64,000 nt of DNA, taken from the NCBI GenBank assembly GCA_029240105.1, contig JARBTR010000013.1, forward strand, positions 1 to 64,000. Reading direction: 5' to 3'. The notes beneath the pieces are model-generated. The model did no database searches, had not been told where the DNA came from, and was given only the letters and a program-made list of their open reading frames with translations. Shown piece by piece: positions 1 to 64,000 of the stretch (the first letter of the stretch is position 1; every line of letters begins with the position of its first letter). Source of the DNA: Caryophanales bacterium. GTDB lineage: Bacteria > Bacillota > Bacilli > JARBTR01. The translations under genes and the position numbers were made by a program.

Positions 1-135
1 TTCAACTATGTTGGAATCATGTACAAGCACTTTGACAACAGAATACAAATTCGATTCGTTGTGAAAAATCGTGATCACATGCGTTCCCTTGATATACTGC
101 TTCTCTTCGTTTAAATCAAATGAAGCTTGTATCAT
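1..135 (-). CDS. recD2: RecD2-type helicase, N-terminal end only (cut by window edge)
   Basis: Open minus-strand frame of 45 codons running off the left edge; absent from the ORF track. It starts at an ATG behind a strong GGGGGAG Shine-Dalgarno site. The translation contains YIKGTHVITIFHNESNLYSVV, matching the pattern of the N-terminal OB-like segment of Bacillus RecD2 (YrrC), a 5'-3' superfamily 1 helicase of about 750-800 residues. It lies 31 bases downstream of mnmA. In B. subtilis a TPR-protein gene sits between trmU and recD2; here it is missing. The helicase motifs are outside the window, so the call rests on the N-terminus and synteny. Confidence 0.75.
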   Translation of the reverse strand, partial: MIQASFDLNEEKQYIKGTHVITIFHNESNLYSVVKVLVHDSNIVE

Positions 136-166
136 GATTTCTCCCCCCAATCATCTAAAGTTAAAC

Positions 167-1300
<1,134 letters not shown>

Positions 1301-1310
1301 TCATCCCATT

Positions 1311-1440
1311 TTTAGGTGCTGAGCGAGCCGTTTAGACATATAGAAAAATGTTCAAAAATTTTCTAGCAAGGTTAGCACGAAGTGCGTGTTGCGAAAATTC
1401 TTTGAAATTTTTCGTAATGTCTGGCTCACGAAGCCCGTTT
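1311..1440. repeat. Long imperfect palindrome, family C copy 1
   Basis: About 130 bases between the cysteine desulfurase stop and the mnmA start. The outer arms pair (GAGCGAGCC...AGACAT with ATGTCT-GGCTCAC), a second tier pairs (GAAAAATG..AATTTTCTAGCAA with TTGCGAAAATT..ATTTTTC), and the tip is GCACGAAGTGC. Its ends resemble the element at 2625-2761: both begin TTTTAG-TGCT and end TCACG-GAAGCCCG. In the transcript it would form a hairpin in the leader of mnmA. Confidence 0.7.
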
Positions 1441-1475
1441 ATTTAATCTATAGTTTATTTAATCTATAGTTTATT
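1438..1475. repeat. 16-bp tandem duplication
   Basis: The unit TTTATTTAATCTATAG occurs twice in direct succession, followed by a six-base partial third copy, just downstream of the cysteine desulfurase stop codon. No function is apparent. Confidence 0.85.
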
Positions 1476-1479
1476 CCCA

Positions 1480-2610
1480 CTATAGTTTTTTCACAATTTC
1501 AATTGTTTTTCGAGCAGCTTTTCTAGCGTCTTCTTCTGTTGTACCGAGTCCGAAACTATATCGTATGACAATTTGTGCACGATCTTCATCATCTGGAAAC
1601 ATTGCTTTTAATACATGTGAAGGCTCATGAGAACCTGCTGAGCATGCTGATCCACTTGAAACTGCAAGACCAACAATATCTAAGTTCGTAAGCAAAGCCT
1701 GAACACATACATCATGAAAACTAACACTCAAAATGTTTGGGACAGCTCCTTCTTTTGGGCTATTTATAAAGTGTTCGATTCCTTCTAATTCTTCACGTAA
1801 AATTTGATTAATATTTTTATTTCGTTCTGTATATAAATCGAGATTCTTTTCATAAACTTCAATTGCTTTCCCAAATCCAGCAATAGAAATGGTATTTTCA
1901 GTACCAGCACGACGTTTTCTTTCTTGGTCTCCACCAAACTGTAATGCAAAAAAGGGAACTCCTTTTTTAACATATAGAAATCCAACACCTTTAGGACCAT
2001 TTATTTTATGAGAAGCAGCAGATAAAAAATCAACTTTCAGCTTCTCAACATTTAATGGGATTTTACAGAAAGCCTGTACACCATCGACATGAAATAGAGC
2101 TTGATGATCCGCTAAAATTTCTCCAATTTCCTGTATTGGTTGGATTGCTCCCATCTCATTATTTACATACATAATGGATACAAGGATCGTTTCTGGTTTT
2201 AGTGCATTTTTAACGTCTTCAACGGATACAAACCCATTCTGATCAACTGGTAGATACGTAACAGTAAATCCTTGTTTCTCTAACTGACGACATACATTTA
2301 GTACAGCATGATGTTCAATTTGAGTTGTAATAATATGATTGCCTTTATCTTTCATTGATCGAACCGCACTAAAGATTGCTGTATTATTACCTTCAGTGCC
2401 CCCACTCGTAAAAACTATCTCCTGAGGTGCAGCGCCAATTGCAGCTGCAATCTTGCGACGAGTACTGTCTACAAGCTTTTTGGCTTCCCGACCAAATGAA
2501 TGTGTACTTGAAGGATTTCCATATATCTCACCCATTAGTTTTGACATCGTTTCAATTACTTCTGGATGCATTGGGGTCGTTGCAGCATGATCAAGATAAA
2601 TTCGTTTCAT
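1480..2610 (-). CDS. Cysteine desulfurase (IscS/NifS family, YrvO-like)
   Basis: 376 aa PLP enzyme that removes sulfur from cysteine as an enzyme-bound persulfide. The PLP lysine is K202 in SAASHKINGPKG, the substrate-binding and PLP-phosphate motif SGGTEGNN is near residue 69, and the persulfide-forming cysteine is C323 in SSGSACSAG. The RBS is GGAGTTG before ATG. Its place upstream of mnmA matches B. subtilis yrvO-trmU, where the desulfurase is dedicated to tRNA thiolation. In B. subtilis the cysteine regulator gene cymR precedes yrvO; no cymR is present here, and rarA is divergent instead. Confidence 0.95.
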   Translation of the reverse strand: MKRIYLDHAATTPMHPEVIETMSKLMGEIYGNPSSTHSFGREAKKLVDSTRRKIAAAIGAAPQEIVFTSGGTEGNNTAIFSAVRSMKDKGNHIITTQIEHHAVLNVCRQLEKQGFTVTYLPVDQNGFVSVEDVKNALKPETILVSIMYVNNEMGAIQPIQEIGEILADHQALFHVDGVQAFCKIPLNVEKLKVDFLSAASHKINGPKGVGFLYVKKGVPFFALQFGGDQERKRRAGTENTISIAGFGKAIEVYEKNLDLYTERNKNINQILREELEGIEHFINSPKEGAVPNILSVSFHDVCVQALLTNLDIVGLAVSSGSACSAGSHEPSHVLKAMFPDDEDRAQIVIRYSFGLGTTEEDARKAARKTIEIVKKL

Positions 2611-2624
2611 TTTTTCAACTCCAG

Positions 2625-2761
2625 TTTTAGATGCTAAGGGTGACGTATTGACTCTCCCAAAACGTATACGTTTTGTTTACCTGAATTTCCTGGAAAAGCC
2701 ATGTTTTTCGGCTTTGAAGGAAATTAGAAAGTAATTCGAGGGCCAGTCACGCGAAGCCCGA
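2625..2761. repeat. Long imperfect palindrome, family C copy 2
   Basis: Lies in the 5' region of the cysteine desulfurase gene. Inner hairpin: AATTTCCT..AAAGCC pairs with GGCTTT..AGGAAATT. It also contains the perfect palindrome AAAACGTATACGTTTT. The ends match copy 1 at 1311-1440 in sequence and orientation, while the middle has diverged. The rest of the gap up to rarA holds no gene. Confidence 0.65.
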
Positions 2762-2948
2762 TTTACTAAATTAAATGTTTACCCTTTATCATAACAAAAA
2801 ATATCAAAAACAAAAACCAGTCAACATTTGACCAATTGTCACTTTCTTGTAAATGATAGATAACTCATGAATAATATGTGCTTGTTCGCTTTTTTCTATT
2901 GTTGGTTGTGATAAAATTTAAGCATTATATTTTTAGCAGGAGTGAAAC

Positions 2949-4226
2949 ATGATTGTAAATCCGTTAGCTTTTCGGATGAGACCGAAAAATATTGATGAAA
3001 TCATAGGACAACAGCATTTAGTTGGTGAGGGAAAAATTATTCGCAGAATGGTGCAAGCATGTCGTTTATCCTCCATGATTTTATATGGCCCACCTGGTAT
3101 TGGAAAAACTTCAATTGCAAGTGCGATTTCAGGAAGTACAGGCGTTCCTTACAAAATTTTAAATGCAGCAACAAATAATAAAAAAGATTTAGAAACTGCT
3201 GTAGCAGAAGCAAAAATGCATGGACAATTAATCTTACTTTTGGATGAGGTCCATCGATTGGACAAACCAAAGCAAGACTTCCTACTTCCTCATCTGGAAA
3301 ACGGTCTAATTGTTTTAATTGGTGCGACAACTTCAAACCCATATCATGCAATCAATCCCGCGATTCGAAGTCGCTGTCAGATTTTTGAATTGAAGCCATT
3401 AGAACCTGAGGATGTAAAGATTGCTATAAGAAGAGCATTGAATCATCCAGAAAGTGGATTCTTAGATAAAAAGATTGAATTGAATGATGCGGCTATTGAG
3501 CATTTTGCTTTTTCATCAAACGGTGATGTACGTAGTGCTTTGAATGCTCTCGAGTTAGCTATTTTATCTACGCCACCGAATGATGTAGGCGCAATTTATA
3601 TTGATCAAGACGTGGCATCAGAGTGTGTTCAAAGAAAAGCTTTGCAGCATGACAAAGACGGTGATGCCCATTACGATGTCGTTTCAGCTCTACAGAAATC
3701 AATCCGCGGAAGCGATGTGAATGCTGCTCTTCATTATATGGCTCGGCTAATCGAAGCTGGTGACTTACTTAGTTTGACGCGTCGCTTATTAGTCATTGCC
3801 TATGAGGATATCGGTTTAGCAAACCCTTCAGCTGGGTCACGTATGTTATCTGCAATTCAAGCGGCGGAAAAACTCGGATTGCCAGAAGCACGTATTCCTT
3901 TGTCGGTTGCTGTGATCGTATGTTGCTTATCGCCAAAATCCAATTCAGGCGTTGTATCGATTGACTCTGCTATTACGGACATTCAAGCTGGTAACTACGG
4001 TGATGTACCTCTCCACTTGAAAGACGCTCATTACAAGGGAGCAAAAGATTTAGGTAGAGGCATTGATTATCAATACCCACATGATTTTGAAAATGGCTGG
4101 GTTAATCAACAATACCTACCTGATAAAATCAAACACAAAAAATATTACCAGCCAAAATTTACTGGTAAGTTTGAACAAGTACTAGTTGATGTTTATCTAA
4201 AAATCGAGAAAAACAAAGAAAAATAA
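2949..4226 (+). CDS. rarA: Replication-associated recombination protein RarA (MgsA)
   Basis: 425 aa AAA+ ATPase of the RarA/Mgs1/WRNIP1 family, acting at stalled replication forks. Walker A GPPGIGKT is at residues 47-54 and Walker B LLLDEVHR ends near residue 103. The middle and C-terminal parts carry the typical lid and tetramerisation region (LTRRLLVIAYEDIGLANP, then KGAKDLGRGI). The length is normal. The RBS is AGGAG six to seven bases before ATG. It is divergent from the cysteine desulfurase gene, as in B. subtilis (yrvN next to the cymR-yrvO-trmU cluster), but with cymR missing. Confidence 0.96.
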   Translation: MIVNPLAFRMRPKNIDEIIGQQHLVGEGKIIRRMVQACRLSSMILYGPPGIGKTSIASAISGSTGVPYKILNAATNNKKDLETAVAEAKMHGQLILLLDEVHRLDKPKQDFLLPHLENGLIVLIGATTSNPYHAINPAIRSRCQIFELKPLEPEDVKIAIRRALNHPESGFLDKKIELNDAAIEHFAFSSNGDVRSALNALELAILSTPPNDVGAIYIDQDVASECVQRKALQHDKDGDAHYDVVSALQKSIRGSDVNAALHYMARLIEAGDLLSLTRRLLVIAYEDIGLANPSAGSRMLSAIQAAEKLGLPEARIPLSVAVIVCCLSPKSNSGVVSIDSAITDIQAGNYGDVPLHLKDAHYKGAKDLGRGIDYQYPHDFENGWVNQQYLPDKIKHKKYYQPKFTGKFEQVLVDVYLKIEKNKEK

Positions 4227-4231
4227 AGATG

Positions 4232-4281
4232 AGGATTGTCACTTGTAGAATTATTTATTCGATTCGCAATGGGACAATCCT
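4232..4281 (+). terminator. Possible rarA terminator
   Basis: AGGATTGTC pairs with GACAATCCT across a long loop of about 32 bases, followed by TTATTTTCT. It begins six bases after the rarA stop. The long loop makes it a weaker candidate. Confidence 0.45.
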
Positions 4282-4446
4282 TTATTTTCTAGGGACAGTA
4301 TTAATTAGGTGCTGATATTTGAATAAAATTTACCTATATGTTTAAATATGGATATAAATGGAAAATAAAGGTTTGTTCTTTACCGATTTTGGGTAACAGC
4401 ATTAGAAAAAGTACTGATAAAAAATAAGAAATTGGAGGAATTAAAG

Positions 4447-5073
4447 ATGATAAACGAATCTTACATTGAATTTGAATCAGTATTTGATTGCAGTCTAAAG
4501 AATTTACTTTTAACCCATGAACAAAAACCATCTTCGCTTGTTATTTTTTTTCCTGGGAGCTATTATACCTGCGATCATCCAATACTTAACTACGCCAGAA
4601 TGGCTGTCTTATTTAAAGGTTGCGATACTTTAAGTTTGGAATATGGATTTCAAAGAGCTAATAAAAACTTCGATTTTGAAGATTTTGAAAAAACATTGTT
4701 GGAATCATGTTCAATAATTGAAAAGTGTGATCTGCATTCATATTCGAATATTTATTTTATAAGTAAGAGTATAGGTACAGTATTTGCTGGAAAAGTTACT
4801 GAATTATTAAGTAACCTGAAAATAAAAAATCTATTTTTAACACCAACAGAGAGAACAATTCCATATATTCTGAAATTTGATTGCCTGGCTGTCACAGGAT
4901 CAATGGATAAAGCAATCTCAGTCTCAAGTATTGATTTATTAAAATGTAAATGCAACGAAAAGCTCATTGTTATTCCTGATGCTGATCATGGCCTTGAGAC
5001 AGAAATCAGCATGAAAAGAAACATTGAAATATTAGAACAAGTTATAAAAATAACAGAAAATCTTGTTTCATAA
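4447..5073 (+). CDS. Small alpha/beta-hydrolase-like protein
   Basis: 208 aa. The ORF track begins at a TTG, but ATG 4447 follows GGAGG at 4434 with good spacing and is preferred. An oxyanion-type strand LVIFFPGSYY, a nucleophile elbow ISKSIGT (a variant of GxSxG), an acidic residue in GSMDKA and a late histidine in DADHGLE fall in the order expected of an alpha/beta-hydrolase triad. No lid domain or signal peptide is seen. The exact family and substrate are not recognised. It stands alone between rarA and a convergent kinase-like gene. Confidence 0.6.
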   Translation: MINESYIEFESVFDCSLKNLLLTHEQKPSSLVIFFPGSYYTCDHPILNYARMAVLFKGCDTLSLEYGFQRANKNFDFEDFEKTLLESCSIIEKCDLHSYSNIYFISKSIGTVFAGKVTELLSNLKIKNLFLTPTERTIPYILKFDCLAVTGSMDKAISVSSIDLLKCKCNEKLIVIPDADHGLETEISMKRNIEILEQVIKITENLVS

Positions 5074-5256
5074 AATCTTTTTACTTTAGTTTATAATTTG
5101 TAAAAGTACATAATCCTGTCAGAGTATGATTACCGCGAGTCAAGTAATTGCACTATGTTCCGCTGTATTTTGGTTGAATATATAGCGTTTTTAAGAAAAC
5201 TATCGTGTAAAAAATATGAAGATTTAATAGCTTTATAAGATTTTGACGGCACACTA

Positions 5257-5291
5257 AAGAAGGTCTAGAGAATTAGTTTCTAGACCTTCTT
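5257..5291. terminator. Strong hairpin between convergent genes
   Basis: Perfect 13-bp stem AAGAAGGTCTAGA / TCTAGACCTTCTT with a nine-base loop, midway between the stops of the hydrolase-like gene (+) and the kinase-like gene (-). The T-runs are short on both sides, so it may act as a bidirectional terminator or simply as a transcript-end stabiliser. Confidence 0.6.
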
Positions 5292-5327
5292 AACGTATAA
5301 AATGCTTATACTATGTAGAAGAGCATA

Positions 5328-6356
5328 TTATATAGTTAACAATAAATTTAACCTATGCAACAATTCATTTTTTATTGAACTATAATAAATAATATGACTA
5401 ATTGTTTCTTTAACTTGTTCTATACCAAGTTTTCTTTCTTCTTCATTTTCACATTCAATCATTAAAGCTCTTTTTATGTTGTATTCAAGCCATTCTAGCA
5501 TGCCACAATTGCTGTTATATAGCACTTCCCAATCAACTTCAAAGTATCCATATTCCTTGCAATAAGCTCTTATGAAAGTTTCTAACAACTCGTAATCAAT
5601 AAGGCAATGCTCATAACCCGACCAGCATAAAGCCAACTGAAAAAGTTCCATATATGGATTCCCGTATTTCAAACATTCTAAGTCGATGATATTCGGTTTT
5701 CCGTTAATCCATAAAACATTTTTAATGTCCATATCTCCATTGCATATGCTCGTAATAGAGGGTATCCTCTTGAAAGCGATGTTTCCCTCAGACTGGCAAA
5801 AATATAAAAGTTCTATGTTGTCTTTTAACAGATTTACTATTTCTGGGCATTTATCACAGGCAATATTTATGTAAAAATCCCAATCTATGTTAAGTTCATC
5901 CTTTACAAACGGCTCTTTTTTTTGCTCGATTTTGTGAATCATTGCTAAAAGTGCTCCTGTTTGTTCGCAATGCTCTTTTGATATCTCTCCTGAGCCCAAT
6001 GCTTTACCATCAAGCCATTTAAAAACATAATAGTATTGATTATTTAGACATTGCATTTTCTTTCCATTAAATTCTATCGCGGAAACAATGGGCAGCCCTT
6101 TTTCTTCAAGTGTTCTTTCTAATTGCTCTGCGATTTGAAAGTTTTTGAAAACATCGGGTCGTTTCATTATCTTAGGATTTAAGAGTTTTACTGCATATTT
6201 GCCTTTTTCTGTATTCAAACTATACATTTTATGCATATAACCACCAAAAACTCTTTCAACTTGTAAAGCGGAGCCTAAAGCTAATTTATTAGATATATCT
6301 TCAAACACCGTATTTGTAACCACCTGTCTAACACCACCTAATATAATTTTCCCCAC
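5328..6356 (-). CDS. Aminoglycoside-phosphotransferase-family (APH-like) kinase
   Basis: Up to 342 aa with a protein-kinase-like fold. The ATP-binding lysine is likely in GKYAVKLLNP. The catalytic loop is CNGDMDIKNV, where Asn replaces the usual His of HGD but the catalytic Asp and metal-binding Asn remain. The metal Asp is in NIIDLE. The family covers antibiotic, choline, homoserine and coat kinases, so the substrate is open. The track start is a GTG without an RBS; an AGGTGG lies inside the ORF, about 10 bases before GTG at codon 12, so the true start may be 11-16 codons later. Confidence 0.65.
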   Translation of the reverse strand: MGKIILGGVRQVVTNTVFEDISNKLALGSALQVERVFGGYMHKMYSLNTEKGKYAVKLLNPKIMKRPDVFKNFQIAEQLERTLEEKGLPIVSAIEFNGKKMQCLNNQYYYVFKWLDGKALGSGEISKEHCEQTGALLAMIHKIEQKKEPFVKDELNIDWDFYINIACDKCPEIVNLLKDNIELLYFCQSEGNIAFKRIPSITSICNGDMDIKNVLWINGKPNIIDLECLKYGNPYMELFQLALCWSGYEHCLIDYELLETFIRAYCKEYGYFEVDWEVLYNSNCGMLEWLEYNIKRALMIECENEEERKLGIEQVKETISHIIYYSSIKNELLHRLNLLLTI

Positions 6357-6427
6357 AATTTAATTGTATCGCTTGCTTATAAAATCCTTTTCAAAAATCA
6401 AACACTTTATATTTTTTGAAATTCTAC

Positions 6428-6565
6428 TCACGGAATGTTTTTTGATTGAACAAATTGATCTGCTTGAATAGCTATAAAATCTTCATCATTCATTCTATGC
6501 TTGCCATTTGCAGTTCTCAAGACAAGTACAATTCCCTCTATATCTGGTAGTTATTTTTGTTTCAT
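6428..6565 (-). pseudogene. Possible gene remnant interrupted by a stop
   Basis: Directly downstream of the hypothetical gene at 6572. A frame beginning MKQK hits a stop at codon 5, then continues for about 40 codons with protein-like composition (DIEGIVLVLRTANGKHR and a MNDEDFIAIQADQ stretch) to a TGA. It is too short to assign. It could be the tail of a decayed gene, or chance. Confidence 0.3.
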
Positions 6566-6571
6566 TCCATA

Positions 6572-6850
6572 CTATTCAAACTGCTCCGAGTTACTTTCAA
6601 TTTGATTTAAAATAACTTCCATATATTCAATTGGATATTCCATTGATTTCTTTTCCCCATTTATTAAATAATTCACAATATATTTATCTTCAGTAACTAT
6701 GTACTCAATATTATTTATTTGATAATCTTCCTTTAAAATTTCATAAAAAAATTCTGCTGTCTCTTTAGCAGCTTTATCAGTCGGGCGTTTTTCAACGACT
6801 ACTTGAATAGATAACCAATTATAAATTGCGTCTTGAGTTGAAACGTTCAT
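6572..6850 (-). CDS. Hypothetical small protein
   Basis: 92 aa from the ATG at 6850, which follows AGAGGA with seven-base spacing. The longer track ORF would begin inside the typA terminator hairpin, so that start is rejected. The product is soluble, acidic and mixed alpha/beta, with ETAEFFYEILKEDYQ and a beta-rich YIVTEDKYIVNYLINGEKKS segment. There is no signal peptide or membrane span. No family was recognised. It lies downstream of typA on the same strand but beyond its terminator, so it is probably expressed separately. Confidence 0.6.
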   Translation of the reverse strand: MNVSTQDAIYNWLSIQVVVEKRPTDKAAKETAEFFYEILKEDYQINNIEYIVTEDKYIVNYLINGEKKSMEYPIEYMEVILNQIESNSEQFE

Positions 6851-6879
6851 TGCACTATCCTCTTTTAAATTTAAATAAG

Positions 6880-6909
6880 AAAAAGTCAGGCGATGTTGTT
6901 CACCTGACT
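6880..6909 (-). terminator. typA terminator
   Basis: AGTCAGGTG / CGCCTGACT stem of nine pairs (one G-T) with an eight-base loop, followed on the minus strand by TTTTTC. It sits 15 bases past the typA stop. Confidence 0.85.
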
Positions 6910-6923
6910 CCATTTTATATTAA

Positions 6924-8768
6924 TTATATTTCTTCGCCTAATTTCTTTTTCTTTGCTGCTTTTTCACGTTCATTTTTATCAAGAATTTTCTTACGTAAAC
7001 GAATGTTATGTGGTGTTACTTCACAGTACTCATCTTCGTTCAAGTATTCAAGTGATTCTTCAAGCGACATGATTCGTGGACGCTTAATTGTTACGGTATT
7101 GTCCTTGTTGGATGAACGAACATTTGTCATTTGCTTTGCACGAACGATGTTTACGGCAAGGTCATTATCACGGCTATGTTCACCGACAATCATTCCTTCA
7201 TAAACTTCTGCACCTGGTTCAACAAAAATAACGCCACGATCTTCTAAAGCGAAAATACTATATTGTGTTGCTTTACCATTTTCCATAGATACAAGGACAC
7301 CTTGACGACGTCCACCAACATAACCTGAAACAACTGGTTTGTATGAATCAAATGTGTGGTTAATTATTCCGTACCCACGAGTTAATGTTAAAAACTCTGT
7401 AGTATAACCGATTAAACCACGTGATGGCACATTGAAAATCAAACGAACTTGGCCACTTCCATTATTAATCATATCAACCAGTTCACCTTTACGAGCACCT
7501 AGAGATTCCATAATAGCTCCAGTGTTTTCTTCAGGTAAATCTATTTGAACTCTCTCAACAGGTTCGCATCTAACACCATCTATTTCACGGAAAATAACTT
7601 CTGGTTTTGATACTAAAAGTTCAAAGCCTTCTCTTCTCATGTTCTCAATTAGTATTGATAAATGCAGTTCTCCACGTCCTGAAACAATCCACTCATCTGG
7701 AGAATCTGTAGAATCTACACGTAAGCTTACATCTGTATGCAATTGGCTTAGCAATCTCTCTTCAATTTTACGAGAAGTTACATGTTTCCCATCGCGACCA
7801 GCAAATGGACTGTTGTTTGTTACAAAAGTCATTTGAAGCGTAGGCTCATCGATACGTAAAAGCGGAAGTGCTTCTTGTTTTTCAATTGGACAAACGGTTT
7901 CACCCACGTTGATATCTTCCATTCCTGAAAGTGCGATTAGGTCACCAGCAATAGCTTTTTGAACTTCAACACGTTTAAGACCATGGAAACCAAATATTTT
8001 TGTTACACGGAATTGTTTAACAGTACCATCAAGTTTCATCAATGCAACTTGTTGACCAACCGAAATCTCACCGCGGAATACACGACCGATACCAATACGG
8101 CCAATGAATTCATTGTAGTCAAGTAAAGCTACTTGGAATTGAAGTGGCTCATCCGAGTTATCAATTGGTGCTGGAATTTCACTAAGAATTGTTTCATAAA
8201 GTGATTCCATTGTATCCTCTTGGTCAGCAGGATCTGGACTTAAGCTTGACGTTCCGTTGATACCTGAAGCATAGACAACTGGAAAATCCAACTGATCATC
8301 CTCAGCACCTAACTCAATGAACAAATCGATAGTTTCATCAACAACTTCAAGTGGTCTCGCGAAATCACGGTCAACTTTGTTTACAACAACAATTACTTTT
8401 AAATGTTGCTCTAATGCTTTTTTCAATACGAAACGCGTTTGAGGCATGCAACCTTCATACGCATCGATAACCAAAACAACACCATCTACCATTTTCATGA
8501 TACGTTCCACTTCACCACCAAAATCGGCGTGTCCAGGTGTATCAAGAATGTTGATTCGGTTATCTTTATAGTTTACTGCTGTATTTTTTGCTAGAATAGT
8601 AATTCCACGTTCTCTTTCAAGATCGTTAGAATCCATCGCACGCTCTTCAACATGCTCATTTGCACGGAATGTACCGGCTTGTTTTAATAATTGGTCAACC
8701 AAAGTTGTTTTACCATGGTCAACGTGTGCGATAATCGCTATATTACGAACATCTTCTCTAATTTTCAT
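6924..8768 (-). CDS. typA: Translational GTPase TypA/BipA
   Basis: 614 aa, normal length. EF-G-like GTPase that binds the ribosome and aids assembly and stress growth. G1 AHVDHGKTT is at residues 14-22, the switch region has RERGITI, G3 is DTPGHADF, G4 NKVD and G5 near YASGINGT, followed by domain 2, EF-G-like domain V and the BipA-specific C-terminal domain ([13 protein letters not shown], then [14 protein letters not shown]). The RBS is GAGAGGA before ATG. A ylaF-like gene is divergent just upstream, the same neighbour as in B. subtilis (ylaF-ylaG). Confidence 0.97.
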
Positions 8769-8977
8769 CTATAAAAATCCTCTCATTAAATCCTGTGAAT
8801 ATGTAATTCCAATTAATCACAGGCTTTTATATACACAACTTTACAATTATAATTGTTTTATCTATACAATAGCAAATATTATTTTAAGAAACCTTGTTAT
8901 TTCAGGTATTTTCCAGAAATTTTGATTACAATTAGAGAAATCTTGTCCGTTACACTAAAAAAATATGGAGTTTAAAA

Positions 8978-9145
8978 ATGAATAAAAAAAACATATCGAT
9001 GTCGCTTGCCTTTTTAGCAGTCCTAAGTATTATTTTTGTTTGTATTGCATTAGCCACTGCTAATAGCACGCTCATTCAAATTAGTATTATCGTATGGATT
9101 GTTGTTATGCTTTTAGGATTTAGTATAAAAAAGATTTATAAATAA
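8978..9145 (+). CDS. YlaF-like small membrane protein (DUF5325-type)
   Basis: 55 aa, too short for the ORF track. ATG 8978 follows GGAG with seven-base spacing. Two hydrophobic helices (SLAFLAVLSIIFVCIALA and IIVWIVVMLLGF) are joined by a short polar turn, and the protein ends in a basic KKIYK tail. Size, topology and position next to typA match B. subtilis YlaF. The function is unknown. The family call rests on synteny and topology rather than strong sequence motifs. Confidence 0.65.
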   Translation: MNKKNISMSLAFLAVLSIIFVCIALATANSTLIQISIIVWIVVMLLGFSIKKIYK

Positions 9146-9176
9146 AAAGGCTTTACTAAAGTTGTGTTGATATTTT

Positions 9177-9610
9177 TTGATTTTTTAATCAACATCTACT
9201 TAATTTGTTGGAAATTAGAGAAAAAGCACCAAAAACATATATGTTTTTTCCCGTGGTAAGAAACGTATACGTTTCTGGGCTGAATGAGACTATAAGAAAA
9301 ACCAGCAAACTGGTCCTTTTAAAATATTTGAGCGGATGTTTTGGATGAATTCCCGCAGAGCTTTTCTGTGGGTAAGCACCTGAGCCTAAGGTCTCAGGCA
9401 CCCACTTTTCCACGGGAGTCCTGCGGGTTTCATTGCCAAAACATCCATATTGTTATCCTTCTAAAGCCTCTGGTACCAATAGTTGAGGCCCTAAAAGTTT
9501 TATACTTTCTTATCTTAAAACGAGGAAACGTATACGTTTCCCTCAGCCCGACCACAGGATTTTCCGTTTTTTTATCAATTAACAACATGGCATTTCTAAT
9601 TGATAAGAAA
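9177..9610. repeat. Palindromic repeat, family B copy 1, split by a family A insertion
   Basis: The left part (AATTTGTTGGAAATTAGAGAAAA ... CCCGTGG ... GGGCTGAATGAGACTATA) and the right part (CAGCCCGACCACAGGA ... TTATCAATTAACAA) together correspond to the intact element at 56605-56760, in inverted orientation. The family A repeat 9292-9513 lies between them. Both arms carry GAAACGTATACGTTTC. No gene was seen in the 9146-9699 gap; the ORF-track frames here only translate the repeats. Confidence 0.7.
9292..9513. mobile_element. MITE-like repeat, family A copy 1 (222 bp)
   Basis: Ends ATAAGAAA...TTTCTTAT. Near the left end is the palindrome-like ACCAGCAAACTGGT. The core is a multi-tier hairpin: CCCGCAG with CTGCGGG, GTGGGT with ACCCAC, CCTGAG with CTCAGG. 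Near-identical copies are at 48070-48231 and 53614-53836. It encodes no transposase. It is nested within family B copy 1. Confidence 0.8.
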
Positions 9611-9699
9611 ACAACATAAACATTAACAGGGCTAAAAATAAAAAAGTCGTTTCTAGTACTGCTACTAAAAACGACTCATAACTAAAACCACTATTATTT

Positions 9700-10494
9700 T
9701 TATTTTTCACGAAGATAATCTCTAAAGAAAATTTCATGAAATCCAGGTTTTGAGGCAATGATTGAAGTTCTTTCTAACACTTCTAATTCCTGCCCTTTAA
9801 AATTTGTCAATTCCCCACCAACCTCATTTAAGAAAACACGTCCGGCTGCAATATCCCAAGGACTAATCTTTGTCGAAAAATAACAGTCAAGAATCCCAGC
9901 AGCTACATATGCCAGTTGAATTGTAGCTGTTCCAAGGTGTCTTGATCCTCGGGCGTCCCGAATAAGTTTATGTATGATTTTATAATCAAACGAGCGATTT
10001 TCCATCATTAACCCTGAATTAACTGCTATAAGAGCTTCATCCATTTTGAACGGTTTTAAAGTGTTGATCCTCTTATCATCCATATAAAAGCCATTTCCAC
10101 TCAAACAATGAAACATTTCGTCACGCGTCACATCATACGTAATTCCAATTTTACCGATACCTTCCTCATAAATACCTACAGAAATCGCAAAAAACCGACC
10201 TTGATTTACAAAGTTCATAGTGCCATCAATTGGGTCAATAATCCACACGATTCCAGATAAATCTGAGATATCATGTCCCTTACTTTCTTCACCAATTATA
10301 CGATGTTCAGCAAAACTTGATTGAATTTTATGATAAAAAAATGTCTCTATTTCTTTATCAACATTGGTAACAAGATCTTTTGCATTACGCTTTGTTTCGA
10401 TGGTAAGTTCATTTTCTAAAGATTTCTTGATCAAATCCCCAGCTTCAACGACCCATTCCTTCGCTTGTTTATAAATCATCTGCCAATCTACCAT
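9700..10494 (-). CDS. Inositol monophosphatase family protein (YktC/SuhB-like)
   Basis: 264 aa from the ATG at 10494, preceded by AAAGAGTG and matching the family N-terminus; the track start is 20 codons too long. It is a Mg-dependent, Li-sensitive phosphatase family. Metal site 1 is IGEES, the core is WIIDPIDGTMNF and the C-terminal motif is SPWDIAAGRVFLNEVGG. All metal ligands are present. The physiological substrate (inositol phosphate, fructose bisphosphate, NADP or another) cannot be told from sequence. It is divergent from the DUF1885-def pair. Confidence 0.88.
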   Translation of the reverse strand: MVDWQMIYKQAKEWVVEAGDLIKKSLENELTIETKRNAKDLVTNVDKEIETFFYHKIQSSFAEHRIIGEESKGHDISDLSGIVWIIDPIDGTMNFVNQGRFFAISVGIYEEGIGKIGITYDVTRDEMFHCLSGNGFYMDDKRINTLKPFKMDEALIAVNSGLMMENRSFDYKIIHKLIRDARGSRHLGTATIQLAYVAAGILDCYFSTKISPWDIAAGRVFLNEVGGELTNFKGQELEVLERTSIIASKPGFHEIFFRDYLREK

Positions 10495-10650
10495 TTTATT
10501 CACTCTTTCAAGTTTCATTGGATTTATTTTAGCAAAAGTTTTTTCAAACTCCAAAAATCAGTAATGAATTGAATCACTGTTTTTCAAAAAACGATTAAAA
10601 TGATAAAATAATACTGAGATATTTATTTAATACATAGGTGAGGACTTATT

Positions 10651-11058
10651 ATGAATCAAAATGCAACTATCAGATTAGTTCCTGCATCAACACAACAGGA
10701 AATTAACATAGATGAAGTTATGGACTTCTTTAAAAAGTACCAAGAAAAGAATGCGAAAACGGGAAAACAAATTGATTGGGAGTATGGTAAACAGACTTTT
10801 CAGTACGACATAGTTGTACCTAAAAAAAATGAAAATAAGTGGTTCTATTTAAAATCAAATAAACCTGGATACCACATTATTGGGGTTGGTGTTGATCAGA
10901 TAGATGGTCAATTCTATATTCAGTTTTCTTTAGGAGAACTCTCAACCCATGGAGATAAAAATAAAGCTCTAGAATTCTGCAAATTACTCGGCGAGAAATA
11001 TAAAGCAGAAGTACATTTTTTTAATAATCGAATCATGTACTATTATCCAAGAAAGTAA
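10651..11058 (+). CDS. DUF1885 family protein
   Basis: 135 aa soluble protein. RBS GGTGAGGA before ATG. The pattern MNQNATIRLVP at the start, IIGVGVDQIDGQFYIQFSL in the middle, STHGDKNKA and the end FFNNRIMYYYPRK fit the small Bacillales-specific DUF1885 family. A homologous structure exists but the function is unknown. The def gene follows 15 bases downstream, so the two probably form an operon. Confidence 0.75.
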   Translation: MNQNATIRLVPASTQQEINIDEVMDFFKKYQEKNAKTGKQIDWEYGKQTFQYDIVVPKKNENKWFYLKSNKPGYHIIGVGVDQIDGQFYIQFSLGELSTHGDKNKALEFCKLLGEKYKAEVHFFNNRIMYYYPRK

Positions 11059-11073
11059 ATAGGGGAATAAACA

Positions 11074-11631
11074 ATGTTAACTGGAAAAGAAATTTTAACG
11101 GATGGCCATCCTAATTTACGAAAGCGTGCAGCAGCTGTAACGATGCCACCAAGTGAAGAAGATAAAGGTACTTTAGCTGAAATGCTTGAATTTTTGATAA
11201 ATAGCCAAAACCCAGAATTTGCAGAAATGCATGGCATTCGACCTGGTATCGGACTGGCAGCTCCTCAAATCAATATACTAAAGAGAATGATTGCAGTTTA
11301 TATTGAAGTTCCAGAATCAGAGCCAATTAGTCTTGCACTTTTCAATCCTCGCATTATCAGTCACTCAGTTGAAAAAACATATATTACATCCGGCGAAGGT
11401 TGTTTGTCAGTGGAGCAAAATTACCCGGGTTTTGTACCACGTTATGCTAAGGTTCGTGTAAAGGCAAATACTATTAATGGAGAAGAAATAGAAATTCATG
11501 CGAAAGGATTATTGGCCATTTGTTTACAACATGAAATCGATCATCTGAATGGTATTTTGTATTACGATCATATCAATAAAGAAAACCCCTTTGGTGAGAT
11601 AGAGTTCGCTATTCCATATGATAGAACTTGA
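11074..11631 (+). CDS. def: Peptide deformylase
   Basis: 185 aa, type 2 (Gram-positive) length. It removes the formyl group from N-terminal fMet of nascent proteins. Motif 1 GIGLAAPQ is at 58-65, motif 2 EGCLS with metal ligand C110, and motif 3 QHEIDHLNG with H153, E154 and H157. The insertion between motifs 1 and 2 is typical of the type 2 enzyme (DefB of B. subtilis). It is co-directional with DUF1885 and ends at a strong shared terminator. Confidence 0.97.
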   Translation: MLTGKEILTDGHPNLRKRAAAVTMPPSEEDKGTLAEMLEFLINSQNPEFAEMHGIRPGIGLAAPQINILKRMIAVYIEVPESEPISLALFNPRIISHSVEKTYITSGEGCLSVEQNYPGFVPRYAKVRVKANTINGEEIEIHAKGLLAICLQHEIDHLNGILYYDHINKENPFGEIEFAIPYDRT

Positions 11632-11654
11632 GTTACTAATTAAATGTATATACT

Positions 11655-11690
11655 AAAAAATTGAGTACATGTATTTGTACTCAATTTTTT
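11655..11690. terminator. Bidirectional terminator between def and yajC
   Basis: AAAAAATTGAGTAC / GTACTCAATTTTTT, 14 pairs with an eight-base loop. The A- and T-runs serve both strands: def from the left, yajC from the right. Confidence 0.9.
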
Positions 11691-11709
11691 GTTTTGGTTT
11701 GTTATTTTT

Positions 11710-11976
11710 TTATACTTCTTCTCTCTTAACCTGACGAACAGCTGATTTTTCAAATTCCATTTTAGAACCATCAACTGTCTTAACAATAAGAGTCGTTTCT
11801 TTTACTTCATCAACAGTACAGTGCATGCCGCCAATTGTTACAATTTTATTTCCTTTTTCGATAGAAGATTGCATGTTTTGTGCTTCCTTCGCTCTCTTTT
11901 GTTGCGGACGAATCAACAAGAAATAAAATACCGCAACCAAAACTACCATTGGTAAATAGCCCATTATTTGTTCCAT
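11710..11976 (-). CDS. yajC: Preprotein translocase subunit YajC
   Basis: 88 aa from the ATG at 11976, which has AAGGGG upstream; the longer track ORF has no support. A single N-terminal membrane helix (MGYLPMVVLVAVFYFLLI) is followed by the signature RPQQKRAKE, then a cytosolic beta domain with GNKIVTIGGMHCTVDEV. It associates with SecDF-YidC. It follows tgt by 37 bases, as in the Bacillus queA-tgt-yajC order. Confidence 0.95.
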   Translation of the reverse strand: MEQIMGYLPMVVLVAVFYFLLIRPQQKRAKEAQNMQSSIEKGNKIVTIGGMHCTVDEVKETTLIVKTVDGSKMEFEKSAVRQVKREEV

Positions 11977-12013
11977 TTTTAAAACCCCTTTTATAATTTT
12001 ATAAGTCGAAAAG

Positions 12014-13306
<1,293 letters not shown>

Positions 13307-13358
13307 TCAAAATCATTTATCAACAAGAGATTTATTTATTCAAAATATGATAGTAAAA

Positions 13359-14063
13359 CTAACCACCGAGGTAAGCTTTTTTCACAATATCATTGTCTAA
13401 TAGATCTTTCGCATCACCATGCAAGACAACTTTACCCGTTTCTAAAACATAACATTTATCAGCAATAGATAGCGCCATTTTAGCATTTTGTTCGTTAAGT
13501 AAAATGGTCATCCCGAGTTTATTGCATTCTTTAACAATGGTGAAAATTTCTTTAACCAAAATTGGAGATAATCCCATGGACGGTTCATCCAACAAGAGCA
13601 TTTTGGGACTTGACATGAGAGCACGTCCCATTGCCAACATTTGTTGCTCTCCTCCACTTAATGTACCTGCCAACTGGTTTTCACGCTCTTTTAATCTTGG
13701 AAATAACTGCATAACTTTATTGTAATCCAGCATTCTTTGTTTCGAATCCTTAACAATAAATGCACCTAGCTCCAGATTTTCTCGAACAGATAACTGAGAA
13801 AAAACGCGTCTCCCCTCAGGAACATGTGCGAGTCCATATTGAATAATTTTATGTGGTTTAATTAAATTCAAATTAATATTTGAATACAGAACTTCACCCT
13901 TGCTTGGTTTAAGCAAGCCAGAGACGGCATGAAGAATGGATGTTTTACCAGCACCGTTAGCACCTATTAGTGTAACAATTTCTCCTTCATTCACATTAAA
14001 TGAAACACCTTTTATGGCGTGAATGGAACCATAATGGACATGTAGATCATTTACAGTTAACAT
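13359..14063 (-). CDS. livF: Branched-chain amino acid ABC transporter ATPase LivF
   Basis: 234 aa ATPase. Walker A GANGAGKTS, Q-loop region around VPEGRRVFSQLSVRENLELG (typical of LivF), signature LSGGEQQML, Walker B MLLLDEPSMGL and an H-loop replaced by Q in ILLNEQN, as usual in LivF. It pairs with LivG under the membrane subunits. It is the last gene of the liv operon, and no clear terminator was seen before tgt. Confidence 0.95.
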   Translation of the reverse strand: MLTVNDLHVHYGSIHAIKGVSFNVNEGEIVTLIGANGAGKTSILHAVSGLLKPSKGEVLYSNINLNLIKPHKIIQYGLAHVPEGRRVFSQLSVRENLELGAFIVKDSKQRMLDYNKVMQLFPRLKERENQLAGTLSGGEQQMLAMGRALMSSPKMLLLDEPSMGLSPILVKEIFTIVKECNKLGMTILLNEQNAKMALSIADKCYVLETGKVVLHGDAKDLLDNDIVKKAYLGG

Positions 14064-14113
14064 TGAATTCTCCTAACATATGGCTTTGAGAAACGATTAT
14101 ATAGATTCTGAAA

Positions 14114-14881
14114 TTAGTCTGATTCTCCAAGATAAGATGCAATGACTCGAGGATCATTTTGAATTTGCTCCGGTGAGCCTGATGCAATAATACTGCCATA
14201 CTCCAACACAGCGACCTTTTCACATATACCCATTACCAAAGACATATCATGCTCGATAAGCAATATAGCAATTTCAAACTTTTCCTTGACAAGGCGAATG
14301 GTCTCCATAAGTTCATTTGTCTCACTTGGATTCATACCAGCTGCAGGTTCATCCAAAAGCAAGAGCTTCGGTTCAGTAGCTAAAGCTCTTGCAATCTCTA
14401 ATTTACGTTGTTCCCCATAAGGAAGATTGCAAGCTTTTTGATAAGCAAAATTTTCAAGTTTAAAAATTTTCAGGAGATCCAATGCCTTTTCTTCAAAAAG
14501 CTTTTCTTCTTTCCAATAGGAAGGTAATCTCAGAACAGCAGCTAATGCTGAGTATTTCATCTGAGATTGGAATGCAATTTTTACATTATCAATTACAGAA
14601 AGATTTTTAAAAAGTCGTATATTTTGGAAAGTTCTCGCAACACCCATGTTTACGATTTTGTTCGAACCTTTTCCAATGAGTGAATTCCCATCTAGTAAAA
14701 TGGATCCTTCTGTTGGAGTATAAACACCTGTTAAAAGATTAAAAACAGTTGTTTTACCAGCTCCATTCGGACCAATTAAACCAACTAGCTCTTGTGAACC
14801 AATTTGAATCTCAAACTGATTAACTGCTTTCAATCCACCAAAGGAAACGGATAAATTCTTCACATCTAATAACTTTGTCAT
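14114..14881 (-). CDS. livG: Branched-chain amino acid ABC transporter ATPase LivG
   Basis: 255 aa. Walker A GPNGAGKTTVFN, NMGVARTFQNIRLF (LivG-specific Q-loop), signature variant LPYGEQRKLEIARALA, Walker B LLLLDEPAAGMNPSE and H-loop LLIEHDM. The start overlaps the livM stop by one base, so translation is coupled. Partner of LivF. Confidence 0.95.
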   Translation of the reverse strand: MTKLLDVKNLSVSFGGLKAVNQFEIQIGSQELVGLIGPNGAGKTTVFNLLTGVYTPTEGSILLDGNSLIGKGSNKIVNMGVARTFQNIRLFKNLSVIDNVKIAFQSQMKYSALAAVLRLPSYWKEEKLFEEKALDLLKIFKLENFAYQKACNLPYGEQRKLEIARALATEPKLLLLDEPAAGMNPSETNELMETIRLVKEKFEIAILLIEHDMSLVMGICEKVAVLEYGSIIASGSPEQIQNDPRVIASYLGESD

Positions 14882-15849
14882 TATCCAATCACCTTTCTTT
14901 TAATGAATTGAAATACTTTAAGCAATGAAAATTCACTTGTTCCGAGCAGGCCTTTCGGTCTGAAAATCATGGCAAAAATTAGTATAACAGCATATATGAG
15001 CATACGATATTCCGAGAATTCACGTAAGTACTCAGGGAGAATGGTTAATGTAACTGCAGCAAGAATAGCACCTGTTAAACTTCCCATACCACCCAAAACA
15101 ACTATAACAAGAATCTCGATGGATCGATTAAAATCAAACTTAGCTGCATCAATGATCAAGATATAATGTGAATATAATCCTCCCGCGATTCCTGCGAAAA
15201 AGGAACCTAACGTAAAAGCAAATAACTTGTAGTATGTCGTAGGAACACCAGCTGCCTCAGCTGCAATTTCATCTTCTCTGATGGATTTAATCGCACGTCC
15301 ATGTCTAGAATCGATTACTGTCCAAATGATGTAAATTGTAAGCAACATGATGAAAAATACATTTGTAAAATTTGTTGCATATGGAATTCCGAACAATCCC
15401 TTTGCTCCACCTGTGAAATCAAGATTTAAAATAATAACACGAATAATTTCACCAAATCCAAGGGTAATAATCGCCAAATAATCCCCTCTTAAACGTAGAG
15501 CTGGAATACCTACTAAAATACCAACAATGGCAGCACATATCCCCCCAACCAGTAGAGCAAAATAGAATTCAATGGACTCTGGGAGATTCGCATTTATAGA
15601 GAATAGGGCAGACGCATATGCCCCAATTGACATAAATCCTGCATGCCCCAATGTCAATTGACCAAGGAACCCTGTAGTTAAATTTAAACTCGTCGACAAA
15701 ATGATATTAATGCCGATGACAATGATAATTCCTAGATAATAATTGTTGATTACACCTATCCATACCAATTGAGAGATTATGAGATAAATGGCAATCACTG
15801 AAATAGCATTTACAATATAAGAAGGTATTTTCTTTTTCAAAACGTTCAC
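14881..15849 (-). CDS. livM: Branched-chain amino acid ABC permease LivM
   Basis: 322 aa with about eight to ten hydrophobic spans. The family motif TGFLGQLTLGHAGFMSIGAYASA follows the second span, and the EAA-like cytoplasmic loop is AIREDEIAAEAAGVPTTYYKLFAF-type (IREDEIAAEAAG seen). The C-terminus has LIFAMIFRPKGLLG. It abuts livH and overlaps livG by one base. Confidence 0.94.
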   Translation of the reverse strand: MNVLKKKIPSYIVNAISVIAIYLIISQLVWIGVINNYYLGIIIVIGINIILSTSLNLTTGFLGQLTLGHAGFMSIGAYASALFSINANLPESIEFYFALLVGGICAAIVGILVGIPALRLRGDYLAIITLGFGEIIRVIILNLDFTGGAKGLFGIPYATNFTNVFFIMLLTIYIIWTVIDSRHGRAIKSIREDEIAAEAAGVPTTYYKLFAFTLGSFFAGIAGGLYSHYILIIDAAKFDFNRSIEILVIVVLGGMGSLTGAILAAVTLTILPEYLREFSEYRMLIYAVILIFAMIFRPKGLLGTSEFSLLKVFQFIKRKVIG

Positions 15850-16725
15850 CTACACTTTCTCTCGAATGTTTTGACCCAAAATACCCGCAGGCTTAACAAG
15901 TAAAACAAGAATTAAGATTGCAAAAACAACTGCCTCAGATAATTGAGATGAAACATAGCCTTTCGTTAAACATTCTGTAATACCGATAATAAATGCCCCA
16001 AGCATCGCCCCTTGTATTTTACCAATACCTCCAAGAACTGCTGCAATAAAAGCCTTTAAGCCAAGCATTGAACCAATGTATGGATCAACAATCGGGTATG
16101 CTGTGCTATATAGTGCACCACCAACAGCAGCAAGACCAGATCCGATTGCAAAAGTTATAGCAATAGTTGTATTGATATTTATTCCCATTAAAGTTGCTGC
16201 TCCAGCATCCTCGGAAACAGCTCGCATTGCTTTACCCATTTTCGTCTTTAAAACAAACAATTCCAATAGAACCATTAATACAACTGAAATCAATATAGTA
16301 TAGATCGTAACCTGTCCAACTTGAACTCCACCAAATTGGAATGGTTCACCTGAAATAACATTCGGAAATGGCTTAGGGTTAGCCGAAAAGACTTTCATTG
16401 CAATATTCTGAAGGAGAAGACTCACCCCAATTGCTGTGATTAAAGGTGTGATTCTTGACGCATTTCGGAGTGGCTTATATGCAAAGCGTTCAATAAGCAT
16501 TCCTAATAATGCACAAAAAACAACAGCGACAATAATTGCAATCCAAAATGGCACATGCAATTCAGTTAGAGATAACAGTACCACATAGGAACCAATCATG
16601 ATGACATCACCATGGGCAAAATTAATTAATTTTACGATCCCATATACCATGGTGTACCCTAGGGCAATTAGGGCATAAATACTTCCAACATGTAATCCAT
16701 TAATGATTTGTAAGACAAAATCCAT
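15850..16725 (-). CDS. livH: Branched-chain amino acid ABC permease LivH
   Basis: 291 aa from the ATG at 16725 with AGAGG five bases upstream; the track start nine codons earlier lacks an RBS. Signature LGYTMVYGIVKLINFAHGD near the N-terminus, EAA-like loop MRAVSEDAGAATLMGIN, and the end LLVKPAGILGQ. Multiple membrane spans. It forms the channel with LivM. A hairpin separates it from livK upstream. Confidence 0.94.
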   Translation of the reverse strand: MDFVLQIINGLHVGSIYALIALGYTMVYGIVKLINFAHGDVIMIGSYVVLLSLTELHVPFWIAIIVAVVFCALLGMLIERFAYKPLRNASRITPLITAIGVSLLLQNIAMKVFSANPKPFPNVISGEPFQFGGVQVGQVTIYTILISVVLMVLLELFVLKTKMGKAMRAVSEDAGAATLMGININTTIAITFAIGSGLAAVGGALYSTAYPIVDPYIGSMLGLKAFIAAVLGGIGKIQGAMLGAFIIGITECLTKGYVSSQLSEAVVFAILILVLLVKPAGILGQNIREKV

Positions 16726-16827
16726 AGTAACCTCTTCCGTTAGGACATTCATATCAATTCAATCATGATATTTTCCTAATTTTGCTGTTTTTTACTTTTT
16801 TTAGAAACGTCACCTAAAAATTCGATA

Positions 16828-16866
16828 AGGTGCCTGAAAGAATGTCTAGCACTCTTTCAGACACCT
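16828..16866 (-). terminator. Intra-operon hairpin between livK and livH
   Basis: AGGTG-CTGAAAGA pairs with TCTTTCAG-CACCT (13 pairs, one mismatch) just after the livK stop; the following T-run is weak. Such stems after a binding-protein gene commonly keep its mRNA level above the rest of the operon. That role is inferred. Confidence 0.65.
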
Positions 16867-16882
16867 AGTGAACCATTAAAAA

Positions 16883-18031
16883 TTAAGGATTCATTTTATC
16901 AAACATTTCTACTTTTCCACCTGTAAGCTTTAAAACTGTAACACTCTTAATAGGATTACGATTTTCATCGAATGAAATTTTACCAGTAACACCATCAATT
17001 TCTACGCCTTTAAGCGCTTTTACAACTTTATCTTTATCGGTTGATTTTGCCTTCTCTATTGCAGCAATTAAAATTTTTGCAGCATCGTAGCCTAAAGCAG
17101 AAAGTGCGTTTGGCTCAGCATTGAATTTCGCTTTATAGTTTTTGATAAAGTCTTGTACTTTTGTATTTGTGTCCATCGGTGAATAGTGGTTACTGAAGTA
17201 TGCCCCCTCAACCAATGATGGATCTTGTACAGAACCTAATACACCATCCCATCCATCAGCACCTAATAAAGTTGTTTTTAACCCAACTTCTTTTACTTGA
17301 GCTGCGACTAATGCAACTGTGTTGTAATAGTCTGGAACCATAAGTACATCTGGTGATTCACCTTTAATTTTTGTCAATTGTGATTTAAAATCTTTATCAG
17401 TTGCTCCATATCCTTCATAAGCAACCACTTTTCCGCCAGCTTTTTCAAAAGACTTCTTGAACGCTTCTGCGATACCTGAAGAGTAATCATCCCCTGTGTT
17501 ATAAATAACAGCAGCTGTCTTCGCACTTAACTTATCTTTCGCAAATTTAGCCATTACAGAACCTTGGAATGGATCTAAAAAGCATGCTCTGTATACATTT
17601 GCACCATACGTAGTAACGTTAGCAGCAGTTGCTGTTGGTGTAATCACTGGTAACTTTTCTTTTTGCGAAGCACTTGCTACCGCTGCAGATGGTTTACTTG
17701 TAATATCTCCAATGATAGCCATAACTTCTTCGTTGTTAACCAATTTGTTATAAGCGTTTACAGCTTCTGTAGCATCGCCCTTTTCATCTTCAACAATGAA
17801 TTTAATTTTCTTACCTAAAACGCCACCTTTTTCATTTGCTTCATCAAAAGCTAGTTTTGTTCCGTTGCTTGCTGAAATTCCATAAACTGAAACGTTTCCT
17901 GTTAATGGAGCAAGCCCACCGATTTTAATTTCTTTTGCTTCATCAGTACTTGCTTTTTTCGATCCACATCCTGTAAATAATAAAGTTAAAACACACATGA
18001 TTGCTACTAAAGTAAATGAACTCTTTTTCAT
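16883..18031 (-). CDS. livK: Branched-chain amino acid ABC substrate-binding lipoprotein LivK
   Basis: 382 aa, Peripla_BP_6-type. Lipoprotein signal MKKSSFTLVAIMCVLTLLFTGC, cleaved before the lipobox cysteine. Then the family pattern IKIGGLAPLTGNVSVYG, GNEEVMAI-type and GDITSKPSAAVA strands. It is the first gene of the operon, with its own strong promoter and two CodY boxes. Ligand preference among Leu, Ile, Val or related amino acids cannot be read directly. Confidence 0.94.
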   Translation of the reverse strand: MKKSSFTLVAIMCVLTLLFTGCGSKKASTDEAKEIKIGGLAPLTGNVSVYGISASNGTKLAFDEANEKGGVLGKKIKFIVEDEKGDATEAVNAYNKLVNNEEVMAIIGDITSKPSAAVASASQKEKLPVITPTATAANVTTYGANVYRACFLDPFQGSVMAKFAKDKLSAKTAAVIYNTGDDYSSGIAEAFKKSFEKAGGKVVAYEGYGATDKDFKSQLTKIKGESPDVLMVPDYYNTVALVAAQVKEVGLKTTLLGADGWDGVLGSVQDPSLVEGAYFSNHYSPMDTNTKVQDFIKNYKAKFNAEPNALSALGYDAAKILIAAIEKAKSTDKDKVVKALKGVEIDGVTGKISFDENRNPIKSVTVLKLTGGKVEMFDKMNP

Positions 18032-18177
18032 AATAATCCTCCAATATATTAGTTTTTTTGTTTGTTAGTCACTCCGTATTTCGTACTAATCAGGGGGTCG
18101 TTCATAGCATCACACTCTTTTCTATAAAACAAGTCACTTATTAAGTTGACTATTAGTCCATATTTTTGAATTGAATG

Positions 18178-18192
18178 AATTTTCAGAAAATT
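18178..18192. promoter_or_regulatory. CodY box, perfect match
   Basis: AATTTTCAGAAAATT equals the CodY consensus AATTTTCWGAAAATT at all positions. It lies about 45 bases downstream of the predicted liv start point and could block elongation when branched-chain amino acids and GTP are plentiful. Confidence 0.85.
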
Positions 18193-18218
18193 CAACACGT
18201 CTTCCTATTAATTGTTGG

Positions 18219-18233
18219 AATTTTCTAAAAATT
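18219..18233. promoter_or_regulatory. CodY box, one mismatch
   Basis: AATTTTCTAAAAATT matches 14 of 15 positions of the CodY consensus. It begins 10 bases downstream of the -10 hexamer, covering the predicted start of transcription. The pair of sites fits CodY repression of the liv operon. Confidence 0.75.
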
Positions 18234-18242
18234 TATTTTTTG

Positions 18243-18272
18243 ATTATACGATTGTTCCGACTATTCTGTCAA
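18243..18272 (-). promoter_or_regulatory. SigA promoter of the liv operon
   Basis: Minus strand TTGACA - 18 bases - TATAAT, perfect hexamers. It lies between the queA terminator and livK. Confidence 0.85.
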
Positions 18273-18326
18273 CTTATCTAGCAAAATATTTTTTTGGAAA
18301 ATATTATTCTTATATTATGTGTATTT

Positions 18327-18373
18327 TAAAAAAAAACACATAAACGAAAGATATATCTAAACGTTTATGTGTT
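18327..18373 (-). terminator. queA terminator
   Basis: Perfect 12-bp stem AACACATAAACG / CGTTTATGTGTT with a T-run of about nine on the minus strand, 53 bases past the queA stop. It insulates the queA operon from the liv promoter. Confidence 0.9.
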
Positions 18374-18426
18374 AATCAAAAAATTTATTCTAATAAAATA
18401 ATCGAATGTGATTTTTAATTTAAATC

Positions 18427-19455
18427 CTATCGTATAAACATTGCATCACCAAAGCTGAAGAAACGGTACTTTTCCTCTACAGCAATTTCATAAGCTCTTA
18501 GAATATTCTCTTGTCCCGCTAATGCGCTTACCAACATGATCAAAGTTGATTTTGGCAAATGGAAATTTGTAATCATGCCGTCAATCGCTTTAAAATCAAA
18601 ACCTGGATAGATAAAAATATTTGTCCAACCGCTTGACTCCGCGAAATGTCCGTTTCCAGCCCTCGCAATCGTTTCAAGTGTTCTTGTTGTTGTTGTACCC
18701 ACTGAGTAAATTTTACGACCATCGGTTTTTGCTCGATTTAAAATATCTGCTGTTTCAGAACTCATTGAATAATATTCAGAATGCATCTCATGTTCTTCTA
18801 TAGAATCTACAGAAACCGGTCTGAATGTTCCAAGTCCTACATGAAGAGTGATGAAGGTAAGTTCTACGCCCAAGTCTTTTATTGATTGTAGAAACTCCTT
18901 CGTAAAATGCAATCCTGCCGTAGGAGCCGCAGCTGAGCCTTGTTCCTTTGCATAAACAGTTTGGTAGCGATCACGGTCATTGAGCCTTTCCTTGATGTAA
19001 GGTGGCAATGGCATTTCTCCAAGTTGATCTAAAATCTCCATGAAAATACCTTCGTATTGGAATTCTAAATGACGTCCACCTTGCTCAAGTTCAGCTGTAC
19101 AAACAGCTTTCAAACGGCCGTCACCGAATTCAATGACAGTACCAACCTTTACACGTTTTGCCGGCTTCACTAATGTCTCCCAAGTGTCGCCTTCGATTTG
19201 TTTTAAAAGCAATATTTCAATACTGGCATCCGTATCCACTTTTTTTCCATACAGACGAGCGGGCAATACTTTTGTATCATTTAAAACGAGTATATCACCC
19301 GTTTTCAGGTATTCTTTCAAGTCATAAAAATGGCGGTGTTCAAATTCACCAGTCATTTTATCGATTACCATTAAACGACTACTCTCACGCTTCTCTAAAG
19401 GTGTTTGCGCAATCAGTTCTTCTGGTAAATTAAAGTCATAATCTTCTACTCTCAT
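18427..19455 (-). CDS. queA: S-adenosylmethionine:tRNA ribosyltransferase-isomerase QueA
   Basis: 342 aa, full length. It transfers the ribosyl part of SAM to preQ1-modified tRNA to form epoxyqueuosine. Family features: [17 protein letters not shown] at the start, [21 protein letters not shown] in the middle, [14 protein letters not shown], and the end [22 protein letters not shown]. Downstream of ruvB by 72 bases, as in Bacillus ruvA-ruvB-queA-tgt, but the link to tgt is broken by liv. Confidence 0.97.
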
Positions 19456-19527
19456 ATTGTTTCCTCAAAGTAAAACTTCTTAAATAAAATGTAAGCTAGC
19501 AAAGAACTTTGCCTGATTTTAAAATAT

Positions 19528-20568
19528 TTATAGTTCAAATGACGACTGTACGGATTTTTTATCAGGTTCTACGCATGGTATTGGTAAATCAAAGTGTCGG
19601 TAAACAGATTCAGTCACGACACGGCCACGAGGTGTCCGTTGTATAAAACCTATTTGTAGTAAATAAGGCTCGTACACATCATCTATAGTTCCTGAATCTT
19701 CACCAATTGTTGCTGCTATGGTATCAAGACCAACAGGGCCACCTTTGAATTTTTCAATAATACCTAAAAGGAGCTTGCGGTCAATTTGATCTAAGCCCAC
19801 TTTGTCCACTTGCATAAGTTCGAGAGCATAGTCCGCAATTTCAAAAGTTGTGTTACCATCACCTTTTACTTGTGCAAAGTCACGTACTCTGCGAAGCAAA
19901 CGATTTGCAATACGAGGCGTTCCGCGAGAACGACGAGCAATTTCAATTGCTGCATCTTCATGGATTTCTGTTTTCAATATATCGGCTGTTCGAGTCACGA
20001 TTTCTTTCAATTGTCCTTCGTTGTAGTATTCCAGTCGTGATATAACACCAAAACGGTCACGTAGTGGCGCTGACAGGTTACCTGCACGAGTTGTTGCACC
20101 TACCAGTGTAAATGGAGGCAACTCTACTCGAACTGATCGAGCACCTGAATCTTTCCCAATCACAATGTCCAAGCAGAAATCTTCCATCGCTGGATAAAGA
20201 ACTTCCTCAATGGCTTTGGGCATTCTGTGGATTTCATCGATAAATAGAACATCACCCGGTTGCAGTGAACTTAAAATCGCTGCTAAATCACCAGCTTTTT
20301 CAATAGCAGGGCCAGATGTTGTTCGAAGTTGAACACCCATTTCATTTGCAATGATGGCAGCAAGTGTTGTTTTACCTAGCCCGGGAGGACCATACAACAA
20401 TACATGGTCTAGGGTTTCCTCTCGCATCTTAGCCGCTTCAATAAACACACTTAGATTTTCTTTTACTTTATCTTGTCCAATATATTCACGTAACCATTGT
20501 GGGCGCAAACTATATTCAATAGATTCTTCACTTTCAAGAACTTTCCCATCTAAAATTCGCTCGTCCAA
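19528..20568 (-). CDS. ruvB: Holliday junction branch-migration helicase RuvB
   Basis: 346 aa AAA+ motor. [18 protein letters not shown] leads in; Walker [10 protein letters not shown], Walker [12 protein letters not shown], sensor 1 in [11 protein letters not shown], and the C-terminal winged helix ending in [14 protein letters not shown]. It forms hexamers loaded by RuvA at four-way junctions. Unusually, ruvA is not adjacent: a small membrane-protein gene lies between them. Confidence 0.97.
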
Positions 20569-20771
20569 AATGTCACCACCAATTTTTTAAACATGTCTTC
20601 ATATCGTTTTTCGCTTTGAACATTGTACCACAATCCAAATGATCACACTATGCGAACATCCAGGCTCCGAACTTGTTCATTTCAAACACAAAACCGTGCC
20701 GGCATATCTATGGATATTTACATAAAAATTGGAACAAAATCATTCAAATGATCTTGCCCCACAATTGAAAT

Positions 20772-21086
20772 CTATAAATAAAATTTAATCCAAACAGCGA
20801 TTCCCATGATAATTAGAAATGCAAGAGAACTTGTGAATGCTATACCTCTTTTGAAAACAAAATCTTGCCTTTTCATCTTCATCCCTGTACTTCCTTGTAT
20901 GTTAACATCTAGGATATCAGTAGTTAACCCACCTTCTGAATTTAAGAAATAAAGAGAAAATGTACTAAAAATACCAACAAAAAATGCAGATTCTATAAAT
21001 GACATACCAGACTTCATCGCTATCAATAGTGAAACAAAAACTTCTAAACCAATTGTTACTACAGCAACCAAGATTTTTTTATTCAT
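20772..21086 (-). CDS. Small membrane protein of unknown function between ruvA and ruvB
   Basis: 104 aa from the ATG at 21086, which directly follows GGGGGAG; the longer track ORF is unsupported. Three likely membrane spans: ILVAVVTIGLEVFVSLLIA, a span around ESAFFVGIFSTFSLYFL, and GIAFTSSLAFLIIMGIAVWI at the C-terminus. Between spans 2 and 3 is a soluble loop with a basic MKMKRQDFVFKR segment. No family was recognised. It breaks the ruvAB pair that is contiguous in most Bacillales, which points to an insertion here. Gaps of 94 and 203 bases flank it. Confidence 0.65.
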   Translation of the reverse strand: MNKKILVAVVTIGLEVFVSLLIAMKSGMSFIESAFFVGIFSTFSLYFLNSEGGLTTDILDVNIQGSTGMKMKRQDFVFKRGIAFTSSLAFLIIMGIAVWIKFYL

Positions 21087-21236
21087 TTTACTCCCCCAAA
21101 ATGAACTTTCTCCCACCATATCATCCTTTGCTTCTTCAAGCAAAATTATTGATTGAAAGTTTATGAAAATACATACCTAGAATTGGGAATAAATGTTTCA
21201 ACAATGTTCTTATTAAATTAGTTAAGTATTAGGTAT

Positions 21237-21842
21237 CTATTTTAACATTAATTTCAATGCTAATTTTATATATTCTTCTGTTGAATGCGTTTCATTAGCA
21301 AGCTGTTTGGCAATCTTCGCTAATTCCTTTTCTGAATAGCCGAGTGCTTGTAACGCCAACATAGCCTCATCCAAATGTTCATTATTTTTAGCTTGGAAGT
21401 CAGCGACCTTCAAAACTTCCATTTCTCCAGTACCCTCTGTAAAATCTTTCAACTTCCCTTTTAGGTCCAAAATCATTTGACGAGCGGTTTTTTTACCAAC
21501 TCCAGGGAATTTTACCAAATAGGATTCATCCTCAGCTTCAATCGCGCGAACAACCTGATCAACCTGTCCAGATGCCAGTACAGCTAATGCACCTTTTGGA
21601 CCAATTCCTGTTACGTTTATGAGTTTTATAAAAAACTTCCTCTCATCACGAGTTGAGAAACCATATAAGCCAATGAAATCTTCTCGAATATGTTGATAGA
21701 CATAAATTTTTACATTGGTGTCCACTTTATGACCAAATGCAAAAGGGTTAGGAACGTTAATTAGGTATCCTACACCACCTGCTTCAACAGATATATATTC
21801 AGGACAAACATAGTCTAAACGACCATTAATATATTCGTACAT
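21237..21842 (-). CDS. ruvA: Holliday junction protein RuvA
   Basis: 201 aa, full length. OB-fold N-terminus (MYEYINGRLDYV, HIREDFIGLYGF), tandem helix-hairpin-helix motifs INVTGIGPKGALAVL and FPGVGKKTARQMILDL, and a C-terminal UBA-like domain III (EAMLALQALGYSEKEL) that contacts RuvB. Upstream in B. subtilis is bofC; here a transglutaminase-like gene takes that position. Confidence 0.97.
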   Translation of the reverse strand: MYEYINGRLDYVCPEYISVEAGGVGYLINVPNPFAFGHKVDTNVKIYVYQHIREDFIGLYGFSTRDERKFFIKLINVTGIGPKGALAVLASGQVDQVVRAIEAEDESYLVKFPGVGKKTARQMILDLKGKLKDFTEGTGEMEVLKVADFQAKNNEHLDEAMLALQALGYSEKELAKIAKQLANETHSTEEYIKLALKLMLK

Positions 21843-21950
21843 TTTGGTTCCCCCACGAAAATAAATTTCTCAAAACATTTTACCATGAGACCAATGCCAA
21901 AACTATGCGAACACCAAACTTAATCCGTTTACTTTTTTGGTATTAAAAAA

Positions 21951-22025
21951 GGACATGTTTTTGTAGTCCGCCCAGAAAGTTAGCAATTAGAATCTAAATT
22001 ATTGGGCGTGGTACAATGCTTGTCC
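21951..22025. repeat. Three-tier hairpin repeat, family D copy 1
   Basis: GGACA / TGTCC outermost, CGCCCA / TGGGCG in the middle, TTAGA / TCTAA innermost. It starts 24 bases past the stop of the transglutaminase-like gene (minus direction). It shares GCCCAGAAAG-TAG and its architecture with 28217-28300. It could act as a 3'-end structure. Confidence 0.65.
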
Positions 22026-22048
22026 TTTGATAATTTTTTAATTTTTAA

Positions 22049-23089
22049 TTATTGGTACTTAAATTTTAATAAAATACCGGAGGTTGAAAATCCATAGCTA
22101 TATTCGTTTACTAATTCAGTATCGAAAATAAATTTTCGATCAATAGCTTTCAAATCTAAACCATTCTGTGTAAAAAGCATTAATTCAGCTTTCCGATTTT
22201 GAATTGCTGCAAGAACCTTGTTCTTAAATTCTACTTCTGTTGAAATGACTTGATCCAAAGAGACAACCATGCCATCGATTTTTACTAGACGGTTAACAAC
22301 ATAATAATTTGCTGCTGTAGCCGTGCAAACTGGAGCACTCGCTTCTTCCCATGTGTGATCCTTTGCCAACTGACTAGAAGTTACATTAAAGTAATCGTAT
22401 TGTACCCGTCCTGCTTTATCTGGAGCTGGATCATCCCATGTAGAATCGAGCATGTAATAGTTTCCATCAATTTTCACTGCGTTCCAAGCATGATTAATAG
22501 GACCCTTTCCACTACCATTATCAGCGGTTCCATAAACCATCTGACATTCTATACCTACCATATTGAGTAATAGGTAGATTGCTTCAGCATATCCCTGGCA
22601 AACTGCTACCCCATTAATCAAAACACCATACGCACGATAAGAGTGATCCGGAATCGAATTGTTTAGTAGATTTTCATAGTCATATTTTGTATTCAAGACA
22701 ATGTAATCATGAAGCGCTTTTTCCTTTTGATAATCAGTCATATTTGGTTTAATGACCTGTCCAATAATCGTTAGCGCTTTGCTATAAACTTGCTGATCTC
22801 GACTATTAAGCGTTCTTGGCTCACCTTTTTGATAAGCTTTCCAGACAGCTTCATAGCCAGTTTCCACTTCTTTTTTGATTTTTGCACTACCATCATCTAC
22901 TAAAATTGGCTTTTCAATGGTCAGCGTATCCTTCAAAAAATCAATATTTTGAGTTTTCTTCGATGAGGTTCTCTTATCATTAAAATCCCTAATTAAGTCT
23001 AATAATGAGACATGGTTTACATACAAAGCTACCCCAGCGATAATAGTCCCTAATAGCATCCCAATCAAAACACTTCGTAATATTCGCAT
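22049..23089 (-). CDS. Membrane-anchored transglutaminase-like protein
   Basis: 346 aa from the ATG at 23089 (AGGAGA five bases upstream). One N-terminal membrane helix (SVLIGMLLGTIIAGVALYV) anchors an external domain with the transglutaminase/protease-fold triad: Cys in GVAVCQGYAEA, His in INHAWNAVKI, Asp in YMLDSTWDDP. Such domains in Bacillus act as proteases or cross-linkers at the cell surface or spore; the substrate is unknown. The last ~90 residues are a separate beta-rich tail. It occupies the place of bofC upstream of ruvA. Confidence 0.8.
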   Translation of the reverse strand: MRILRSVLIGMLLGTIIAGVALYVNHVSLLDLIRDFNDKRTSSKKTQNIDFLKDTLTIEKPILVDDGSAKIKKEVETGYEAVWKAYQKGEPRTLNSRDQQVYSKALTIIGQVIKPNMTDYQKEKALHDYIVLNTKYDYENLLNNSIPDHSYRAYGVLINGVAVCQGYAEAIYLLLNMVGIECQMVYGTADNGSGKGPINHAWNAVKIDGNYYMLDSTWDDPAPDKAGRVQYDYFNVTSSQLAKDHTWEEASAPVCTATAANYYVVNRLVKIDGMVVSLDQVISTEVEFKNKVLAAIQNRKAELMLFTQNGLDLKAIDRKFIFDTELVNEYSYGFSTSGILLKFKYQ

Positions 23090-23451
23090 TAGATCTCCTG
23101 AAACATAGTTAACTATCATTTTTTTCATATTTATTTTACATTTTTATTTTATATAATTCTATTGTTTAATGCTTCCTAAAAATAAGCGTCACAAAGTGAG
23201 GAGTGTATTATTAATTTTACTATTTTTTCTTTTTACAGAGTTGGATTGCGGTTTAAACGGGCTCACTTATCCAGACCATACAAAAGATAAAAACCGACCT
23301 TGTGATTCATGCTTCGCACAAACCTTCACATCGGCCGGGGTACATTTTTTTTATAAGGTTTAATTATTAATCGCGGAATGGCAAATGGCTTCGCTATGTA
23401 GTTCTTTGCACCTTGGAGTTTTTTCGAATATTTTTGCACGTCTTCATCGTC
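23090..23451. other. 362-base gap without a recognised gene
   Basis: The plus-strand 64-codon ORF at 23169 has no RBS and no recognisable motif, so I do not call it. No strong hairpin or promoter was read here. The region separates the ruv block from the DUF2325 gene. Confidence 0.5.
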
Positions 23452-25656
23452 TTAACTGTTAGAAGTTTTTCCAATTTGTCTCTCTAGTATATACTCAACA
23501 GCATTTAATACTGCATTCAATCCAAATGTAACAACACTTGTAAAAGGAATTTTATACTGCTTACATATGTCTTTTGCTTCATAATAGACAGCGTGTCCCA
23601 TATGGCTCTGCATGAAAATAACAACATCTGATTTTAACAAGTTGCTTTTTAAAGTTCTATCTGGAGCATCCCCCCCAACGCCAATAAATTCCCCTTTTCG
23701 TTTTTGAATTTCATTTTTATAGGTTGAATGTCCTGGTTCAAAACCAATTATACAAATCCTTTTCCCTTCAAAAATCGGTTCAATATCAGCTTTAAAATAT
23801 GCATAACTTGAAGTTTCATCTTTTTTACGAGAATTCAACTGTTTTGCAGATTCTGTAATTGCGATATATTCCGAAATGGAATATTTATGACGTATCCGCA
23901 TTTCTTCAGGTCTCTTTTTATAGAAAGCAGCGTTTACGATATCACCTTCACGAAGGTCAAATTCCTGAATATCTCTGTCCCATATTTTCAAAATATGAAC
24001 TTCACCATCACACTCAATTTGATTAGAAAATACAGTATTACGAATACCCAAAGTACCATATTGCGGCTCATAACCGACTATCCCACATTCAATACTATGT
24101 ATATCTTCATATTCTGATATATTTCCAGTTCTTTCAACTATACTATACTCATACTTATCTGGCCGATCTTCAAATCTTTCTATTAATTTTGCAGTAACTA
24201 AATCGCCGTGTTGGAGATCCAGTTTCATAATAATTTTCTCTGGTACATAGGCATTTATTTCTGGAATAACCCCGCCTTTAAGTACCCGTTCAAATCTCAA
24301 AGGTTGATTTTCATCAAGAACTTCTGTTTGTTTCCGTTCTAAAACATACGTTGAGCATACTTCATCTTGTAAGGTTGTTATGTTTGGGTCCTCGATTACA
24401 GGGGATTTTACAAACACTTGTTTTTTATTCTTTAAAGCCAAATCAATTTCAGAATGAATAACACCACGTAATTCTGAAACAATTTCAGCAAATAATTCAT
24501 CTTTAAGTTTATCTCTAAATGAATTTATTTCAATTTTTACTGGATTATTTTCGATATAGTTTTTTAATTCTTCATTTGCATTATGACTTTCCTGACTTTC
24601 ACTCTGTATAGAGTAATCTTCTAATGATTTAGTTTTATTTAAAGTTTCATCAAGGCTTTGACAATGTCCATTTAATAAATCAACTTGATTTGATAATTCA
24701 TCTTTTTGTGCGCGAAGTTTAATAACTTCTGCCTCAAGTGAATCAACCAACACAGCATATTGTTTAATTGTTTTTTCTGATTCTTTAAGTTCCTCCAGGA
24801 GTGCCGCAAATTCTCGTTTTAATTTATCTACTTTTGGACTGGTATTATCAGAACTATGCTTTACAACATTTTCTAACTCTTTAATTCTTAAACAATACTT
24901 TTCATTTTCTCGGGTTAACTTTTTCTGTTCGTTTTTTACTTTTGTAAGCTCTTGGTTTAATTCATTTTTTGAATCCCTTAGTTCTTTAATTTTTGTGTCT
25001 TTTTTCCCTAGGTTATCTTTAAACTTAGTCTTTTCTTTCTCTAATATTTTTTCAAGTTTATTATATTTTTCTTGTAGAAGTTCATATTGCTCAGATTTTT
25101 CTTCTTTTTTTTCAATTTCATCTTGCGAGAGAAGATTTTTATCCAATTGTTCATAATTTATTGAAACATGAAACTCTGTGCCTAGTTTTATCTTATTCTC
25201 TATATAATATTGTTCTGCGAAATTTTCTAAAATTTTCTTTAAATAGCCATGCCATTCCTTCTTTACTAGCCAGACATAACAAATAATTTCATTTACATTA
25301 ACTTTCCTCTCATTATGAAGTTCTTCCAAATAGGCGAGAATTTTGTCTATAGTTGAAAGTTCTGAATCGACTTCAAATTTCTCCATTAAATCCAATTTAA
25401 ATAGTTTATTCCAAGCATTCATTAATTGATTAAAGCAATCGTAACAATACTGAAGGTTTAAACTAAAAGTATTTGTAAAGGCGTCCGAATCCATGTTTCT
25501 GTACTTTAATAATTTCAATTGTTTTTGATAATTTTTATCATCAGAAACAACTTTTTTTAGTGTTTCTATATTAAAGCTTGATAGAAGCGCCCTGTCTAAA
25601 AAAGCATTATCGATCCCATCAATTAGTATTCTTGGATGTTTTTTAAATTTAGCCAC
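23452..25656 (-). CDS. Large coiled-coil protein with C-terminal DUF2325 domain
   Basis: 734 aa from a GTG with AAGGGGA upstream. Three parts: a helical N-terminal region (about 1-180) with aromatic and cysteine-containing segments; a long charged coiled coil (about 185-350, e.g. ELRDSKNELNQELTKVKNEQ); and a C-terminal half with two small beta segments (LKLDLQHGDLVTAK-like and LREGDIVNAAFYKK) leading to DUF2325 at about 631-734. The last contains RICIIGFEPGHSTYKNE, FIGVGGDAP, and SDVVIFMQSHMGHAV. DUF2325 is a Rossmann-like domain of unknown role, usually in much shorter proteins. No signal or membrane span. It stands alone, flanked by gaps of 362 and 556 bases. Lys/Asn-rich, AT-rich codon use hints at transfer. 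Confidence 0.7.
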   Translation of the reverse strand: MAKFKKHPRILIDGIDNAFLDRALLSSFNIETLKKVVSDDKNYQKQLKLLKYRNMDSDAFTNTFSLNLQYCYDCFNQLMNAWNKLFKLDLMEKFEVDSELSTIDKILAYLEELHNERKVNVNEIICYVWLVKKEWHGYLKKILENFAEQYYIENKIKLGTEFHVSINYEQLDKNLLSQDEIEKKEEKSEQYELLQEKYNKLEKILEKEKTKFKDNLGKKDTKIKELRDSKNELNQELTKVKNEQKKLTRENEKYCLRIKELENVVKHSSDNTSPKVDKLKREFAALLEELKESEKTIKQYAVLVDSLEAEVIKLRAQKDELSNQVDLLNGHCQSLDETLNKTKSLEDYSIQSESQESHNANEELKNYIENNPVKIEINSFRDKLKDELFAEIVSELRGVIHSEIDLALKNKKQVFVKSPVIEDPNITTLQDEVCSTYVLERKQTEVLDENQPLRFERVLKGGVIPEINAYVPEKIIMKLDLQHGDLVTAKLIERFEDRPDKYEYSIVERTGNISEYEDIHSIECGIVGYEPQYGTLGIRNTVFSNQIECDGEVHILKIWDRDIQEFDLREGDIVNAAFYKKRPEEMRIRHKYSISEYIAITESAKQLNSRKKDETSSYAYFKADIEPIFEGKRICIIGFEPGHSTYKNEIQKRKGEFIGVGGDAPDRTLKSNLLKSDVVIFMQSHMGHAVYYEAKDICKQYKIPFTSVVTFGLNAVLNAVEYILERQIGKTSNS

Positions 25657-26212
25657 AGAAATTCCCCTTTAGATACTTTTAATTAATTTACAAAATAACC
25701 CAGGTAAATTTTTACCAATGAACAATCTCTAATAGTTTACTTTTTAAAATAAAAAGAAGCGACTAAATCGCTCCTTTGTCCGTTAGCATAATGATTTCTT
25801 TTATAGAGAATGCCATTAACAATTTAACTACACTTTTTCACACTCTAGGTTTCCATTACATTTAAAACAACCTCAGATAAAAGTTAAAATTAGAGTAATA
25901 GCGACAGTTGTAGAATGAAATTATAATTTGTAATAGTAGTTTTTTTCATTAAAACAGAAAAGTCATATCCTTAATGGACCTTTTTGAATAGTTATTGACT
26001 GACTTGATACAGAAACACTTTTACAAATCTTCTAATTACATAAAAAAACATCTCCTATGCTTAAAATTGATCCTTTAAACACAAAAGATGTATGTTATTA
26101 TATATGCTCAATATTGGTATTATGTATGCCGTAACTAACACATTTTCCGCCAATATTTCGAGACCTTATTCTCTTATAACCCAATAGAATCAACAGTTTA
26201 AGGCCCTTCCTA
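25657..26212. other. 556-base gap upstream of the DUF2325 gene
   Basis: It contains the hairpin at 25750-25777 and otherwise AT-rich DNA with no ORF, RBS or repeat I could support. A convincing promoter for the DUF2325 gene was not found. Confidence 0.5.
25750..25777 (-). terminator. Orphan terminator-like hairpin
   Basis: AAAGGAGCGA / TCGCTTCTTT on the minus strand (one mismatch) with loop TTTAG, followed by TTTTTATTTT. The nearest upstream gene on that strand is the broken yebC, over 400 bases away. Confidence 0.55.
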
Positions 26213-26858
26213 TTACTCTTCCCAGTTATGCCAATAGTTTTGAACATCATCGTCATCTTCTAGAACTGCTAGTAGTTTTTCCATTTGAGCAACGTTTCCG
26301 CTATCCAGGTGATTATACAATGTTGGAATCATAGAAATTTCAGCTGAAACAAATACGTAACCTTGCTTTTCAAGAGTTTCTTTTACAGTTAAGAAATCAT
26401 TCGTTTCTGTGTAAATTTCGAAAGCGTAGTCAGTAATCTTCACGGCTAATTGCAAGGTACCCTTTACGATTAAACATGTAAGATACAGAGCCTGTTTCAC
26501 CAAGATTTCCCCCATTTTTGCCGAATGCTGTACGTACATTTGTTGCTGAACGATTGCGGTTGTCAGTCATACATTGTACAAGAATCGCGACACCACCTGG
26601 TCCGTATCCCTCATACCAAATTTCGTCGTAGTTTTCTCCTGTACCACCACCAGCTGCCTTTTTAATGGCACGGTCAATTGTGTCCTTTGGTGTATGTGCT
26701 GCTTTTGCTTTTTCAATTGCAAGACGGAGACCTGTATTACCATTCGGATCTGTGCCACCATTTTTTGCAGCAACATAGATTTCTTTTGACATTCTCATGA
26801 AAATTTTACTTCTGTTAGCGTCAATCGCGCCTTTTTTGGGATTCTGTACACGACCCAT
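26213..26858 (-). pseudogene. yebC: YebC/PmpR-family protein, disrupted by deletion and frameshift
   Basis: Two overlapping frames together cover a YebC-type protein (translation/transcription factor family, about 240 aa). Frame 1 (26430-26858) gives the N-terminus with [27 protein letters not shown] and [19 protein letters not shown], then stops after ISREDY. Frame 2 (from about 26450 to 26213) gives [17 protein letters not shown] to the end DDDVQNYWHNWEE. At the joint roughly 20 residues of the acidic middle segment are missing and the frame changes. The N-terminus is also about five residues short against the usual MAGHSKWxNI start. More than one lesion suggests real decay rather than a single read error. 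Confidence 0.8.
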
Positions 26859-27055
26859 AATTCCACTTCTCTCTCTTTTGTTTTAACTCTAAAATTTTAC
26901 TCTGCTATATAAAATTTTTCAAGTACCTTGGTTCTACATATGTTGATAAGACAGATATTGCGTAACGATTTCAATAAACAATTTGAAATACAAGTCTATC
27001 CTCTTCTTTTGTGATAACCAATGTCAATCCCATATAAACGTATTTATTAGTACAT

Positions 27056-27094
27056 AAAAAAAATCATAAAGGCTTAATTATGCCATTTATGATT
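27056..27094 (-). terminator. degV terminator
   Basis: AAATCATAAATGGC / GCCTTTATGATTT (one bulge) with a short AT loop, followed by TTTTTTT on the minus strand, 17 bases past the degV stop. Confidence 0.8.
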
Positions 27095-27110
27095 TCTATA
27101 GTTTTAATAT

Positions 27111-27953
27111 CTACTCTGCTAAATAGTTAATTGCAAGCGTTCCTTCACCAGTATGGGTTGCCAAAACAGAAGTTGCTTCAATAATTTCAATCTGATCAAC
27201 AGGAGCAACCTTTTTAATTTCTTCAACCAATGTTTGAGCATTTTTTTGAGAACCTACACTTACGATTGTAACTGCTTTCAAGGTCTTACCTTGCAAATCT
27301 TCAGTTAGACATTTTATAAAATATTTAATCACTTGTCCTGTACTTCTAACCTTTTCTGCTGGGACAATTACACCATCTTGAATAGTCAAAATAGGCTTAA
27401 TATTTAAAAAAGAACCAATCATACCTGCTGCTTTTCCAATACGGCCACCTTTGATTAAATTGTCTAGAGTGTCTACAGCTATAAGCAATTTAATATTTTG
27501 GCGAATTTCAGTTAGTCTAGCAACGATTTCCTCCATTGTACAACCTCTGTTTGCCATTTCAACCGCTTCTAAAACCATTGTTTTCAATGGTGCTGTAACA
27601 AAATCCGAACTAAACAAAGTAACATTCGCTTCAGCCACTTCAGTCGCCATTGATGCAGACTGATATGTACCACTCAATTTTTGAGAGATTGTGATACAAA
27701 GAATTTCTACGTCTTCACCTTTGATTTTTTCGAAAACTTCTGCAAAAGCACCAACTGATGGTTGTGAACTTTTTGGTAATTCTTTTGATTGCTTCATTTT
27801 TTCAATAAATTCACTTGGTGTAAAATCGATGCCATCAAGGTACGTTTCACCATCAATAGTTACATTAAGCGGAACGACTTGAATATCAAGTTGTTCAGCA
27901 AGTGCTTTAGAAATATCAGCAGTAGAATCCGTTACTATTTTAATTTTGGTCAT
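27111..27953 (-). CDS. DegV family fatty-acid-binding protein
   Basis: 280 aa, normal length. Start MTKIKIVTDSTADISKALAEQ is the family signature; the ligand-contact motif region SSQPSVGAF and LCITISQKLSGTYQSA follow, and the second domain has IDTLDNL-like VDTLDNLIKGGRIGKA. Homologues present fatty acids to FakA for phosphorylation and phospholipid synthesis; no FakA is in this window. RBS GGAGAG. Monocistronic with its own terminator. Confidence 0.92.
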   Translation of the reverse strand: MTKIKIVTDSTADISKALAEQLDIQVVPLNVTIDGETYLDGIDFTPSEFIEKMKQSKELPKSSQPSVGAFAEVFEKIKGEDVEILCITISQKLSGTYQSASMATEVAEANVTLFSSDFVTAPLKTMVLEAVEMANRGCTMEEIVARLTEIRQNIKLLIAVDTLDNLIKGGRIGKAAGMIGSFLNIKPILTIQDGVIVPAEKVRSTGQVIKYFIKCLTEDLQGKTLKAVTIVSVGSQKNAQTLVEEIKKVAPVDQIEIIEATSVLATHTGEGTLAINYLAE

Positions 27954-28216
27954 TTTTTCTCTCCAAATCTAGAAATTTTAGTTGAAATGGATTATAACAT
28001 AGTGTTTTTAAAGCTTGCAATATATTTGCCATAAAAAGTCATTTTTACGTTGGTATCTAAACATAATAAATGAACTATAAAATTTTATATTATACCTACT
28101 AAAATGTAGGCAACCTTTATGTAAGTGTGCACATTTTTAAAATACAATAAACAAAAATATATTAATTAAGTTACTGCTTCAAGATTTGTATTGGAATGGA
28201 TTTATTAACTGTAAGT

Positions 28217-28300
28217 AAAAAGACATGGTCATGTTATGTGCCCAGAAAGCTAGAATTATTAGTCCAACTTCTAGAGTGCAACATGTAAACCATGTCTTTT
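28217..28300. repeat. Three-tier hairpin repeat, family D copy 2
   Basis: AAAAGACATGG / CCATGTCTTTT outermost, CATGTT / AACATG next, CTAGAA / TTCTAG innermost. It sits 27 bases past the YhcN-like gene stop on the minus strand and may end that transcript. Related to 21951-22025. The rest of the 28.0-28.3 kb gap holds no gene. Confidence 0.7.
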
Positions 28301-28327
28301 ATTACTTTGATTAAAATACTTAAGAAA

Positions 28328-28945
28328 TTATTCTAAAACTCTGTTTGCTGGTGCATTGTCACTTGTAACGCCACGCATACTATTTCTCATTTCATCAAAA
28401 GAACCTACATCAGATGCAATGTTAAAATTCTTTCCTTTTACCTGACGTCTTAAGGCAGAACGAACACTTTCAATTACCTTACCGTCGTTAACTCCTTCTT
28501 TTACTTCAAGAGTAACAAAAACCATATCTCCAGCTACATACGACTGAGCAGAGTTGACATTCTTTTGTTTGGCAGCAATTTTTGCTACTTTTTGAGCAAG
28601 ACGCTCACTTTTTGTGTCCATTGTTTTTGCGTTTGTCCAAAAGTCATTAGCCTTTGTATCTGTATCGTATGGGTACGTTTTACTTCTTGGGTTATTGATG
28701 TTACGACGTCCATCATTATCACCATAATAATTAGTATCATCGTTTAAATGATTTGCATCATTCATACGACCATTACCATTATTATTTCGGTTATCATTCG
28801 GATTGTAACGAACATTTTGAGTATTATTTCTGTTATTTCTGTTGTTGTCTACTCCAAATTTATCATCATTATCATTATCCGCACAACCTACTAACCCAAT
28901 CATCATAAAAGCTACAACAGGTAGAGCAAACCACTTTTTATTCAA
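28328..28945 (-). CDS. YhcN/YlaJ-family sporulation lipoprotein
   Basis: About 205 aa. TTG at 28945 with AAGGTGG eight bases upstream is the likely start, giving NKKWFALPVVAFMMIGLVGC with a lipobox cysteine. Next comes a very Asn/Asp-rich low-complexity linker (NNRNNRNNTQNV, NDNRNNNGNG) of some 80 residues, then the YhcN domain with ERLAQKVAKIAAKQKNVNSAQSYVAGDMVFV. YhcN-type proteins occur in the inner spore membrane or forespore and YlaJ in germination; the role here is inferred. Confidence 0.85.
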   Translation of the reverse strand: MNKKWFALPVVAFMMIGLVGCADNDNDDKFGVDNNRNNRNNTQNVRYNPNDNRNNNGNGRMNDANHLNDDTNYYGDNDGRRNINNPRSKTYPYDTDTKANDFWTNAKTMDTKSERLAQKVAKIAAKQKNVNSAQSYVAGDMVFVTLEVKEGVNDGKVIESVRSALRRQVKGKNFNIASDVGSFDEMRNSMRGVTSDNAPANRVLE

Positions 28946-29021
28946 AAGAAAAACCACCTTCTATTTAAATTTGAGCATTTTTTGGCTCATCTTTAATATG
29001 GGTAGCTTTTCTGACATTATT

Positions 29022-29771
29022 TTATAAAAATTTTTCCTTTTTTGGTGCGGCAGCCATACTTCGCTTATGTTCAGTTCGTTTGTGCATACGTTCGATGATC
29101 GCACGATCTTCAGCTGGGATTTCATTCCCTTTTAAGAAGGCATCAATCATTGCATAAGATGTTCCCATTTCATTTTCATCCGTTTGCCCTTCCCAAAGGC
29201 CAGCACTCGGCGGTTTGTTTACAACAGATTCTGGAACTCCAAGTTCAATAGCCATTTGACGAACTTCAGTTTTGGTTAAATGTACAAGCGGAACTAGATC
29301 CACTCCACCATCACCAAATTTAGTGAAATAACCCGTATACCACTCCGCAGCATTGTCTGTTCCAGCCACTAAATATCCATAATTTCCAGCAACAGCATAT
29401 AGCGTAGTCATTCGAAGGCGTGCCCTTGTATTTGCATCATTTAATTTTGTAGTCTCTTCGTTTAATTGGTTTTTTTCTCGAATAGCCTTCTCAATTTCTG
29501 TAAAAATTAACCCATGAGTATTGGTTAAATCGATTTCCATATAATCAATTCCACAATTTTCAATGACACGTAATGCATCTTCTCGATCTTTAGAGATACT
29601 CTTACAAGGCATAATGACACCTAAGCTATTTTCTGGAAATGCCCTCTTCACTAAATTAGCTACAACTGCAGAATCAATACCACCACTGATTCCTACAACC
29701 AGACCATTAGCGTTTGCTTCTTTCACTTTTTCTTGCAACCAGGAAACCAAATAATCAATTTTTTCTTTCAT
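29022..29771 (-). CDS. nadE: NH3-dependent NAD+ synthetase
   Basis: 249 aa. Amidates nicotinic acid adenine dinucleotide with ammonia and ATP, the final step of NAD synthesis. P-loop VGISGGIDSAVVANL near residue 28, RARLRMTTLYAVAGNYGYLVAGT, DNAAEWYTGYFTKFGDGG and PPSAGLWEGQTDE are all conserved. No glutaminase domain, so it is the ammonia-dependent form. RBS GGAGAAC. It precedes the degV/yhcN genes on the same strand. Confidence 0.95.
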   Translation of the reverse strand: MKEKIDYLVSWLQEKVKEANANGLVVGISGGIDSAVVANLVKRAFPENSLGVIMPCKSISKDREDALRVIENCGIDYMEIDLTNTHGLIFTEIEKAIREKNQLNEETTKLNDANTRARLRMTTLYAVAGNYGYLVAGTDNAAEWYTGYFTKFGDGGVDLVPLVHLTKTEVRQMAIELGVPESVVNKPPSAGLWEGQTDENEMGTSYAMIDAFLKGNEIPAEDRAIIERMHKRTEHKRSMAAAPKKEKFL

Positions 29772-29831
29772 GTTAGTTCTCCACTAGATATTTTTAAGTA
29801 TTCATTTTAGCACTGTAAAAATAAATTGACA

Positions 29832-30713
29832 TCATTTTATCATAGTTTTTATTTGAAAGAAAAAATTGATTCGTTGTTCTAATTGATTTTCAGTTAACGA
29901 TTTCATTTGGTGAATTTTATCAGAGAAAAATGTATTTTCACGAATAAGCCTATTCCATTCACGATAAATATCTGTTGGGAATAAGAGAGCGTAAAGAAAA
30001 AACGGATTTTTCATTTGGTTGGCGATAATTTTGTGTAACATTAATTTCTCTACATCAAAATGGCAATGCAACAAAATTCGATTAGCATATTGAAGATAAT
30101 CAATCATTGGTGGTGCAATCGCAATCAAATCAAAATCAATTAAATACAACGTACCCAATTGATTGCGAATAAAATTATGATAAGCTACATCACCATGGAT
30201 AATAGCCATATCCCCTTTGTCTATATGATTTGTTATTTTCATACCTTCAATAGAAAAATCCCCTATTTGTAAATAGGTTTGAACGGCTTCCAATGACGTA
30301 TACTTTTGTATAATGGGCACATTTTGCTTAAATTCTCTACTTCTGTCTTCCCATTTTTCAATCTGTTCATATTTCAAAAGATTAAACTCAGAAGAATTCT
30401 CCATTAAAATTTGTTTAGTATAATGATGGAAATTAGATAATAATTTTAAACCCTGTTCGCGATTTGCAAAATTTTTAAAATGAAAATAATCATTTGAAGG
30501 AGTTATATATTTGAGAAAAACAAATAACTCCCCATTATATTTAAAAAATGGTAGTGATTCATAAAATTCATAAACTTGATTAAAACCAAAATCTTTCAGT
30601 TTCTTCATAAGCTTTATTTGAATTTCAACATTTTTAGATCTATCAAATTTTTTAACAATCAATTGTTCCTTGCTTGTATCAAGCAATAACACATTTGTTT
30701 TGATTACCCGCAT
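29832..30713 (-). CDS. CotS-like spore coat kinase (APH fold)
   Basis: 293 aa from the ATG at 30713; the track ORF runs back through a terminator and into the safA-like gene and is rejected. Kinase-like fold with ATP lysine probably in QLIVKKF, catalytic loop IIHGDVAYHNFI with intact HGD and Asn, and metal Asp in LYLIDFDLI. Its position immediately downstream of a SafA-like coat gene fits the CotS/YutH/CotI group of coat-associated kinases. Only a weak RBS is seen; TATAAT lies about 20 bases upstream. Confidence 0.7.
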   Translation of the reverse strand: MRVIKTNVLLLDTSKEQLIVKKFDRSKNVEIQIKLMKKLKDFGFNQVYEFYESLPFFKYNGELFVFLKYITPSNDYFHFKNFANREQGLKLLSNFHHYTKQILMENSSEFNLLKYEQIEKWEDRSREFKQNVPIIQKYTSLEAVQTYLQIGDFSIEGMKITNHIDKGDMAIIHGDVAYHNFIRNQLGTLYLIDFDLIAIAPPMIDYLQYANRILLHCHFDVEKLMLHKIIANQMKNPFFLYALLFPTDIYREWNRLIRENTFFSDKIHQMKSLTENQLEQRINFFFQIKTMIK

Positions 30714-30749
30714 ATTTCGCACTTTTATATTATAGCAATTAAGAAAATA

Positions 30750-30781
30750 AAAGAGACAGCTAATAAAGTGGCTGTCTCTTT
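30750..30781 (-). terminator. safA-like gene terminator
   Basis: Perfect 11-bp stem AAAGAGACAGC / GCTGTCTCTTT with a 10-base loop, followed by TTATTTTC on the minus strand, 21 bases past the last SafA-like stop. Confidence 0.85.
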
Positions 30782-30802
30782 GTACATTTGTTTGTGAAAT
30801 CA

Positions 30803-31112
30803 TTAGAAGTATAGACGTGGCATTCCTTGGTATGGTGTTGCAATTGGTGGCATTGGTTGTGCTTGAACATGACCACCACAGCCACATCCAAAATCAGGTT
30901 TGTTCACGACTGGAACAGCTTGCGGTTGTGCGAAAGGATGCATTGTTTGCGGATGTTTACCAAAAGGCATTACTTGTGGTCCCATCATTCCTGGCATTGC
31001 ATGAGTTGCATGAGGTCCCATCATTCCTGGCATTGCTTGTGGTCCCATCATTCCTGGCATTGCTTGCGGTCCCATCATTCCTGGCATTGCTTGCGGTCCC
31101 ATCATTCCTGGC
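30803..31112 (-). pseudogene. SafA-like coat protein, C-terminal segment in shifted frame
   Basis: Continues the MPGMMGPQA repeat of the neighbouring frame and ends with a cysteine/glycine cluster PDFGCGCGG and IATPYQGMPRLYF. It is joined to the upstream frame at about 31112, where one repeat unit lacks two bases (GGCTGC instead of GGCATTGC). It has no RBS of its own. This looks like the authentic C-terminus displaced by the indel. Confidence 0.7.
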
Positions 31113-31940
31113 TGCTTGCGGTCCCATCATTCCTGGCATTGCTTGCGGTCCCATCATTCCTGGCATTGCTTGCGGTCCCATCATTCCTGGCATAGCTTGT
31201 GGTCCCATCATTCCTGGCATTACTTGTGGTCCCATCATTCCTGGCATTACTTGTGGTCCCATCATTCCTGGCATTGTATATTCAGCTGATGATTCCATCA
31301 TCATTTCTGGCATTCCACACATTTCAGCTGTCGGTACACCCATTAATCCTGGCATAGCCTGTGGTCCCATCATTCCTGGCATCATTTTAGGTGCTTTCAC
31401 TGGGTTTACAAGTCCTGGATTCCATTTTGGTTGACCAAGATTGCATCCTGTATGCATTGGCATACTGGATAAATGCGAAGAAGATTCCCATGGTAAATGT
31501 GTTTCCTCTGGACTTTCAAAGTGAACTTGGTATTGAGACATCATTGGTTTTCCAAAACTAGGATTAACCATAGATTGTGTAGGACTTCCAAATTGTTCAA
31601 CAGGCATTTGTCCATATTGTAGATTCATCAAACCATCATGCATTTGTCCGTAATGCATTTGTCCAAAATGCATATGTTCAGGACATGGTGGTGGGCATGG
31701 CACTGGACATGGCGGAGGACATGGTGGTGGACATGGCACTAGACATGGTGGTGGACATGGTACTGGACATGGATTAATTGGTTCTATTGGACATGCTTCA
31801 AAATAAATCGGCTGTTCTTGTTTAGGCTCTGGTTTAGGCTCTGGCATAGGAATTGGCACCGGTACCGGCACTGGTACCGGTTTAGGCATTGGTTTTGATT
31901 TAGGTTTTGGTGCAGGAACAGTTACATCCAATTTTTGCAT
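30957..31940 (-). pseudogene. SafA-like coat protein, middle segment (Pro/Cys/Met-rich)
   Basis: 327-codon frame with no RBS at its ATG; coding-like sequence (NEIDINNYFLTN) continues upstream of that ATG toward the LysM ORF, so it is probably an internal part of one gene. Composition in order: PKPKSKPMPKP, a CPxPCPPPC cysteine-proline ladder, a Gln/Met/His-rich section, then 9-residue repeats MPGMMGPQA/V. After about 31112 the frame reads an unrelated ARNDGTASN repeat because of a two-base deletion, and it stops at 30957. Confidence 0.7.
30962..31276. repeat. 27-bp tandem repeats in the SafA-like gene
   Basis: About eleven units of the pattern GGCATTGCTTGYGGTCCCATCATTCCT, each coding MPGMMGPQA in the correct frame. 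One unit is two bases short at about 31112. Confidence 0.9.
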
Positions 31941-31971
31941 GTTTGTTAAGAAGTAATTATTAATATCAATT

Positions 31972-32424
31972 TCATTCTTTGATAGGCATTTCTTTTACTG
32001 GTTTTTCTTTAATAGGATACTCTTTTTTAGGCATTTCCTTAACTGGCACCTCTTTCACAGGAATCTCTTTAATAGGTTGTTCTTTGATTGGTGTGAGATG
32101 AATTGGGTGTTCTTTCACTGGTGCCTGTTGGATCGGTTGCTCTTTTACCGGTGGTTGTACTGGTAATATTTTTTTTGGCATTACTTTTTCTTTTTTTCCT
32201 ATTAAATTTCCAAGTCCCGATTGCGCTTGGATATTCACCTTTTTCTGTCCATCATGCATGCTTACAGAATCCTCATGCTCAGGTACATGAATTTTATCAC
32301 CAGGCATCATCAAATCTGGATTGCTTAAATGTTTATTATGTTTCTTCAATAAATCGAAGTTTACCCCATACTTTTTCGCAATTTTCCAGAGAGTATCGCC
32401 TTTTTTGACAATGTGAAGTTTCAC
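31972..32424 (-). CDS. safA: SafA-like protein, N-terminal LysM segment
   Basis: 150 codons from a GTG with AGGGAGGG upstream. Residues 1-47 form a LysM domain (MKLHIVKKGDTLWKIAKKYG, NPDLMMPGDKIHVPE), which in SafA binds cortex peptidoglycan and anchors the inner coat. A linker is followed by four-residue repeats P-[IV]-K-E (QPIKEIPVKEVPVKEMP). The frame ends with MPIKE and TGA; dropping one base there would join it to EIDINNYFLTN and the Pro-rich frame downstream. I read 30803-32424 as one safA-like gene broken at two points. Confidence 0.75.
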   Translation of the reverse strand: MKLHIVKKGDTLWKIAKKYGVNFDLLKKHNKHLSNPDLMMPGDKIHVPEHEDSVSMHDGQKKVNIQAQSGLGNLIGKKEKVMPKKILPVQPPVKEQPIQQAPVKEHPIHLTPIKEQPIKEIPVKEVPVKEMPKKEYPIKEKPVKEMPIKE

Positions 32425-32816
32425 GCAGATTTCCCTCCCTAATTACAGCGCGTTAAGTCCTTTTTGTTGTAAAAATCATTTCGCTTTTGCTCTTAAGTTT
32501 AAATTTCATATATAAATAGGTTATTTCATTATTTTTTAATGCGAATTTTACAAAATAGGCTTTCATAACACGATTTCTCCTTACATCATATGACGGGCTA
32601 GTCGTATTGCTTAGGCACAAAAGCCCATTCTTCCCAAGCAATTAAAATTTTCCTGTTTTTATTTCGTAATTTTTCTATAAATTTTTTAATCTGATATTTG
32701 TAAATATGATTTATATGATTTATCATACTTAATAACAAGAGTATGTTTTTTCTTGAATATATTTTATTTAGGGTACTATAAGTTTGTTAAACCTTGTGGA
32801 AGGAGTGAATGAAGAT
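32425..32816. other. 392-base gap between the SafA-like gene and the AbrB-like gene
   Basis: Divergent promoter region. Apart from the candidate promoter at 32753-32782 it is AT-rich. The minus 62-codon ORF at 32453 has no RBS or family features and is not called. A sporulation-type promoter for the SafA-like gene is expected but could not be placed with confidence. Confidence 0.45.
32753..32782 (+). promoter_or_regulatory. Candidate promoter of the AbrB-like gene
   Basis: TTGAAT - 18 bases - TATAAG, about 35 bases before the AbrB-like start codon. Confidence 0.45.
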
Positions 32817-33074
32817 ATGCACCACGGAAAAATGTACGGTACAACTTCAATAGGAGAAAGAGGTCAAGTTGTTATACCCTCAGATGCACGTGAAGAACTG
32901 GGAATTGAAGCAGGGGATAAATTTGTTGTTTTTGGAAGTCCTAATAAAGGATCTGTACTTTTAATAAAATCCGAAAAATTTGACCAATTAGCTACCCTTT
33001 TCTTGAACAAATCTAAGGAATTTGAAGAATTTGCAAAAAAACTAACAGAACAATCTCAAGCTTCCGAAGAGTAA
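32817..33074 (+). CDS. AbrB/SpoVT-type transcriptional regulator
   Basis: 85 aa from the ATG at 32817, about nine bases after AAGGAGTG; the track ORF begins upstream of the RBS. The swapped-hairpin DNA-binding fold is visible as GTTSIGERGQVVIPSDAREELGIEAGDKFVVF. A helical C-terminus (FLNKSKEFEEFAKKLTEQ) probably aids multimerisation. It is 88 bases upstream of a two-gene ABC exporter on the same strand and may control it; that link is inference from context. Confidence 0.85.
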   Translation: MHHGKMYGTTSIGERGQVVIPSDAREELGIEAGDKFVVFGSPNKGSVLLIKSEKFDQLATLFLNKSKEFEEFAKKLTEQSQASEE

Positions 33075-33162
33075 TAAAAGTATGGTTTGTGCTTAAGATT
33101 AATCTTCGCATATTGATGGATAGCGTGTGTAATTTTTAAAAAATACGAAAGGAACAAACCAA

Positions 33163-35406
33163 ATGCTGAAATTAACAAAATTTGCGAAGCCGTTTTTGTT
33201 TGGTATAATAGTCATTTTTGTTTTGCTTTTTGTTCAAGCAATGACCGATTTGGCATTACCAGACTACACTTCAAAAATAGTGAACAACGGAATTCAACAA
33301 GGTGGGATTGAAAACGCTTCGCCAGCAGCCATTCGTGTAAGCGAAATGGAACTGCTAAAGCTATTCATGACAGATGTCCAAAAAAATGAAGTCATGAAAA
33401 GCTATAAATTATTAGATAAAAACAAACTAACTAGCAATGATTACAATGAATATAAAAAAGATTATCCAGTACTAACAAAAGAACCAATTTATATTTTGAA
33501 AAATGTTAGTGATGTTTCAATCAAAAAGTTAAATAAGATTTTCCGCGAAAAAATGATGATTGTTTCAGGGATAAAGATGAAAGGTGTTCCAACACCTTCC
33601 TGGTACTCAAATAGCAGTAAAACATTAAAAGGTGACGAAGCAATTAATGTAATTATTTCATTAGCAAAGCAAGCACCTGATCAAATCACAAAAATTCAAG
33701 AACAGGCATCTGCCCAAATTAAAGAACTCCCTAATTCCCTACTTGACCAATCAGCTATAAAATTTGTAAAAGAAGAATATAAAGCAATTGGCATGGATAC
33801 GGATTCTTTACAAAATGCATACATGTGGAAAATCGGATTCCTGATGCTTGCTGTAACCTTTATCGGTGGTGTTTGCGCGATTGCTGTGAGTTATATTTCG
33901 GCTCGTGTTGGTGCTGGTTTCGCACGTGATCTCCGTGCAAAAGTGTTTACAAAAGTTGAAAGCTTTTCAAATACAGAGTTTGATAAATTCTCTACAGCTT
34001 CACTTATAACAAGAACGACGAATGACGTACAACAAATCCAGATGTTGATGATTATGTTGTTAAGAATCGTTTTCTATGCACCAATTATGGCAATCGGTGG
34101 TATCTACAAAGTTGTGACAAATGACGCTTCTATGAGCTGGATCACAGCCCTTGCTATTGGAGCATTATTTGCTTTAATTGCCTTCATGTTTACAGTCGCA
34201 ATGCCAAAATTCAAAATCGTTCAAAAACTTGTGGATAAAATTAATCTCGTTACGCGTGAAGGACTATCAGGAATGATGGTTATTCGAGCTTTTAATACAC
34301 AACAACATGAAGAAGAACGGTTTGATGAAGCCAATAAAAACTTAACTAGAACAAATCTTTTTGTTAACCGTGTTATGTCTGCAATGTGGCCAATCATGAT
34401 GCTCATTATGAATGGTTCGTCACTGCTCATTATTTGGGTTGGATCGCATCATGTAGATAAAGGTACAATGCAAGTTGGGAATTTGATGGCGTTTATGCAA
34501 TACACTATTCAAATTATTTTTTCATTTTTAATGGTTTCAATTGTTTTTATTATGGTCCCTCGTGCTTCAGTTTCAGCAAAACGAATTTCTGAAGTTTTAG
34601 ATGTTGAGCCAGTTATCACCGACCCAGATAATCCAGTTTCACTCGATAAAATGCAGACTGGAAAAGTGGTTTTTAACAATGTATCGTTCAAGTATCCTAA
34701 TGCTGAAGATTATGCATTAAAAAATATAAATTTTACAGCAGAACCTGGAAAAACGACAGCGATAATAGGCAGTACAGGCAGTGGTAAAACAACTCTTATT
34801 AATCTAATTCCACGATTTTATGATGTTACTGATGGGGAACTGTTAATAGAAGGCGTCGATGTTCGAAAGGTCACACAAAAAGCCCTTCGTAATCTGATCG
34901 GATACGTCCCACAAAAAGCTGTTCTATTCTCTGGAACAATTGAAAGCAATCTTCAATTTGCTAAAGAAGGCGCAACAGAGATTGACATGAAAACTGCTGC
35001 CTCAATTGCACAGGCTGAAAAATTTATATCCGAAAAAGAAGAAGGTTTCAAATCGAATATATCTCAAGGTGGAACAAATGTTTCGGGTGGTCAAAAACAA
35101 CGTTTATCAATTGCTCGAGCTTTAATGAAAAAAGCACCAATTTATATTTTTGATGATAGCTTCTCAGCTCTAGATTTTAAAACGGATTCTTCCTTACGAA
35201 AAGCCCTTCATAAAGAAGTGCAAAATGCAACGATACTACTTGTTGCTCAACGTGTTAGCACTATTATGAATGCTGATCAAATTATTGTACTTGAGGACGG
35301 AAAGATTGCAGGAATCGGCACACATCATGAACTTTTAGATAATTGTGCTGTTTACCAAGACATTGCTTCATCACAATTGTCAAAGGAGGAGCTGAGTCAT
35401 GAGTGA
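33163..35406 (+). CDS. Heterodimeric ABC exporter subunit with degenerate catalytic site
   Basis: 747 aa: transmembrane domain (six spans) fused to an ATPase domain. The membrane domain carries an unusually long external insertion, about 170 residues between spans 1 and 2 (from PDYTSKIVNNGIQQGG to SLQNAYMWKIG). Walker A GSTGSGKTT, signature VSGGQKQR, Walker B IYIFDDSFSALD with Asp in place of the catalytic Glu, and H-loop replaced by Q (LVAQRVST). That is the non-catalytic half typical of LmrCD/BmrCD/TmrAB-type pairs. It overlaps the next gene by eight bases. Substrate unknown (drugs, lipids or peptides). Confidence 0.85.
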   Translation: MLKLTKFAKPFLFGIIVIFVLLFVQAMTDLALPDYTSKIVNNGIQQGGIENASPAAIRVSEMELLKLFMTDVQKNEVMKSYKLLDKNKLTSNDYNEYKKDYPVLTKEPIYILKNVSDVSIKKLNKIFREKMMIVSGIKMKGVPTPSWYSNSSKTLKGDEAINVIISLAKQAPDQITKIQEQASAQIKELPNSLLDQSAIKFVKEEYKAIGMDTDSLQNAYMWKIGFLMLAVTFIGGVCAIAVSYISARVGAGFARDLRAKVFTKVESFSNTEFDKFSTASLITRTTNDVQQIQMLMIMLLRIVFYAPIMAIGGIYKVVTNDASMSWITALAIGALFALIAFMFTVAMPKFKIVQKLVDKINLVTREGLSGMMVIRAFNTQQHEEERFDEANKNLTRTNLFVNRVMSAMWPIMMLIMNGSSLLIIWVGSHHVDKGTMQVGNLMAFMQYTIQIIFSFLMVSIVFIMVPRASVSAKRISEVLDVEPVITDPDNPVSLDKMQTGKVVFNNVSFKYPNAEDYALKNINFTAEPGKTTAIIGSTGSGKTTLINLIPRFYDVTDGELLIEGVDVRKVTQKALRNLIGYVPQKAVLFSGTIESNLQFAKEGATEIDMKTAASIAQAEKFISEKEEGFKSNISQGGTNVSGGQKQRLSIARALMKKAPIYIFDDSFSALDFKTDSSLRKALHKEVQNATILLVAQRVSTIMNADQIIVLEDGKIAGIGTHHELLDNCAVYQDIASSQLSKEELSHE

Positions 35407-37273
35407 GAATAACAATGTAAAAAAACAACCTCAACGTGGTTCTGGCGGGCCCGGTGGCGGCGGCCCCTTTGGTGGTAGTATGAAAGTTGAAAAACCCAAA
35501 GACTTTAAAGGGACCATGAGGAATCTTTTAAAATACCTGAAACCTTATAGAAATAGCATGATTGCAGTAATTTTAATTGGTATCGTCTCGCAAGTTTTTG
35601 CTATTGTAGGACCGAAAGTTTTAGGGAAAGCAACAACGAAATTATTTGAAGGTATTGTTGCAAAAACAACTGGGACACCAAATGCCACTATTGATTTTGG
35701 CTATATCGGAAATATCATATTAATTCTTTGTTTCTTGTACTTATTGAGCTCTTTATTCATGTATTTCAATATGTACGTTATGTCTGGTGTTTCACAAAAA
35801 ATCTCTTACAATTTACGTAAAGAGATATCTGAGAAAATGAACCGGCTACCATTGCGTTATTTTGATAAAAGAACGCATGGCGAAGTTCTATCACGGGTAA
35901 CAAACGATGTTGATACAATTAGTAACTCACTGAATCAAAGTATGTCTCAAATCATTAACTCTGTGATTCAGATTATCGGTATCCTCATCATGATGTTCTC
36001 AATCCATTGGATGATGACACTTGTTTCACTTCTTGTCCTACCTCTTTCAATGGTTTTCATTACAATCATTGCAAAAAAATCACAAGGACATTTTAAGAAT
36101 CAACAAAAATTTCTTGGCACCTTAAATGGTCATGTAGAAGAGATGTATTCTGGCCATATTGTCATGAAAGCATTTAATGGTGAGGAAAGAAGCGTTGAGA
36201 AGTTTAATGAGGAAAACAATAAACTTTATCTATCGTCATGGAAATCACAATACCTTTCTGGTTTAATGATGCCAATTATGAACTTTATCGGAAATATAGG
36301 TTATGTTGGCGTTGCCATACTTGGAGGATACTTAGCCGTTCAAGGTAAAATTACAGTTGGAGATATTCAGGCATTTATGCAATATATGAGACAGTTCACG
36401 TATCCTATTTCTCAAACAGCTCAAATTGCAAACGTATTGCAATCAACTGCAGCCGCAGCTGAGCGCGTGTTTGAATTTTTAGGAGAAGAAGAGGAAGTGT
36501 CTGAAACTTCAAACCCTATAATACTTGAAAAAGTACAAGGCGAAGTGGAGTTTAGAAATGTGAAGTTCGGCTACAATGAGGACAAAATCATTATTAACAA
36601 TTTCACCGCTAGAATTAAACCAGGTCAAAAGGTTGCCATCGTTGGCCCGACAGGCGCTGGGAAAACGACAATTGTGAAGTTGCTAATGCGTTTTTATGAC
36701 ATTAATGACGGTGAAATTTTCGTTGATGGTCATGAAATTCGTGAATTCACTCGCCAAGATTTGCGTTCTCATTTTGGTATGGTTCTTCAAGATACATGGT
36801 TATTTAACGGAACCATTATGGAAAATATCCGGTATGGTAAACCAGGTGCAACTGATGATGAAGTAAAACAAGCTGCAAAGGCTGCCTATGTTGATCATTT
36901 TGTACGCACCCTTCCAGATGGCTATAACATGGTTCTAAATGAGGAAGCAAGTAACGTATCTCAGGGCCAGAAGCAGCTCTTAACGATAGCACGTGCGATT
37001 TTAGCTAACCCTTCAATCTTGATTCTAGATGAAGCAACTTCTTCGGTAGATACACGAACAGAAGTTATGATTCAAGAGGCATTAGCACGTTTAATGGGGG
37101 ATAAAACAAGTTTTATCATTGCTCACCGTTTATCTACCATCCGTAATGCAGATTTAATCTTAGTAATGGATAAAGGGGATATCATCGAACAAGGTACACA
37201 TAAAGAATTGCTCGAAGCAAATGGATTCTACACAAATCTATACAATTCTCAATTCGATGTTGAGGAAGAATAA
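35399..37273 (+). CDS. Heterodimeric ABC exporter subunit with canonical Walker B
   Basis: 624 aa, partner of the preceding gene, translationally coupled through an eight-base overlap. The cytosolic start is Gly-rich (GSGGPGGGGPFGGS), followed by six membrane spans and the ATPase: Walker A GPTGAGKTT, signature VSQGQKQLL (Gly to Gln change typical of this partner), Walker B ILILDEATSSVD with catalytic Glu, H-loop IIAHRLST. Together the two subunits give one active and one degenerate ATP site. The gene ends at a strong terminator. Confidence 0.88.
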   Translation: MSENNNVKKQPQRGSGGPGGGGPFGGSMKVEKPKDFKGTMRNLLKYLKPYRNSMIAVILIGIVSQVFAIVGPKVLGKATTKLFEGIVAKTTGTPNATIDFGYIGNIILILCFLYLLSSLFMYFNMYVMSGVSQKISYNLRKEISEKMNRLPLRYFDKRTHGEVLSRVTNDVDTISNSLNQSMSQIINSVIQIIGILIMMFSIHWMMTLVSLLVLPLSMVFITIIAKKSQGHFKNQQKFLGTLNGHVEEMYSGHIVMKAFNGEERSVEKFNEENNKLYLSSWKSQYLSGLMMPIMNFIGNIGYVGVAILGGYLAVQGKITVGDIQAFMQYMRQFTYPISQTAQIANVLQSTAAAAERVFEFLGEEEEVSETSNPIILEKVQGEVEFRNVKFGYNEDKIIINNFTARIKPGQKVAIVGPTGAGKTTIVKLLMRFYDINDGEIFVDGHEIREFTRQDLRSHFGMVLQDTWLFNGTIMENIRYGKPGATDDEVKQAAKAAYVDHFVRTLPDGYNMVLNEEASNVSQGQKQLLTIARAILANPSILILDEATSSVDTRTEVMIQEALARLMGDKTSFIIAHRLSTIRNADLILVMDKGDIIEQGTHKELLEANGFYTNLYNSQFDVEEE

Positions 37274-37290
37274 CATAGTACGAACAAGCG

Positions 37291-37321
37291 AAAACCTCTT
37301 GCGATAAGCAAGAGGTTTTTT
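37291..37321 (+). terminator. ABC exporter terminator
   Basis: AAAACCTCTTGC / GCAAGAGGTTTT, 12 pairs with a five-base loop and a terminal T-run, 18 bases after the stop. The A-tract also allows use from the minus strand. Confidence 0.92.
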
Positions 37322-37346
37322 AAAAAAACATACAATTACATACAAA

Positions 37347-38189
37347 TTATAAATCGGATTTATTTGGTTCATCTTCTGAAATTATCGTAGAATCATTACT
37401 AATAATATCGTTTCTTTCAGTATTAAGTCCATTTACCTTAAAGTATTCTCCACTTAATTGATTATAGAATTCAGCCAAAGATGTTTGAACATATGGCACT
37501 AACCACAAGAAACCTATCCCCAGAGTTAAAAGACATAGGAAAGCCCATCCAATAAAACTTAAATAAAGGGTAAAATACTTCCACTTATAACCTGCCATCA
37601 TTTTTTTACTTGTTGTAATGGTTTCAAGAGAAGTTAATTCAGGTTTATCTTTTAAAATAAATAATGTTTGTGAATACGAGATACTTTTAATAATTATAGG
37701 TACCATAATAAGGATCCAAAACACAATAAAATATAAAATACCATTTAAAATCATTTCACCTGAAATTCCACTTCCTGAACCATCTAATGCCATATCTATA
37801 TATTTAGGCATACTAACAACAACACCAATAACGCCCAAAACTATCACCGGCAAACTCCAAAGGAAAATGAGAATAGCTTGTAAAATTGACGTTAAAATAC
37901 TTTTCCCAAAGATTTTCGTATAGGGCTCAAATATTGTTTCAATTTTGAAATCCTGACCACGTACCAAATATAAGAAAGCCCATTTAAAACCTACGCCTAA
38001 AGGTATGGTTAAAATGGATAATATCATTATGATTAGACCTGCACCTAAATCTGGTTCTGATGAACCTGCATTCACTAAGTTTGAAACGCTTGAAATAACA
38101 GCATATAAAATAACCATTAAAATTGCCGTTCCCCACTTACCCTTTAATAATTCTTTTGCTCTTCTTTTAATTAAAAAGTTTTCCTTCAT
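37347..38189 (-). CDS. DUF975 family membrane protein
   Basis: 280 aa from the second ATG of GGAGTATGAGGATG (38189), giving correct RBS spacing; the track ORF is 67 codons too long. The N-terminal motif RRAKELLKGKWGTAILMVIL is typical of DUF975, followed by four to six membrane spans, KPELTSLETITTSKKMMAGYKWKYFTL and SFIGWAFLCLLTLGIGFLWLVPYV. Function unknown. It is downstream of a shorter paralogue. Confidence 0.8.
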   Translation of the reverse strand: MKENFLIKRRAKELLKGKWGTAILMVILYAVISSVSNLVNAGSSEPDLGAGLIIMILSILTIPLGVGFKWAFLYLVRGQDFKIETIFEPYTKIFGKSILTSILQAILIFLWSLPVIVLGVIGVVVSMPKYIDMALDGSGSGISGEMILNGILYFIVFWILIMVPIIIKSISYSQTLFILKDKPELTSLETITTSKKMMAGYKWKYFTLYLSFIGWAFLCLLTLGIGFLWLVPYVQTSLAEFYNQLSGEYFKVNGLNTERNDIISNDSTIISEDEPNKSDL

Positions 38190-38355
38190 CCTCATACTCC
38201 TTTTCAAAATAAATTTCATTAAAAGTATACATTTTTTTCTAAAAAAATGACAAAATTTTTTAAAACATTCAAAAACCGAATAGTAGCGGATATAAAAAAT
38301 CCCTTCGCAAATGCATTGGGATGGTTTCACTTCTAAATTTTTTATTAAGTTCCAA

Positions 38356-39051
38356 TTACACAAGATCATTTTTAACTTGATCGTAATCATAGGTTTTATT
38401 GTTTAAATCTGAAAGTAAAATCCCGTTTTTTGAATGATAACTTTCACTCAAATTGTTATAAAATTCTGCTGTAGAAGCGGAAATGTAAGGAGACAACCAT
38501 AGGAATCCAATTCCTAGTGTTAAAATGCATAGAAAACTCCACCCAATAAAACTGAACATAAGCGTAGTATATTTCCACTTATAACCATACATCATGTTTT
38601 TGCTATATTTCAATGTTTCAAGTGTCGAAAGGTGCGGTTGGTCTTTCAGAATGTATGAGGTTTGTGATAAAGCTGCACCTACAATAAATCCAGGTACAAT
38701 AAAAAGAATTAGGCCAATCGTTGTCAACAACCATTTTAATACTTCAACAAAAATACTTTTTAGAAAGACTATTTTTAAAGGTTCAAGTATTGTTCCCATT
38801 TTAAATTCTTTATTACGAACTAAATTTAGATATGCCCAATCGACACCATAACTTAGTGAAGCAATCAGCGCACTTATTATTGGAGTAATTACAAAAGATG
38901 TTATTAAAATTTCTACTTTGGTATCATCCTCCCCAAATTGTGCAATTAATCCGTTAATTACACCAAAAATAATAGTTATTAAAATCGCCGTTCCCCAATT
39001 TCCATTCAAAGATTGTCTTGCTCTTCCCCTTAATACGCTGTTCGAGTCCAT
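38356..39051 (-). CDS. DUF975 family membrane protein (paralogue)
   Basis: 231 aa, RBS GGAGGG. Shares with the downstream gene RARQSLNGNWGTAILITIIF, the LETLKYSKNMMYGYKWKYTTLMFSFIGWSF block and ILTLGIGFLWLSPYISAS. It lacks the middle membrane segment of the longer copy, which explains the length difference. A tandem duplication is likely. Function unknown. Confidence 0.8.
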   Translation of the reverse strand: MDSNSVLRGRARQSLNGNWGTAILITIIFGVINGLIAQFGEDDTKVEILITSFVITPIISALIASLSYGVDWAYLNLVRNKEFKMGTILEPLKIVFLKSIFVEVLKWLLTTIGLILFIVPGFIVGAALSQTSYILKDQPHLSTLETLKYSKNMMYGYKWKYTTLMFSFIGWSFLCILTLGIGFLWLSPYISASTAEFYNNLSESYHSKNGILLSDLNNKTYDYDQVKNDLV

Positions 39052-39134
39052 TTTTTCCCTCCTTTTTTCATTTCAATTTCTAAGAGTATACATGATTACA
39101 TAGATAAATTACATATTTTAGTAAAAATAACAAA

Positions 39135-39176
39135 AGTTCTAGTAATCCTTCGTATAGATGAAGTATTACTAGAACT
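39135..39176. terminator. obgE terminator
   Basis: AGTTCTAGTAAT / ATTACTAGAACT plus CTTC / GAAG inside, followed by TTTTGTTATTTTT on the minus strand. It lies just past the obgE stop. Confidence 0.82.
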
Positions 39177-39182
39177 ATTTAT

Positions 39183-40484
<1,302 letters not shown>

Positions 40485-40562
40485 TCAATTATTCCTTGTT
40501 AATGTTTACACATTATACCATTCTACCTTATTCCCAATATTATTACACATTTTTTTGGAAAT

Positions 40563-40589
40563 AAAAAAGCTCTAACCATTGGTTAGAGC
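40563..40589 (-). terminator. rpmA terminator
   Basis: GCTCTAACC / GGTTAGAGC with a three-base loop and TTTTTTAT on the minus strand, 15 bases past rpmA. It separates the ribosomal-protein transcript from obgE. Confidence 0.88.
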
Positions 40590-40604
40590 AGTAAATTTTA
40601 TCTC

Positions 40605-40895
40605 TTATGCTTCAACAGCTACAGGATAAACAGAAACCTTCTTCTTGTCGCGACCTAGACGTTCGAATCTAACAACGCCATCAGCAGTTGCAAACAATGT
40701 ATCGTCGCCACCGCGACCTACGTTCAATCCTGGATAAATTTTTGTACCACGTTGACGGTAAAGAATACATCCACCCGTAACGAATTGTCCGTCAGCACGT
40801 TTTGCGCCAAGACGTTTCGCTTGAGAATCACGACCGTTCTTTGTAGAACCTACCCCTTTTTTCGATGCGAAAAACTGAAGTCCTAAACGTAACAT
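40605..40895 (-). CDS. rpmA: 50S ribosomal protein L27 with cleavable N-terminus
   Basis: 96 aa. ATG 40895 is eight bases from GGAGG; the track GTG lies within the RBS and is rejected. The start [20 protein letters not shown] has the Firmicute extension, cut by Prp after LQFFA to expose the conserved Ser/Lys-rich tail that reaches the peptidyl transferase centre. The body has [25 protein letters not shown]. prp lies 12 bases upstream. Confidence 0.97.
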
Positions 40896-40907
40896 ATGTT
40901 CCACCTC

Positions 40908-41249
40908 CTATTTGTGATGGTTAATTTTCATGTATTTTTTGTTATCTAATTCAATTGTTTCTAGAGATACAACCATGCCTTGAAGCAATGTTTGGATTAT
41001 TTTATGAGTTTCTTCATCAACATTTGTTGGTGCTTCAAACTTTAAATACCCACCATTTTGATTGTATTCTACATATGTTTCTATCGGATGTAATTTGGCT
41101 AATCTTTCGATTGCATTGACCGTTCCTACCGTTACTGCTGTAACTGCTGAACAAACAATATCTTCACCAAATTTACCGGCATTTGCGTGTCCCTCGACCG
41201 TAAATGAACTTATTTGTTCATCGTTGTAATTAAGCTTCAGCTTGATCAT
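40908..41249 (-). CDS. prp: Ribosomal-processing cysteine protease Prp (YsxB)
   Basis: 113 aa. Removes the N-terminal extension of L27, encoded next door. Catalytic His21 in VEGHANAG and Cys33 in [14 protein letters not shown]. The start overlaps the end of rplU by 20 bases, with no separate strong RBS, so it likely depends on coupling to L21 translation. Confidence 0.93.
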
Positions 41250-41583
41250 CAGTTTTTGCAGCTTTCTTAGCTGTTGCTACAGTGATAGCATCAATAACTA
41301 CTTTAGTGTACGGTTGACGGTGACCTTGCTTTTTACGTTCGTTCTTTTTAGACTTGTACTTGAAAACGATAATTTTCTTTTGTTTGCCTTGTTTTTCAAC
41401 AGTACCAGTTACAGTTGCACCCTTAACGTAAGGAGCACCAACTTTCACTTTCTTGTCTCCAACAAAAAGAACTTTGTCAAAAGTTACAACTTGACCAGCT
41501 TCTGCGTCTAACTTTTCAACGTAGATCACTTGACCTTGTTCAACTTTTACTTGTTTACCACCAGTTTCGATAATTGCGTACAT
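41230..41583 (-). CDS. rplU: 50S ribosomal protein L21
   Basis: 117 aa, a little longer than the usual ~102 because of an Ala/Lys tail ([14 protein letters not shown]) that overlaps prp. Start [25 protein letters not shown]; KPGxx-like [19 protein letters not shown] is the conserved 23S-binding block. RBS AGGAGGTGC. Preceded by the L21 leader RNA and a strong promoter; likely autoregulated through that leader. Confidence 0.98.
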
Positions 41584-41589
41584 ACTTGC

Positions 41590-41694
41590 ACCTCCTATAT
41601 TCTAAGACTCGCCTTTTAGTCAGGTGTCTATTTGATAGTCAAATAGCACTTAAACCTACCCCGAGCGGTTGTAGCCAGTCAGCTACAAACATAC
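41590..41694 (-). ncRNA. L21 leader RNA (rplU 5' regulatory element)
   Basis: About 100 bases between promoter and rplU. Stems read on the minus strand: GTAGCTGACTGGCTAC, a central ACCGCTCGGGGTAGGT region, GCTATTTGACTATCAAATAG-type arm and GACACCTGACTAAAAGGCGAGTC-like arm next to the RBS. Position and structure fit the Firmicute L21 leader family. A covariance search (Rfam RF00559) would confirm it. Confidence 0.75.
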
Positions 41695-41700
41695 TAGAGA

Positions 41701-41730
41701 ATTCTATCATAAAAAAGATTCTATTGTCAA
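41701..41730 (-). promoter_or_regulatory. SigA promoter of rplU-prp-rpmA
   Basis: TTGACA - 18 bases - TAGAAT on the minus strand, directly ahead of the L21 leader. Confidence 0.7.
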
Positions 41731-41783
41731 AAGGTATTTTTATTTCGAACGATTTAGAAAAAAGCTAAGGCAAAAGATAACTA

Positions 41784-42629
41784 TCAAAGTAGATTCCCAA
41801 CTTTTTCGAATGGTTTCTTATCATAAAAACAATTTTTGATTAAATCAACTTCGGTAACTATTCCAATTATTTGATTCCCTTTTTTCACAACAATTTCATG
41901 TTTTCGATTTTTATAAAATTTACGACTGATATTCATCAATTTTTCATCTGGTCTCACGACTATTTTCTTAATGATTTTCTCTTCATTATTTCTTGATAAT
42001 AAAAAACGCATATGAAAAAAATGTCGATGTTTCCATTCTCTAAAAATGGAAAAGGAGATAAACAAGGAGAATAACCAACTATTTACATGCGTTGGATTTA
42101 AAAGTAGGATGCAAACGATTAAAGAGAAAGCAAATAATGAAGATAAGATCATTATCCTTCGGTGTGCGATAACAAATGGCCATTTTTTCGCAAATAGAAG
42201 GAAGAGTAGCCTTCCACCATCAAGTGGTAAGGCTGGGTAAAGATTACTTATTAGGATCATTAAATTGAATTTTTGAAAAAAGACATAGATCCAGTCTGGC
42301 ATCATCTGTAAATAATTTAAAATATAGGCACTTAAAAATAAAAACACATGCTGCATTGGTCCGGCAATGATGACCAAAAATTCTTCGGCAAAATTTTTAC
42401 AGCCAAAGGCATCAGTTTCCATTTCACCACCAAATGGAAGAATTCTGATTTGTCGAATATCCCATTTATATCGCTGCGCCATGAAAGCGTGACCCATTTC
42501 ATGAACGAAAACTATAAAGAACATGATGATGATTTCTATAAAACGAGCAGAAAGTAAGCTGATTGCGATTAGAATCCATGTTAGTGTGTGAATTTTTATC
42601 TTTGAAAACAATGGAAGGTACTCATTCAA
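41784..42629 (-). CDS. spoIVFB: Stage IV sporulation intramembrane metalloprotease SpoIVFB
   Basis: 281 aa site-2 protease that cleaves pro-SigK in the mother cell. Zinc motif VHEMGHAF (H43, E44, H47) in an early membrane span, third-ligand region ALPLDGGRLLF, several further spans, and a C-terminal CBS-like cytosolic part (NQIIGIVTEVDLIKN). Its start overlaps spoIVFA by eight bases; that gene encodes its regulator and anchor. Confidence 0.95.
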   Translation of the reverse strand: MNEYLPLFSKIKIHTLTWILIAISLLSARFIEIIIMFFIVFVHEMGHAFMAQRYKWDIRQIRILPFGGEMETDAFGCKNFAEEFLVIIAGPMQHVFLFLSAYILNYLQMMPDWIYVFFQKFNLMILISNLYPALPLDGGRLLFLLFAKKWPFVIAHRRIMILSSLFAFSLIVCILLLNPTHVNSWLFSLFISFSIFREWKHRHFFHMRFLLSRNNEEKIIKKIVVRPDEKLMNISRKFYKNRKHEIVVKKGNQIIGIVTEVDLIKNCFYDKKPFEKVGNLL

Positions 42630-43416
42630 AAGAAATCACCTTTGAAGGATCAAAGAACTTATCGTCCTTCTCAATCGCAAAATAATACTCACCACGATTT
42701 GATGTAGATTTATTTAATACTTTACCTAAAGATTCACCACTGGATACATGTTGATAAAGATTCACTTTGATACTTCCCAAATTCCCGTACCACACATTCA
42801 TTTGATCTGATTGCTGGACAATAATGGTTTTTCCATGATTTTTGTCAATTCCAGCAAATATAACAATTCCATCTTGAATTGAAGTAACATCCTTATCCCT
42901 TTCTGTTTCAACAGTAATTCCTTTTCCATTTTTCTTAAAACTTTCTACTACCTTCCCCGAAACGGGAATAACATCACTATTCTTTCTTAAACCCTCACTT
43001 GATTTAAAGAATTCAATTGGGGAAAAGGAAAACATGTCCCCCATTGTTTTGCTTGTCCAGTTAGATATTTTGGCGAATTGATAATCCCTTTTCATAGAAT
43101 TTTTAAGAAAAGTTTTATACGAATCCAAAGAGGGATTTGTAGATCGAAACATAATGGCTACTATTAAAACAAAACACATGGATACTAGTAATCGAAACAG
43201 AAACCAATCTGAAAAAGTGTGGGTATTCTGCCCTATACTTTTGTTTGGCTCCTGTTGAAAAGAATCATTGCTATTGCTATTTTCAGTTGTTTCGATGAGA
43301 GGAAGGTCATTATTTTCAAAAATTTCTTGCTCTGGTTGCCATTTTTTATTTTGTAAGATTACTCTTTTTCTTTCAGCAATTCTTTTTTTAACAGCTTCTG
43401 CTTTTCTATTTTTCAC
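42622..43416 (-). CDS. spoIVFA: Stage IV sporulation protein SpoIVFA
   Basis: 264 aa. Basic N-terminal region (VKKRIAERKRVILQ), one membrane span (FRLLVSMCFVLIVAIMF), and a C-terminal M23-like domain outside the membrane (DGIVIFAGIDKNHGKTIIVQQSD, HVSSGESLG). It holds SpoIVFB in a complex with BofA and is cut by SpoIVB. The M23 zinc ligands appear incomplete, as in other SpoIVFA. Confidence 0.92.
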   Translation of the reverse strand: MKNRKAEAVKKRIAERKRVILQNKKWQPEQEIFENNDLPLIETTENSNSNDSFQQEPNKSIGQNTHTFSDWFLFRLLVSMCFVLIVAIMFRSTNPSLDSYKTFLKNSMKRDYQFAKISNWTSKTMGDMFSFSPIEFFKSSEGLRKNSDVIPVSGKVVESFKKNGKGITVETERDKDVTSIQDGIVIFAGIDKNHGKTIIVQQSDQMNVWYGNLGSIKVNLYQHVSSGESLGKVLNKSTSNRGEYYFAIEKDDKFFDPSKVISFE

Positions 43417-43553
43417 AGTTATCTACCTCAATTTACAACGTATTTAACATTTCATAATGATGGTAGAATATATGTTTTTCACAATCTAAAAATGCAAAAG
43501 CTGTAATCAAAAATTAAATTTTGATTACAGCTTTTTTAACATTTTATTTCTTC

Positions 43554-44345
43554 TTATCCAAACAAACTTGCAAATAACCCTTTTTTCTTTTTCTCTACTA
43601 TTGGTTGTAACGGAACACTCTCTCCTATGATTCTTCGAGCTATATTTCGATAAGCGTTAGCTGATCGGTTTTTAGATAAGTATGCAACTGGTTTTCCTGT
43701 ATTAGACCCATGAATCACATCATCACTATCTCCAACTATACCAATTAAATCAGTTGTTAGACGTTCAGCAATCTCTTCTATTTCCAACATGCCCCCAGAT
43801 TCTATCATTTGGGTTCTTATTTTATTAATAATCAATTTAGGCGGCTCAGATACAGCACTTCTCTTTAGAAGTCCAACTATTCGATCCGCATCTCGAACAG
43901 CTGTTTTTTCTGGTGTGGTAACTACAATAGCCAAATCAGCACCAGCAATTGCATTACGGAAACCTTGTTCAATTCCAGCTGGACAGTCCAATAAAACATA
44001 ATCATAATCTTTTTTCAATGAATCAACAATTTGTTTCATTTGTTCCTCAGTGACATCATCTTTATTTGAAGTTTGTCCTGCAGGAAGTAAAAATAACTTT
44101 CCTTCAATCCGTTTATCTGGAATGATAGCTTGTTCAATTTTACATCTACCGTCTGCAACATTTACTAGATCATAAAAAACACGATCATCTAGTCCTATGA
44201 CAACGTCCAAATTACGAAGCCCAATATCCGTATCAACCAAGCACACTTTTTTTCCAAGAAGCGCTAAGGCAACCCCAACATTTGCAGTTGTTGTTGTTTT
44301 GCCAACGCCACCTTTTCCAGATGTAAAAACGATTGCCTTGCCCAT
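43554..44345 (-). CDS. minD: Septum-site determining ATPase MinD
   Basis: 263 aa; the second of two adjacent ATGs aligns with the usual start MGxAIV. Deviant Walker A GKGGVGKTT (residues 9-17), DTDIGLRNLD, switch II LLDCPAGIEQGFRNA and a C-terminal amphipathic membrane-targeting helix (KKKKGLFASLFG). In most Bacillus minC precedes minD; here mreD ends 88 bases upstream and no minC is present, so the usual MinC partner must be elsewhere or lost. Confidence 0.96.
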   Translation of the reverse strand: MGKAIVFTSGKGGVGKTTTTANVGVALALLGKKVCLVDTDIGLRNLDVVIGLDDRVFYDLVNVADGRCKIEQAIIPDKRIEGKLFLLPAGQTSNKDDVTEEQMKQIVDSLKKDYDYVLLDCPAGIEQGFRNAIAGADLAIVVTTPEKTAVRDADRIVGLLKRSAVSEPPKLIINKIRTQMIESGGMLEIEEIAERLTTDLIGIVGDSDDVIHGSNTGKPVAYLSKNRSANAYRNIARRIIGESVPLQPIVEKKKKGLFASLFG

Positions 44346-44433
44346 CATAATCCCCTACCTATTAGACAAAAAGATAGTATTGAATCCCTATCCATCTAAA
44401 TCAATTATTTATTTGTTGCACTTGACTACTAAT

Positions 44434-44949
44434 TTAAAACTCAGAAAATGCCCATTTAGAACTTATTTTTGCAAAAGGATAGCTCGAAATGAGTATGGTA
44501 ACAAAATTTAATACCATTGTATATACAAGTCTTTTTTCAACAAATGTCATTAAATCCATTTGGACAATACCCATTAATCGAAAAGAAATGAAAATAATAA
44601 ACTCTAATAGTACAATTGAAAAAAAACAAACAGTTGAAACAGTTGCCATATATTCAGGTAAATAGCGCATGAATTTAGTTGCTAAATATACTATTGCTGG
44701 GAGAATTGCCATATATATCCCTATAATTTCAAGATTTATGATGTCGAACGCTAACCCAAGTACAAATGCAACACCTATAGCAAAATTTCGTTCCCCATAA
44801 ATTGCAAGAAAAATTAAATAAACTATGACCAAACGTAACACTACAATATGATCCGTATTACCAACTACTGTCATAATGTTTTTAGCAAATACATTTTCAA
44901 TTGCAAAACAGATGAACCCAATAAATAGTAAATTTATTTTTTTAATCAT
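44434..44949 (-). CDS. mreD: Rod-shape protein MreD
   Basis: 171 aa, five or six membrane spans (e.g. LVIVYLIFLAIYGERNFAIG and VLGLAFDIINLEIIGIYMAI). The FDIINLEIIG motif region and size fit MreD. Start overlaps the mreC stop by one base. Part of the elongasome with MreBC and RodA/PBP2. Confidence 0.92.
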   Translation of the reverse strand: MIKKINLLFIGFICFAIENVFAKNIMTVVGNTDHIVVLRLVIVYLIFLAIYGERNFAIGVAFVLGLAFDIINLEIIGIYMAILPAIVYLATKFMRYLPEYMATVSTVCFFSIVLLEFIIFISFRLMGIVQMDLMTFVEKRLVYTMVLNFVTILISSYPFAKISSKWAFSEF

Positions 44950-45821
44950 TAAAGATCTCCCTCACGCGAAGGATCTACATCAACTTGTGCTGCAAAACGT
45001 TCCACAATTACAACTTGATTTATGTCATAAAAATTAGCAAAAGGCTCAATGTAAGCGATTCTATTTAGTCCATAAGAATCAATTGTTGTTTTCTTAACAG
45101 ATCCAATTGGTAAACCAGGAGGGAATACACCACCCTTACCGGATGAAATCACATGTGAACCCTTTTTTATATCCATTGTTAGCTCATTACATTTAAAAAG
45201 TAGACATTTTGATTCTGAATCATACCCTTGTATAAAACCGAAAATGCTAGTTTGATCCTGAATTTCTGCAGAAACTCGGTTGGATTGATCATTACTAGTC
45301 AAAAGTTGAACTGTTGAAGTAAACTGTGTAACTGTTTTAATTTTACCCACTAAACCGTCAGCTGTCATAACAGCCATATTTGGTTTCACACCAGAACTTT
45401 TCCCTTTATTAATTATAATATTTTCGTACCATAAATCTGCAGAACGTCCTATAACCGTACCGTAGGTAACATCATAATCCTTTAATGTATCTTTAATCCC
45501 AACTATTTTTTCTAACTCTTTTACTTTTTTTTCAAGTTCATATTTTTCTGTTTGGACTTTTACATACTCTTCTAGCCTTGACTTTAAAACTTCGTTTTCT
45601 TTGTACGTATTTTTTAAATCTGACATCCTGTCAAAATATCCAGTAAAAGATTCATAAGTTCCATTAACTGAAGACTGAACCAAACCTACCGTATCTCTAA
45701 CAAACATTTCCGGCCAACTTAAACCAAGTCGATCACGTAATGTGTAACCAACTAAAACTACTATAAAAATTGCACTCACTAATACAATTAAAAGTCTTTT
45801 ATTTAGAAAGAAATTTTGCAT
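44949..45821 (-). CDS. mreC: Rod-shape protein MreC
   Basis: 290 aa from the ATG at 45821 (TTGGAG upstream). One N-terminal membrane span (LLIVLVSAIFIVVLVGYT), a coiled coil (KNTYKENEVLKSRLEEYVKVQ), then two beta domains with SSGVKPNMAVMTADGLVGKI and GKGGVFPPGLPIGSV. Scaffolds the cell-wall elongation machinery outside the membrane. Confidence 0.95.
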   Translation of the reverse strand: MQNFFLNKRLLIVLVSAIFIVVLVGYTLRDRLGLSWPEMFVRDTVGLVQSSVNGTYESFTGYFDRMSDLKNTYKENEVLKSRLEEYVKVQTEKYELEKKVKELEKIVGIKDTLKDYDVTYGTVIGRSADLWYENIIINKGKSSGVKPNMAVMTADGLVGKIKTVTQFTSTVQLLTSNDQSNRVSAEIQDQTSIFGFIQGYDSESKCLLFKCNELTMDIKKGSHVISSGKGGVFPPGLPIGSVKKTTIDSYGLNRIAYIEPFANFYDINQVVIVERFAAQVDVDPSREGDL

Positions 45822-45983
45822 TTTTACTCCAATAAGCCTAAAAAGGCCTAGTTCCCCAAAATAAATAATCAATCTTTATTGTAACGAATTTTTTTGACTT
45901 TTTTCGCGTTTTTTTGAAAAAATATAAAAAATTTTTATTTTGTTCATAATTTCAATGATAAATTGATCTTTCTTCATTAACAC

Positions 45984-46022
45984 AAAAAGCACCTTTGAGA
46001 GGTACTCAAGATAGGTGCTTTT
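45984..46022 (-). terminator. Terminator between mreB and mreC
   Basis: AAAAGCACCT / AGGTGCTTTT with an 18-base loop, then TTTGTGTT on the minus strand. It partly uncouples mreB from mreCD-minD. Confidence 0.8.
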
Positions 46023-46088
46023 ATTGAATCTTAATTTTTTAAAAATAATTATTTGGTGAATTCAACATTGAAATACAAAAAGCTTGAA

Positions 46089-47105
46089 CTATCTTATTTT
46101 TTTTGCTTTTAAAGTATGTATTGTATCTAATGCTTTTCCTGTGCCGATTGCAACACAATCAAGCGGGTTGTCTGCAATAAAAACAGGAATTTTCGTTTCA
46201 AAACAGATCACCTTATCGAGATCCTTCAATAAAGCTCCTCCGCCTGTTAATACAATACCACTATTAATAATATCAGCAGACAATTCAGGAGGCGTTCTCT
46301 CGAGACTTACTTTAACGGCCTCAACAATGGCATGCACTGGCTCTTGAAGTGCCCTCCCAATCTCATCGGAAGAAATCTCTATAATTTTTGGCAAACCTGA
46401 TAAAAGGTCACGACCTTTTATCTCCATCTTCTCATTTGGATCACCATCACCAGCAACACCAATGGTAACTTTTATTTGTTCAGCGGTTCGTTCTCCAATC
46501 ATTAACTTATATTTTTTTCGTATATAAGTTGAAATTGCTTCATCCATCTTATCACCAGCAATTCGGATAGATTGGGAGGTAACAATTCCACCAAATGAAA
46601 TAACAGCCACTTCAGTTGTACCACCACCAATATCTACAACCATACTACCCGTAGGCTCCCAAACTGGTAAATCTGCACCAATAGCCGCTGCAAATGGTTC
46701 TTCTATTGTAAAAGCATCCCTTGCACCAGCTTGTCGTGTGGCATCTTCAATAGCTCGTTTTTCTACGGAAGTGATACCCGATGGTACACAAACCATAACG
46801 GACGGCTTTTTACTAAAAAATCCACCCATTTTTTGTGCTTGTCCAAGGTAATGTTTCATCATTTGAACGGTTGTATCAAAGTCTGCAATAACGCCATCTT
46901 TTAAAGGACGTGACGCTATAATATTCCCAGGTGTTCTTCCAAGCATTTTTTTTGCTTCACTACCAACAGCAACTATTGCCTTTGTATCTCGGTTATAAGC
47001 AACCACAGATGGCTCTCGTAATATAATCCCTTTTCCTTTTGCGAAAACAAGTGTATTTGCTGTTCCTAAATCAATTCCGAGATCTCGATGGTTTAATCCA
47101 AACAT
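46089..47105 (-). CDS. mreB: Actin-like cell-shape protein MreB
   Basis: 338 aa from the ATG at 47105, with AAGGAG upstream; the track ORF is 12 codons long at the front. Phosphate-1 loop [13 protein letters not shown], phosphate-2 [20 protein letters not shown], adenosine motif [17 protein letters not shown]. Forms membrane-bound filaments that guide wall synthesis. Opens the mreBCD cluster downstream of radC. Confidence 0.97.
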
Positions 47106-47321
47106 AGTACTCTCCTTTTTAAAATGCTTAGAAACCCACATATAAATCTACATGTTTTGTTAGAACACGGATTTCAAAGACAGATTACATAACTATTCAC
47201 TTTTATTATGGACAAGCGAAAAGTATTCAAACATTTTTAATGATTATTTTCAAAAGAGTGTTATTGTATACTAAAAATGAATCAAAAACCACTGTTTTTT
47301 TATTATTAGGTAATTTAACTA

Positions 47322-48011
47322 TTATATATAGCCTTGAGCTTTCATACTCGTAAATTGATTTTCACCGATAATGAGATGATCGAGCATTTCAATGCCCATG
47401 ATTTTTCCTGCAGAAACGAGCCTCTTTGTGGATTCAATATCTTCTTTTGATGGGGTTGGATCACCTGAGGGATGATTATGGGCACAAACAAAGGAGGCTG
47501 CACTTCTTTTTACAGCTTCACGAAAGATTTCACGTGGGTGAACGACAGAACGATTTAAACTTCCAATAAAAACGGATTGCTTATGAATCACTTGGTTTTT
47601 CGTATTTAAAAATAGAACGACAAAATGTTCTTGAGGTAAAAAGCGCATTTCATGCATTAAGTAATTTGCACAGTCTTCTGGGGTACGAATGACATAACGT
47701 TCATCAAAATTGAGATTGGTTACTCGTCTTCCTAGTTCTATGGCTGCAAACAGTTGTGTTGCTTTTGCCTCACCAATCCCTTTTATCTCTGTTAGTTCTT
47801 CTAATGTTGCATCACGCATCGTTCTTAGTCCTTCGAATTTTTCAATGACTCGATGAGCCAGTTGAACGACCGATTCGTCTCTTGAACCTGTGCGGAGTAG
47901 AATTGCGAGGATTTCTTGATTAGATAAACTCTTAGGTCCATCATGTATCATTCTCTCCCGAGGCCGTTCCTCTTTGTAATAATCTCGTATCATAAATTTT
48001 TCTTTTTTCAA
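47322..48011 (-). CDS. radC: RadC/JAB domain protein
   Basis: 229 aa. TTG start with AAAAGGAG eight bases upstream; an internal ATG at codon 7 is the alternative. N-terminal helix-hairpin-helix (GIGEAKATQLFAAIELGRR) and a C-terminal JAMM metal site (EHFVVLFLNTKNQ ... HNHPSGDPTPSKED). Historically named for DNA repair; the activity is uncertain. Position maf-radC-mreB as in Bacillus (ysxA). Confidence 0.93.
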   Translation of the reverse strand: MKKEKFMIRDYYKEERPRERMIHDGPKSLSNQEILAILLRTGSRDESVVQLAHRVIEKFEGLRTMRDATLEELTEIKGIGEAKATQLFAAIELGRRVTNLNFDERYVIRTPEDCANYLMHEMRFLPQEHFVVLFLNTKNQVIHKQSVFIGSLNRSVVHPREIFREAVKRSAASFVCAHNHPSGDPTPSKEDIESTKRLVSAGKIMGIEMLDHLIIGENQFTSMKAQGYI

Positions 48012-48069
48012 TGGAATACTCCTTTTATTTTTCTTGTTATTGTTTTAACTTCTAAAATTGATAATAAAA

Positions 48070-48231
48070 GTAAGAAAAACCAGCAAGATGGTCCTTTTAA
48101 AACACTTGCGCGGATGTTTTGGATGAATTCCCGCAGAGCTTTCCTGTGGGTGAGCACCTGAGCCTAAGGTCTCAGGCACCCACTTTCCCACGGGAGTCCT
48201 GCGGGTTTCATGAAAAATTAATACTTTCTTT
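48070..48231. mobile_element. MITE-like repeat, family A copy 2 (internally deleted)
   Basis: Same left end and hairpin core as the copies at 9292 and 53614, but about 60 bases between GCGGGTTTCAT and the right end are missing. Lies between radC and maf. Confidence 0.8.
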
Positions 48232-48232
48232 T

Positions 48233-48262
48233 AAAAAAAGGACTTCTTTTTAGAAGTCCTTT
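48233..48262. terminator. maf terminator
   Basis: AAAGGACTTC / GAAGTCCTTT, 10 pairs with a six-base loop, followed by TTTTAAAA on the minus strand. Confidence 0.82.
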
Positions 48263-48287
48263 ACGCATATTTAGTTATTCTATTTTT

Positions 48288-48845
48288 CTACAAAAAATCC
48301 TTTAATTTTCTTTTAAGCTTTGCAACTGGTAGTCCTACAATTGTAAAATAATCGCCATTTATTTTTTCAACTAATGTCGAACCATAGCCTTGTATGCCGT
48401 ATGCGCCCGCTTTATCTAGTGGTTCATTTGTAGCGACATACCATTCTATTTCTTCTTGCGTGAGATCAAAGAATTTTACATCAGTCGCTTCATAAAAAAC
48501 CTCAGAAACTTCCCCATTTAGAATTGCTACTCCTGTATAAACCTGATGAGTTTCTCCAGAAAGCTTTTCAAGAATCTCAATTGCATTTTCAGTACTCGTT
48601 GGTTTCCCAATGATTTCGTTTTTAAAAACAACGACAGTATCGGATCCAATGACAATGGCATCTGGATTTGTTTCAGCAATAATTTTCGCTTTTTTTTCGG
48701 CTAGAAATTGAACCACTTCAGCTGGTGAAAGGCAAGCATCAAAGCTTTCATCTACTTCTTTTGCATCAATGACAAATGGAACATTTAATAAACTCATTAA
48801 TTCTTTTCTTCTTGGTGAGGTTGAGGCTAAAATAACTTTTTTCAT
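48288..48845 (-). CDS. maf: Maf family nucleotide pyrophosphatase
   Basis: 185 aa from the ATG at 48845 (the track uses a TTG one codon earlier). Active-site motif ILASTSPRRKELM at the N-terminus, IVIGSDTVVVF and DKAGAYGIQGYGS. Hydrolyses dTTP/UTP and modified nucleotides; linked to septum inhibition in B. subtilis. Sits between spoIIB and radC, the Bacillus order. Confidence 0.95.
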   Translation of the reverse strand: MKKVILASTSPRRKELMSLLNVPFVIDAKEVDESFDACLSPAEVVQFLAEKKAKIIAETNPDAIVIGSDTVVVFKNEIIGKPTSTENAIEILEKLSGETHQVYTGVAILNGEVSEVFYEATDVKFFDLTQEEIEWYVATNEPLDKAGAYGIQGYGSTLVEKINGDYFTIVGLPVAKLKRKLKDFL

Positions 48846-48941
48846 CAAAATCCATTTCCTTCTGAAAGATAGAAATCATCCATGTTATATCAAATTCTAA
48901 AGATAACAGAAGGAAACTTTTCTCACAAGTGCACACCAGTT

Positions 48942-49955
48942 TTACATTTCTGAATATGCTTTCAACACTTCAAGCAATTTCTGTTCAAATTTAATTAATC
49001 CTAATGCTGTAGGTGTTTTTTTGTAAGAGTCAAAAACTTTTAATGCTTCATTGTTTGCCATGATCAACTCAGCTAAAACTTCTGTGTCATTTTCTAATTC
49101 TACTTCTGTTGCATGCATTTCCATAACGGGATTGCCAAACTTTTCTGAAACCAAACCTGCCCGTAGCATTTTGAAATTATTCGTAATGATATCAATTTTT
49201 TCTTTTTCTTTTTTGGAAAATGACTCCTTTGTTGGCCCAACAAATGGTACGTCTTTCCAAAATGACTCTAAGTTAATCTTCTTATAATTAAGTGAAAACG
49301 TTTTGGCATTTTCAATTTTATCAGCTATACCAATAAATATAATATATTTTTGATCCTGCTCAATAATAACTGAAGGTACGTTTACGGGTAATGTTGACTT
49401 CTGAGTCTCAGCTGCCTCTTTAGATGAGAATACTCCAGCTTGTACCATAGAAACGGTAAGGTTTCGTTCATATGTAGACTTACTAGAAGAAGCAACCACA
49501 GCACCTGATTTGCTATCCTCTGAATTCCCCGTATTACCAATCGTTTTTATATTATTAACCTGTTTCATATTTTGATTTTCTAAAATATGCAATGCACCAA
49601 AACCGAGGGAACTTCCAGTTACTAATGCAACAACAACTGGCAAAAAAAACTTCATTACCACCGTTGATTTCGGGATTAGTCGTTTTTTGAGCTCTGAGGG
49701 TTCTTCTTCTTGATCGTCAAGTGTTTCATCATACTGATTATTGAAAATCTGATACACTCTATTTTGTGTTAAAGGATTCAAATCATTGTTGAAATCTTCT
49801 TCATCACGTACGTCTTCTAGGATTGGCGCCTCCGATTGATTTGGCATTACCCATCCATTTCCAATACTCATATCTAACTCATCGCTTTGTGGTCTCAGAT
49901 TGTTACTTGTTTTATTCAACTTAATATGAATTGTATTATTCTGACTTCTCTTCAT
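48942..49955 (-). CDS. spoIIB: SpoIIB-like SPOR-domain protein
   Basis: 337 aa from the ATG at 49955 with AGAGGTG upstream. Cytosolic acidic N-terminus of about 110 residues, one membrane span (FFLPVVVALVTGSSLGFGAL), a Ser/Lys linker, then a SPOR domain (LTVSMVQAGVFSSKEAAE ... YIIFIGIADKIENA) and a helical tail. SpoIIB helps peptidoglycan thinning and engulfment at the sporulation septum. Assignment rests on domain layout and the spoIIB-maf-radC-mreB order. Confidence 0.85.
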   Translation of the reverse strand: MKRSQNNTIHIKLNKTSNNLRPQSDELDMSIGNGWVMPNQSEAPILEDVRDEEDFNNDLNPLTQNRVYQIFNNQYDETLDDQEEEPSELKKRLIPKSTVVMKFFLPVVVALVTGSSLGFGALHILENQNMKQVNNIKTIGNTGNSEDSKSGAVVASSSKSTYERNLTVSMVQAGVFSSKEAAETQKSTLPVNVPSVIIEQDQKYIIFIGIADKIENAKTFSLNYKKINLESFWKDVPFVGPTKESFSKKEKEKIDIITNNFKMLRAGLVSEKFGNPVMEMHATEVELENDTEVLAELIMANNEALKVFDSYKKTPTALGLIKFEQKLLEVLKAYSEM

Positions 49956-50016
49956 GGAGGCACCTCTGCTCATAGGACAATTAAAGTAACTCCTATGCTA
50001 AGAGAATGAAATCAAA

Positions 50017-50047
50017 AAAGAACGAGCTTTTTGTCGGCGCGTTCTTT
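50017..50047 (-). terminator. Orphan terminator upstream of spoIIB
   Basis: AAAGAACG / CGTTCTTT with TTTTTT on the minus strand. The next minus-strand gene upstream is over 2 kb away, so it has no obvious client. In B. subtilis comC and folC lie upstream of spoIIB; it may be a relic of such a gene. Confidence 0.55.
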
Positions 50048-50233
50048 AAATCGTATTACAAATTTTGCATAAAAAAAGCAGATAAAGTAAGACAAATTTT
50101 CTACCTTTTTATCCTAAAACTCCTTATAAAATGTCAATTTTCATCATACGTTTGTACTTAGAGTCTTTCATTTTTTTTTGAAATGGTTCAAAATACATTA
50201 AACACCTCTTAATCTATAATGGAGCCAAAAAAC

Positions 50234-51115
50234 ATGAAAAAGTGTTGGATCGTAGTAAATGGGGAACTTGAACTACCTAAGTTTACTGAACTTTATGATT
50301 TTATAAAAAAAGCAGCAGAAAAATTCCATGTTTCTGCTCAAATTGTTAAAAATAATGAACTTGGAGCCTGTATTGGGAATACAGAATTGAGTTTGCAATC
50401 GATGTTTGATATCCCCGATTTTGTACTATTTAACGACAAAGATATTCATCTAGCAGAATACTTGGAATTATTGGGGATACCCGTATTTAATTCCGCTGAA
50501 TCCATAGAAGTTTGTGACAATAAAATTCGAACGCACTTAGCTTTAGCAAAAGTAGGGTTACCTGCTCCAAAAACATTCTTTTCACCTTTCCTTTATGATG
50601 GGATGAAACATAGGAGAGAGCAGTTATTCAAGCTAGTTAGCGGAGAACTAGGCTTTCCCTTTGTTTTGAAAGAAGCACGTGGCTCTTTTGGGAACCAAGT
50701 TTATTTAATGCAGAATCTACCTGACTTTTTAGAGAAAGTAAAGGAATTAGGTCATACGCCTTTCTTGATGCAAGAGTTTGTAAAAACAAGTGAGTGTCGG
50801 GACATACGACTAAATGTAGTAGGTGACAAGGTTGTTGCTGCAATGCTTCGTGAATCTGCAAATGGAGACTTCCGGGCTAATGCAAGCCAAGGTGGTACAT
50901 TGTCTGCCTATTCACCTTCTCGTAGTGAAATTGAACTTGCCATAGCGGCTGCGAAGGCAGTTGGAGCAGACTTCGCGGGTGTAGATCTCTTATTCGGTGA
51001 AACTGGCCCTCTTGTTTGCGAGGTTAATTCAAATGCGCATTTACTGAATATTTATCACACAACGGGGATCAATGTAGCTGATTTTATGATAGAATATTGC
51101 TTGTCCAAATGCTGA
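50234..51115 (+). CDS. RimK-like ATP-grasp ligase (first of a pair)
   Basis: 293 aa from ATG 50234, nine bases after GGAG; an ATG five codons earlier overlaps that RBS. Pre-ATP-grasp domain to about 95, then the ATP-grasp fold: phosphate/adenine strand FPFVLKEARGSFGNQVYLM, central DIRLNVVGDKVVAAMLRES, NASQGGTLSAYSP, and metal ligands in AGVDLLFGETGPLVCEVNSNAHL. Such enzymes add amino acids (often Glu) to a carboxylate on a protein, cofactor or peptide. The acceptor is unknown. A paralogue follows after 52 bases. Confidence 0.82.
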   Translation: MKKCWIVVNGELELPKFTELYDFIKKAAEKFHVSAQIVKNNELGACIGNTELSLQSMFDIPDFVLFNDKDIHLAEYLELLGIPVFNSAESIEVCDNKIRTHLALAKVGLPAPKTFFSPFLYDGMKHRREQLFKLVSGELGFPFVLKEARGSFGNQVYLMQNLPDFLEKVKELGHTPFLMQEFVKTSECRDIRLNVVGDKVVAAMLRESANGDFRANASQGGTLSAYSPSRSEIELAIAAAKAVGADFAGVDLLFGETGPLVCEVNSNAHLLNIYHTTGINVADFMIEYCLSKC

Positions 51116-51167
51116 ACTTTTTTTGTCCAGCAGGGGTTTAAAATTTAAAGAAAAATGGGGATTTTAC

Positions 51168-51998
51168 ATGCTAAACGGAATTCTTGTCTATACAAGAGAA
51201 GATGCAAGTAAAAATGAAGATTATATTGAATGGATGCTTTCAGAGGCTGAAAAAAACGGCATGAAGTTAGACTTCAAATACCGTGAAGATTTATTTATAG
51301 GAGTAGAAGATGGCAGACCTTATGTTCGTGATTTAGCCGGGCAGAACATTCTACCAAACTTTGCAATTGTACGCTGTGTCGATCCGATTTTTACAAGACA
51401 ATTAGAAATTTTGGGTGTAAAAACGTTTAACTCAGCAGTTGTTTCTGAACTTTGTAATGACAAAGCGAAAACGCATCAAGTTGCTAGTATGTTGGGTATT
51501 CCAATGGCTGATACAGTTTATTTAAGTGATAAGCAAATACCGAAATATGAATTACCTTACGTGGTAAAAAACCGAAATGGTCGTAGTGGTAACGAAGTCT
51601 TTTTAATTGAAGATGCTGAACAATTTACACCATCTAAGAATCAAATCGGTCAAAAACTTGCGACAAAAGGGAAAGATGTTCGTGTATTTGTGATTGGAAA
51701 AGAGATTATTGGTGCTATTCAACGTACAAGTGATGTAGATTTTCGTGCAAACTTCTCACTAGGTGGAAAAGCTGACAAATACATCCTAAGCGAAACTGAA
51801 ACCCAAATTGTTGCAAAACTGATCAATACGTTTGAGTTTGGCTTTGTAGGCATTGATTTTGTCTACGGGGAAAATGGGGCACCTCTATTAAATGAAATCG
51901 AGGATGTCGTGGGTAGCAGAACGCTGAGCAAAGTTACTGAACTAAATACAGTTGGATTATATTTGAAATTTATTAAGAAAACATTGCTTGGGAAATAA
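51168..51998 (+). CDS. RimK-like ATP-grasp ligase (second of a pair)
   Basis: 276 aa from ATG 51168 (GGGGA upstream); the track start is a TTG without RBS. Same fold as its neighbour: YVVKNRNGRSGNEVFLI, DVRVFVIGKEIIGAIQRTS, RANFSLGGKADKY and metal region VGIDFVYGENGAPLLNEIEDVVG. It is clearly diverged from the first copy, so the two may act in series or as a heteromer on one product. No carrier peptide gene was found beside them. Confidence 0.82.
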   Translation: MLNGILVYTREDASKNEDYIEWMLSEAEKNGMKLDFKYREDLFIGVEDGRPYVRDLAGQNILPNFAIVRCVDPIFTRQLEILGVKTFNSAVVSELCNDKAKTHQVASMLGIPMADTVYLSDKQIPKYELPYVVKNRNGRSGNEVFLIEDAEQFTPSKNQIGQKLATKGKDVRVFVIGKEIIGAIQRTSDVDFRANFSLGGKADKYILSETETQIVAKLINTFEFGFVGIDFVYGENGAPLLNEIEDVVGSRTLSKVTELNTVGLYLKFIKKTLLGK

Positions 51999-52077
51999 GG
52001 GATAAGTTTTTCTCATTTATATGAAAAGATAAATACTGAATAATATAAAAAAATATTGATGATTTAGAATTTGCTAT

Positions 52078-52215
52078 GGCGTGGAAATGTTGTTTATTCA
52101 TCCACAAATTGTTATGGGCTTTACAAGTTATATCGGACATTTTCGACGTTTACACCGCTGACTATCCCACATTACTCCCATGACATTTGTTTATGATATA
52201 CAACAATTCCACGCC
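52078..52215. mobile_element. 138-bp element with terminal inverted repeats (family E)
   Basis: Left end GGCGTGGAAATGTTGT, right end ACAATTCCACGCC: a nine-base perfect inverted repeat plus TGTTGT/ACAA pairing. No coding capacity. Single copy in this window; MITE-like. Confidence 0.6.
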
Positions 52216-52360
52216 TAATTTAATTTGTATAAAAATCTAAAGTCACAATCTTTCAATACCATTCCTTCGGCGCGAATTAGATTCTGATTTAAGCTGTTTT
52301 GGTGCAACCGCGGTACTTAGATAGTAGTTTATCGAGCAATCAAATATAATCTTCACAACT

Positions 52361-52391
52361 AAAAAATGCGAGACTTTTTTGCATCTCACAT
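52361..52391 (-). terminator. Deacetylase gene terminator
   Basis: ATGTGAGA / TCTCGCAT (one G-T pair) with TTTTTT following on the minus strand, about 50 bases past the deacetylase stop. Confidence 0.65.
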
Positions 52392-52438
52392 AATTATTTT
52401 AAATTAAAATTTATATTCTTTGTTTTAATGGATGATTT

Positions 52439-53506
52439 TTAAAACTGAAGTGTTTCAATATTATTACCAAGAACTCCAAACTGATAGCCCATTTTCGTTA
52501 TCTCATCGATTACTGTTCCGATTGATTCAGCCGTGACCGTTCTTCCCATCGCGTCATGGGTAAGGATTACGGCAACATTTTTACCTCTAACTCCCCTTAT
52601 AACATTGTTAACAAACTGTTCAGAAGTGATGCCTTTTGGTGCAGAATCACCCGATGATACGTTCCAATCAAAATAGGAAAATCCACGACGCTTAAGTTCC
52701 TCTCGAGTTTGTTCCCTAATTTCTTTGTTAAAAATGTTATTACTGCCTCCAGGATATCTTGTTACCGTGATAGGGTAATCAGTAACCACCTTTATTTTCT
52801 TAAAACACTGTTCATAATCAGCAAGGAAAGAGTCGAGACTAGCATATACTTCTTCATAAATGTGGGTATTTGTGTGGATTCCTATTGCATGCCCATCATC
52901 AGCAATCCGTTTCAAAATATCTGGGTATAGTTCCACTTGGTTTCCAACAACAAAAAAAGTGGCTTTAATTCCACGAGACTTTAAAACTTCTAAAACATCA
53001 ACTGTTACCGGCGATGGCCCATCATCAAATGTCAAATACACAATGCGGTTTTGATTTTCAATAACAGGAGTAGATTTTGCGTATAATAATGGATACTTAC
53101 TACTTGCATCTATAATGGATTGAACGCTATAGCCGTTCTTTGATGTAGAGTTTGGATCACCATTTTTTTCGACCAATAGTGCTTCAACTTTTCGAATAAA
53201 CCTTGGCTCAACTACAGGATCGACAAATGGCACTGAAGTAGAATCTGATATATTAGTAGAATTTTTTACGAATGATATCTTTTGAATCGTTTCATTTTGA
53301 GATTTAACTATTCGAGAAGGTTTCTTATAAGTAATTTTCTGTTCATTATTATTTTTTTGTTTGATTAATCCAGAAGCTCTTTCCATAAAAACCATAGAAT
53401 ATCCGTATTTCACGAAAAGTAAGGAGACTACTACCACTAAAGCAACTATTAGGTAAAGCCTTTTTAGACGTTCAACAAATTTTACATTTATTCGCTGCTT
53501 CAACAT
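52439..53506 (-). CDS. Membrane-anchored polysaccharide deacetylase (NodB domain)
   Basis: 355 aa from the ATG at 53506 (AAGGTG upstream). One N-terminal membrane span (LYLIVALVVVVSLLFV), a low-complexity linker, a short PDZ-less spacer, then the NodB/CE4 domain: TFDDGPS with the metal/catalytic Asp pair, GIHTNTHIYEE with both metal His, TRYPGGSNN, FDWNVSSGDS and VILTHDAMGR. Likely an N-acetylglucosamine deacetylase acting on peptidoglycan outside the cell; PgdA-like by layout. Monocistronic. Confidence 0.88.
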   Translation of the reverse strand: MLKQRINVKFVERLKRLYLIVALVVVVSLLFVKYGYSMVFMERASGLIKQKNNNEQKITYKKPSRIVKSQNETIQKISFVKNSTNISDSTSVPFVDPVVEPRFIRKVEALLVEKNGDPNSTSKNGYSVQSIIDASSKYPLLYAKSTPVIENQNRIVYLTFDDGPSPVTVDVLEVLKSRGIKATFFVVGNQVELYPDILKRIADDGHAIGIHTNTHIYEEVYASLDSFLADYEQCFKKIKVVTDYPITVTRYPGGSNNIFNKEIREQTREELKRRGFSYFDWNVSSGDSAPKGITSEQFVNNVIRGVRGKNVAVILTHDAMGRTVTAESIGTVIDEITKMGYQFGVLGNNIETLQF

Positions 53507-53613
53507 TAGAATCACCTTTTTATAAACTACTTGTCTACTAAATTCTAACATTTTTCATCTTATTTTTACAGAATTTCCTATAATTTCTCTTACTATATAT
53601 GTATGCAATTCTA

Positions 53614-53836
53614 ATAAGAAAGACCAGCAAGCTGGTCCTTTTAAAACATTTTTGCGGATGTTTTGGATGAATTCCCGCAGAGCTTTCCTGTGGGTGAGCA
53701 CCTGAGCCTAAGGTCTCAGGCACCCACTTTCCTACGGGAGTCCTGCGGGTTTCATTTCCAAATCATCCATTTTGTTCATCCTTCTAAAGCCTCTGGTATC
53801 AATAGTTGAAGCCCAAAAAAATTTATACTTTCCTAT
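53614..53836. mobile_element. MITE-like repeat, family A copy 3 (223 bp)
   Basis: Ends ATAAGAAA...TTTCCTAT; contains the perfect palindrome-like ACCAGCAAGCTGGT and the same three-tier hairpin as copies 1 and 2. Lies between the deacetylase and peroxidase genes. The ORF at 53538 translates this repeat and is spurious. Confidence 0.82.
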
Positions 53837-53889
53837 CTTTTAAGAAAGACCTGAGCAAAAAAATTTCTGCTCTGGTCTTTAGTATTCGT

Positions 53890-54420
53890 TTAAAGTGCCG
53901 CTTCAATGGCTGGAATCAAATCTTCCGGCTTAGTAGTTGGTTCAAAACGAGTAACATTCCCATAACGATCCACCAAAAATTTTGTAAAATTCCATTTTAT
54001 AGTGCTGCTGTTAAATTCAACTCCAAATTTCGTTTCAAGTATATTTTTCAGGTTTTCATTTTCTCCAAAACCCGAAAATTCAGTTACTGAGGTTAAGTAT
54101 TGAAACAATGGGTGTGCATTTTCTCCATTCACGTCTATTTTCTCTGATAGTGGGAAAGTAACTCCATAGCGAATCTGGCAAAACTCTTGTTCTTCCTCAT
54201 TAGATCCTGGAGATTGTTCACCAAATTGGTTACAAGGAAAGCCTATTACTGTTAAACCTTTATCTGCATATTTTTTATGAAGTTGTTCCAATGCTTCAAA
54301 TTGTGGTGTAAACCCACACTTACTTGCTGTATTTACAAGTAGCAGTACTTCACCTTTATGGGATGACAACTCCTCTTTTCTACCTTCTATTAAATTAATT
54401 GAATAATCATAAACTGACAT
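53890..54420 (-). CDS. Glutathione peroxidase family protein (thiol peroxidase-like)
   Basis: 176 aa from the ATG at 54420, with AAAGGTGG upstream. Peroxidatic site NTASKCGFTPQ with Cys instead of selenocysteine, second motif GFPCNQFGEQ with the Cys/Gln/Asn pocket, and WNFTKFLVD with the Trp. Bacterial members of this type (B. subtilis BsaA) usually use thioredoxin. Own transcription unit. Confidence 0.92.
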   Translation of the reverse strand: MSVYDYSINLIEGRKEELSSHKGEVLLLVNTASKCGFTPQFEALEQLHKKYADKGLTVIGFPCNQFGEQSPGSNEEEQEFCQIRYGVTFPLSEKIDVNGENAHPLFQYLTSVTEFSGFGENENLKNILETKFGVEFNSSTIKWNFTKFLVDRYGNVTRFEPTTKPEDLIPAIEAAL

Positions 54421-54527
54421 TATAAAACCACCTTTCATTTTTCTTTTTATTTTAGCTCTGTCAATATTAAATGTTGATTTTTTATTCTAACAAATTTTCA
54501 AGAACCTTTGTTTGATTTCATTTTAGA

Positions 54528-54562
54528 TAAAAAAGACTCAATTTTCCACCAGAAACTGAGTC
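54528..54562 (-). terminator. Iron-siderophore ABC operon terminator
   Basis: GACTCA / TGAGTC plus inner A-T pairs, followed by TTTTTT on the minus strand, 15 bases past the ATPase gene stop. Confidence 0.75.
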
Positions 54563-54577
54563 AATAAATTTTTTATA

Positions 54578-55420
54578 TTAATTTTCATTTATTCCCGCTC
54601 TACCCAATGGGACGATGAGAGGTGTATGAGTAACTGGGTCTTCAATGACCATACACTTTAACCCGTAAACTTCTTCAATTAGTTGTTCCGTAACTATTTC
54701 ACATGGTTTACCCTGAGCTATAACTTTCCCATTTTTCATTGCGATTAAATGGGTTGCATATCTAGCTGCCTGATTCAAATCGTGAAGAACTGCAATTAAG
54801 GTATTCCCCTGCTCATTTAAATCTTTAAACAGTTCTAAAAGTTCAATTTGGTGTGCTATATCCAAATAAGTTGTTGGTTCATCTAGGAGAAGTAAAGGTG
54901 TTTGTTGCGCAAGGACCATGGCCACCCACACTCTTTGTCTTTGCCCACCGGACAACTCATCGACAAAACGATTCGAAAGTTCTAACGTGTTTGTCAATTC
55001 CATCGCATTTATAACTGCTAGTTCATCTGCTTCAGTCCATTGTCGTATCAAATTTTGGTGCGGATAACGACCATGAGCAACTAAATTGGCTACAGTAATG
55101 CCTTCCGGTGCAGTTGAAGATTGTGGCAGTAAACCAAGTTTTTTCGCTACTTCTTTCGATTTATATGAATGTATATTCTTTCCATCTAGTAAAACTTGAC
55201 CCTCTGAAGGCTTTAGTAAATTTGAAAGAGCACGTAAGAGCGTTGATTTCCCACAAGCATTCGGTCCAATAATAACCGTAAAGGAACCTTCAGGAATTTC
55301 AATTGATAAATTTTTAGAAATGACTCGATGATCATATTGTATCGTAATACTCTCTGCCAAGAGTCTAGCATTCGGCTTTGAAATTACTTGGTTACGAACA
55401 TTTACTTTTGTAATGGTCAT
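54578..55420 (-). CDS. Siderophore/haem-type ABC transporter ATPase (FecE-like)
   Basis: 280 aa from the ATG at 55420; AAAGAGG is 11 bases upstream. Walker A GPNACGKSTLLRAL, the family motif LGLLPQSSTAPEGITV, signature LSGGQRQRVWVAMVLAQ, Walker B LLLLDEPTTYLD and H-loop AVLHDLN. The Cys in Walker A is common in FecE/FhuC-type subunits. Last gene of the operon. Confidence 0.92.
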   Translation of the reverse strand: MTITKVNVRNQVISKPNARLLAESITIQYDHRVISKNLSIEIPEGSFTVIIGPNACGKSTLLRALSNLLKPSEGQVLLDGKNIHSYKSKEVAKKLGLLPQSSTAPEGITVANLVAHGRYPHQNLIRQWTEADELAVINAMELTNTLELSNRFVDELSGGQRQRVWVAMVLAQQTPLLLLDEPTTYLDIAHQIELLELFKDLNEQGNTLIAVLHDLNQAARYATHLIAMKNGKVIAQGKPCEIVTEQLIEEVYGLKCMVIEDPVTHTPLIVPLGRAGINEN

Positions 55421-55507
55421 ATGAATTGCAACCTCTTTCAACAAAATAGTACATTATAAAACTTCCATCAAAAAAATCATGAAAGGTGTTCATCAATCTA
55501 ACTTTCA

Positions 55508-56554
55508 TTATGAAGCTGTTCGTGCTTGTCGGAACAATAACCATACGAGATACAAACCACCTATTGAAAGTGTTACAACGCCTACTGGAAGGATCGTACC
55601 CGGGATTATTCTTTGTGCCAAAACATCAGCACCTAACAAAAGAAAGGACCCTATGACAGCTGTTGGCGCAAAACTTCCAGTTGTTTTGGTAAATCGAAGT
55701 GCAATTTGTGGAGCTGCTAAAGCAACAAACGTTACTGGTCCCATAACAGCGGTTGCTGAAGCCGTTAATGAAACAGCAATAATAATGAGTAGTCCTTGTG
55801 TACGATTAATTCGAACCCCATGAGACTTTGCCGTATCTTCCCCTAACTCCATCTCTCGTAAGGGTCGGTTCATGACGACTGCAAGCAGTAAAAATACAAT
55901 AACAAGAAAGACAGCTGGTAGACCATGTTCCCAATCAATACCATTTAGTGAACCAACGCCCCATGCAGCAGCTGATAAAGCTACTTCCGTCTTGCTTTGC
56001 AATAACAACATTGAATTAATGCTTCCTAATATGGTTGACATAGCAATACCCACAATTATTAAGCGAAATCCATGTGTCCCTCCTTGAAAAGCTAGTAAAT
56101 AGATAATGAGTGCTGTAGCGAATCCACCAATCAATGATCCTATCGCTACACTTGAAAAGGAGTTTGATCCTAACACGAGAAGCACAAACAAAACCCCAGT
56201 ATAAGATCCGGAACTAAATCCTATTACATCAGGTGAACCTAGTGGGTTTTTTGTTATGGATTGAAAAATAGATCCACTAACCGCCAGTCCTGCACCAAAA
56301 ATTATAGCCACAATGACACGTGGTAATCTCCAATTCACTACAATAGTTCTTTTAAATCCTGATGTTTGACCAAATAAAGCTGAAAAAACTTCATCTATAC
56401 TTAATTTTAGTGATCCGACCATAAGAGCAAATACCGAAATGGCTACAATAACAGCGAGAAAAATGGCTGTAATAGTGGCATTTCTTACATCCAAACGCAT
56501 CTTTAACGGTCCATTCAATTGTAGATACTTTCGACCAAAATTAATCCGTTGCAT
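55508..56554 (-). CDS. FecCD-type iron permease (second subunit)
   Basis: 348 aa from the ATG at 56554. About ten membrane spans. Family motifs: NWRLPRVIVAIIFGAGLAVSGSIFQSITKNPL and GPVTFVALAAPQIALRFTKTTG. It forms the channel with the preceding permease. Between the two permease genes lies a palindromic repeat. Confidence 0.93.
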   Translation of the reverse strand: MQRINFGRKYLQLNGPLKMRLDVRNATITAIFLAVIVAISVFALMVGSLKLSIDEVFSALFGQTSGFKRTIVVNWRLPRVIVAIIFGAGLAVSGSIFQSITKNPLGSPDVIGFSSGSYTGVLFVLLVLGSNSFSSVAIGSLIGGFATALIIYLLAFQGGTHGFRLIIVGIAMSTILGSINSMLLLQSKTEVALSAAAWGVGSLNGIDWEHGLPAVFLVIVFLLLAVVMNRPLREMELGEDTAKSHGVRINRTQGLLIIIAVSLTASATAVMGPVTFVALAAPQIALRFTKTTGSFAPTAVIGSFLLLGADVLAQRIIPGTILPVGVVTLSIGGLYLVWLLFRQARTAS

Positions 56555-56604
56555 AATTCCCACTCCCATTTTTCAAAGCGCTGGTACTGTTTAATATTTA
56601 ATCA

Positions 56605-56760
56605 AACAAAATTTCCATATTGTTAATTGATAAAATGGCGGAAATTCCTGTGGCCGGGCTGTGAGCCTATAGTCCCATTCAGCCCTTTTCGCCACGGGAA
56701 TACCACCCATTTTCTCTAATTCCCAACAAATTATATGGATGTTAATAAAAATTCAAAATA
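56605..56760. repeat. Palindromic repeat, family B copy 2 (intact)
   Basis: Hairpin CCTGTGGC..GGGCTG / CAGCCC..GCCACGGG with flanking TTGTTAATTGATAAAATGG on one side and the related ATTTTCTCTAATTCCCAACAA on the other. The same flanks enclose the interrupted copy at 9177-9610. It occupies most of the 243-base gap between two genes of the iron operon. Confidence 0.75.
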
Positions 56761-56797
56761 TATCATCAACAGACTTTATCAGAGCCTTAATTAATTG

Positions 56798-57868
56798 CTA
56801 TAACCCTCTTGATTTTTTTCTTCTTACTAGAATCAGTAATATTGGTGCTCCAATAAAACCAGTGATGATACCTACCGCAATTTCAGATGGTGACATGATG
56901 ATTCTTCCGATGATATCTGATAAGAGAAGTATCAATGGAGCCACGAATAAAGAAAATATAAAAATCCAAGGTTGATCAGGGCCAATAAACCAACGTACAC
57001 AATGAGGGACCATCAATCCAATAAAACCGATTGGTCCTGCAATGGCAGTCGCCCCACCAGCTAATAATGTAATTGACATTAATCCTACCATTCGGACCAT
57101 GCCAACATTTACACCTAGAGACGATGCACGGTCATCACCGAAAGCAATTGCATTTAAAGACGGTGCAATAACCAATGCAAGGATGATACCAATTATAAGG
57201 AATGGAAGTACCGGCCAAAGATCCTCTATACCTTTTCTCGCTATAGAGCCAACACTCCAATTTAGCATTCCAGCAAATGCTCTTCTATTCATTAAAGTTA
57301 GTGAAGTTGTAATTCCACTTAAAGCAGCCCCTAAAGCCACTCCAGCTAGTGTAATATGGATGGGTGATGGTGATTTTTTACCAGCTCCGCCACTTATAAT
57401 ATAAACAACAATTGTCGCAACAAAAGCGCCAATAAGGGCAAACCATATGTATTGAGACAATGAAGTAACGGAGAAAACACCAACAGCTAATGCAACAGCA
57501 AAGGCTGCCCCTGCATTCACACCTAGAATGCCAGGGTCAGCCAAAGGATTTCTTGTTAAAGCCTGGATTATTGCCCCTGCAAGTCCAAAAGCTGGACCTA
57601 CAGCAAGGGCAATAATTGTCCGAGGTATACGAGACTCATGAATAATCGTGTAATCATAACTATTGCTCGAATGAAACAATGCATCCCAGACGACACCAAG
57701 AGGTATTTGCTTTGCTCCAACCATGAGACTTAGGAAAACAACGACTACTAAAAGAAATAGTACAGTAACAAGTCCCAAAATCCGTCGCAACCGCATGGTG
57801 GTAAATGTCTTATTATCAATTCTATTACCTGTTTGTATTCTTCCAATTGGCTGCTTACTTGCTGTCAC
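56798..57868 (-). CDS. FecCD-type iron permease (first subunit)
   Basis: 356 aa from a GTG with GGGGAG upstream, five bases after the binding-protein stop. About ten membrane spans. Motifs HESRIPRTIIALAVGPAFGLAGAIIQALTRNPLADPGILG and GPIGFIGLMVPHCVRWFIGPD. Partner of the second permease. Confidence 0.93.
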   Translation of the reverse strand: MTASKQPIGRIQTGNRIDNKTFTTMRLRRILGLVTVLFLLVVVVFLSLMVGAKQIPLGVVWDALFHSSNSYDYTIIHESRIPRTIIALAVGPAFGLAGAIIQALTRNPLADPGILGVNAGAAFAVALAVGVFSVTSLSQYIWFALIGAFVATIVVYIISGGAGKKSPSPIHITLAGVALGAALSGITTSLTLMNRRAFAGMLNWSVGSIARKGIEDLWPVLPFLIIGIILALVIAPSLNAIAFGDDRASSLGVNVGMVRMVGLMSITLLAGGATAIAGPIGFIGLMVPHCVRWFIGPDQPWIFIFSLFVAPLILLLSDIIGRIIMSPSEIAVGIITGFIGAPILLILVRRKKSRGL

Positions 57869-57873
57869 AGAAA

Positions 57874-58878
57874 TTACTCCCCGCTTTCTAAGGCTTTGTT
57901 AAACATAACTGGTAATTCTTCAATTGCCCATAATAAAGCAGGTACGGTGCTTAATGAGAAAGCATTTGAATAATCGCCTTCAATAATCACTGATCTTCCG
58001 TCAACAACAGAAGGTATTTTTTGATACAAAGCACTGTTTGTTACTTCTTTGGTGTCGACCCAAATTGGTAAAATAACAGTTAGATCAGCATCTAAGATTT
58101 CTAATTTCTCATCTGATACTTTCACATAGAATGAACCACTAGCTTGCTTTTCAATTTCATCTTTATTTTTGAAACCAAGTTTTGTCAAAAAGTCAACACG
58201 ACCATCACCTTTAACATAAGCTCCCCATCCTTCTGAAGAAAGAGCTCCAACCGCTACAGTCTTACCTGCGAATTGCGGATATTCTTTTTTTGCTTTTTCA
58301 AATGCAGTATCTACATCTTTTAAAAGTTTTTCACCTACTGCTTCTTTGCCAAGTGCTTTTGAAATTAATTGAACTTGTTGTTCTGTATTTGTTAACCAGT
58401 TATCTCCACCCTTTGGAACACCAATTGTAGGGGCAATTTCTGATAAACGATCGTAACGCTCTTGATCACCTGAAGATCTTACATCAAGAATTAAATCTGG
58501 CTCAAGTGCAGCAATTTTTTCATAATCTAATTCCATAGTTCCAAGAATTTCTGGAGCATTTTTATAAGCACCTTTCAACCATGGTCCAACACCTTCATCA
58601 CCGAAAGCCAACCAATCGCTAGCACCAACTGGTTCAACACCAAGTGCTAATGCAGTTTCTGCATCTCCCCAACCAAGAGCAACTACTCTTTTTGGTTCTT
58701 CTTTAATTTCTACTTTGCCAAATTTTGTATCAACGGTAACACTTGTAAATTTAGAAGTTTTCTTTTCTGTATCTGTTTTTTTATCGTTTGAGTCTGAAGA
58801 ACAGCCTACTAGACCGATAGCTACTATTAAAACCATAATCATTGCAAAAAACTTTGATAAGCCTACTTTTTTAAACAT
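57874..58878 (-). CDS. Iron-siderophore ABC transporter substrate-binding lipoprotein
   Basis: 334 aa, FecB/BtuF-type fold. Lipoprotein signal ending LVAIGLVGC. Then VDTKFGKVEIKEEPKRVVALGWGDAETALALG, the conserved first-lobe pattern, and LEPDLILDVRSSGDQERYD. First gene of a four-gene operon with a Fur box. The pattern resembles YfmC/YhfQ-like ferric-citrate or hydroxamate binders; ligand not determinable here. Confidence 0.92.
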   Translation of the reverse strand: MFKKVGLSKFFAMIMVLIVAIGLVGCSSDSNDKKTDTEKKTSKFTSVTVDTKFGKVEIKEEPKRVVALGWGDAETALALGVEPVGASDWLAFGDEGVGPWLKGAYKNAPEILGTMELDYEKIAALEPDLILDVRSSGDQERYDRLSEIAPTIGVPKGGDNWLTNTEQQVQLISKALGKEAVGEKLLKDVDTAFEKAKKEYPQFAGKTVAVGALSSEGWGAYVKGDGRVDFLTKLGFKNKDEIEKQASGSFYVKVSDEKLEILDADLTVILPIWVDTKEVTNSALYQKIPSVVDGRSVIIEGDYSNAFSLSTVPALLWAIEELPVMFNKALESGE

Positions 58879-58909
58879 TTAAATTCTCCTCGAAATTCTT
58901 TTTTATTAT

Positions 58910-58928
58910 GATAATGAGAATCATTATC
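58910..58928. promoter_or_regulatory. Fur box
   Basis: GATAATGAGAATCATTATC matches the 19-base Fur consensus GATAATGATAATCATTATC at 18 positions. It lies just downstream of the -10 of the iron-transport promoter, so iron-loaded Fur should repress. Confidence 0.93.
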
Positions 58929-58943
58929 ACTTGGACATCTCTG

Positions 58944-58971
58944 ATTATACCTGCTTTAAAAATTTTGTCAA
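58944..58971 (-). promoter_or_regulatory. SigA promoter of the iron ABC operon
   Basis: TTGACA - 16 bases - TATAAT on the minus strand, both hexamers perfect. Confidence 0.85.
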
Positions 58972-59156
58972 CAACTGATTTAGAAAAATATCAAGTGAAA
59001 TGTGTAGATTTTTTATCCTATAAATGACTTTAAGAGCAAAATTTCTATTTAAAGAACGGTAACTGAAAATAAGTTAATTGTTTTATATAGATATTTTCAG
59101 CAGAATCACTTGAAATCATTCAAAAGTACTCTAAATATATCTATTCAATAAATAAG

Positions 59157-59188
59157 AAAAACACTAGAAACGAAACTTCTAGTGTTTT
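59157..59188. terminator. Hairpin with bidirectional T/A runs
   Basis: AAAACACTAGAA / TTCTAGTGTTTT, 12 pairs with an eight-base loop. Second stem downstream of dtd on the minus strand. Confidence 0.7.
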
Positions 59189-59327
59189 ATCTAGGTCAAC
59201 CAAATTCACAGGGTTGTTAATATAGTATGTAAGTAATCTAAACTAAAGTAATATTTCACCATATTGTTAATTGAAATAACATTAATTTATCCTCCTACAA
59301 AAGTAATAACCTATTAATGTTAAAAAA

Positions 59328-59360
59328 GAAGAAAACCTCTCCAATTAAGATTTTCTTCTA
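59328..59360 (-). terminator. dtd terminator
   Basis: AGAAGAAAA / TTTTCTTCT with TTTTTT following on the minus strand, about 20 bases past the dtd stop. Confidence 0.75.
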
Positions 59361-59382
59361 ATTAAATATTGATTTTTTATAA

Positions 59383-59823
59383 TTATCTACTTTCAATTAC
59401 AATCGTTACTGGACCGTCATTTACTAGAGAAACCGACATATTCGCTCCAAAGATTCCTGTTTCAACTATAAGTCCAGCCTCTCTTAAGAAACTATTAAAT
59501 TTTTCATAAAGAGGGTTTGCTATTTCAGGACGGGCTGCATCTATAAACGCAGGGCGTCTCCCCTTTCTTGTATCTGCATAAAGTGTAAACTGCGATATAG
59601 ATAGGATGGTACCTCCAACATCTTGAATCGACAGATTCATCTTCTCATTTTCATCTTCAAAAACTCGAAGACCAGAAATTTTATCAGCCAAGTATCGTGC
59701 ATCAGATTCAGTATCGTCGTGTGTAACCCCAACAAGCAGCATAAATCCTTTACCTACTTGTCCAACTATTTTACCATGGACTGAAACTGAAGCTTCAGAT
59801 ACTCTTTGCAATACGACTTTCAT
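59383..59823 (-). CDS. dtd: D-aminoacyl-tRNA deacylase
   Basis: 146 aa, normal length. Hydrolyses D-aminoacyl-tRNAs. Both active-site motifs are intact: [15 protein letters not shown] (SQFTL) and NDGPVTI (the GlyPro cross-subunit motif, here with Asp-Gly-Pro). Downstream of relA as in Bacillus (relA-dtd), but the spacer is enlarged to about 480 bases by repeat elements. Confidence 0.96.
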
Positions 59824-59927
59824 ATGTAATCCTCCAAAGTCACATTATTTGATATTTGATTTTAAAAACGCCCCACGCATTCATAGAATACGTGAGGTGT
59901 TATTGTTATTGAAATTTTTTAGATCCA

Positions 59928-60051
59928 ATTTTACACAAGAAGTGGTCAGATTCTAGGAGACAAGTTTTTGAGTCCCGGAGTGTACTTTTGGGTACATGAG
60001 GAGACGAAAAAACGTAGCTGAAAACGAAATTTGCTGCTTATTGTGTAAAAT
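59928..60051. repeat. Structured repeat, family F copy 1 (124 bp)
   Basis: Terminal inverted repeat ATTTTACACAA / TTGTGTAAAAT. Inner stems GTTTTT / AAAAAC and TGTAC / GTACA. Almost identical to copy 3 for its first ~100 bases. Confidence 0.85.
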
Positions 60052-60060
60052 AATTCGCAT

Positions 60061-60170
60061 CAAAAGTATTAAGATACTAGGAAGCAAGCTTGCGAGTCGA
60101 CGCGAGTTTACTTAAAGGTAAATGAGCGAGCGAGTAAGCGTAACTGACAACGAAGATGGTCGTTTATCAA
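60061..60170. repeat. Structured repeat, family F copy 2 (diverged)
   Basis: Related to the flanking copies by GAT-CTAGGA--CAAG, GAGTC, the central hairpin and ACAACGAAGATG, but with changed stems: GCTTGC / GTAAGC and TTTAC / GTAAA. It lacks the ATTTTACACAA ends. Confidence 0.75.
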
Positions 60171-60181
60171 ACGAAATTCAA

Positions 60182-60305
60182 ATTTTACACAAGAAGTGGT
60201 CAGATTCTAGGAGACAAGTTTTTGAGTCCCGGAGTGTACTTTTGGGTACATGAGGAGACGAAAAAACGTAGTCGACAACGAAGATGACTGCTTATTGTGT
60301 AAAAT
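60182..60305. repeat. Structured repeat, family F copy 3 (124 bp)
   Basis: Same ends and stems as copy 1, in direct orientation; ends two bases before the relA stop codon (in + coordinates). The three copies fill the relA-dtd spacer. Confidence 0.85.
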
Positions 60306-60307
60306 TA

Positions 60308-62506
60308 TTAGCTCATGAGGCGTTTGATGTCGTACACCTCAGGAACCTGCCGAATCCGATTATAAACCTTTTCAAGATGTTGTTTGTTTGGTACACGCAA
60401 AGACATTGTGATTACAGCACCTTTATCTTTGTCTCCATGACCAAAAACGGAATCTATGCTTGTTCTAGTTTCACTGACGGCAGCTAAAACATCTCTGAGA
60501 AGATTGCTTCGATCGTACCCTTGAATTTCGATTTCGACTGTATATTCCTTTGTTTCAAGAGATGCATCCCACTCAACGTTAATTAATCTTGCCTGTTCTT
60601 CGTTTGCCATAACATTTCGACAATCAAATCGATGAACGGAAACACCTCTACCTTTTGTAATGAAACCTAAAATTTGGTCACCAGGAATTGGATTACAACA
60701 TCTAGATAGACGAATGAGTAAGTTATCAATACCTGGCACGATCACTCCGGAACTATCACGTCGGTAATTTGGAAGAACTTTTGGTTCGTTTGCACTTTCC
60801 TTTAACCGCTGTTCTAAATAATCTGTATCTCGATTTCTTCGAATCTTTTCTGTCAAACGCATCGCAATCTGACTCGCGTTCATCCCGCCATATCCAACTG
60901 CTGCGTACAAATCATCTTCATTTAAGAAATTATATTTTTCAAGGACACGTTTAAGGTTTTCGGGAGCAAAGGCTTCTTTTACCCCGATTTCGAGGTCACG
61001 AATCTCCTTTTCAATCGCATCGCGTCCACCCTTAACGTTTTCCTCACGATTCTGTTTCTTAAAAAATTGCTTAATCTTATTTTTGGTATGAACTGAATAG
61101 GCAATTTTTAACCAATCACGACTTGGACCAGCTGAGTTTTTATTCGTTAAAATTTCGATGATATCGCCCGTTTGAAGTGCCGTATCAAGTGTAACGATAC
61201 GTCCATTTACTTTGGCGCCAACGCATTTATTACCAACATCTGAGTGAACCCGGTACGCAAAATCAATTGGTACAGAACCTTTTGGTAATTCAAAAAGATC
61301 ACCTCTTGGTGTGTACACATAGACCATATCCTCAAGCAAGTCTTGTTTGAGTGATTTCATAAACTCAACTGCACCAGAATCTTGGTCCGTTCCTTCTATG
61401 AATTCGCGGTAAAAGTCTAATTTCTTCTCTGCATTTTTTAAATTTGTAACGTCTTTACCTTGTTTGTAAGCCCAATGTGCAGCAATACCAAATTGTGCGA
61501 TGCGATGCATTTCCTCAGTTCGAATTTGAATCTCAAATGGAACTGCCTTTGGTCCAATTACGGTTGTATGTATCGATTGATACATATTTGATTTTGGCAT
61601 TGCTATAAAATCTTTAAAACGACCTGGAATTGGCCTCCAAATCGAATGTACAGCTCCTAAAACGGCATAACAATCTTTAATGTCTTTTACAATAATACGC
61701 ACTGCAAAAAGATCGTAAATTTCATCAAATGGTTTATTTTTTTTGTACATTTTTTTATAAATACTGTAAATATGTTTGGGACGCCCGTATACTTCTGCTT
61801 CGATGTTCACATCGACGAGACTTTTACGAATCTCGTTCATTACCTCAGCTAAAAATCCTTCACGTTCTGTACGTTTTTGGTTGATGAGTTCTACAATTTT
61901 TTGATAATAGGTAGGGTTAAGGTACTTTAAACTAATATCCTCAAGTTCCCACTGAATATTTGAAATACCCAATCGATTTGCTAGTGGAGCAAAAATTTCA
62001 AGGGTTTCATTAGCTATTCTCTTTTGTTTTTCTTCTGAAAGAAACTTTAATGTCCGTATATTGTGTAAACGGTCAGCAAATTTGATTAGAATAATTCGGA
62101 AGTCTGTCGCCATCGCAACAAACATTTTTCGGTGGTTTTCCGCTTGTGTTTCTTCAAGTGATGAAAATTTTATTTTTCCGAGTTTCGTTACACCATCAAC
62201 TAGATGCATAACATTCTCGTTAAACTCATTTTTAATTTGCTCTAATGTTGTGTCGGTATCTTCTACTACATCATGTAAAAAGCCTGCTGCTATTGTTGCA
62301 GGATCCATTTCCAATTCAACAAGAATACCCGCTACTTGAATTGGGTGAACAATATAAGCCTCACCAGATTGGCGCTGTTGACCTACATGTAGGTCATACG
62401 CAAAATGATAAGCCTTTTCAATTAATGCAATATCTTTTGGATCTGTTAGATACTTTCTTGCATTCGCAAGCACGTCTTCAAATGTGTATATTTTACCCTT
62501 TTCCAT
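60308..62506 (-). CDS. relA: Bifunctional (p)ppGpp synthetase/hydrolase Rel
   Basis: 732 aa, full length. Controls the stringent response. HD hydrolase with H78-D79 in GFLHDVVEDTD, synthetase core GRPKHIYSIYKKMYKKNKPFDEIYDLFAVRIIV, TGS domain (VYTPRGDLFELPKGSVPIDFAYRVHSDVG), zinc-finger-like LSRCCNPIPGDQILGFITKGRGVSVHRFDC and C-terminal ACT (VEIEIQGYDRSNLLRDVLAAV). Both activities look intact. Between apt and dtd as in Bacillus. Confidence 0.97.
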   Translation of the reverse strand: MEKGKIYTFEDVLANARKYLTDPKDIALIEKAYHFAYDLHVGQQRQSGEAYIVHPIQVAGILVELEMDPATIAAGFLHDVVEDTDTTLEQIKNEFNENVMHLVDGVTKLGKIKFSSLEETQAENHRKMFVAMATDFRIILIKFADRLHNIRTLKFLSEEKQKRIANETLEIFAPLANRLGISNIQWELEDISLKYLNPTYYQKIVELINQKRTEREGFLAEVMNEIRKSLVDVNIEAEVYGRPKHIYSIYKKMYKKNKPFDEIYDLFAVRIIVKDIKDCYAVLGAVHSIWRPIPGRFKDFIAMPKSNMYQSIHTTVIGPKAVPFEIQIRTEEMHRIAQFGIAAHWAYKQGKDVTNLKNAEKKLDFYREFIEGTDQDSGAVEFMKSLKQDLLEDMVYVYTPRGDLFELPKGSVPIDFAYRVHSDVGNKCVGAKVNGRIVTLDTALQTGDIIEILTNKNSAGPSRDWLKIAYSVHTKNKIKQFFKKQNREENVKGGRDAIEKEIRDLEIGVKEAFAPENLKRVLEKYNFLNEDDLYAAVGYGGMNASQIAMRLTEKIRRNRDTDYLEQRLKESANEPKVLPNYRRDSSGVIVPGIDNLLIRLSRCCNPIPGDQILGFITKGRGVSVHRFDCRNVMANEEQARLINVEWDASLETKEYTVEIEIQGYDRSNLLRDVLAAVSETRTSIDSVFGHGDKDKGAVITMSLRVPNKQHLEKVYNRIRQVPEVYDIKRLMS

Positions 62507-62633
62507 GAAATTCCCTATCTTCTTTTGACAACACTTTAAGGGGTCGCCTACCTATGTTATATATATCCCTTTATTATTGACAAAAATGTGACGAAAGTAA
62601 AGCACAAGTATTAAAATTTTACTTTTCTGCCTA

Positions 62634-62664
62634 AAAAAAGAAAACTCTACCGAAGCAGAGTTTA
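62634..62664 (-). terminator. apt terminator
   Basis: AAACTCT(GC) / (G)TAGAGTTT stem around TTCG, followed by TCTTTTTTT on the minus strand, 15 bases past the apt stop. Confidence 0.82.
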
Positions 62665-62678
62665 CAATTGATTCTATT

Positions 62679-63191
62679 CTAATATTCACAAAGAGAAATA
62701 CTATCGTATCCTTTGAATTTTTCTCTACCATTTAGGTAAGATAGGTTTACAAGGAATGCAATACCAGCAACAACGCCGCCTAAACCTTCAACTAATTTAA
62801 TAGTTGCTTCAATTGTACCGCCAGTTGCTAATAGGTCATCCGTAATTAGAACACGTTGACCTGGTTTAATAGCATCCTTGTGCATACTTAGTGTATTGCT
62901 TCCATACTCAAGATCGTAGGCATAATCAATCGTTTCACGTGGCAATTTACCAGGCTTACGAACAGGTGCAAAGCCAACTCCAAGTGCATAAGCAACTGGA
63001 CAACCAATAATAAATCCACGTGCTTCTGGACCAACCACAACATCAATTTTCTTATCAATTGCATACATCACAATTTGATCAGTCGCATATTTATATGCAT
63101 CTCCATCAGCCATTAAAGTAGAAATATCCTTAAAGCGAATTCCTGGTTTTGGCCAATCTTCTACGATTGTAATGTAATCTTTTAAATTCAT
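62679..63191 (-). CDS. apt: Adenine phosphoribosyltransferase
   Basis: 170 aa. Converts adenine and PRPP to AMP. PRPP loop [37 protein letters not shown] and the hood [10 protein letters not shown]. Start [24 protein letters not shown] is standard; RBS AAGGGG. Follows recJ by 36 bases, as in B. subtilis recJ-apt-relA. Confidence 0.97.
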
Positions 63192-63227
63192 ATAAATCCC
63201 CTTTTTCTAGGTGCTCTATTAGCACTA

Positions 63228-64000
63228 TTATATTAAATTACTTTGTAGCTGTTGAAAGTAGATTGTTATTTCTTCACGGGTAGAAAATAAAAGCATATTC
63301 TCAAATTCCATTTGCGCTTGTTTTTGCAAATAAACTTGGGATTCATCTAACGGTCTTTTAGTAACGTTTTTCTCTACATGAACAAATCCATTGTCTATTG
63401 TAACAAAACTTAAATCAAAAAACACACTAATTATGAAATCTAATAAATCTTTTGAAAAACCCAGACTTTTAGCTAATTGAGCTTGATTTCTATCATAATC
63501 AAAAGGACTATTAGCAAGCAGAAAACCATAAACTTTCATGAATTTTTCACGAGATGGTATTGTTTGGAACATTTTTTCAGAATCTGATTTTAAGAAAAGG
63601 TAAATCTTTGAAAACTGTTTTATTTTAAATAGTTTTTCCAGTTCATGAATGTTACTAGGAAGATCCACTATAACAAGATTCTCACTATCCTTGAAGTCAT
63701 CCACAGTAAGCAAATCAAGTTGTTTTGAAAGAATTTCTTTGTGAAATTCTAATGGAACTCGGTTACTCTCAACTTCATTAAATAAAAAGAATTTTCTTGG
63801 CGAAGGTATGCTTTTTAAATTTGATTGAGTTATTGGATTACTTCTAAAGTCAAAGATCTGTATCGAATTGCATGATATATCTTGTAGCATGAGTTGTGGT
63901 TTTGATACATTTTTCCATTCATTTATAGATAAATGGCCAACTAGTGATACAGAATCAGATTCACTTATTTCATCCAGTTTCGAACCGAATCCAAACCCTA
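63228..64000 (-). CDS. recJ: Single-strand exonuclease RecJ, C-terminal part (cut by window edge)
   Basis: The frame stays open to base 64000, so the track Met at 63890 is internal. Upstream of it the translation reads VSLVGHLSINEWKNVSKPQLM, the OB-fold segment of RecJ, and then MLQDI. The following ~215 residues match the extra C-terminal domain of Bacillus RecJ. The DHH/DHHA1 catalytic core is outside the window. Order recJ-apt-relA supports the call. Confidence 0.9.
   Translation of the reverse strand, partial: GFGFGSKLDEISESDSVSLVGHLSINEWKNVSKPQLMLQDISCNSIQIFDFRSNPITQSNLKSIPSPRKFFLFNEVESNRVPLEFHKEILSKQLDLLTVDDFKDSENLVIVDLPSNIHELEKLFKIKQFSKIYLFLKSDSEKMFQTIPSREKFMKVYGFLLANSPFDYDRNQAQLAKSLGFSKDLLDFIISVFFDLSFVTIDNGFVHVEKNVTKRPLDESQVYLQKQAQMEFENMLLFSTREEITIYFQQLQSNLI

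Follow-up and report, generated by a model that had tools for sequence, protein, structure and literature searches.

DUF2325 is widespread in Bacillota, yet it has no established function. The open literature that we consulted gives none and seldom names the domain. Stand-alone DUF2325 proteins are about 100 aa long; Cj1384 of Campylobacter, with 104 aa and seven cysteines, is PerR-regulated and strongly induced by light and ROS (PMC9426514). Among viral proteins, the best fold match to the protein described here is gp324 of Bacillus phage G (441 aa, E 4.9e-7), encoded about 1.4 kb before a DnaE-like gene. A further point of comparison is offered by the RNA-binding domain of Rho (PF07497) and by the OB fold of aIF1A. 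OB barrels of the Rho and IF1A kind usually grip RNA or single-stranded DNA.

In this work, we analyzed a gene for a 734-aa protein that ends in DUF2325, found in a stretch of 64,000 nucleotides (the window) from a Caryophanales bacterium. Our main new point, which comes from sequence comparison, is that the protein appears to belong to a recurrent layout in which unrelated heads are carried on a stalk followed by DUF2325. For this layout we found no published description or test, in an open literature where DUF2325 is scarcely named.

Results

The gene was found as an exact open reading frame on the minus strand, where the sequence-only reading had placed it, and a genome search showed it to be present in one copy in its own genome. 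Its parts are given in table 1.

Table 1. Features of the gene and of the encoded protein, in positions of the window.
Feature	Position	Strand	Basis and remarks
Whole gene	23452..25656	−	734 aa, GTG start, single intact ORF
Ribosome-binding site AAAGGGGAA	25662..25670	−	Read from sequence; precedes the GTG start; strong
Terminator-like hairpin in the 5' leader	25753..25777	−	Consensus scan: 11 pairs, then a T-run
Head, residues 1–175	25132..25656	−	Probably all-helical; no relative found
Coiled-coil stalk, residues ~176–345	24622..25131	−	Heptad periodicity
Charged linker, residues ~346–454	24295..24621	−	Read from sequence; no family match
Beta module 1 (OB/Rho-like, likely), residues ~455–515	24112..24294	−	GDLV at 484–487; Rho_RNA_bind; AlphaFold strands and helix
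Beta module 2 (OB-like, likely), residues ~516–592	23881..24111	−	GDIV at 571–574; AlphaFold; short homology to module 1
DUF2325, residues ~629–730	23467..23772	−	Pfam; domain alignment; H688 and D677

The 5' leader matched no Rfam family, and its folding z was −1.3. The hairpin in it comes after a promoter-like site at 25920-25949, an arrangement in which an attenuator is possible.

A search of PDB chains, plasmids, viral contigs and 300 Bacillota genomes turned up no relative of the head, and profile scans including Pfam and PADLOC gave it no family match. Run without an alignment, AlphaFold made it all-helical at an unreliable pLDDT of 39.5, and we regard such a structure as probable. The protein had been called an orphan, a description that holds for the head, which also matches no known enzyme, but not for the core or the layout, both of which have relatives. 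In the following segment, heptad power at residues 194–249 exceeded that of all 100 shuffles of the protein, and per-window heptad periodicity spans residues 190–315, in agreement with the long coiled coil proposed from the letters.

At the other end, PF10087 matches residues 635–721 with E 4e-10 and 40.1 bits, above the cut-off of 33.6, and the C-terminal domain was therefore correctly recognized as DUF2325. In the domain alignment it keeps a histidine after strand 3 (H688), the single near-invariant position of the domain, and an aspartate in strand 3 (D677); the histidine is invariant in A8. Like DUF2325 proteins such as Cj1384, it has the G, D and H typical of the domain. Foldseek neighbors of the domain in the PDB are parallel alpha/beta folds, including Rtt107 BRCT domains, carbamoyltransferases and Rossmann enzymes, all with E above 1e-3, and designed Rossmann proteins rank first in a sequence-profile search of the PDB. 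DUF2325 is present in 89 of 399 Bacillota genomes, with approximately 110 matches. Most of these lie in frames of less than 150 aa, as had been assumed of the domain, about 25 in frames of at least 300 aa and six in frames of at least 600 aa.

The two beta segments had been singled out for their repeated GD[LI]V pattern. Both motifs fall among predicted strands, and a half-versus-half profile comparison found a short homologous stretch shared by the two modules. The Rho_RNA_bind profile reaches residues 468–491 of the window protein with E 3.6e-4 and 20.7 bits, under the curated cut-off of 27; in a staphylococcal relative (L025) it scores E 3.9e-6 and 27.0 bits, at the cut-off. It is weaker in three other relatives. 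In relative L027, a weak Rho_RNA_bind match falls in the equivalent of module 2. The AlphaFold model of the core, built on an alignment of six sequences, has a mean pLDDT of 77 and a pTM of 0.49. Its Foldseek matches in the PDB include aIF1A (4mno) and eIF1A (2oqk), with probability 1.0, TM(target) 0.53–0.55 and E of about 0.013, as well as Rho, the part of the query covered by each match being judged from fold type and length; none of the matches reaches E 1e-3. AbrB chains match the beta part weakly (E 0.05), and an AbrB-type cradle-loop (GD-box) barrel is a possible alternative, with Foldseek favoring the IF1A/Rho type of OB fold.

Because no PDB match reaches E 1e-3 and Rho_RNA_bind stays below its cut-off, so that every line is sub-threshold for the window protein, we consider the assignment of the modules to Rho/IF1A-type OB barrels likely, not proven. 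In common with the Rho domain and the aIF1A-type fold, to which it is tied by weak profile and Foldseek matches, the protein has a helix, a GD-box and strands. Unlike Rho, it falls under the curated cut-off and has no Rho ATPase.

The core, that is, residues ~455–734, almost certainly belongs to a family of beta-beta-DUF2325 proteins (profile A1). The E of 2e-108 given by that profile is not independent, since the profile includes the window protein; the core also aligns over its full length with a phage protein (38% identity) and 14 others. Members turned up in 52 of the 400 Bacilli genomes searched, where weaker matches cover DUF2325 only, in 28 plasmid records (Bacillus, Paenibacillus, Staphylococcus and others) and in viral contigs. 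Most full members are 340–450 aa long and lack a long coil. A scan of genome contigs gave no homologue with the full protein and only three with a core alignment, and a tblastn search of the phage collection returned none.

The closest relative (L089/L092, 361 aa) is encoded in IMGVR_UViG_3300038393_000804, a 264-kb record that is a jumbo phage in view of its length and its terminase and portal genes. In the core tree, the window protein and this phage protein are joined with support of 92/85, slightly below the strict limit, and several forks are weak. The phage protein shares the beta-beta-DUF2325 core but has a short helical N-terminus, without the orphan head or the long coiled coil. Its neighbors, identified by sequence, are dnaE-nrdIEF-glutaredoxin on one side and ssb-recA-thyA on the other. 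The plasmid neighbors of core genes are diverse.

A search for the same architecture showed that the layout recurs across Bacillota and in phage G. Long DUF2325-ended proteins of Bacillota measure 589–694 aa (L059, L061, L062 and L008), 694–711 aa (L063 and L068), 742–775 aa (L069 and L132) and 669–696 aa (L130 and L131), and there are shorter ones too. Several of them (L059/L061/L062, L063/L068, L069, L130/L131 and L132) have in common with the window protein a helical head, a coil, beta modules and DUF2325. They differ from it in the number of beta modules, of which L069 and L132 seem on visual inspection to have as many as about four, and in the sequence of the head, which also changes from group to group. 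Of 18 long DUF2325 proteins tested, nine have a heptad stretch that shuffling equalled in no more than 5 of 100 cases, gp324 of phage G among them. The latter shares the coiled coil, a small beta region and DUF2325, but it lacks the helical head, has at most one beta region and is too divergent for the core profile.

According to hhalign, the heads of the compared groups are related neither to each other nor to the window head, and the long forms are scattered over separate parts of the core tree. Based on these two results, the family appears to have swapped or acquired its heads and stalks on more than one occasion. In one genus, an AAA_14/DUF4143 ATPase gene convergent with the long DUF2325 gene is conserved (L059:10936-12450, L062:6476-7975).

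The gene lies between two housekeeping genes, yebC and ruvA, with non-coding flanks of 323 bp below and 556 bp above it, and is indeed isolated, as first described. Its GC content is 0.303, against a mean of 0.362 ± 0.035 for the genes of the window (about 1.7 sd lower), and its GC3 is 0.206, against 0.260 ± 0.037 (about 1.5 sd lower). The gene is therefore AT-rich, but modestly so, and several other genes of the window show the same low values. Neither flank recurs elsewhere in its own genome, as mobile-element ends might.

The ruvA neighborhood is recognizable in ten relatives, no nearer than class to this Bacilli-like host genome of 84.9% completeness, and none of the ten has the gene there. 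For this reason, the gene is an addition to an otherwise conserved region, and not a conserved syntenic housekeeping gene. The stretch had been described as syntenically disturbed, which is true of the extra gene and of yebC (26213-26858), split by a frameshift and without about 26 middle codons compared with relatives, but not of the surroundings, which are otherwise conserved. The yebC frameshift may be genuine or may stem from the assembly.

Discussion

The domains, the family, the phage and plasmid distribution and the absence from syntenic relatives were observed directly. They are best accommodated if the gene came in by horizontal transfer and belongs to a modular protein family of Bacillota, jumbo phages and large plasmids. 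The coil would bring the protein together as a dimer or higher oligomer, in which several OB-type (Rho/IF1A/S1-like) modules would be arrayed to bind single-stranded nucleic acid. DUF2325, with its conserved histidine, may serve as a small module for a ligand or partner, coupled to nucleic-acid binding, and the exchangeable head may set the partner or the location. In phages and plasmids, the relatives would act as accessory factors of replication or nucleotide metabolism, and the copy in this chromosome would have been captured and retained as a stand-alone gene. Taken as a whole, this chain, leading from phage or plasmid ancestry to an oligomeric accessory protein that binds single-stranded nucleic acid and has an exchangeable head, has in our estimate somewhat less than an even chance of being right in every link. 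The phage and plasmid neighborhoods bear on origin and role as an association only.

More speculatively, Bacillota chromosomes, large plasmids and jumbo phages may have in common a so far undescribed class of modular "stalk" proteins that bind nucleic acid and combine DUF2325 ends with coils and freely swapped unrelated heads, with a role in replication or in the conflict between phage and host; we hold this broader proposal to be possible, with the balance against it. In either form, DUF2325 would be tied to tandem OB-type modules, swapped-head coils and jumbo-phage replication neighborhoods, which gives this widespread domain a concrete hypothesis, namely single-stranded nucleic-acid binding.

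The sequence-only reading had proposed a signalling or defence device. The arrangement on which it was founded, from head to stalk to an alpha/beta end, is real and recurrent, but a defence role for this gene is possible but not supported. Under this explanation, the protein would be an anti-phage or stress sensor in which a signal picked up by the head passes through the coil to the OB/DUF2325 end, whose target would be nucleic acid or a nucleotide ligand. Unrelated, interchangeable heads on one chassis do resemble sensor diversity, and some relatives adjoin genes of type II restriction (L075, L143), DndB (L142) or a type I methyltransferase (L140). A PADLOC candidate pair, PDC-M16A/PDC-M16B (L066:1599-6258), also stands some 1.6 kb away from a gene for a short beta-beta-DUF2325 protein, and on a plasmid of Bacillus halotolerans a Thoeris-like SIR2 and TIR pair (L026:141-2205) precedes a DUF2325 gene by 3.6 kb. 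Such neighbors, however, were chosen by eye. PADLOC defence-type families numbered 116 among the 90 neighbor proteins of 14 long-DUF2325 loci and 55 among 143 proteins of 14 arbitrary control regions, mostly from the same genomes; these counts largely reflect a few methyltransferases that match many models, part of the set had been looked over by eye beforehand, and the control regions hold such families as well, so that we do not read the difference as an enrichment. For the window protein itself, the PADLOC scan gave only JetC/LmuB matches driven by the coil, inspection of the window recognized no defence gene, its neighbors reading as housekeeping, and the closest relative is itself phage-borne. 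We therefore regard defence or stress sensing as unlikely, roughly a one-in-several prospect. A DrmE_C match in another relative (L011, E 0.0017, below cut-off) was disregarded.

It might also be that the gene was captured recently from a phage or plasmid, has no function in this host and is decaying. A stand-alone insertion, AT-rich and adjacent to a frameshifted yebC, could be expected under such a scenario. Against it, the frame is open throughout its 734 codons, and the start, the ribosome site, the coil, the beta modules and the conserved H and D are all intact, which makes decay improbable.

A little less credit still goes to a redox or peroxide-response protein in which DUF2325 would be the working part, a role that has been suggested for stand-alone proteins of this domain, and the remainder a scaffold. 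The regulation of Cj1384 by PerR and its induction by light and ROS point in this direction, as does C698, kept in the window domain and common to several core relatives. This cysteine is not conserved family-wide, though, the conserved residue being the histidine, and the phage and plasmid context offers no recurring redox partner except the glutaredoxin by nrdIEF.

Profiles of SMC and JetC match the window protein only at residues ~131–387, that is, in the coil, and kinship with them was rejected as a coil artefact. The poorest candidate is a nucleoid- or chromosome-organizing coiled-coil protein, with an SMC-like role but no ATPase heads. These matches and the likeness of the DUF2325 model to Rtt107 BRCT domains, among others, speak for it; against it, the matches cover only a low-specificity coil, the Pfam scan found no ATPase domain and there is no Pfam BRCT match at E<1.

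Elsewhere in the window, at 30803-31940, a gene with MPGMMGPQA repeats adjoins a LysM/SafA-like gene. The frame switches there, with ARNDGTASN repeats, which suggests indels in the repeat.
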